From positions 1 through 28,489 of IMG/VR virus record IMGVR_UViG_3300003797_000014: DNA of 28,489 nucleotides. One strand, given 5' to 3'. Each line of letters opens with the position of its first letter. The first letter of the stretch is position 1. The notes below the pieces were generated by a model, which was given only the letters and a program-made list of their open reading frames with translations, did not search any database and had not been told where the DNA came from. Positions 1 through 28,489 of the stretch are shown piece by piece. A program made the translations under genes and the position numbers. The stretch is from a virus.

Positions 1-1
1 A

Positions 2-193
2 GTCCATTGGATAGATTCAAATTACTTAAATAAATTAACATCTGGAATTAAAGTTACAAATATTAGATATCCTGGAATAAACACAAAAACTATTACAATA
101 GAATGCGAAAATAGTACAAAAAAATATATGATAGAAGTCCGCAATACAAAAGGCGGCGAATATCCAAATGATATTAAGGTTAGATTACGATAA
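2..193 (+). CDS. C-terminal end of an unrecognised protein (partial)
   Basis: An open frame runs in from the left edge and stops at TAA 191-193, giving 63 residues with no start in view. The visible tail is rich in Ile, Thr, Asn and Lys and looks like beta-strand sequence, ending in VRLR. I recognise no family or motif. It lies on the same strand as the following gene, about 28 bases upstream of that gene's ATG, so it probably belongs to the same late gene cluster. The internal ATG at 128 is unlikely to be a start because the frame is open up to the edge with similar composition. Confidence 0.6.
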   Translation, partial: VHWIDSNYLNKLTSGIKVTNIRYPGINTKTITIECENSTKKYMIEVRNTKGGEYPNDIKVRLR

Positions 194-196
194 ATA
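189..196 (+). promoter_or_regulatory. Candidate T4-type late promoter (one mismatch)
   Basis: GATAAATA matches the T4 late promoter box TATAAATA at seven of eight positions and lies 25 bases before the ATG at 222. It overlaps the stop codon of the preceding gene, so chance in AT-rich sequence is possible. Several exact copies elsewhere in the window make it plausible. Confidence 0.3.
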
Positions 197-221
197 ACTA
201 TATATTAATTTGGAGCTTATA

Positions 222-1388
222 ATGGAAAGACTATATCTAGCGGAATCTATGGAATCCAATGAGGATAAGCTTACACATCTAGAACACGCAGAAGATCATG
301 TAATTAATTCAGGCGGTGAAGGTTTTACTCACGCCTATAATAATCTTATGGATGTTCATAATAAGCTTTCTGGAAAAAATAATGATACTCGGGTAACCAT
401 GAAATATGATGGTTCACCTTCTGTAGTCTTTGGTCATCATCCAGAGAATGGTAAATTCTTTGTAGCTTCAAAGTCAGCTTTTAATAAGAATCCAAAAATC
501 AATTATACACCTGAAGATGTAGAAGCTAACCATGGCCATGCACCTGGATTAGTTAAGAAACTTAAGGCAGCCCTTGAGCATCTTCCTAAAGTTACTCCTA
601 AACAAGGAGTCTATCAAGGTGATATTATGCATACACCTGATGATGTAAAGTATAATAAAGGTAAGGTTTCATTTACACCCAATACCATTGAATATTCTAC
701 AGATGCAAATTCAAAAGAAGGACATAAAGCTTTAAACTCTAAGATTGGTGTAGTACCACATACTGCTTATCGTGGTGGTCCAAGTCTTGAAGATATGAAA
801 GCTGAATATGCACCAGATATGAAAGACTTTAATGAGCATCCAGATGTACATGTAATTTCTTCTCATCATGACTTAAAGAAAGTCAAATATTCACCAAGAC
901 AACAATCACAATTTAAGAAACATTTAGAGGCAGCATCTGATGTATTTTCTAGAACTCACCCTGATGCCCATGCTGCTATTGAGCCTCATAGGCTTTTACT
1001 TAAAACATACATCAATAGCACAGTCCGTAAAGGTACGACACCAGATCACGAAGGCTTCAAAGGCTTTTTAGCAGATCAGCGAGATAAAAGTGTTGCAAGT
1101 GTAAAGACTCCTAAAGCACAAGATGCTAAACGTGAAATGTATAATTCTAAAATTATGGATGTTGAACACAATAAAAATCATTTCAACAATGTTCTTGCAA
1201 TACATCATCATCTACAAAAAGCAAAAGATGTATTAACCAATGCTCTATCATCTCATTCAACATTTGAAAATCATATAAAAGGTAAGAAGACGAAGCCTGA
1301 AGGTTTTGTTGTTGTAAGAAATAATAGACCCACCAAATTCGTCGATCGTGCAGAATTCTCACGAGCAAACTTTGAACCCAGAGGATAG
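222..1388 (+). CDS. Nucleotidyltransferase/ligase-like protein of unknown function
   Basis: The 388-residue protein starts at ATG 222, six bases after a GGAG ribosome site at 212-215; a TTG further upstream in frame lies on that site and is rejected. Motifs that look like those of the covalent nucleotidyltransferase superfamily (DNA and RNA ligases, capping enzymes) occur in the right order: KYDG at 61-64 (motif I, with the would-be nucleotide-accepting lysine), VYQGDIM at 130-136 (motif III-like), PEGFVVV at 359-365 (motif IV) and a lysine in KFVDRAEF at 372-379 (motif V-like). A long His- and Lys-rich stretch separates motifs III and IV, more than in usual ligases. The protein resembles conserved hypothetical proteins of T4-like phages. 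Seen: the motifs. Inferred: the fold and any adenylation activity. The gene abuts a fibre gene, so it lies in a virion-gene setting rather than a repair one. Confidence 0.6.
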   Translation: MERLYLAESMESNEDKLTHLEHAEDHVINSGGEGFTHAYNNLMDVHNKLSGKNNDTRVTMKYDGSPSVVFGHHPENGKFFVASKSAFNKNPKINYTPEDVEANHGHAPGLVKKLKAALEHLPKVTPKQGVYQGDIMHTPDDVKYNKGKVSFTPNTIEYSTDANSKEGHKALNSKIGVVPHTAYRGGPSLEDMKAEYAPDMKDFNEHPDVHVISSHHDLKKVKYSPRQQSQFKKHLEAASDVFSRTHPDAHAAIEPHRLLLKTYINSTVRKGTTPDHEGFKGFLADQRDKSVASVKTPKAQDAKREMYNSKIMDVEHNKNHFNNVLAIHHHLQKAKDVLTNALSSHSTFENHIKGKKTKPEGFVVVRNNRPTKFVDRAEFSRANFEPRG

Positions 1389-1391
1389 TTT

Positions 1392-3581
1392 ATGGCACAG
1401 TTTACACTTTCAAATAATGCTTTTATAGCATCTAATAAAAGTATTTTTGATGTAAATATGATTGCATCTGAAGATGGTAATGTTATTTCAAACACTAATC
1501 CTCTTCCAATTAATCTTGTAGCTGGTGGAACAGTTTCTATTTCTGGCCCAATTAGTGTTACTGTCGGCAATGTTGGAATAATTCACAGCAATGGTACGCC
1601 TATTACAAATGCTGCACCATTAGATGTTAAACCAATTGCAAATAGTTCTGTATATGTAAACGGTGGAAATATTAATATTGGGAATTATCCACTTACACAG
1701 AATGTTTCATTTAGTAATCAGTCTGTTACAGTTGCTAATGGTTATATTAGTGTCAATAATCTTCCTGGAACACAAAACGTTTCATTCTCTAATCAATCAG
1801 TTACTATTTCTTCAGGAACAGTAAGTGTAAATAATCTTCCAACTACTCAGAATGTTTCATTCTCTAATCAAACAATAACTGTTTCTGGTGGAACTTTAAA
1901 TGTTAGCAATTTCCCAGTTACACAAAATGTTTCATTCTCTAATCAAACAATAACTGTTTCTGGTGGAACTTTAAATGTTAGCAATTTTACAGTTACACAA
2001 AATGTATCTTTTGCTAATCAGTCAGTAACAGTTTCTGGAAATATTGCTGGAATTACAAATACTGTTACTGTATCAGTAAATAATTTTCCAACGACTCAAA
2101 ATGTAAATGTAACATTTCCAACCACGCAAAATGTAGCTTTCTCTAATCAATCCATTACAGTTTCTGGTGGAAATATTAATATTGGCAATTATCCAGTTAC
2201 ACAGAATGTTTCTTTTTCTAATCAATCAGTGACAATTTCTTCTGGTACTATATCAGTAAATAGTTTTCCAGCTACACAGAATGTTCAAGTTCTTTCAAAT
2301 ACTAGCAACTATGTATATACACAATTTGCTCCAACTTGGTCATTAGATGCACTTAGTAAAGTTAGAACTTCAACTACATTAAATCAAAATTGGTATGTTC
2401 CAGTTATTGATGATGACACAAATTTTAGATGGTCACAAACACTGGCGGGCACTGCTGCAAATAGTACTTTTGTTTCTAATACAAATGAAATTATTTTACA
2501 AAGTGGACTGAGTGCAATTGGATCTGTGGCAAGACAAACTTATGAAAAATTTAAGATTATTCCAGGAACATCACATACAGTTTATACTACAGTAAACTTT
2601 ACAGCTAATACTACAGAATCTGGTGTTACTCGCCGTACTGGAATGTTTAGTAATACAAATGGAATATTTTGGGAACAAGGTGGTGTTTCTGCAAATACAT
2701 TAGCCGTCGTTGTAAGAAGAAGACAAGCAAATGGTAATGTTATCGAAGATAGAACTTATGCAAATGCATTTAGTGTTGATAAATTAGATGGTACAGGACC
2801 ATCTGGATTTAATATTTTCAGTGCAGGATTAAACAAATATTATACTTTTTGGTTTGACTTTATTGGCGGTAGAACGGGACGTATTCGTTTTGGTATGGGT
2901 ACTCCACTTGGTCCACAAATTTGCCATGTTCAAAGTTATACTGGTACTGTTAATACTACATTTATTACAAATAATTCTTTGCCATTGCGCCGTGAAATCT
3001 TTAATTCATCTTCGCAAACATCAACACCAACATTTGGAATGTCTGGTATTTCTTTTCAATCAGAAGCTCCAGCAGTATTTAATCCTTCACCAACCACAGC
3101 ATATAATATTACACCATATACTCCAAATACTACATTGACACCAATTCTATCTATCGGTCTTCGTTCTGGAGAACCATATGTATTCAGTGATATATCTCCA
3201 GAACAACTTTTATTAGCTGATATTAATAACCAAGGAAAAAATAGTAGTCCCGGAACATTCTTATATGTACTTTTGTATAATGCAAATGTAAATGGTATTC
3301 CAGTATATTCTAATACAACTATTAGTGCAAATTGTGGTAGATCTTCTCAATATTGGGCCTGGCCAAATACAGCTACTGTATCAGGAGGTCTTCAAATATT
3401 CTCAGGCATTACTCAATCTGGAACTGGAGCATCTTCATTTCAAGCTTTGCCAACAACATATAATCTAGGATCAGATATAAATGGAAATCCGGCAACATTA
3501 ACTTTAGCAGTACAGCAAGTAGCTGCTGGAGGTTCAGCTGCAGGATTAGTAGCAACATGGAATATAATTGAACAATTATAA
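1392..3581 (+). CDS. Repeat-containing tail fibre or virion surface protein
   Basis: The 729-residue protein starts at ATG 1392, three bases after the previous stop, with GAGG at 1381-1384 as ribosome site. Residues from about 102 to 294 form a tandem array of roughly 25-residue units of the type TQNVSFSNQTITVSGGTLNV, typical of elongated beta-structured phage fibre shafts. The remaining C-terminal part (about 300-729) is not repetitive, rich in Asn, Thr, Ser and aromatic residues, and reads like beta-sandwich or head-binding domains. It has no predicted signal peptide or membrane segment, and no catalytic motif was recognised. Its place between virion-type genes and a late promoter after its stop fit a structural role. 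Fibre versus head decoration cannot be separated from sequence alone. Confidence 0.7.
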   Translation: MAQFTLSNNAFIASNKSIFDVNMIASEDGNVISNTNPLPINLVAGGTVSISGPISVTVGNVGIIHSNGTPITNAAPLDVKPIANSSVYVNGGNINIGNYPLTQNVSFSNQSVTVANGYISVNNLPGTQNVSFSNQSVTISSGTVSVNNLPTTQNVSFSNQTITVSGGTLNVSNFPVTQNVSFSNQTITVSGGTLNVSNFTVTQNVSFANQSVTVSGNIAGITNTVTVSVNNFPTTQNVNVTFPTTQNVAFSNQSITVSGGNINIGNYPVTQNVSFSNQSVTISSGTISVNSFPATQNVQVLSNTSNYVYTQFAPTWSLDALSKVRTSTTLNQNWYVPVIDDDTNFRWSQTLAGTAANSTFVSNTNEIILQSGLSAIGSVARQTYEKFKIIPGTSHTVYTTVNFTANTTESGVTRRTGMFSNTNGIFWEQGGVSANTLAVVVRRRQANGNVIEDRTYANAFSVDKLDGTGPSGFNIFSAGLNKYYTFWFDFIGGRTGRIRFGMGTPLGPQICHVQSYTGTVNTTFITNNSLPLRREIFNSSSQTSTPTFGMSGISFQSEAPAVFNPSPTTAYNITPYTPNTTLTPILSIGLRSGEPYVFSDISPEQLLLADINNQGKNSSPGTFLYVLLYNANVNGIPVYSNTTISANCGRSSQYWAWPNTATVSGGLQIFSGITQSGTGASSFQALPTTYNLGSDINGNPATLTLAVQQVAAGGSAAGLVATWNIIEQL
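1695..2273 (+). repeat. Coding tandem repeat array, unit about 75 bases
   Basis: About seven full or shortened copies of a 25-codon unit beginning TQNVSF lie within the fibre gene. Two neighbouring units, 1851-1912 and 1926-1987, are identical over 62 bases, so copy number has probably changed recently by slippage or recombination. One unit is expanded and one is shortened to about ten residues. Confidence 0.85.
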
Positions 3582-3584
3582 ATA
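3577..3584 (+). promoter_or_regulatory. T4-type late promoter TATAAATA
   Basis: An exact TATAAATA begins inside the last codons of the fibre gene and lies 28 bases before the next start at 3613. In T4 this octamer is recognised by the gp55 late sigma factor. It would drive the adenylyltransferase-like gene and those after it. Confidence 0.6.
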
Positions 3585-3612
3585 TAGTATGAATTAATCT
3601 TAGGAATATTCC

Positions 3613-4878
3613 ATGGGCAGCTTAGTAGATCGTATCAAAATAAAACTACAGTTATCTAAAGGTGGAAAGAAGTCCATGTTAGGTTCTGAGTTAGATGATA
3701 TTGAAATTAATCCATTTACTCGTGGAATTAAAGAAGAAGCTCAGCCTAAAGAAAAACATACTGTATTCACATTTGGTAGATTTAATCCTCCACATGCTGG
3801 TCATGAAAAATTAATCAATAAAGTAAAAGACGTTGCTGCTCAACATGGAGCAGATCATATGATTTTTACTTCTCATTCACATGATAGATCTAAAAATCCA
3901 CTTCCGCATGATGAGAAAGTTGGATTTATGAAGAAGATTTTTCCTAATACAAATATTCATGATAGTTCAGAACATCCAATAAAGACTGCTTTAGATGCTG
4001 TTAAGCATTTAAGTAGAACTGGTACAACACATGCTACATTTGTTGTTGGTCAAGATCGTGTAGATGAATTCCATAATCTACTTCACAAATATAATAAGCA
4101 CCCATCTGATCCTGATTTTGATCCTAATAAGCATTATCATATTCCACATCTTAATGTAATCTCAGCTGGACAAAGAGATCCTGATGCTGAAGACGTTACA
4201 GGCGCATCTGCTTCAAAGCAACGTGAGCATGCACAAAATAATAATTTTAAAGGCTTCCATGGTAATATGCCAGCAGGAACTTCACATGAAGATTCACGAG
4301 CTTTATTCCATGCTGTCCGTCATCATATGGGTATTCATGAAGCTTTTGTTCATTATGCACCAGCTACAACAAAAGTTAAAAGCGGTCTTTCGCCTGAAGC
4401 AGAACAACGTACTAAAGACTTTGCTGCTAAAGCTAAAGCAGATATTCAAGCTGCCCGCCGTGAAGATCAACATGGACGTAGAACTGCTAAGCCAGTTAAA
4501 TATGATGTAAAGCCAACTAAAACGCCAGTTGCTCCAAAGTATATGCCAGCAAGTATGGCACAAAATCCATATGAAGAGCGTCAGTTTATAATTCGTTATA
4601 AGCGTGATAACATGGCTCCAGGTAAAAAGGCTTTTGATATTGGCTGTGATAAAGATCTTAATGATAAAGATGTTGATAATCAATTACCGCGTCGTCAAGG
4701 AATTAAACGCTTTAAAACGTTTGTTGAAGATGGGTATGATCCAGGTTCATCTATTACTATGCAAGGATCACAACAAGATCTTGGACCAAATGTACCTACA
4801 GTGAGAAAATTAAAAGGCCCTGTGTCATTAATGTTAAACCGTAGTAATGGTAAACCAGAGAAGGTAGGAAATGCCTAA
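3613..4878 (+). CDS. Nucleotidyltransferase (NMN adenylyltransferase/cytidylyltransferase-like) with extra C-terminal domain
   Basis: The 421-residue protein starts at ATG 3613 after the ribosome site TAGGA at 3601-3605. Residues about 48-210 hold the HxGH nucleotidylyltransferase fold: GRFNPPHAGH at 55-64 is the signature, VVGQDRVDEF at 144-153 matches the adenine-binding region of NadM/NadR-type enzymes, and SASKQRE at 199-205 takes the place of the family's ISSTxxR motif. The reaction would be transfer of a nucleotide from an NTP with release of pyrophosphate; NMN is the usual substrate in this group, but this is inferred. The C-terminal 180 residues are basic, Pro- and Lys-rich and unrecognised. 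The gene overlaps the next one by 8 bases and lies among virion genes, so it may be a late or packaged protein rather than part of an NAD salvage operon. Confidence 0.75.
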   Translation: MGSLVDRIKIKLQLSKGGKKSMLGSELDDIEINPFTRGIKEEAQPKEKHTVFTFGRFNPPHAGHEKLINKVKDVAAQHGADHMIFTSHSHDRSKNPLPHDEKVGFMKKIFPNTNIHDSSEHPIKTALDAVKHLSRTGTTHATFVVGQDRVDEFHNLLHKYNKHPSDPDFDPNKHYHIPHLNVISAGQRDPDAEDVTGASASKQREHAQNNNFKGFHGNMPAGTSHEDSRALFHAVRHHMGIHEAFVHYAPATTKVKSGLSPEAEQRTKDFAAKAKADIQAARREDQHGRRTAKPVKYDVKPTKTPVAPKYMPASMAQNPYEERQFIIRYKRDNMAPGKKAFDIGCDKDLNDKDVDNQLPRRQGIKRFKTFVEDGYDPGSSITMQGSQQDLGPNVPTVRKLKGPVSLMLNRSNGKPEKVGNA

Positions 4879-6127
4879 ACCCCTTAACGAGTTAGGAATG
4901 TTTAATGAACCATCCCTGGGAACATCTGATGAAAAACCTTCTGCTTTTGACTCAAGTCAAATCGCTTCTGCTGTTCCTTCTATCCAAATTCGACGTAAAT
5001 CAAAAAAAGCAATAAAAGACTATAAAGTGGAGAACCCGATGGACGAAGAAAATAAACTGCTTACTTTCAAAGAGTTACAAGAAAAGCGTGGACTCTGGGA
5101 TAACATTCATGCAAAGCGAGCGCGCATTAAGCATGGATCTGGAGAGCATATGCGTAAGCCGGGTTCCAAGGGTGCTCCTACTGCTGCAAACTTTAAGGCA
5201 GCTCAAGAAGAAGTTGATGCTGAAGGTGAAATGGCAGCAAATCAACTTTCAACTGCTGAACGTGCTGCCAAAACTCTTAAAGGTAAAATGAGTAAGAATA
5301 CTCAATTGCCTGCATGGCTTCAAGCTAAAATTACCAAGGGTTCTGGTATGCTTGATGCTGCTTCTGATTATATGGCTAGTAAAGTTAAAGAAGAAATAGT
5401 ATCTGAAGGTCCATTCTCTCAGGGGTATTTAAAAGCTACACAAAAGATGATAGATCAATCTAAGGCTGGTGGTGTTACATCAACTATTAGAGATAAAGAT
5501 GAAAAGGGTACCTATACTCAAGTCACTAAAAATGGTGTACCCGGTCCTAAGGTATATGAAAGCATTCGTATGGGTCACAGAGGAATCAAACCTGTTGAAA
5601 AAGATCCAGGTAAGAAAGTAGCATTCAAGAAAGTCAATAGTGCTGATGCTTTCAAGGCTGCTCTTGCTAAAGCCCGTGCTAAGAAGATGGAAGAATCTGC
5701 CGAACAGATTGATGAACTATCTCCTCAATTCTATGCAGCTGCTGATCGTGGTGATAGTACAAAGCGCAATAAGCCAAAGCCAGCAAAGTTAAAGTTCTAT
5801 AGTAAGCCAGCAATGCCTATCAATAATAAACCAGCTCCTGCAATGGAAGAAACACTTACTGAACGCGGTGCAGATTCAAAGGGGTACTTCAGATCTACTG
5901 AAGCTGGTGCAGGTCTGACTGCTAAAGGTGCTGCTCACTTCCGTAGACAAAATCCAGGCTCAAAGCTTTCGACAGCAGTAACTGAAAAGAATCCTAAGGG
6001 TAAGAGAGCTGCTCGTCGTAGATCTTTCTGTGCTAGAATGAGTGGAATGCCAGGTCCTATGAAGGATGAAAAGGGTAGACCAACTCGTAAGGCCATGTCA
6101 CTTCGCCGTTGGAGATGCAGAACTTGA
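4871..6127 (+). CDS. Basic phage protein with two conserved modules (DUF5872-like and DUF6321-like)
   Basis: The 418-residue protein begins at ATG 4871 inside the end of the previous gene, with AAGG at 4861-4864 as ribosome site, so the two are probably translationally coupled. Residues 75-104 contain a Trp/His/Lys/Arg-rich block including GSGEHMRKPGSKGAPT, which I recognise from phage DUF5872-like proteins. The last 70 residues, including NPGSKLSTAVTEKNPKGKRA and RRSFCARMSGM and ending in LRRWRC, match the very basic DUF6321-like module found in large phages. The middle is Lys/Ala-rich with AEQIDELSP near residue 283. Function is unknown; the charge suggests nucleic acid binding or an internal head role. 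Family names are from memory and should be treated as tentative. Confidence 0.7.
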   Translation: MPKPLNELGMFNEPSLGTSDEKPSAFDSSQIASAVPSIQIRRKSKKAIKDYKVENPMDEENKLLTFKELQEKRGLWDNIHAKRARIKHGSGEHMRKPGSKGAPTAANFKAAQEEVDAEGEMAANQLSTAERAAKTLKGKMSKNTQLPAWLQAKITKGSGMLDAASDYMASKVKEEIVSEGPFSQGYLKATQKMIDQSKAGGVTSTIRDKDEKGTYTQVTKNGVPGPKVYESIRMGHRGIKPVEKDPGKKVAFKKVNSADAFKAALAKARAKKMEESAEQIDELSPQFYAAADRGDSTKRNKPKPAKLKFYSKPAMPINNKPAPAMEETLTERGADSKGYFRSTEAGAGLTAKGAAHFRRQNPGSKLSTAVTEKNPKGKRAARRRSFCARMSGMPGPMKDEKGRPTRKAMSLRRWRCRT

Positions 6128-6558
6128 GTAATTTAATCGATGAAATGAAAGTCTTTGAAGCAAATGCATTTTGCTTTTATTTGAATCTTCACTACTTTCA
6201 TTGGAATGTAGAAGGTCAAGACTTTTATCAATATCATAAGTTCTTTCAAGAGCTATATGAAGAAGTGCATGACTCTGTTGATAATATTGCAGAGCATATC
6301 CGCGCATTAGGTGCTTATGCTCCAGGTACAATAAAGCGTTTCATGGATTTATCTGAGTTAGAAGAAACAGAAAAGGTTCTTGATATCAAAGAAATGCTTA
6401 ATGCGCTTATCAGTAATAATGATATAGTTATGGCATCAATTAAACGAGCTTTAAAAGAAGCATCTACTGCAAATGAACGCGGTGTAGAAAACTTTTTACA
6501 AGATCGTTTAGACAAGCATATGAAACATCAATGGATGTTAAAATCATCTAATAAATAA
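6124..6558 (+). CDS. Dps/ferritin-like iron-binding protein
   Basis: A compact helical protein of about 144 residues with the Dps signature FHWNVEG. Counting from TTG 6124, the ferroxidase ligands are His26, His38, Asp53 and Glu57; their spacing of 12, 15 and 4 equals that of His31, His43, Asp58 and Glu62 in Listeria Dps, while the Asp47 position is Gln. Dps proteins form 12-subunit shells that oxidise and store iron and protect DNA. I prefer TTG 6124 because GGAG at 6111-6114 sits nine bases upstream and the TTGA overlaps the previous stop, a common coupling arrangement. ATG 6115 is the alternative, but GGAG would touch it. The highly basic DNA-binding tail seen in some Dps proteins is not evident. 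Its place among virion genes is unusual for a stress protein. Confidence 0.8.
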   Translation: MSNLIDEMKVFEANAFCFYLNLHYFHWNVEGQDFYQYHKFFQELYEEVHDSVDNIAEHIRALGAYAPGTIKRFMDLSELEETEKVLDIKEMLNALISNNDIVMASIKRALKEASTANERGVENFLQDRLDKHMKHQWMLKSSNK

Positions 6559-6584
6559 ATAATAATAAATTTTAGGAGCTTAAA

Positions 6585-7742
6585 ATGATCACTAAAGAAG
6601 AAATTGTTGTAGACATCGAAACACTTAGCACAGAAGAATTTGCTGAAAAATATAAGGACATCGATGTTCTTGCAATTCTCGATGAAGAAACTCTTGAAGA
6701 AGATGAAGCTCCAGTAAAGCGTGGTCGTGGTCGTCCAAAGGGTACAACAGGTATTCCTAAGCGTCGTGCAGGTGATTCAGAAGCTGAAAAGGCAGAACCA
6801 CGTGGTATTACTCAGCAGTTAGGTCATGCTGCTGATAATCCAGAAGGTGCAAAGGTAAGATTTGCTTCTGGTGAAGTTCATCACGTTCGTCGCGCTGAAG
6901 CACATAAAGCTCTGCTTCATTTTGATAACGAGCATAATCAAAAGCCAGAAGCAAAGCGTAGATATCTTGCAAAGCTCGGTAAGAGCAAGGCTCATTTCTA
7001 TGATGCTATGAAGACTGGTAAAGGCGATGAGCCAGCTGGTCCAAAGAAGATCTCGCTTGCTCGTGGTGCAACATATGATCCAGCAACACGTCAATACTCA
7101 AAAGAAGAAGTTGAAATCTTTGGTGAAGCCGTTGACATGCATGGCTGGAATAAGATCAGCTCGCATAAGGATCATACCGGCGAGATGTTCCACCTTCATA
7201 ATAAGCCAGGTACTGATGAGCACGTATTAGTACATGCTGGTACTGGTGATATTCATCATGGCTTCCATGGTAAAACAAAGGATGTACATCACTTCCTGAA
7301 GAATTATAGCTTCAGCGATCTGCCACGTCCAACCAAGGAAGAAGCAGAACTTTCTCCAAAGCAAAAGAAGATTGCTGCCATGTCTCCTCCTGCAGATAAG
7401 ATTGATGCTGGCGATTTAGCTAAGCTTCGTCAAGGCAAGAAGATGCATGAAAAGTATGAAGATTCTGAGGAAGACGACAAAGAAGATAAGAAGATGGAAA
7501 AGAAAACCGGAATGTCTCATGATGAATGGGAAGCTTCGGATGAAGATAAAGAAATGGATAAGAAGGCTGAGAAGAAAGACAACGATAAGAAGTCTGACAA
7601 GAAGGATGCTAAAGAAGATGTAAATCCTCGCGTCCCAGGCTTTACTCATGGTCTTGCTAGTACTATCCATGAAATTATGAGTAAGAATATTGACCTGAGA
7701 AGAATGGCTTCTGAAGAAGAGTTTAAGAATCGTAATAAATGA
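6585..7742 (+). CDS. Charged protein with an AT-hook motif
   Basis: The 385-residue protein starts at ATG 6585 after a clear ribosome site (TAGGAG, 6573-6578). An acidic N-terminus (1-43) is followed by KRGRGRPK at 45-52, a textbook AT-hook that binds the minor groove of AT-rich DNA. A His-rich middle (about 80-245) lies before a tail of alternating Lys, Glu and Asp at about 283-347, probably disordered or coiled. No enzyme motif was recognised. The ATG of a small downstream gene overlaps its stop as ATGA. It may bind phage or host DNA, or be an internal head protein; the AT-hook is seen, the role is inferred. Confidence 0.7.
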   Translation: MITKEEIVVDIETLSTEEFAEKYKDIDVLAILDEETLEEDEAPVKRGRGRPKGTTGIPKRRAGDSEAEKAEPRGITQQLGHAADNPEGAKVRFASGEVHHVRRAEAHKALLHFDNEHNQKPEAKRRYLAKLGKSKAHFYDAMKTGKGDEPAGPKKISLARGATYDPATRQYSKEEVEIFGEAVDMHGWNKISSHKDHTGEMFHLHNKPGTDEHVLVHAGTGDIHHGFHGKTKDVHHFLKNYSFSDLPRPTKEEAELSPKQKKIAAMSPPADKIDAGDLAKLRQGKKMHEKYEDSEEDDKEDKKMEKKTGMSHDEWEASDEDKEMDKKAEKKDNDKKSDKKDAKEDVNPRVPGFTHGLASTIHEIMSKNIDLRRMASEEEFKNRNK

Positions 7743-7909
7743 TAGTAACTCTATCTCAAAAGGCCATGATTCTAGATTCTTCTAACACTGTGGTTAAACA
7801 ACTGACTAATGGATCGACTAATAAAGTCATTATGGACCTAAGGCCGATCTTCTTTGTTAGAGATTCACAATCTATTATAAATAGTACTAATAACAAAGGA
7901 GATAACTAA
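7739..7909 (+). CDS. Small hypothetical protein, 56 residues
   Basis: An uninterrupted 56-codon frame begins at ATG 7739, which overlaps the previous stop as ATGA, and ends at TAA 7907-7909, which overlaps the next ATG as TAATG. Such perfect stitching to both neighbours supports a real gene. The product begins MIVTLSQKAMILDSSNT and contains LRPIFFVRDSQ; no family, signal peptide or membrane segment is recognised. The ribosome site is weak (GAAGAG about 15 bases upstream), so it may depend on coupled translation from the AT-hook gene. Confidence 0.5.
   Translation: MIVTLSQKAMILDSSNTVVKQLTNGSTNKVIMDLRPIFFVRDSQSIINSTNNKGDN
7876..7883 (+). promoter_or_regulatory. T4-type late promoter TATAAATA
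   Basis: An exact TATAAATA lies 25 bases before ATG 7909, inside the end of the small upstream gene. A strong ribosome site (AAAGGAGAT) follows. It probably drives the structural gene at 7909 and the fibre cluster after it. Confidence 0.65.
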
Positions 7910-8553
7910 TGCCTTTATGGGGAAAATTAAATCAACAAAATAATGCTCCAAAGTCGACCACATTTGTTGTTGACCGTGTAGCTGGTAAGCGTCTGACTGG
8001 TACAGGTAATGTAGTAACCTCTTCAGCAGCTCGTCCTAATGATCTAAGCACTTTCAGTAATACAACTGTTGGTGCTTTTGAAGCATTAGAAGCAGTTGGA
8101 ACATTTGGTGTTAATACTGCAGTTGTTCAATCAAGATATACTGCAACGGGTTCAAAGGGTATTTCTCCTGGTTGGATAAATGCTACTATTGGAACTGGCC
8201 CAGTAACATCGCTGACAGTTGTAACACCATCTGGATTATCTTATAGTAATACAGATAAGTTTGTTCTCAGCGGTGGAACATCAAATGCTACAGTTGCTAT
8301 TACTACAAATACAACTGGCGGTATTGTTGCGACATCTGTAGTAAATGGTGGTGCAGGGTTTGCCAATGTTTCAGTAGTAACTTTAGCCATTGCTAATTCT
8401 ACTGGTGGTGCTTCTGCTGGTTCCGGCGGTGATACAGCTTCAAATTATAAGCTGGCCCTTGGTGGTCGTGCAGGCCGTGTATTGTATGAAACTTTAGTGT
8501 TCATCAAGAATGGTGGCAAGGGAGTTACTGGCGGTACACAAAATCTTCCTTAA
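7909..8553 (+). CDS. Virion structural protein, Gly/Ser/Thr-rich
   Basis: The 214-residue protein starts at ATG 7909 after AAAGGAGAT, one of the best ribosome sites in the window, and with an exact late promoter just upstream, so it should be abundant late in infection. The start MPLWGKLNQQNNAPKST is familiar from small structural proteins of T4-like phages of marine and soil bacteria. The body is rich in Gly, Thr, Val and Ala with alternating beta-like pattern and the stretch VVNGGAGFANVSVVTL. It ends with FIKNGGKGVTGGTQNLP. The exact place in the particle is unknown; no enzymatic motif is seen. Confidence 0.65.
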   Translation: MPLWGKLNQQNNAPKSTTFVVDRVAGKRLTGTGNVVTSSAARPNDLSTFSNTTVGAFEALEAVGTFGVNTAVVQSRYTATGSKGISPGWINATIGTGPVTSLTVVTPSGLSYSNTDKFVLSGGTSNATVAITTNTTGGIVATSVVNGGAGFANVSVVTLAIANSTGGASAGSGGDTASNYKLALGGRAGRVLYETLVFIKNGGKGVTGGTQNLP

Positions 8554-8570
8554 TAGTATCGGATTGATCC

Positions 8571-9557
8571 ATGCCAATAGTTGATATTTTAATAAATGAT
8601 ATTCCACGAACTACAAGTATATCAAATACTGATATTATAGTTGTTACTAATAATATTGATACACAACCAACAACTAATACTATCGAGTTTGGTGTATTTG
8701 CAAATGCTGTTGCTCATTATGCTGGTGCTGCAGCTGGGGCTTTAACTGCTAACGTTACTGTTACTGGAACAACTATAGGTGCAGTTAGTTCTGGTTATGT
8801 GTTTCCAGCGGGCATGACATTTCAGCAATTTGTAGAAGCTATTTCAATTTATATAGCTCCTCCAATTCCACCAACCTATACTGCACCTACACTATCTCTT
8901 GGATCAAGTCCATCGCCAGGCAATATTGAAGTTGGTACAACACAAAATATTGCTCTTACTGGAACATATACTCAACACGATGGTGGTGCGGCTGGAGCAT
9001 ATGTGCTCTATAAAAATTCTGCACAACTTTCTACATCAACTTCATATACTGATAGTTCAGTGCAAATTACAGAAACACCTATTACATATAATGCACACAT
9101 TGCATACGCACAAGGTCCAGTAAAAACTGATACCCAAGGCAATGCAAATGCTACTGGTCAGATTCAAGCCGGTACAGCAACATCTGGTAATATTACATTT
9201 ACTGGATCACGTAAAGCATTTTATGGAACATCGACGAATCCAGTTGTTCCTACAACAAATGCTGAGATTCGTGCTTTATCATCTACATTTAATGTTGGAG
9301 AAGGTGGAAATCCAAACTTTACAATTACAGTTCCAATTGGTGCGGCTGCAGTAATATTTGCATATCCTGCAACAGAACGAGATGTAACTTCTGTTAAATA
9401 TGTAGAATATGCTTATAATGAAATTAAAGCTTCTTTTGACAAAACACTTGTAAATGTATCAGGTGCTAATGGGTATAGTCCAATATCATATAAGGTATAT
9501 ACATTCATTCCAGTTGAGCCATATTCACAAGTTGTAAATTATCAAGTGTTCATCTAA
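8571..9557 (+). CDS. Tail-fibre or baseplate-attached structural protein
   Basis: The 328-residue protein starts at ATG 8571. Its N-terminus, DILINDIPRTTSISNTDIIV, has the same layout as the N-terminus of the 900-residue fibre at 15097 (KISSLPEATVLSNNDIFLV): a short strand, Pro, and a hydrophobic strand after an Asn-Asp or Asn-Thr-Asp. This pattern is common at the particle-attachment end of phage fibres. After a Pro-rich linker at about residues 104-112 there are beta-rich segments with an Ig-like look, then a C-terminal domain ending in VNYQVFI. Its TAA overlaps the next ATG as TAATG, so it is coupled to the propeller fibre. The function in host binding is inferred. Confidence 0.6.
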   Translation: MPIVDILINDIPRTTSISNTDIIVVTNNIDTQPTTNTIEFGVFANAVAHYAGAAAGALTANVTVTGTTIGAVSSGYVFPAGMTFQQFVEAISIYIAPPIPPTYTAPTLSLGSSPSPGNIEVGTTQNIALTGTYTQHDGGAAGAYVLYKNSAQLSTSTSYTDSSVQITETPITYNAHIAYAQGPVKTDTQGNANATGQIQAGTATSGNITFTGSRKAFYGTSTNPVVPTTNAEIRALSSTFNVGEGGNPNFTITVPIGAAAVIFAYPATERDVTSVKYVEYAYNEIKASFDKTLVNVSGANGYSPISYKVYTFIPVEPYSQVVNYQVFI

Positions 9558-11599
9558 TGACTCAACCTACATTATTACCAATAGTATTTCAAAGACAAAT
9601 AGCATCTCCTCTTGATGTAGATACCGTATTTTCTAATACATTTAATCGTAATGCATACTTAACTAGTCCTAGAAGATATGCAGGACAAATTGTATCTGAT
9701 CTAGAAGCTAATGCAATATTTGTTCTTGATAGTACTAGAACTACTTGGTTATCAGCGGGATCTGGTGGAAGTGGTTCTAGTACTCTACATGGATTAACTG
9801 ATGTTAATGTAACTGAAGGTGTAGGCATCGATGGCCAATATCTGAAATATGATAATGCAACCGGGAAATGGGTAGCAAATACTGTATCTGCAACTGTAAA
9901 CACGGGTAATATTACATTTAATAATACTACTATTTCCACTAGTTTGACTGGTGCAAATATAAATCTTTTGAATTCTACAGGAAATACCAATATAATTGGA
10001 ACTTCTCCAGATTATCCATATGCAATAATGACTTCAATAACAGTCAATTCATCTGGATTATTTGTTGCTGTAGGATACGATAATAATACTTATTATCCAC
10101 TATATGCTACATCAACTGATGGAATCACGTGGACTAATCCTGCATTAATGAATGGCAGTACTTCATATGCACTATTGACTTCAGTAACAGTAAACTCAGC
10201 CGGTTTGTTCGTTGCAATTGGATACGATAATAATACTTATCCATTATATGCCACTTCGTCTGATGGAACCGCATGGACTACTCCTGCATTAATGAATGAT
10301 AGTACTTCATATGCACATATGCAATCAATAACAGTAAACTCAGCTGGTCTGTTCGTTGCAGTTGGTTTTAATAATAATAATTATCCATTATATGCCACTT
10401 CAGCAGATGGAACTGCATGGACTACTCCTGCATTAATGAATGGCAGTACTTCATATGCGCAAATGAATTCAGTAACAGTCAATTCATCTGGATTATTTAT
10501 TGCTGTTGGCATTGGTAATAATGATTATCCATTATATGCCACTTCGTCTGATGGTAGTAATTGGACTACTCCTGCAGTAATGAATGGTAGCACTTCTCCT
10601 GTACTATTGACTTCAGTAACAGTCAATTCATCTGGATTATTTGTTGCTGTCGGACTTGATGGTAATAGTGGTTATCCATTATATGCCACTTCGTCTGATG
10701 GTAGTAATTGGACTACTCCTGCAGTAATGAATGGTAGCACTTCTATTGGATTTATGACTTCAGTAACAGTCAATTCATCTGGATTATTTATTGCTGTCGG
10801 ATTTGGCCAAGTTGGTCCAGTATACGCTAAATCTTCTGATGGTAGTAATTGGACTACACCAGCATTAATCAATAGCACTACTGGTCCTATAGCTCTAACT
10901 TCAGTAACAGTCAATTCATCTGGATTATTTGTTGCAATTGGTGATGAGTTTTCCAATTTTTATCTAGGACATACTTCAACAACAGATGGTAGTACATGGT
11001 CTGCATTGACTTTTAATGTTACTCCTAGACTTCCTGCACAAGTTAATATAACAGCAGGTAATAATACTTGGCAGTTTACTAAATCTGGTAATATAAGTTT
11101 ACCTCTTAATACATCAAGTATTAATTATCCAAATGGATATCCATATGGAGGAGTATCTACTCTTTCAGCTTTAACCGATGTTAATGTAGCTGAAAGTGCA
11201 GGCATCGATGGCCAATATCTAAAATATGATAACGCAACTAGTAAATGGATAGCTAATACAGTATTAGCAACTCATCCCATTGCATTTTTCTTCACTACTA
11301 CACCCGGCGCAAATGAAACTTTATTAATTTATAATACAGTATCAAATATAGATATTCAAACAAACTTTAATGGATTTCAATGTTCAGTAGGAACTCCACC
11401 ATCTGGAACATTTGTATTAAGTATATATAAAAATACAACACAAATAGGAACTATTACTATATTCTCTAATGGATATTCGCAAGGAAGCACTAGTGATTCT
11501 ACAGTATTTGTTCCAGGCGATACACTTTTAGCTAATGTTAGTATATCAGATGCAGCAATACAAAATGTAGGTATTACTTTCAAAGGAATTACAGCATGA
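9557..11599 (+). CDS. Modular tail fibre with seven-repeat beta-propeller
   Basis: The 680-residue protein starts at ATG 9557 in a TAATG junction. The first 65 residues (MTQPTLLPIVFQRQ onward) are a close relative of the N-terminus of the fibre at 14083 and probably anchor it to the particle. A module with DVNVTEGVGIDGQYLKYDNA follows, then seven repeats of about 48 residues each holding TVNSSGLFVAVG and a sialidase-like Asp-box pattern such as SSDGTAWTT, then a second copy of the IDGQYLKYDNA module and a C-terminal beta domain. Seven such repeats are the usual number for a closed seven-bladed propeller. A role in binding a host surface glycan or protein is inferred. No sialidase arginine triad was recognised, so an enzyme is unlikely. 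Confidence 0.75.
   Translation: MTQPTLLPIVFQRQIASPLDVDTVFSNTFNRNAYLTSPRRYAGQIVSDLEANAIFVLDSTRTTWLSAGSGGSGSSTLHGLTDVNVTEGVGIDGQYLKYDNATGKWVANTVSATVNTGNITFNNTTISTSLTGANINLLNSTGNTNIIGTSPDYPYAIMTSITVNSSGLFVAVGYDNNTYYPLYATSTDGITWTNPALMNGSTSYALLTSVTVNSAGLFVAIGYDNNTYPLYATSSDGTAWTTPALMNDSTSYAHMQSITVNSAGLFVAVGFNNNNYPLYATSADGTAWTTPALMNGSTSYAQMNSVTVNSSGLFIAVGIGNNDYPLYATSSDGSNWTTPAVMNGSTSPVLLTSVTVNSSGLFVAVGLDGNSGYPLYATSSDGSNWTTPAVMNGSTSIGFMTSVTVNSSGLFIAVGFGQVGPVYAKSSDGSNWTTPALINSTTGPIALTSVTVNSSGLFVAIGDEFSNFYLGHTSTTDGSTWSALTFNVTPRLPAQVNITAGNNTWQFTKSGNISLPLNTSSINYPNGYPYGGVSTLSALTDVNVAESAGIDGQYLKYDNATSKWIANTVLATHPIAFFFTTTPGANETLLIYNTVSNIDIQTNFNGFQCSVGTPPSGTFVLSIYKNTTQIGTITIFSNGYSQGSTSDSTVFVPGDTLLANVSISDAAIQNVGITFKGITA
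9791..9894 (+). repeat. Direct repeat flanking the propeller, left copy
   Basis: A 104-base segment encoding the IDGQYLKYDNA module aligns without gaps to 11168-11271. The longest identical run I found is 21 bases (9823-9843). The two copies bracket the propeller repeats. Confidence 0.8.
10028..11010 (+). repeat. Seven propeller-blade coding repeats, unit about 144 bases
   Basis: Seven copies of a unit of about 144 bases, the start-to-start distances being 147 for the first and 144 for the second. Each encodes a TVNS-GLFVA-G strand pair, and nearly all carry an Asp-box-like DG-x-x-W turn. Blades 4 to 7 share long identical DNA around the sequence encoding VNSSGLF, which suggests recent duplication or gene conversion. 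Confidence 0.85.
11168..11271 (+). repeat. Direct repeat flanking the propeller, right copy
   Basis: The right-hand partner of 9791-9894, offset by 1377 bases (459 codons) so the reading frame is kept. It encodes DVNVAESAGIDGQYLKYDNA. The pair could recombine and delete or exchange the propeller without a frameshift. Confidence 0.8.
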
Positions 11600-11634
11600 T
11601 TATTTTTAAAGCACAGGTTATGGGAGATTAATAC

Positions 11635-12633
11635 ATGTCTACAATTTCTGCGCTTCCATTCTTTGGCGGTGAGCTTTCGACCTTTATTGCTTCAGATGGA
11701 AACACCTACGAAACAACTGATAGTACATATTTCAATTCATCATATTCGCGTTGTGCCATTGGGTGTTTGGGAGGCACGACCTTTGCCCGCTCGCCTAGCT
11801 GGCCTTCAGCCGCTGACTTCTGGATGCACGATGTGCTCTATTCGGGCAATTACAACGGTGGCGGAAGCCCTATTTTCATATTCTATAATGGAGCAACGGT
11901 CGTTGCGCAAATTGTAATGTCAGGAAGCAACCCAAGTTGCACCGCCTATACTCTCCAAAGCGGCTCCCTGACCTCTGTTGGTACGTTTCATATTGAACTT
12001 CAACTTCTGAACACCCTTGACATTCACATTGTAGCTGGCGGGAGTGGGAGTTTTACGGTCTATGTCGCCGGAGCGCAGCTTTTCACTTCAACGGGCCTTA
12101 ATCATTCTGGATGGAGCGGCATCACAAGTCTGGTTTTCAGCGGCTGGAACGGTCAATATGGTAATGCGGTTGATACCAACCACTCACAAGTAATTTGCGA
12201 CACGACCTCAACCATTGGCCGTATTTTAGTTACAGATAGATTTGATACTGAAAGTGCAACAAATAATGGATGGACTGGTGTAGGTACAACTAAAGTAGGC
12301 GATATGTCAGCCATTCCTCTCAATGATGCAAATTATATGTATGCCGCTTCAGCTGATCTTACTGATACATTTTATCAAAGTACACTTAACCTTAGTTCTT
12401 ATAATGTACTTGCTCGTGGTGTAGCTGCAAGAGCTCGTGTTCAAGGGGCCGGGCCAGCAAACATTAAACTTTGTCTTTGTTTGGGTGGAACAAATTATGT
12501 AAGTACTGCAATTTCGCTTTCAGCCGGATATGATTCATATTTTAATTCGTGGACCGTGGATCCCGCCACATCATCTGCTTGGACATCATCTGCAGCTGCT
12601 GCTATTGAACTTGGAGTACAAAGCTCGACATGA
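11635..12633 (+). CDS. Lectin-like tail adhesin, apparently chimeric
   Basis: The 332-residue protein starts at ATG 11635 after GGGAG at 11623-11627. The first 190 residues form a beta-rich domain with Gly and aromatic residues that looks like a concanavalin/LamG-type jelly roll, as in phage surface adhesins. The second part (about 200-332), with [19 protein letters not shown] and a C-terminus ending near [10 protein letters not shown], resembles a module common in phage tail proteins of alphaproteobacteria. The DNA for the first part is far richer in G and C (39 of 60 bases at 11761-11820) than that for the second part (23 of 60 at 12241-12300), so the N-terminal domain was probably acquired from another source. 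The stop overlaps the next ATG as ATGA. Fold assignments are by appearance. Confidence 0.6.
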
Positions 12634-13694
12634 CCGGTCTTCTTCTTAATCGCGTTGAAGTTTCAACAGCCACAACTGGTACTGGAACAGTTACCCTTGG
12701 TTCAGCAGTATCACCATATCAAAGCTGGTCAGCTGCAGGAGCAGTAGTAGGACAATCTTATAGCTATCTTATTCAAGATGGTACAGCTTGGGAAATTGGA
12801 GTTGGAGTTTATGATGGAACTACAATAACAAGACCTGGTCCAGGAACTGATCAATATTTTCAAAGCTCTACTGGTTCTTTGCTTTCTTTAACAGGTTCAG
12901 CAACAATTGCTTGTGCAGCTAATAAAGATAATTTTACCGGTGGCGGTGGATATACAGCTACATCTACTAATGTACCACCTCAAATACGCGGTTACTCCTA
13001 TGTTAGCGGATCCACAAATAGTTTTGATGTACCTTTCCCAACTGGAACTGTTGCAGGAGATTTTGCAATTCTAAATGGAGCGGGTGGGTATGGTCCATCG
13101 GGGCCTCCATCTGGTTGGACCTCACTGAAAAGTTCCAGTGCTTCTGGAATTCAGGGCGCAACTTTCAGCAAGATACTTACCTCGGATGATATTACAGCAG
13201 GGCATGTAACAGTTATTTTTAATAATTCTTATAATGCCATCTGTCAAATGGTTACGCTTCAGGGTACTGCAACTATTCGCAACACACAAGGAAATGCTGA
13301 TGGCAGCACAACACTTACAAGTGCAAGCAGCGTGCAGGTTAATGATATAGGAATTCATTTTGCCACAGTTCGCGGAGGAAATATTACTTCTGTTACACCT
13401 GGAACAGTTCAACAGACTAATATATTTTCTGATATCAAGGCGGCAACCTATACCTCTGTGGTTGGCTCGGCAGGTGCTCAATCTGTTGTTTATACTGTGT
13501 CAGGCGACTATTATATATGTTCGGTTTTTGTAGATAATGTTGCCGGTGCATATACAATTACAGGTGAGACTGAAACTATTTCTTCTGGTGCACCAACAAT
13601 TAGCGGCCAGGTAGGTGATCGTTATTTTGATACAAATACATCTCCATTTACTTCTTACATATATTATAATGGAACTTGGAATAGATTCAATTGA
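12630..13694 (+). CDS. Tail-fibre/adhesin protein with C-terminal [10 protein letters not shown] tag
   Basis: The 354-residue protein begins in an ATGA overlap with the previous stop. Residues 1-100, with an [20 protein letters not shown] stretch and [16 protein letters not shown], match a module common in phage tail proteins. The middle (about 115-305), with [10 protein letters not shown], has the look of a receptor-binding beta sandwich and resembles the body of the protein at 14083. The C-terminus, [17 protein letters not shown] then TWNRFN, recurs nearly unchanged at the end of the 14083 protein and may be a trimerisation or chaperone-like tip. It is probably co-expressed with the adhesin at 11635 and may work with it. 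Confidence 0.65.
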
Positions 13695-13703
13695 TTTTTA
13701 TAT

Positions 13704-13711
13704 TATAAATA
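13704..13711 (+). promoter_or_regulatory. T4-type late promoter TATAAATA
   Basis: An exact TATAAATA ten bases after the stop of the adhesin gene. It lies 29 bases before a tiny frame at 13740 and 68 bases before the gene at 13779. The same arrangement, a WNRFN-coding end then a late box then AAGCTGGATAA, recurs at 15045-15097. Confidence 0.6.
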
Positions 13712-13739
13712 TGAAATAATTTTAAAAGCTGGATAATCA

Positions 13740-13778
13740 ATGATAAAAGCTAATGCATATTTTATGATGGACAAATAA
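13740..13778 (+). other. Twelve-codon open frame at a duplicated gene junction
   Basis: ATG 13740 follows AAGCTGGATAATCA, almost the same leader that precedes the fibre start at 15097, but the frame stops after 12 codons and directly abuts ATG 13779. It may be a vestige of a duplicated gene start or a leader peptide coupling translation into the next gene. I do not call it a gene. Confidence 0.4.
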
Positions 13779-14048
13779 ATGCCAGGATTTGGACCAGTTG
13801 CATCAGGACCAGTAGGAACAGTTTCTTCTCAAAATCCTTTATCTACTGATAATCAGCAGGTAACTTCAATTACTGGTTATACCCAAATTGGAGCTCCTGA
13901 TGCTACACAACAGGTAACTTCAATTACTAGTTATACCCAAATTGGAGCTCCTGATGCTACACAACAGATTATGTCCATTACTGGTTATACAATGATTCAG
14001 CTGCCTTTATCTCCAACAAATAGAAGAAGACAGATTGTCAATACATAA
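13779..14048 (+). CDS. Small repeat protein, probably structural
   Basis: The 89-residue protein starts at ATG 13779, directly after a 12-codon frame, with no strong ribosome site of its own. MPGFGPVASGPVGTVSSQNP resembles the N-terminus of short Gly/Pro-rich virion proteins in T4-like phages. The middle consists of two nearly identical 18-residue units, QVTSITGYTQIGAPDATQ, plus a degraded third, and the end is basic (NRRRQIVNT). No known domain was recognised. Its place between fibre genes and the beta-strand-like repeat suggest a small fibre accessory or connector. Confidence 0.5.
   Translation: MPGFGPVASGPVGTVSSQNPLSTDNQQVTSITGYTQIGAPDATQQVTSITSYTQIGAPDATQQIMSITGYTMIQLPLSPTNRRRQIVNT
13857..13964 (+). 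repeat. Two tandem 54-base coding repeats
   Basis: 13857-13910 and 13911-13964 are the same 54 bases except for a Gly/Ser codon difference. A partial third copy follows from 13965. The unit encodes 18 residues. Confidence 0.85.
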
Positions 14049-14082
14049 TAAATAAAATATATTAATTATTGGATAAGTATTC

Positions 14083-15060
14083 ATGACTCAACCTACATTA
14101 TTTCCATTAGTATTTCAAAGACAGTTAGCACAACCAGTCGATGTAGATCAAGTTTTTGCAAATACCTTTGTTCGCAATTCATACTTGTCTCATGCAAGAA
14201 GATATCCTGGTCAAATTGTATCTGACTTAGAAGCTAATGCAGCATTTATTCTTGATAGTACTGGAACAACCTGGATACCAATTGGAATTCCTACTGTTAC
14301 ACCTACACCACAGCAAGTATATGCACCACAAGTTGTGCAATCTATTATGGGTGGAACTACTAATAGCTCTCAATTAGTTGGAACTTTTCCTAATCCATTG
14401 ACACCAGGTAATTATATTATTGCTCTTTGGTCTTCATATACAAATTCATATAATGCAAATGGAAATGGATTTACATCTATTTTAACTCAAGGTGAAGCCG
14501 CTGATAATCTTATAGTTAATTATAAAAAAATTCAGTCAGGTGATAGTCAAACTCAGCAGTGCGGTACTGTTGCTGCATCATCTGGTATATTTGCAATGTT
14601 TGAAGTGTCAGGATTTAGTACTCCTCCTTCAATAGATGTTTCTAAATTAGTACAAATAAATTCAACTACTAATCACACAGAATCTACTACGGCAACAACA
14701 TCTTATGATCTTGCATTAGTACTTTCATATTCTACATCTACAGGTACAGGATTAATTCCAGATCCTACTTGGACAGTAGATCAAACAATAGTAAATGCTT
14801 CAGGACGTGATGGTTGGGCTGGGCATAAAGTATATCCAACTATAGGATCAACAATCAGTGAAACTACAACATTTACTTCTTCTGTAACAAATGAAGTTAT
14901 TCTTATTGGAATAAAATCTGCACCAACTCCACAAGGTACATTATTTGGAACAGGTTCTCCAACACTGCCTGGTACTCAAGGGTTATTATATTTTGATACA
15001 AGCACAACAACATTTACTTCTTATGTGTATTATAATGGCTCTTGGAACAGATTCAATTAA
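14083..15060 (+). CDS. Tail fibre, paralogous N-terminus to the propeller fibre
   Basis: The 325-residue protein starts at ATG 14083 after TTGGATAAG. Its first 65 residues (MTQPTLFPLVFQRQ, RRYPGQIVSDLEANA, FILDSTGTTW) match those of the fibre at 9557, so both likely attach to the same site on the particle. The body (about 85-280) has a different beta-sandwich-type domain, similar in pattern to the middle of the protein at 12630. The C-terminus carries the same tag, YFDTSTTTFTSYVYYNG then SWNRFN. It therefore looks like a mosaic of an anchor from one fibre and a tip from another. It is followed three bases later by a late promoter. Confidence 0.7.
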   Translation: MTQPTLFPLVFQRQLAQPVDVDQVFANTFVRNSYLSHARRYPGQIVSDLEANAAFILDSTGTTWIPIGIPTVTPTPQQVYAPQVVQSIMGGTTNSSQLVGTFPNPLTPGNYIIALWSSYTNSYNANGNGFTSILTQGEAADNLIVNYKKIQSGDSQTQQCGTVAASSGIFAMFEVSGFSTPPSIDVSKLVQINSTTNHTESTTATTSYDLALVLSYSTSTGTGLIPDPTWTVDQTIVNASGRDGWAGHKVYPTIGSTISETTTFTSSVTNEVILIGIKSAPTPQGTLFGTGSPTLPGTQGLLYFDTSTTTFTSYVYYNGSWNRFN

Positions 15061-15062
15061 TT

Positions 15063-15070
15063 TATAAATA
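15063..15070 (+). promoter_or_regulatory. T4-type late promoter TATAAATA
   Basis: An exact TATAAATA just after the stop of the 14083 gene and 26 bases before ATG 15097. It probably drives the 900-residue fibre gene. Confidence 0.65.
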
Positions 15071-15096
15071 TTTAACAACTTTCAAGCTGGATAACC

Positions 15097-17799
15097 ATGA
15101 CAACACATCCTGATATAAAAATTAGTTCATTACCTGAAGCTACAGTTTTAAGTAATAATGATATTTTTTTAGTTATACGTAATCCTAATACGTATCCAAC
15201 TTCAAATATTGTTACTGTGAATACAATTATTCAAACTGTAAATGCCAGTATAACTCATTCTACACCTAAAGCTAATACTACATCTTTAGGTGTAATTAAA
15301 GTTGGATCCGGTCTTAGCATAGCTAATGATGGTACTCTTTCAAGTAATTCAGCTAAAAATATTCAACATATTACAATGGTTGCAAATACACCATTTGTTC
15401 CAAATATGTCAGTTGATGTTTATTATATTACATCTGATGGAACTGGAGTCAATAATAGTATAACCATTCCAGCTTGGAACTATGTATCTAATACACATCT
15501 TAATGGATATGCTGACCCAGTTAATGCGGGCCACACTACATTGTTTGTCTATGAACATCAAGCAAACAATGAATATATTGAAATTACAACACAAGATGAA
15601 AGCCCATTTTATGATTTAAGTCAAGGTGCTGGATATTATCCATCATCTAAAATTCAAAGAGTAGAATTATATTCAGTAGGTTCCGGATTTAAGGTAGTTA
15701 ATAATTATGATGAATGGGGTTGCTATTCTGGTGAAACAGATGGTGATTATAATTTAATTCCTCAAGGTGGCCAAACTGTACAGTTTGGAACATATGATTC
15801 AGATCATCCAGATGACGGCGATGGTATCAGTGTAGCTTTAGTTGCTGGAGATCAAAACAAAGATAATACTAACGGTGGAACTATTAATATTACTGCTGGA
15901 AGTGGATATGCTAATGTAAATTCACATGGTGGATCTATTGATATTCAAGCAGGAGCTTCTGGAAATAGTATTGCTGGTACTGTTTATATAAATGCTGGTG
16001 CAACATACAGTGGCACTCCTGGAGAAGTCATAATCAATGGCGGTTTAGGTGTTGGTCCAAATGGTGGTAATGTTTCTATTTTAGGTGGAAATAGTGTTAA
16101 CTCAAATGGTGGATCTGTAATACTTAGACCCGGTTCTGGTGATAATTTGCCCGGTAATATTATCTTAGAAACTTTACCAACAAATGATCCAGGAATTACT
16201 AATGCACTTTGGAATTCTGATAATACTGTTGTTCTGAGTGGATATGCTGGATCTGCAGGCGGAAAAAGAGTAGCATCTCTTACTACTAATTCTGCTTCAT
16301 CAATCGAAGTCGGTATGAATTATGATGTTTATAATATTACATCAGATGGATCTGGTCAACCACAAGTTATAGTTATTCCAACATATAGTTCAAGCGGTAA
16401 TACTTATAATGCTGGTGATAAAACAATATTCATTATGCAAAATAAAGTTAATGCAAATGATGAAGTACAAATTCAATTTGCTGATACTAATATATCTCTT
16501 ACTACTTTAAGTGGATTTTTTCCATTTTCAAATATAAATCAAATTTCCTTTACTCAAAATGGTCAAGGCATTGTTTTGGTTAATGGATTTAATGAATGGC
16601 TATATTCACCAGAGCTCGCAGATAGCATAAATTCATCAACACAGCCTGACATTTATATGATACCGCAGATGTCTCCACCTGGAGTACTTTCATATATGCC
16701 ATCAAATGTTATTGATGCAAATGGAAATGCTCTTTCTGCTGCAGCCACATGGGTCATTTCAGCAGGTCAAGATAATAGTACCAATTCTGCATCAAGTAAT
16801 ACCGGTGGTGGTGAAATTTATATCATAGGAGGATACGCTTATGGTTATGGTGCAGGTGGTTCTATCAATTTAGAAGCAGGACAATCTGATCAAAATAATG
16901 GTGGATCAGTTTATCTAAATGCAGGTAATGGTCCAAATGCTGTTGGTGGAGAAATTCAATTAGCTGCTGGAGCAGGCAGTTCAGGCGGTGGTGGTATTAC
17001 TTTATCCTCTGGTGTATCTGCTGATTATCATGGCGGCGGCATCACTTTAAACTCTGGTAATGGTGGCCGCGGCGGCGGTGATATTAATATTATTGTAGGA
17101 AATAGAACAAGTTCTGATACTTTACAATTAGATGTTGGCCAAATCAATGTATTTGCTGGGCCTAATTCTAATGGAATTGGTGGGCATATTAATATTTTTG
17201 CTGGTAATACTACAGGAGATTATGCAGCTGGTACATTAACACTTAGTGGTGGTCAAAGTACTGCAGTAGGTGGAGATGTAATTATTCAAGGTGGGCCAGG
17301 AGTATCTGGAGGAAGTAATGGACACGTCTATATAAACAATCTTCCAACTGTTGATCCAAATCAGACTAATGCTTTATGGAATAATAATAATAATCTCGTA
17401 TTAAGTGGATATGCAGATGGCGTTTATTCTGCACCATTTAATTCTCCAGATTCAACTGTTATTGATACTGGCAATACTCCTTATCCTGGTGTCCGCTTCA
17501 GATTTGTTGCAGGTGTTGTTCAAGTTGCTGGACCAGATAGTTCAACATTAAGTGTATTTGGATGGACTGGCTCTCTTACTTATGCTAATGGTGTTATTAC
17601 TGGATTTGGTGGATCTGGTCAATCACCTGCTCAAAATGCCTACTTAAGTTTAAATCCTAGTAATCCATTTGTTTCAGCTGGAGACACAGTTGTAATAAAC
17701 ATAACTGATTATCAATACGGTTATATGTATCGCGTTACCGCAATGGGATCTCCAACTAACAGTAATCATGGCACAATGTCTGTAGAAAAACTCTTATAA
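15097..17799 (+). CDS. Large glycine-rich tail fibre with internal duplication
   Basis: The 900-residue protein starts at ATG 15097 after AAGCTGGATAACC. The N-terminus has the fibre anchor pattern KISSLPEATVLSNNDIFLV. The body is built twice: a beta domain containing YDVYNITSDGSG or VDVYYITSDGTG, then glycine-rich repeats of the type GGSVYLNAGNG, then a closing motif with LPT-DP and TNALWN and VLSGYA (near 16172-16250 and 17341-17420). The glycine-rich parts suggest a beta-helix or stacked polyglycine tip as in some phage adhesins. The LPT-DP...LW motif is common at the end of phage fibre modules. The last 140 residues form another beta domain. Host receptor binding is inferred from this architecture and the neighbouring fibre genes. 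Confidence 0.7.
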   Translation: MTTHPDIKISSLPEATVLSNNDIFLVIRNPNTYPTSNIVTVNTIIQTVNASITHSTPKANTTSLGVIKVGSGLSIANDGTLSSNSAKNIQHITMVANTPFVPNMSVDVYYITSDGTGVNNSITIPAWNYVSNTHLNGYADPVNAGHTTLFVYEHQANNEYIEITTQDESPFYDLSQGAGYYPSSKIQRVELYSVGSGFKVVNNYDEWGCYSGETDGDYNLIPQGGQTVQFGTYDSDHPDDGDGISVALVAGDQNKDNTNGGTINITAGSGYANVNSHGGSIDIQAGASGNSIAGTVYINAGATYSGTPGEVIINGGLGVGPNGGNVSILGGNSVNSNGGSVILRPGSGDNLPGNIILETLPTNDPGITNALWNSDNTVVLSGYAGSAGGKRVASLTTNSASSIEVGMNYDVYNITSDGSGQPQVIVIPTYSSSGNTYNAGDKTIFIMQNKVNANDEVQIQFADTNISLTTLSGFFPFSNINQISFTQNGQGIVLVNGFNEWLYSPELADSINSSTQPDIYMIPQMSPPGVLSYMPSNVIDANGNALSAAATWVISAGQDNSTNSASSNTGGGEIYIIGGYAYGYGAGGSINLEAGQSDQNNGGSVYLNAGNGPNAVGGEIQLAAGAGSSGGGGITLSSGVSADYHGGGITLNSGNGGRGGGDINIIVGNRTSSDTLQLDVGQINVFAGPNSNGIGGHINIFAGNTTGDYAAGTLTLSGGQSTAVGGDVIIQGGPGVSGGSNGHVYINNLPTVDPNQTNALWNNNNNLVLSGYADGVYSAPFNSPDSTVIDTGNTPYPGVRFRFVAGVVQVAGPDSSTLSVFGWTGSLTYANGVITGFGGSGQSPAQNAYLSLNPSNPFVSAGDTVVINITDYQYGYMYRVTAMGSPTNSNHGTMSVEKLL

Positions 17800-17810
17800 A
17801 GGAAAATAAA

Positions 17811-18005
17811 ATGTCAACTACTCCAGAACTACACGTATTTCAGACTGTTCCTAATAAAATTATTATTCGTCCAAGATATGAAGGCGTAATTCAAATACTC
17901 AATGCTGCAAACACTGTAGTATATCAAGGTGTATGTCCGCAAGGTCCACAAGATATTCCACCATCACAGCATAATACATCATTTACAATTACTGTTATTT
18001 CTTAA
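17811..18005 (+). CDS. Small hypothetical virion-region protein
   Basis: The 64-residue protein starts at ATG 17811 after AAAGGAAAA, only 11 bases from the fibre stop, so it is co-transcribed with it. The sequence starts MSTTPELHVFQTVPNKIIIR and has a compact beta-like pattern with one Cys, ending in FTITVIS. No family was recognised. Its small size and position just after a large fibre gene would suit a fibre cap, chaperone or decoration, but this is only inferred from position. Confidence 0.55.
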   Translation: MSTTPELHVFQTVPNKIIIRPRYEGVIQILNAANTVVYQGVCPQGPQDIPPSQHNTSFTITVIS

Positions 18006-18013
18006 TATCATGC

Positions 18014-18394
18014 ATGATTGAGATTATTACTGAAAGCAATTTTATATTTTATTGCTATAAACATTATGCAAATCCACAGTGTTTTGATGATAAAGAATTT
18101 GTTGAGGACTTGAGCAGAATCAAGTATATCAAAAGACTCTTTAATAAATATAAAGAGACTGGTGAATTGAAAGAACGATTAATTCTTAATCACATCGTGA
18201 TTTTGAATAACGTTTTTGGTCCAATACATACTAGTAGAATATTGCTCTTTAAGCTCAAGGGTTTCTATCCTGAGCTTAAAGCTTTTCTTGAGTTTCTTGG
18301 TTATATTCCAAATAAAATAAATAATATAGAGTTTGCAGACTACGATGCAGTAGAAACAAACCAGTATATTTTGGAAAAATTAAAAACCATATAG
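18014..18394 (+). CDS. Conserved T4-like phage protein of unknown function
   Basis: The 126-residue protein starts at ATG 18014; there is also an ATG four bases earlier out of frame, and no clear ribosome site. MIEIITESNFIFYCYKHY, DLSRIKYIKRLF and LILNHIVILNNVFGP resemble a conserved hypothetical protein that I have met in T4-like phages of cyanobacteria. It looks all-helical and soluble, with no signal peptide or membrane segment. It sits between fibre and lysis genes. A structural or assembly role is possible, but no motif shows it. Confidence 0.65.
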   Translation: MIEIITESNFIFYCYKHYANPQCFDDKEFVEDLSRIKYIKRLFNKYKETGELKERLILNHIVILNNVFGPIHTSRILLFKLKGFYPELKAFLEFLGYIPNKINNIEFADYDAVETNQYILEKLKTI

Positions 18395-18403
18395 GAACAT
18401 TCC

Positions 18404-18697
18404 ATGCTAGAGTTTAAACTTTTTATAGCTATTCAAGAAGACGGCGGCGGAGCTGCTGGTGGTCTTGGTGGAGGTGCTCCTACAACTACAACTGCTGGTA
18501 TTGGAAGCATCGTAGATAGATCTGGTAAAGTTCAGAGCCCACCAATGTTTAGAAAGAAAAAGCGTTTTAAAGTTGGTATGACTGGTTCTAGTAAAACAGA
18601 TCTTGCTTCAAAAGTAAAAGCTCCTAGATCTACAGGAAACTTAATGAATAGACGTGGAATTAAGTTTATGAATAGAAGAGGCAATCAATATGTTTAA
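18404..18697 (+). CDS. Small basic hypothetical protein
   Basis: The 97-residue protein starts at ATG 18404 with AGGAA as ribosome site. A short hydrophobic start (MLEFKLFIAIQ) is followed by a Gly-rich linker (GGGAAGGLGGGAP), then a strongly basic half with RKKKRFKVG and two MNRRG repeats. It overlaps the i-spanin gene by 8 bases, so the two are coupled. The basic C-terminus suggests binding to nucleic acid or an acidic protein. No family was recognised. Confidence 0.55.
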   Translation: MLEFKLFIAIQEDGGGAAGGLGGGAPTTTTAGIGSIVDRSGKVQSPPMFRKKKRFKVGMTGSSKTDLASKVKAPRSTGNLMNRRGIKFMNRRGNQYV

Positions 18698-19229
18698 TTT
18701 TATTAGAGGAATTCTTTCGCACGCATTAGCTTCGGTAATACTTGGAGCTTTTAGTGCAATTCTTCCTATGATGATTATAGTATTTTTAGCATATCAAAAT
18801 GGATATACTAAGGGTATTGCCGTAGGCGATCAAAAGATTTCTCAAATTACATTAGATTGGCAAAGCAAATACAATAAACTTTTACAAGAGAATCAAAATA
18901 TTAGTAATCATGTAATTACTAAATATATTACTCAGACAAAAGTTATAACACAAAAAGAGTATATCAATGAAAACAATGCTAACAATCTCAATGATACTCA
19001 CCTGCTGTCTAATGGCTGGGTGTACATCCACAATTCAGCTGCCACCGACAGCGCTTCCGACTCCACCAGAGCTTCTGATGAAACCGCCTCAACAGTTACA
19101 AACAGTCAAGCCCTTGGTACAATCGTCGATAACTACTCCATCTGTTACCAAAACGCAGCCCAATTAAAAGCACTACAAGATTGGATAAATAAAGTTCGAT
19201 CAGTAGATAATACAACACTTAAAAAATAA
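18690..19229 (+). CDS. i-spanin (Rz-like), inner membrane
   Basis: The 179-residue protein starts at ATG 18690, overlapping the previous gene by 8 bases. One hydrophobic segment at about residues 12-35 would anchor it in the inner membrane with the rest in the periplasm. Residues about 46-92 look like a coiled coil, and the C-terminus, DNYSICYQNAAQLKALQDWI, resembles the end of Rz proteins. The lipoprotein gene embedded in it in the +1 frame clinches the call. Over the shared stretch this protein turns into a low-complexity Ser/Thr/Asp/Ala run, as expected when two frames share DNA. Spanins bridge the periplasm and fuse inner and outer membranes in the last step of lysis of Gram-negative hosts. 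Confidence 0.85.
   Translation: MFNFIRGILSHALASVILGAFSAILPMMIIVFLAYQNGYTKGIAVGDQKISQITLDWQSKYNKLLQENQNISNHVITKYITQTKVITQKEYINENNANNLNDTHLLSNGWVYIHNSAATDSASDSTRASDETASTVTNSQALGTIVDNYSICYQNAAQLKALQDWINKVRSVDNTTLKK
18967..19167 (+). CDS. o-spanin (Rz1-like) lipoprotein, embedded in the i-spanin gene
   Basis: A 66-residue product in the +1 frame, wholly inside the i-spanin gene, starting at ATG 18967 with AGAG at 18956-18959. It has a lysine, a hydrophobic stretch and the lipobox-like LMAGC, so signal peptidase II would cut before Cys19. The mature 48 residues hold ten prolines, including PPTALPTPPELLMKPP, typical of Rz1. It would be lipid-anchored in the outer membrane and bind the periplasmic end of the i-spanin. 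Met at the -3 lipobox position is less usual than Leu. Embedded Rz1 genes are known from phage lambda. Confidence 0.85.
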   Translation: MKTMLTISMILTCCLMAGCTSTIQLPPTALPTPPELLMKPPQQLQTVKPLVQSSITTPSVTKTQPN

Positions 19230-19238
19230 GAGGATACC

Positions 19239-19685
19239 GTGGCAGAAGACGATAAAACAGTAGAAACTCGTTTAGCTCTTTTAGAAAAAGAGATCTCACA
19301 AGTTTCAGGTCTATTTGATAGACTTGATACGACTATTGAAAAGCTGTCTGATGTATCTAGTACAATTAAGCAATTACTGGCCGTGCACGAAACAAAAATT
19401 AATACACATGATGATATACACAAAGATGTATATAAAGAAATTGATAAGACAAATGATCTAATCAATACTAAAATGGCAACAATGGAAACTAATGTTAAGA
19501 AAGACATTGAAGATCTTACAAAAGAAATTAAAGGTCTTCGTGCAGAGCATATTGATGCATTAGAAAAGCTATCAAAAAGAACACGCACAATTGAGAATTG
19601 GCGTTGGACTATTTTAGGCGGCGTTGCTATTATTTCTTGGTTATTATCGGTGTTTGTTACTCCTTTTGTAATGATGAAACACTAA
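19239..19685 (+). CDS. Coiled-coil protein with C-terminal membrane anchor, possibly XhlA-like
   Basis: The 148-residue protein starts at GTG 19239, five bases after AGAGG. Residues 1-115 are heptad-rich and charged (TRLALLEKEISQ, IEKLSDVSSTIKQLL), predicted as coiled coil. RTRTIENWRWTILGGVAI then starts a single membrane segment (about 124-145) close to the end. This layout resembles XhlA/haemolysin-type phage lysis proteins, and its place right after the spanins agrees, but it is longer than typical XhlA and could be a different tail-anchored membrane protein. No holin with several membrane segments and no endolysin is present here. Confidence 0.6.
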   Translation: MAEDDKTVETRLALLEKEISQVSGLFDRLDTTIEKLSDVSSTIKQLLAVHETKINTHDDIHKDVYKEIDKTNDLINTKMATMETNVKKDIEDLTKEIKGLRAEHIDALEKLSKRTRTIENWRWTILGGVAIISWLLSVFVTPFVMMKH

Positions 19686-19686
19686 A

Positions 19687-19751
19687 ATAGTAGTTTACAT
19701 TTTATCTAGACTATAGTATAATGTACTATATAATAGAAGGTAAACTACTAT
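19687..19751. repeat. 12-bp perfect inverted repeat around a promoter
   Basis: ATAGTAGTTTAC at 19687-19698 and its exact reverse complement GTAAACTACTAT at 19740-19751 are separated by 41 bases. The left arm overlaps the -35 element and the right arm overlaps the translation start region of the primase gene. The placement suggests a pair of operator half-sites. Confidence 0.75.
19694..19722 (+). promoter_or_regulatory. Sigma70-type promoter for the replication/nucleotide operon
   Basis: TTTACA at 19694-19699 and TATAAT at 19717-19722 are separated by exactly 17 bases, one mismatch from the full bacterial consensus. It lies just before the primase start. It probably gives early or middle transcription by unmodified host polymerase of primase, thyX, nrdA and nrdB. 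A second TATAAT lies at 19729-19734. Confidence 0.75.
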
Positions 19752-20754
19752 GTCTCTTTGGATCGATGTAAAATACGCTAATCTTGTTTCCGTGAAGCTT
19801 GATCGCTTCAAGGTAAAATCTCATAACCCATATCAAGCTAACTTTCGGTGTCCAATTTGTGGTGACTCAAAAAAGAGTCAGCTCAAAGCTCGTGGCTTTT
19901 TCTTTCAAAAACAAGATTCTATCATTTATCATTGTCATAATTGTGGAGCGGGCAGAAACATTGCATCCTTTCTTCGTGATATTGCACCGGAATATTATCA
20001 AGATTATAATCAAGAAGTATTCCTTGAAAAGGATAAGCCGCCGGTTGAAAAGAAAGAACCCGCTTTCAAGCATCCTAATCATATGCGCGCAGGGTCACCG
20101 TTACTTAAGCTCAAAAAGATCTCGCAACTAAAGTGGGATCATCCTGCTAAGCAATATGTTGTCGATAGAAAAATTCCTCCTGAAGCACACAGCCGACTTT
20201 TCTATTGTTCTAAGTTTGCAACTTGGACTAATACTATTATTCCAAATAAGCTTAAGACCGATAAGGATTCTCCACGGCTTGTAATTCCTTTTCTTGATAA
20301 GAATGAAAAGCTGATTGGTTATCAAGGTCGAAGCTTTGATCCAAATGATAAACTTAGATATATTTCAATTATGCTTCAAGATGAGATTAAAGTCTTTGGT
20401 CTTGATAAAGCAGATCTGACTAAAAAGCATTATATTGTTGAAGGTCCTATTGATTCTTTATTTCTTCCTAACTGTATTTCTATGGCCGGGGCGGATATAA
20501 ATATTGATGTAGTCAACGAGCACTCTGTGTTTGTTTATGATAATGAACCTCGTAATGCAGAGATTGTAAAAAGGATTGGTCAAGTTGCACAAAAGTATAA
20601 AGTATGTATTTGGCCAAATGACTTAAAATACAAAGATATTAATGATATGATTCTTGGTGGAATGACACCACAAGAAGTACAAAGGATTATTGACTCTTGT
20701 ACTTATGAAGGTATTTTGGCACAACTAAAATTTAATGAATGGAAGAAAATATGA
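19750..20754 (+). CDS. DNA primase, T4 gp61-like
   Basis: The 334-residue protein starts at ATG 19750 with AGAAGG as ribosome site. An N-terminal zinc-binding domain has Cys34 and Cys37 (CPICGDSKKS) and Cys62 and Cys65 (HCHNCG). A TOPRIM-type catalytic core follows with VEGPIDSLF at about 230-238, whose glutamate is the conserved acid, and VYDNEPRN at about 262-269, the acidic Asp-containing motif. Length and layout match gp61 of T4-like phages, which makes RNA primers on the lagging strand as part of the primosome with the gp41 helicase. The gp41 gene is not in this window. ThyX starts inside its last codons. Confidence 0.9.
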   Translation: MSLWIDVKYANLVSVKLDRFKVKSHNPYQANFRCPICGDSKKSQLKARGFFFQKQDSIIYHCHNCGAGRNIASFLRDIAPEYYQDYNQEVFLEKDKPPVEKKEPAFKHPNHMRAGSPLLKLKKISQLKWDHPAKQYVVDRKIPPEAHSRLFYCSKFATWTNTIIPNKLKTDKDSPRLVIPFLDKNEKLIGYQGRSFDPNDKLRYISIMLQDEIKVFGLDKADLTKKHYIVEGPIDSLFLPNCISMAGADINIDVVNEHSVFVYDNEPRNAEIVKRIGQVAQKYKVCIWPNDLKYKDINDMILGGMTPQEVQRIIDSCTYEGILAQLKFNEWKKI

Positions 20755-21404
20755 ATGAAGTAAATCTTATCGGACTAACAAAGCCAACTGCATACTCAGA
20801 ATGTTATACTGCACAAGAGCTCGTTGCGTATGCTGCAAGAGTATCTAATCCAGCAAATCAAAATAATACTAAGACCGCCGGTAAGCTCGTCAAGTATCTC
20901 GTAGAAAATGAACATTGGTCACCATTGGAAATGGTTCATATGGTTGTAGAGATCAAGACTACTAGAGATATTTCTCGTCAGATCCTAAGACACCGTTCAT
21001 TTTCATTCCAAGAATTTAGTCAGCGTTATGCAGTATCAGAAAACTTTGTAACCCGAGAAGCTCGTTTACAAGATACAAAGAACCGTCAGAATTCTATTGA
21101 GACAGATGATCGCCGTCTTCAAGAAGAATGGAATTATTTCCAACTGAAGGCAAAGAATGAAGCAATGTCTTCTTATAAGTGGGCCTTGGATCATGGTATT
21201 GCTAAAGAACAAGCTCGTGCAGTACTGCCAGAAGGTATGACTGAGACCACTCTGTATATGAGTGGAACCCTTCGTAGTTGGATTCATTACTGCACATTAC
21301 GTATGGGTAATGGTACTCAAAAGGAACACCGTGAAGTAGCTATTAAGTGTTGGGATATTATCGGCACTCATTTCCCTGATATTGTAAAGGCATTAGAAGA
21401 ATGA
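20751..21404 (+). CDS. thyX: FAD-dependent thymidylate synthase ThyX
   Basis: ThyX methylates dUMP to dTMP using methylene-tetrahydrofolate and FAD. The signature RHRSFSFQEFSQR at residues 80-92 fits the family motif RHRxxSxxxxSxR. I chose ATG 20751, which overlaps the primase stop as ATGA and has GGAAG at 20741-20745; the earlier in-frame ATG at 20739 covers that ribosome site. The product is 217 residues, normal for ThyX. A second ATGA junction couples it to nrdA. Together they supply dNTPs, in particular dTMP, for phage replication. T4 itself uses the unrelated ThyA-type enzyme, so ThyX here marks a lineage difference. Confidence 0.95.
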   Translation: MNEVNLIGLTKPTAYSECYTAQELVAYAARVSNPANQNNTKTAGKLVKYLVENEHWSPLEMVHMVVEIKTTRDISRQILRHRSFSFQEFSQRYAVSENFVTREARLQDTKNRQNSIETDDRRLQEEWNYFQLKAKNEAMSSYKWALDHGIAKEQARAVLPEGMTETTLYMSGTLRSWIHYCTLRMGNGTQKEHREVAIKCWDIIGTHFPDIVKALEE

Positions 21405-23686
21405 CAATTAACGTTATAAAGAGAGATGGATCTAAGCAACCTCTTGATCTACAAAAGTTTCATAGAATCACATCGTTTGCATGTGAAGGTTTAACCGGCG
21501 TATCTGTATCAGATCTCGAAATTAAAACGAGAATTCAATTTTATAATAATATCAAGTCTACTGATATTCAAGAAACTCTTATTAAGGCTGCTGCAGATCT
21601 TATTTCTGAAGAAAGCCCTAATTATCAATATGTTGCTGGTCGTCTTATCAATTATCATCTTCGTAAAGAAGTGTATGATAATTATACTCCTCCGCATCTA
21701 TTGACTCATTATATTAAAGTCAAGTCTCTTGGTTATTATGATGAAGCATTGGGAACAGCCTATACACAAGAAGAATGGTATGAGCTCGAAGAATATATAG
21801 ATCATGAACGTGATAAGCTTCTTACCTATGCAGCCATGGAACAATTCCGTGGTAAGTATCTTGTAAAGAATCGAGTTACCGGAAAGTTTTATGAAACTCC
21901 GCAAATGGCATTTATGCTTATTGCAATGACTTTGTTTTCTAATTATGAAAAAGATAAAATTAAATGGGTAAAGGAATTATATGATGCTATATCTACTTTT
22001 GACGTGTCTCTGCCTACTCCTATCATGGCTGGTGTTAGAACTCCGCAAAGACAATTTTCGTCCTGCGTTCTCATTGAGACGGATGACTCGCTGGACTCGA
22101 TCAACGCGACCGCTTCGGCGATTGTTAAATACGTCAGTCAAAAAGCTGGTATCGGTATTGGCGCTGGTCGTATTAGGGCTATTAATAGTGCCATTCGTAA
22201 TGGTGACGCTAGTCATACTGGAGTTATACCTTTTTATAAGTATTTTCAAAGTGCTGTTAAGTCCTGCTCACAAGGCGGGGTCCGCGGCGGAGCTGCTACG
22301 CTCTATTTCCCAATCTGGCACCTCGAAATAGAGGATATGCTTGTCCTTAAGAATAATAAGGGCACAGAAGATAATCGTATTCGCCATCTAGATTATGGTG
22401 TACAATTTAATAAGGTGATGTATGAGCGACTCATTAACAACGGAAATATCACTTTATTCTCCCCAGCAGACGTCCCTGATTTGTATGAAGCCTTTTTTAC
22501 ATCAGACACAGACAACTTCAGAAAGCTTTATGAATCTGCAGAACGCAATCCAAAGCTACGAAAGAAGTCGGTTCCTGCAATCGAGCTTTTTTCGGCATTC
22601 ATGCAGGAACGGAAGGATACTGGACGTATATATCTGATGAATGTTGACCTTGCAAATGAGCACGGCTCCTTCATTGAAAATAATGCTAAGATTTACCAAT
22701 CAAATCTTTGTTGCGAAATTAATCTTCCTACAAAACCATTGAAGGATATTAATGATGAAGAAGGTGAAATTAGTCTTTGTACATTAGCTGCAATTAATTG
22801 GGGCAAGATTAAGAAGCCGGCTGATTTTGAAAAGCCATGTACTATTGCTGTTCGTGCTCTTGATGCTCTATTGGATTATCAAAGCTATCCAGTGAAAGCG
22901 GCTGAACGTTCTACTATGGATCGCCGACCTCTTGGTGTGGGTATTATCAACTTTGCTTATTGGCTTGCAAAGAATGATACCAATTATTCTAATCCAAATC
23001 TTGATCTTGTTCATGAATATGCTGAAGCATGGTCATACTATCTTATCAAAGCAAGTGTTGATCTTGCTTTTGAACAAGGAGCTTGCTTAAAGACTCAAGA
23101 TACTAAATACAGTCAAGGTATTCTTCCTATTGATACTTATAAAAAAGATGTTGACCAATTAGTAAATCCAGTATATAATATGGACTGGGATTATGTTCGT
23201 CGTTATGCAACATCATATGGTATTCGTAATTCTACATTGATGGCTTTGATGCCGGCTGAAACGTCGGCTCAGATTAGTAATTCGACTAATGGTATTGAAC
23301 CACCTCGTAGTCTTGTTTCTATTAAGCAATCAAAGGATGGAATACTTAAACAAGTTGTACCAAACATTGCTAAGTTAAAGAATAAGTATGAACTTCTTCC
23401 AGATCAAACTTCACCAGAAGGTTATCTGAAGATTATGGCAGTACTACAAAAGTTTATTGACCAAGGTATTTCTGTTAATACTACATATAATCCTAAGTTT
23501 TATCCTGAGGAAAAGATTCCTCTTTCTGAAATGATTAAGCATTTGTTATTGTTTTATAAGTACGGTGGTAAGCAATTATATTATCTCAATACATTCGATG
23601 GCTCTGGTGAAATTGATGTTCAACCAGAAAAGAAACTAGAAGCCGGAGAAACAGATAATGTGGATTGTGAATCTTGCAAGTTATAA
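21401..23686 (+). CDS. nrdA: Ribonucleoside-diphosphate reductase, large subunit NrdA
   Basis: The 761-residue class Ia RNR alpha chain starts in an ATGA overlap with thyX. It reduces NDPs to dNDPs. Visible catalytic residues are Cys222 (SSCVLIE) and Cys460 (ISLCTLAA) as the redox pair, Asn435, Cys437 and Glu439 in NLCCEI as the radical site, and Cys756 and Cys759 in the C-terminal CESC tail that passes electrons on. MPAETSAQISNSTNGIEPP is the conserved substrate loop. The N-terminus begins with a short ATP-cone-like region. The gene is full length with no intron or intein. Its central part (about 22050-22330) is richer in G and C than the rest, which may mark recombination. Confidence 0.95.
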   Translation: MTINVIKRDGSKQPLDLQKFHRITSFACEGLTGVSVSDLEIKTRIQFYNNIKSTDIQETLIKAAADLISEESPNYQYVAGRLINYHLRKEVYDNYTPPHLLTHYIKVKSLGYYDEALGTAYTQEEWYELEEYIDHERDKLLTYAAMEQFRGKYLVKNRVTGKFYETPQMAFMLIAMTLFSNYEKDKIKWVKELYDAISTFDVSLPTPIMAGVRTPQRQFSSCVLIETDDSLDSINATASAIVKYVSQKAGIGIGAGRIRAINSAIRNGDASHTGVIPFYKYFQSAVKSCSQGGVRGGAATLYFPIWHLEIEDMLVLKNNKGTEDNRIRHLDYGVQFNKVMYERLINNGNITLFSPADVPDLYEAFFTSDTDNFRKLYESAERNPKLRKKSVPAIELFSAFMQERKDTGRIYLMNVDLANEHGSFIENNAKIYQSNLCCEINLPTKPLKDINDEEGEISLCTLAAINWGKIKKPADFEKPCTIAVRALDALLDYQSYPVKAAERSTMDRRPLGVGIINFAYWLAKNDTNYSNPNLDLVHEYAEAWSYYLIKASVDLAFEQGACLKTQDTKYSQGILPIDTYKKDVDQLVNPVYNMDWDYVRRYATSYGIRNSTLMALMPAETSAQISNSTNGIEPPRSLVSIKQSKDGILKQVVPNIAKLKNKYELLPDQTSPEGYLKIMAVLQKFIDQGISVNTTYNPKFYPEEKIPLSEMIKHLLLFYKYGGKQLYYLNTFDGSGEIDVQPEKKLEAGETDNVDCESCKL

Positions 23687-23700
23687 TTTAAGGAAAAAAT

Positions 23701-24813
23701 ATGTCAGTTTTTAATCTCGATAGTAATTCATTGGATAATACTATATTCTTTGGACAGCCATTGAATATTGCTCGTTATGATAAGCAAAAATATCCTTTCT
23801 TTGAAAAGCTAACTGAGAAGCATATGGGATTCTTTTGGAGACCAGAAGAAGTAGATCTATCACGTGACTCAAAAGACTTCAAGGGTCTATTGGATCATGA
23901 GAAGCATATCTTTACAGCTAACCTGAAGCGTCAAATTATTCTTGATTCTGTTCAGGGACGCGCTCCATCTATAGCATTCCTTCCCATTTGCAGTCTTCCA
24001 GAGATTGAAAACTGGATTCAGACTTGGACTTTCTTTGAGACTATCCACAGTCGTTCATATACTCATATCATTCGTAATATCTATTCTGATCCATCAAAGG
24101 TCTTTGATGAAGTTCTTGATATTGAAGAGATCGTGGATTGTGCTAAAGACATCAGTAAGTATTATGATGCACTTATTGAAGAAAACAATTCTTCAAAATT
24201 AATAGGCACATATAATTACGCAGCTATGAATTATGGTGGAACATATAACCATAAGAAAGCTCTATGGCTCTGCCTCAATGCAGTCAATGCGCTAGAGGGC
24301 ATTCGTTTTTATGTATCGTTTGCTTGCTCATGGGCATTTGCTGAAGTAAAGAAGATGGAAGGTAATGCAAAAATCATCAAGCTTATTGCTCGTGATGAGA
24401 ATATCCATCTTGCATCAACTCAGCAACTCATTAAGCTTCTTCCTAAAGAAGATCCAGATTTTGCAGTTATTAAAGAAGAATGCGCAAAAGAGGTTGAAAA
24501 TATCTTCCGTGAGGTTATCAATCAAGAAAAGGCTTGGGCAAAATATCTTTTCTATAGTGGATCAATGATTGGTCTTAACTATGAATTGCTTTGTGATTAT
24601 GTAGACTGGATTGCTGCTCGTCGTATGAAGTCTGTGGATGTATCTACTAATAAGATCAATAAGATTACTAGTAATCCTCTTCCTTGGACTCAAAAGTGGA
24701 TCTCGGGCATTGATGTACAGGTTGCTCCACAAGAAACTGAGATCACCTCTTATATTGTTGGCGGAATAAATAAAGATGTAACTGCAGATACATTTACAGG
24801 CTTTTCTCTATAA
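23701..24813 (+). CDS. nrdB: Ribonucleoside-diphosphate reductase, small subunit NrdB
   Basis: The 370-residue class Ia beta chain starts at ATG 23701 after AAGGAAAAA, 14 bases after nrdA. It holds the di-iron centre and the stable tyrosyl radical needed by NrdA. Visible residues are Asp82, Glu113, His116 and the radical Tyr120 in FFETIHSRSY, and the second ligand set in ARDENIHL. The C-terminus (TFTGFSL) is the tail that docks into NrdA. Length and motifs match E. coli NrdB and T4 NrdB. The stop overlaps the next ATG as TAATG. Confidence 0.95.
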   Translation: MSVFNLDSNSLDNTIFFGQPLNIARYDKQKYPFFEKLTEKHMGFFWRPEEVDLSRDSKDFKGLLDHEKHIFTANLKRQIILDSVQGRAPSIAFLPICSLPEIENWIQTWTFFETIHSRSYTHIIRNIYSDPSKVFDEVLDIEEIVDCAKDISKYYDALIEENNSSKLIGTYNYAAMNYGGTYNHKKALWLCLNAVNALEGIRFYVSFACSWAFAEVKKMEGNAKIIKLIARDENIHLASTQQLIKLLPKEDPDFAVIKEECAKEVENIFREVINQEKAWAKYLFYSGSMIGLNYELLCDYVDWIAARRMKSVDVSTNKINKITSNPLPWTQKWISGIDVQVAPQETEITSYIVGGINKDVTADTFTGFSL

Positions 24814-25010
24814 TGCTTTTACAGCTCAATCCACCAATTCCTGTTACTACTCCTAAAGGTAAAGCTTTAGCACATATATTAATAGATTATGGAATTGAGC
24901 ATGATCTTATCTGGGTTTGCTTCAATGATTTAGACGGTGAATGCTGGTCATGGAGCAATAAGGATATAAGAATTCAAAAGAACACCACATTAGGTAGAAT
25001 TTTCAAGTAA
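24813..25010 (+). CDS. Small conserved protein downstream of nrdB
   Basis: The 65-residue protein starts in a TAATG overlap with the nrdB stop. MLLQLNPPIPVTTPKGKALA, IDYGIEHDLIWVCFND and ECWSWSNKDIR match a conserved small hypothetical protein that I know from T4-like phages of cyanobacteria and alphaproteobacteria. It looks like a compact beta-rich domain with two Cys and many Trp. Function unknown; the position suggests a role with the reductase or nucleotide supply, but this is only inference. Confidence 0.75.
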   Translation: MLLQLNPPIPVTTPKGKALAHILIDYGIEHDLIWVCFNDLDGECWSWSNKDIRIQKNTTLGRIFK

Positions 25011-25020
25011 TAATTCTAGT

Positions 25021-25028
25021 GATAAATA
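25021..25028 (+). promoter_or_regulatory. Candidate late promoter (one mismatch) at hairpin foot
   Basis: GATAAATA matches the late box at seven of eight positions, and its last two bases form the foot of the following hairpin. It lies 52 bases before the zinc-ribbon gene. Weak on its own. Confidence 0.25.
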
Positions 25029-25056
25029 ACAGGAGTAGTTAGTGCTACTCCTGTTA
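25027..25056 (+). terminator. Strong 12-bp hairpin, possible terminator or processing site
   Basis: TAACAGGAGTAG at 25027-25038 pairs perfectly with CTACTCCTGTTA at 25045-25056 around a 6-base loop. It follows the end of the nrd operon. On the plus strand it is followed by CAACC and not by a U run, so it is not a standard intrinsic terminator; on the minus strand it is followed by TTTAT. It could instead be an RNA processing or stabilising element. Confidence 0.5.
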
Positions 25057-25080
25057 CAACCATCATTGGAGTTATAATAT

Positions 25081-25233
25081 ATGAAAGTTGAAAACTGGAT
25101 TGTGTGTCAGACCTGCGATGCAGAATATAAAGTCGTCAGTTCTATTTCAAATGAATTAAATGAAAGCTATTGCCCATTCTGTGGTTCTGAAGTTCAGCAA
25201 GAAGAGTCTGACTTAGAAGAATACGAAGAATAA
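25081..25233 (+). CDS. Small zinc-ribbon protein, 50 residues
   Basis: A 50-codon frame from ATG 25081, with GGAG at 25068-25071 nine bases upstream, to TAA 25231-25233. It has two Cys pairs, CQTC and CPFCG, spaced as in a rubredoxin-like zinc ribbon, and an acidic tail (EESDLEEYEE). Such small zinc ribbons in phages often bind nucleic acid or host transcription proteins, but no specific function is shown. The next gene starts one base after its stop. Confidence 0.7.
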   Translation: MKVENWIVCQTCDAEYKVVSSISNELNESYCPFCGSEVQQEESDLEEYEE

Positions 25234-25234
25234 A

Positions 25235-25639
25235 GTGGAATGGTTATATAATGGTGAACCATACACTGAAGCAGATTCTGCCATGTATGGATTCATATAT
25301 AGAATTACTCATATACCTACCAATAAGCAATACATCGGTAGAAAATATTTTACCTCTGCAGGATCCAAAGTCGTAAAGGGCAAAAGAAAAAAGATCAGAA
25401 AAGATTCTGACTGGAAAGACTATTGGGGTTCTTCAAAATATCTTCTTGCTGATATAGAAAAATTTGGTAAAGACCAATTCAAACGGGAAATTGTAAAGCT
25501 GTGTAAGAACAGAACTGAATGTTCTTACTATGAGACTAAACTTATCTTTGAAGAAGATGCTATTTTAAGAGACGATAGGTATAACCACTGGGTCTCTTGT
25601 AAAATTACAGAAATGCATGTAAAATCCATAAAAAAATAG
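25235..25639 (+). CDS. GIY-YIG endonuclease-like protein (Hef/Seg-type)
   Basis: The 134-residue protein starts at GTG 25235, one base after the previous stop. A degenerate GIY-YIG motif is visible: GFIYRI at about 19-24 and QYIGRK at about 32-37. After a basic loop (KGKRKKIRKDSDW) come YWGSSKYLLADI, EKFGKDQFKREIV and CSYYETKLIFE, the usual order for this group in T4-like phages, where members are annotated as putative Hef or Seg homing endonucleases. It is free-standing, not within an intron, and lacks a long C-terminal DNA-binding domain, so it may cut DNA for a purpose other than homing. The family is recognised; activity is inferred. Confidence 0.75.
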   Translation: MEWLYNGEPYTEADSAMYGFIYRITHIPTNKQYIGRKYFTSAGSKVVKGKRKKIRKDSDWKDYWGSSKYLLADIEKFGKDQFKREIVKLCKNRTECSYYETKLIFEEDAILRDDRYNHWVSCKITEMHVKSIKK

Positions 25640-25649
25640 CATTTTGTTA

Positions 25650-25678
25650 TGTACAATAAATTATTTTTGGTATATAAT
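25650..25678 (+). promoter_or_regulatory. Candidate sigma70-type promoter
   Basis: TATAAT at 25673-25678 with TGTACA 17 bases upstream at 25650-25655, which matches the -35 consensus at four of six positions. It lies just after the endonuclease-like gene and before GGAGG at 25699-25703 and ATG 25709. Confidence 0.45.
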
Positions 25679-25708
25679 AAGATAGTACTGGTTGATATGG
25701 AGGATGAA

Positions 25709-25891
25709 ATGGATTTAATGTTGTTTGATTTTCCTACCGAAAAGGATGGAATCCATCGTGTAGAAGAAAAGCTTTGCGAGCTTCTGCGTAAGTACCGCGA
25801 AGAAAATATAAAGCTTGATCCTATTGAACTCGATTATATGGACTGGGCAAATAGCTTCATCAATGAATACAGGTCAAATAATGTTTATTAA
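25709..25891 (+). CDS. Small acidic hypothetical protein
   Basis: I chose ATG 25709 because GGAGG at 25699-25703 lies five bases upstream and a TATAAT box lies before it; an in-frame ATG at 25649 would overlap the likely promoter. The 60-residue product (MDLMLFDFPTEKDGIHRVEE onward, ending in FINEYRSNNVY) is helical and acidic. No family was recognised. The next gene starts within its last codons at ATG 25881, so the two are coupled. Confidence 0.6.
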   Translation: MDLMLFDFPTEKDGIHRVEEKLCELLRKYREENIKLDPIELDYMDWANSFINEYRSNNVY

Positions 25892-26327
25892 TAATGGTAC
25901 TCAAGGCTTTCACTTCAGTGATAAAGGAATCAAGATCATTGAAGAAAGATATAATGCAAAGTATATGGGTTATTGGTGTACTAATCATGGTGGCCGTTGG
26001 CAAGAAATGCCTGTAGACGTTTTCTATGTAGAGAACCCAGATACTTCTAAGGGTCATACTAATTTCTTTGGTATGTTCCGTAAGGGAGAGAATGTTCTCA
26101 TCACTGATGCATCTTCATGCTTTGCTGAACCTATTACCGGTGTTCTTACTGATACTGGTGAAGTGGTCGTGTCACGTTATCGTCATGATTATCGTGCATC
26201 CGGTGGTGGAGCTATTGATGGCGGCCGCGATTATCTTAAGCTTGTTGGTGAAGCAGTATATTATCCAAAGGTGCGTGTTACCGTTGAATCCGGTGAATTT
26301 AATTTTGAAGTACTAGAACACGCATAA
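25881..26327 (+). CDS. Conserved T4-like phage protein of unknown function
   Basis: I chose ATG 25881, six bases after AGGT at 25871-25874; upstream in-frame starts lie in the preceding gene. The 148-residue product contains MFINNGTQGFHFSDKGIKII, MGYWCTNHGGRW, NFFGMF and VVSRYRHDYRASGGGAIDGG, which resemble a conserved hypothetical protein of T4-like phages. It looks like a compact soluble alpha/beta protein with two Cys. It is the last plus-strand gene before the convergent capsid gene. Function unknown. Confidence 0.7.
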   Translation: MFINNGTQGFHFSDKGIKIIEERYNAKYMGYWCTNHGGRWQEMPVDVFYVENPDTSKGHTNFFGMFRKGENVLITDASSCFAEPITGVLTDTGEVVVSRYRHDYRASGGGAIDGGRDYLKLVGEAVYYPKVRVTVESGEFNFEVLEHA

Positions 26328-26356
26328 AAAAAGGGGGAGACCTTTCGATCTCCCCC
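26326..26356 (-). terminator. Intrinsic terminator of the capsid gene
   Basis: GGGGGAGA (26333-26340) and TCTCCCCC (26349-26356) form an 8-bp stem with an 8-base loop. Read on the minus strand it is followed by seven T, a classic Rho-independent terminator for the capsid transcript, 27 bases after its stop. On the plus strand the stem may also slow transcripts arriving from the 25881 gene, but no immediate U run follows. Confidence 0.85.
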
Positions 26357-26382
26357 AAGTACTTCTGATTTTATTTTTATTA

Positions 26383-27762
26383 TTACAGAAGATTTTGTAC
26401 TTGAACTCTGCGGTAGTATACGTTCGAGCCCTGCAGAAGAGCACCTGGTGTATAACCCTGTGAGTTGTTTCCGAAGGCGAATGGATTTGCAACGACGCCG
26501 TAACGTGTCTTGAATCCAATCTTTGGCTGGAAGGTGTCTTGACCAACAGCACGTACCATTTGCAGAGGTACGTATGGGCAATAGAATAGACCGGCGTCGA
26601 ATGCCGATGCACCCTTATAACCTACTGTGATATAGTTACCAGCAGCATATGGGTCTACATACACTCTCATGCGTCCGTTAAGAACACCAGCGAATGTATT
26701 ACCTGTGTCATCAACTTGCAGATTATTGCTGTTGAGTGCTGGAGCATAATCCAGAACACCTGCCATTTGAAGAGCAGAAGCAACATCCGAAGAACAGATG
26801 ATCAGGTTACCCTTACCACGACGTGTATTCTTTGCAATGTAATTTGCTTCACGTTCAATCTGGAACATCAGACCCTTGAACTTCTCAACTGACCAACGTC
26901 CGTTTGAGTCTACGTCAAGGTCGAATACACCAGCTGTGGTTGTTTCAATAGCACCAGCAACGGCTGTGAGGTTTACTGTACGAACGATTTCACGATTGAT
27001 TTCCGAAAGGATTTCAGCCGAAAGAATTGTCGACAGTTCGGTCTCAGCGTCCAGACCATGAATTGCCTTCAGGTCTTGTGCCAGTTCCATTGAATACTCG
27101 GCCTTCAGAGCACGCGATTGTGCCTGAACGGTTACCTTGTCGATCGAGAACGACATTTGACGGAAGTCTTGGTTATATGCAGTTGAACCCAGAGCTTCAG
27201 CATACGATGTTGGCATACCACCAGCAAAGTTATACTGTTGCGAGTTACCGGAAACAACGTTATTACCAGTCTTCAGTGTACCGTCGTACAGACCGCCGAG
27301 ATTGTTGTTAGCATAACCAACAAGCGAAGTATTACCAGCAAGAGCAGCATTTGCACCACCTGGGAATGTCGACTGTCCGGTATTTGCTTCATTGTAGAAT
27401 GCGTTGGCACCCGACTGCGAGTCGTACTGAGGACGCAGAGCAAAGATCAGACCTGTTGGTCCGGTCATTGGCTGAACGCCGCAGATGTCATAAGCGATCA
27501 GGTTTGGCATCGAACGACGAACCAGCGAAATAAGTACTGGATCGTAGTTATTAACACCACCGATACCTGTTGCTGGAGCAGCACCAGAATACTCGAGAAG
27601 AGCTTGTTGACCACCAAAACCACCGGTCTGAGACATGTCTCTTTCAGTGTTTTCCAGCAGCTGAGCAATTGTAGCACGCTTGTGGGCGTCCTTAATTGGC
27701 TCTAAATCAGGATGCTCAATTAATGGCTTCCACTTTTTTTGAATTTCTTCGTTAAGAAACAT
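26383..27762 (-). CDS. 23: Major capsid protein, T4 gp23-like
   Basis: The 459-residue protein starts at ATG 27762 on the minus strand after GGGAGA. It has the hallmarks of T4 gp23: the N-terminal prosequence with WKPLIEHPDLEPIKD and TIAQLLENTE, then YDPVLISLVRRSMPNLIAYD, ICGVQPMTGPTGLIFALRP, and the C-terminal VGYKGASAFDAG, FYCPYVPLQMVRA and GFKTRYGVVANPFA. In T4 the gp21 protease removes the prosequence after a Leu/Ile-x-Glu site; LLE at 55-57 is the likely site here. It forms the hexamers of the head. Codon use is more G+C-rich than the neighbouring plus-strand genes, as expected for a highly expressed gene. A double late promoter lies upstream and a strong terminator downstream. Confidence 0.97.
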   Translation of the reverse strand: MFLNEEIQKKWKPLIEHPDLEPIKDAHKRATIAQLLENTERDMSQTGGFGGQQALLEYSGAAPATGIGGVNNYDPVLISLVRRSMPNLIAYDICGVQPMTGPTGLIFALRPQYDSQSGANAFYNEANTGQSTFPGGANAALAGNTSLVGYANNNLGGLYDGTLKTGNNVVSGNSQQYNFAGGMPTSYAEALGSTAYNQDFRQMSFSIDKVTVQAQSRALKAEYSMELAQDLKAIHGLDAETELSTILSAEILSEINREIVRTVNLTAVAGAIETTTAGVFDLDVDSNGRWSVEKFKGLMFQIEREANYIAKNTRRGKGNLIICSSDVASALQMAGVLDYAPALNSNNLQVDDTGNTFAGVLNGRMRVYVDPYAAGNYITVGYKGASAFDAGLFYCPYVPLQMVRAVGQDTFQPKIGFKTRYGVVANPFAFGNNSQGYTPGALLQGSNVYYRRVQVQNLL

Positions 27763-27788
27763 GTTTTATATCTCCCTTGTTGATAGGT

Positions 27789-27802
27789 TATTTATATTTA
27801 TA
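27789..27802 (-). promoter_or_regulatory. Double T4-type late promoter of the capsid gene
   Basis: Read on the minus strand, TATAAATATAAATA gives two overlapping exact copies of the late box (27802-27795 and 27796-27789), 27 bases or more before the capsid start. It lies in the short gap between scaffold and capsid genes, so the capsid can be made in excess over scaffold. Confidence 0.75.
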
Positions 27803-27807
27803 TTATC

Positions 27808-28489
27808 TTATTTCTTGACAGTCTTAGATATGGCTTGTACATAAGCAGCCATAGGTCCTGTAGTAGGAACATGATCGGCATCGCCATCATCTTCTACAGT
27901 TTCTTCAGTTAATGAAGAAGCGTTGGATGTTGATCTGTTTGATGGAAAATATGTTTCTCTGATGACATGAAGCTTTCTTTCAAAGTCAGCTGGAGATTCA
28001 TAAGTTACACCTTCTGCTAGGACGGCAAGCTTTTCGGCTTGTGTCTTTGCAAGGCCTTCACACATTGAATTGAAAATGGAGTCGACTTGTGAGTCTTCAT
28101 TTTCTCTTTCAAGTTCCATAGTCTTTTCAATTTGTTCATTAAGAGCTGTTTCCAACTCTTCAATCTTTTCAACCATTTCAGCCATAACATCTACATTTGT
28201 ATCCGATACGTCAACGTAGTTGGCTTCAAATACTTGCTTAAGATTAAGCATGAATTCTTCAGCCATTTCAGTTTTAATACCAGATTCAATTGCCACTTCA
28301 TTCTCTTCAACCCATTCTGCGACGGCATAAGAGAGATAATTATTAACATGTTCTACAATTTCGGAACGAATTTCTTCAACAGCTTCAGTTAAACGAGAAT
28401 TAAATTCTTCTTCTAACTTAGCTGATTCTGCAATAATACGTGCGTTTACAGCAGCTTCAAATACAATAGTTGCTTTTTCCATTAGCTCT
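27808..28489 (-). CDS. 22: Prohead core scaffold protein, T4 gp22-like (partial at right edge)
   Basis: The frame is open to the right edge; reading inward it gives E-L-M-E-K-A-T-I-V-F-E-A-A-V, so Met at 28482 is probably internal and the real start lies outside the window. The visible 226 residues are strongly charged and helical with long Glu/Lys heptads (EKIEELETALNEQIEKTMEL), as expected for the gp22 scaffold, which fills the prohead core and is degraded by gp21. VFEAAVNARI and the C-terminal FERKLHVIRETYFP are family-like. It precedes the capsid gene in the same order as T4 22-23. Confidence 0.85.
   Translation of the reverse strand, partial: ELMEKATIVFEAAVNARIIAESAKLEEEFNSRLTEAVEEIRSEIVEHVNNYLSYAVAEWVEENEVAIESGIKTEMAEEFMLNLKQVFEANYVDVSDTNVDVMAEMVEKIEELETALNEQIEKTMELERENEDSQVDSIFNSMCEGLAKTQAEKLAVLAEGVTYESPADFERKLHVIRETYFPSNRSTSNASSLTEETVEDDGDADHVPTTGPMAAYVQAISKTVKK

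Follow-up and report, generated by a model that had tools for sequence, protein, structure and literature searches.

In T-even (T4-like) phages, parts of the tail-fibre adhesins are swapped by recombination at conserved short motifs. That exchange has been demonstrated between phages, whereas none is seen at the locus described here. The modular evolution of receptor-binding proteins is well documented (PMC10684548). The receptor-binding protein Gp45 of Staphylococcus phage phi11 is built as a stem, a platform and a tower, with trimeric elements flanking its propellers on both sides (PMC4901313). As in the present protein, the propeller sits in the middle of the chain, with a stem on its N-terminal side and a tower on its C-terminal side; it has five blades rather than seven, the folds of stem and tower are different, and the likeness is drawn from the published description, with the trimer presumed here. 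PhiKZ gp131C, named in the same paper, is a myovirus protein of the baseplate periphery with a seven-bladed propeller and is likewise compared by description, but its propeller is C-terminal, unlike the one treated here.

The PLL-family lectins (PLL, PHL, PLL2-5; PMC6943638) share the seven-bladed fold predicted here (TM ~0.75 by target length), but they are bacterial lectins, not phage fibres, and sequence homology to them is not detected (phmmer E 0.15; no profile match at 0.01). Highly repetitive, freshly amplified propellers have near-identical blades of the Asp-box type, much like the blades here with their Asp-box-like turns, and recent blade duplication has been described for propellers generally (PMC9218822); viruses are counted in that work and phages and tails go unmentioned, whereas the propellers considered here belong to phage virion proteins. 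The tail fibre of Agrobacterium phage 7-7-1 (9rkv; PMC12796354) has a homologous C-terminal knob, with the detected homology covering the knob only (fibre residues ~483-579).

The tail-fibre gene and its setting

The whole stretch of DNA that was analysed, called the window, is a virus record of 28,489 bases (IMGVR_UViG_3300003797_000014). The phage is T4-like by its gp23 major capsid gene (26383-27762; Pfam Gp23 E 4e-149; PHROG major head protein), whose nearest named relatives are ~61-65% identical, and the window also carries thyX and ribonucleotide reductase genes. We infer a freshwater habitat. Within a row of fibre-like ORFs (7909-18005) stands an ORF (Table 1) whose product is likely to be a modular tail fibre, or adhesin, of this T4-like phage, composed as proposed below.

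Two neighbouring ORFs (11635-12633 and 12630-13694) are spanned by a stretch of raised G+C (11700-13500; 41-48% against 31-38% on either side) and are possibly acquired fibre genes. ORFs 12630-13694 and 14083-15060 have a near-identical C-terminal stretch, TSYxYYNGxWNRFN, which is a further fibre part in common, and the small ORF 13779-14048 contains three 54-nt tandem repeats of 18 residues each, QQVTSITGYTQIGAPDAT-like. Elsewhere in the window, a Ferritin/Dps-like protein (6115-6558; Pfam Ferritin E 4e-24) is encoded amid virion-type genes, and a virion protein (1392-3581; phrog_1645) has a series of NVSFSNQSVTVSGG-type repeats.

Table 1. Features of the tail-fibre-like gene and of the related N-terminal segment, in window coordinates
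Feature	Position	Strand	Basis and remarks
Tail-fibre-like ORF	9557..11599	+	680 aa; holds modules, propeller and knob
N-terminal segment, residues 1-68, presumed virion anchor	9557..9760	+	match to start of ORF 14083-15060; low-confidence structure
LTDV...DNATGKW module copy 1, residues 76-113	9782..9895	+	repeat comparison; 38 aa
Beta-rich linker ahead of propeller	9896..10021	+	translation; low pLDDT
Seven predicted propeller blades	10022..11032	+	AlphaFold2, Pfam, Foldseek
Blades 1-4	10022-10168, 10169-10312, 10313-10456, 10457-10600	+	
Blades 5-7	10601-10747, 10748-10888, 10889-11032	+	
Linker behind propeller, with NNTWQFTKSGNISLP	11033..11158	+	translation
Module copy 2, residues 535-572	11159..11272	+	repeat comparison; 38 aa
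C-terminal knob, residues 573-680, C1q/TNF-like jelly roll	11273..11596	+	profile, Foldseek, tblastn
Second copy of N-terminal segment, other C-terminal half attached	14083..14286	+	start of ORF 14083-15060

The bracketing modules

An earlier note on this DNA had drawn attention to two gapless 104-base copies of a module on either side of seven repeats. Comparison confirms a direct, not inverted, pair (9791-9894 and 11168-11271) with 88 of 104 nucleotides identical (84.6%), extending to 95 of 115 (83%) over the full ungapped match (9781-9895 and 11158-11272); 102 nt of the copies match at 86%. A blastn search of the window with the first copy finds the second at E=5e-31, and when the ORF outside the propeller is codon-shuffled 200 times, no 104-nt match exceeds 57 identities, against the 88 observed. 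The string IDGQYLKYDNA is unchanged between the copies, about a third of the synonymous sites differ (pS 0.35, dS ~0.48) and the longest exact run is 21 bp. The copies lie 1377 nt apart, or 459 codons, as had been pointed out, but divisibility by three is automatic because both share the frame of one ORF; the spacing adds nothing and was dropped as evidence for a cassette.

Scanning viral contigs with the module yields 51 loci, and more than one copy is present in 31 fetched ORFs (the window's own included), with 17 copies in L020 and 14 in L019. Judged from these matches, the LTDV...DNATGKW module recurs widely in phage fibres, and a module pair in one fibre ORF is common because many of the fetched ORFs are multi-copy. 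None of the fetched module-bearing fibre ORFs have common flanks around unlike middles, and near-identical pairs are collinear.

The seven-bladed propeller

The seven repeats between the modules are units of 47-49 residues (~48 aa) whose starts are 141-147 nt apart. The earlier note had credited nearly all of them with Asp-box-like turns; the turn is present in all seven, as [ST]-x-D-G-x-x-W, one residue short of the canonical Asp-box SxDxGxTW. The repeats score above the Pfam cut-offs for BNR_2 (E 1.9e-10, 41 bits against 31.4) and Tachylectin (E 1.3e-7, 32.1 bits against 29.8). In line with the propeller that had been proposed, AlphaFold2, run on the ORF with 22 other sequences as alignment, predicts one confidently, with pLDDT mostly 93-98 for residues ~161-440 and, from there to residue 480, mostly 67-95. 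Most of the top PDB matches found by Foldseek are the seven-bladed lectins PLL, PHL and CV39L (TM 0.72-0.78 by target length), whereas searching PDB sequences with a propeller profile gave no match at 0.01, the fold search alone matching. A seven-bladed propeller in this tail-fibre ORF is strongly supported, the toroid of seven blades being predicted by the model and matched by seven-bladed PDB entries, and this propeller is probably a carbohydrate-binding domain.

The longest perfect direct repeat in the gene, of 73 bp, lies in blades 4 and 5 (10525-10597 and 10672-10744, 147 apart), which differ by a dS of only ~0.09, and it reads as a recent duplication or gene conversion. The GC content of the propeller equals that of its flanks. 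The linkers on both sides of the propeller have no match in the collection of phages.

The knob and the N-terminal segment

The C-terminal knob matches the tail fibre of Agrobacterium phage 7-7-1 both by profile (E 9.2e-5) and by Foldseek (E 6.7e-7), and tblastn adds matches to tail proteins of Caulobacter and Erythrobacter phages. Its structure model, built on an alignment of the window and viral-contig loci only, has pLDDT mostly 63-87. In gp124 of Caulobacter phages one module is joined straight to the knob and the propeller is absent, which is the architecture expected after propeller loss. However, because these relatives are remote (~30% identity), they show only that such an architecture exists.

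The N-terminal segment recurs, 72% identical in amino acids and 79% in nucleotides, at the beginning of ORF 14083-15060, the rest of which differs. Such a segment common to two ORFs with unlike remainders hints at fibre mosaicism within the genome. The AlphaFold2 monomer has low confidence in this segment and in both modules, so that their anchoring and shaft roles are putative.

Distribution of the propeller family

Used as query against viral contigs, the blade brings up 54 loci, and the propeller family comprises ~50 phage loci. Seven is the commonest blade count, found in 22 of 45 distinct ORFs (contig ends cut some short), and N replaces the D of the turn in about half of the family. The propellers occur as stand-alone ORFs, as C-terminal ends of longer ORFs or as internal domains. 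Among the ~50 loci, LTDV...DNATGKW modules surround the propeller in this phage only. Repeats in the flanks are clear in L108 only (49% over 41 aa), with weak 29% matches in L084 and L104, and the idea that the family is generally bracketed by flank repeats was dropped.

Applied to 84,980 bacterial and archaeal genomes, the blade scan finds 2 loci, so that the family is, at the sensitivity of the scan, close to phage-specific. A contig of an Armatimonadetes-labelled MAG (L136) has a family propeller (3578-5463) beside fibre-like ORFs and is probably a phage contig binned with a bacterium. In Vibrio phage vB_VmeM-32 (L013), more than ten near-identical propeller-type repeats make up most of an ORF (2386-4470) annotated as similar to outer capsid protein.

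At two loci (L068 and L082) the propeller lies inside a large virion structural protein whose flanks are ~430 aa apart, whereas in Cronobacter phage GAP32 the matching flanks are only ~23 residues apart; the propeller therefore acts as an insert over evolution, with the module absent. As far as sequence comparison goes, this domain mosaicism is real, and the exchange of such domains among phages is supported, as is the tail-fibre or adhesin setting.

Origin and mobility of the propeller

The chances are about even that the module pair is the scar of one past insertion of the propeller between or beside modules, and not an active switch. Fibre genes often contain several modules, and the propeller cleanly interrupts an unrelated virion protein, as the L068/L082 and GAP32 proteins illustrate. 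Against such an insertion, the propeller does not differ in GC from its flanks, and the event itself is unseen because no close propeller-less relative was found at the locus. A past insertion concerns the history of the protein rather than its function and is compatible with a modular fibre.

It is unlikely that the modules of this phage act as exchange points for a phage-specific, self-amplifying propeller family moving as an in-frame cassette between unrelated virion proteins, and so give rise to propeller-less or swapped virions at low frequency in the source population. The earlier note had read the pair as a ready host-range switch, in which the module copies recombine and a living population loses or exchanges the entire propeller in one step. 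This is very unlikely. The copies are indeed direct, in frame and alike over most of their length, a propeller-less module-plus-knob form is found in the distant Caulobacter phages, and the N-terminal segment precedes an unlike C-terminal half in ORF 14083. However, the gene has one and the same sequence in each of the three contigs that span it, including what lies between the modules, and no exchanged form was found; contigs 3300006105 and 3300025782 contain the whole gene, 100% identical to the window (not necessarily as independent samples), and contig 3300006104 of the same phage ends at window position 7957, ahead of the gene. Scans with the N-terminal segment, the module and the knob recovered no propeller-less relative of the gene; in IMG/VR the N-segment and knob scans gave the full form only, and searches for same-locus relatives through the N-terminal segment, ORF 3613-4878 and gp23 relatives (62-77% identity) returned nothing beyond other contigs of this phage and contigs lacking a P0001 match. 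The assembled contigs contain no excised or swapped form; low-level excision is possible, since such contigs hide minor forms.

The module copies have also diverged too far to be favoured partners next to the blades, with exact runs no longer than 21 bp, against many longer perfect in-frame repeats of up to 73 bp within the propeller; should homologous recombination or slippage act here, gain or loss of blades would be expected more readily than removal of the entire propeller. The repeat is often multi-copy in fibre genes, no other family propeller is flanked by this module, and propellers move elsewhere without it. None of the ORFs inspected in the 28-kb fragment stood out as an invertase or reverse transcriptase. 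A recombination switch at the module pair stands as unproven. That the repeats form a linear or disordered stretch instead of a propeller is hardly credible: modelling may be over-confident for highly similar repeats, but seven is the commonest unit count across the family, both Pfam matches exceed their cut-offs and the Foldseek match to solved seven-bladed lectins spans the whole ring.

Proposed architecture and implications

The preferred reading is a modular tail fibre, and it takes as established the repeats, the predicted propeller fold, the knob homology and the family distribution. The N-terminal 68 residues would probably attach the fibre to the virion, followed by a short module that may serve as shaft or connector, the seven-bladed propeller with its Asp-box-like turns and a probable role in carbohydrate binding, a second putative shaft module and, at the tip, the C1q/TNF-like knob, which is probably trimeric. 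The module would be found on both sides of the propeller because it is a reusable unit of the fibre shaft, in a layout resembling that of phi11 Gp45. In the family at large, blades would multiply by tandem duplication, and propellers would have entered many different virion proteins as in-frame insertions in the course of evolution.

The gene is a clear example of a fibre made from interchangeable parts, namely shaft repeats, a lectin-like propeller and a C1q-like knob. The propeller family, nearly missing from cellular genomes, turns up cleanly inserted in virion proteins that are not related to one another and continues to gain blades by duplication, which makes it a useful resource for tracing the spread of host-recognition domains across phages.
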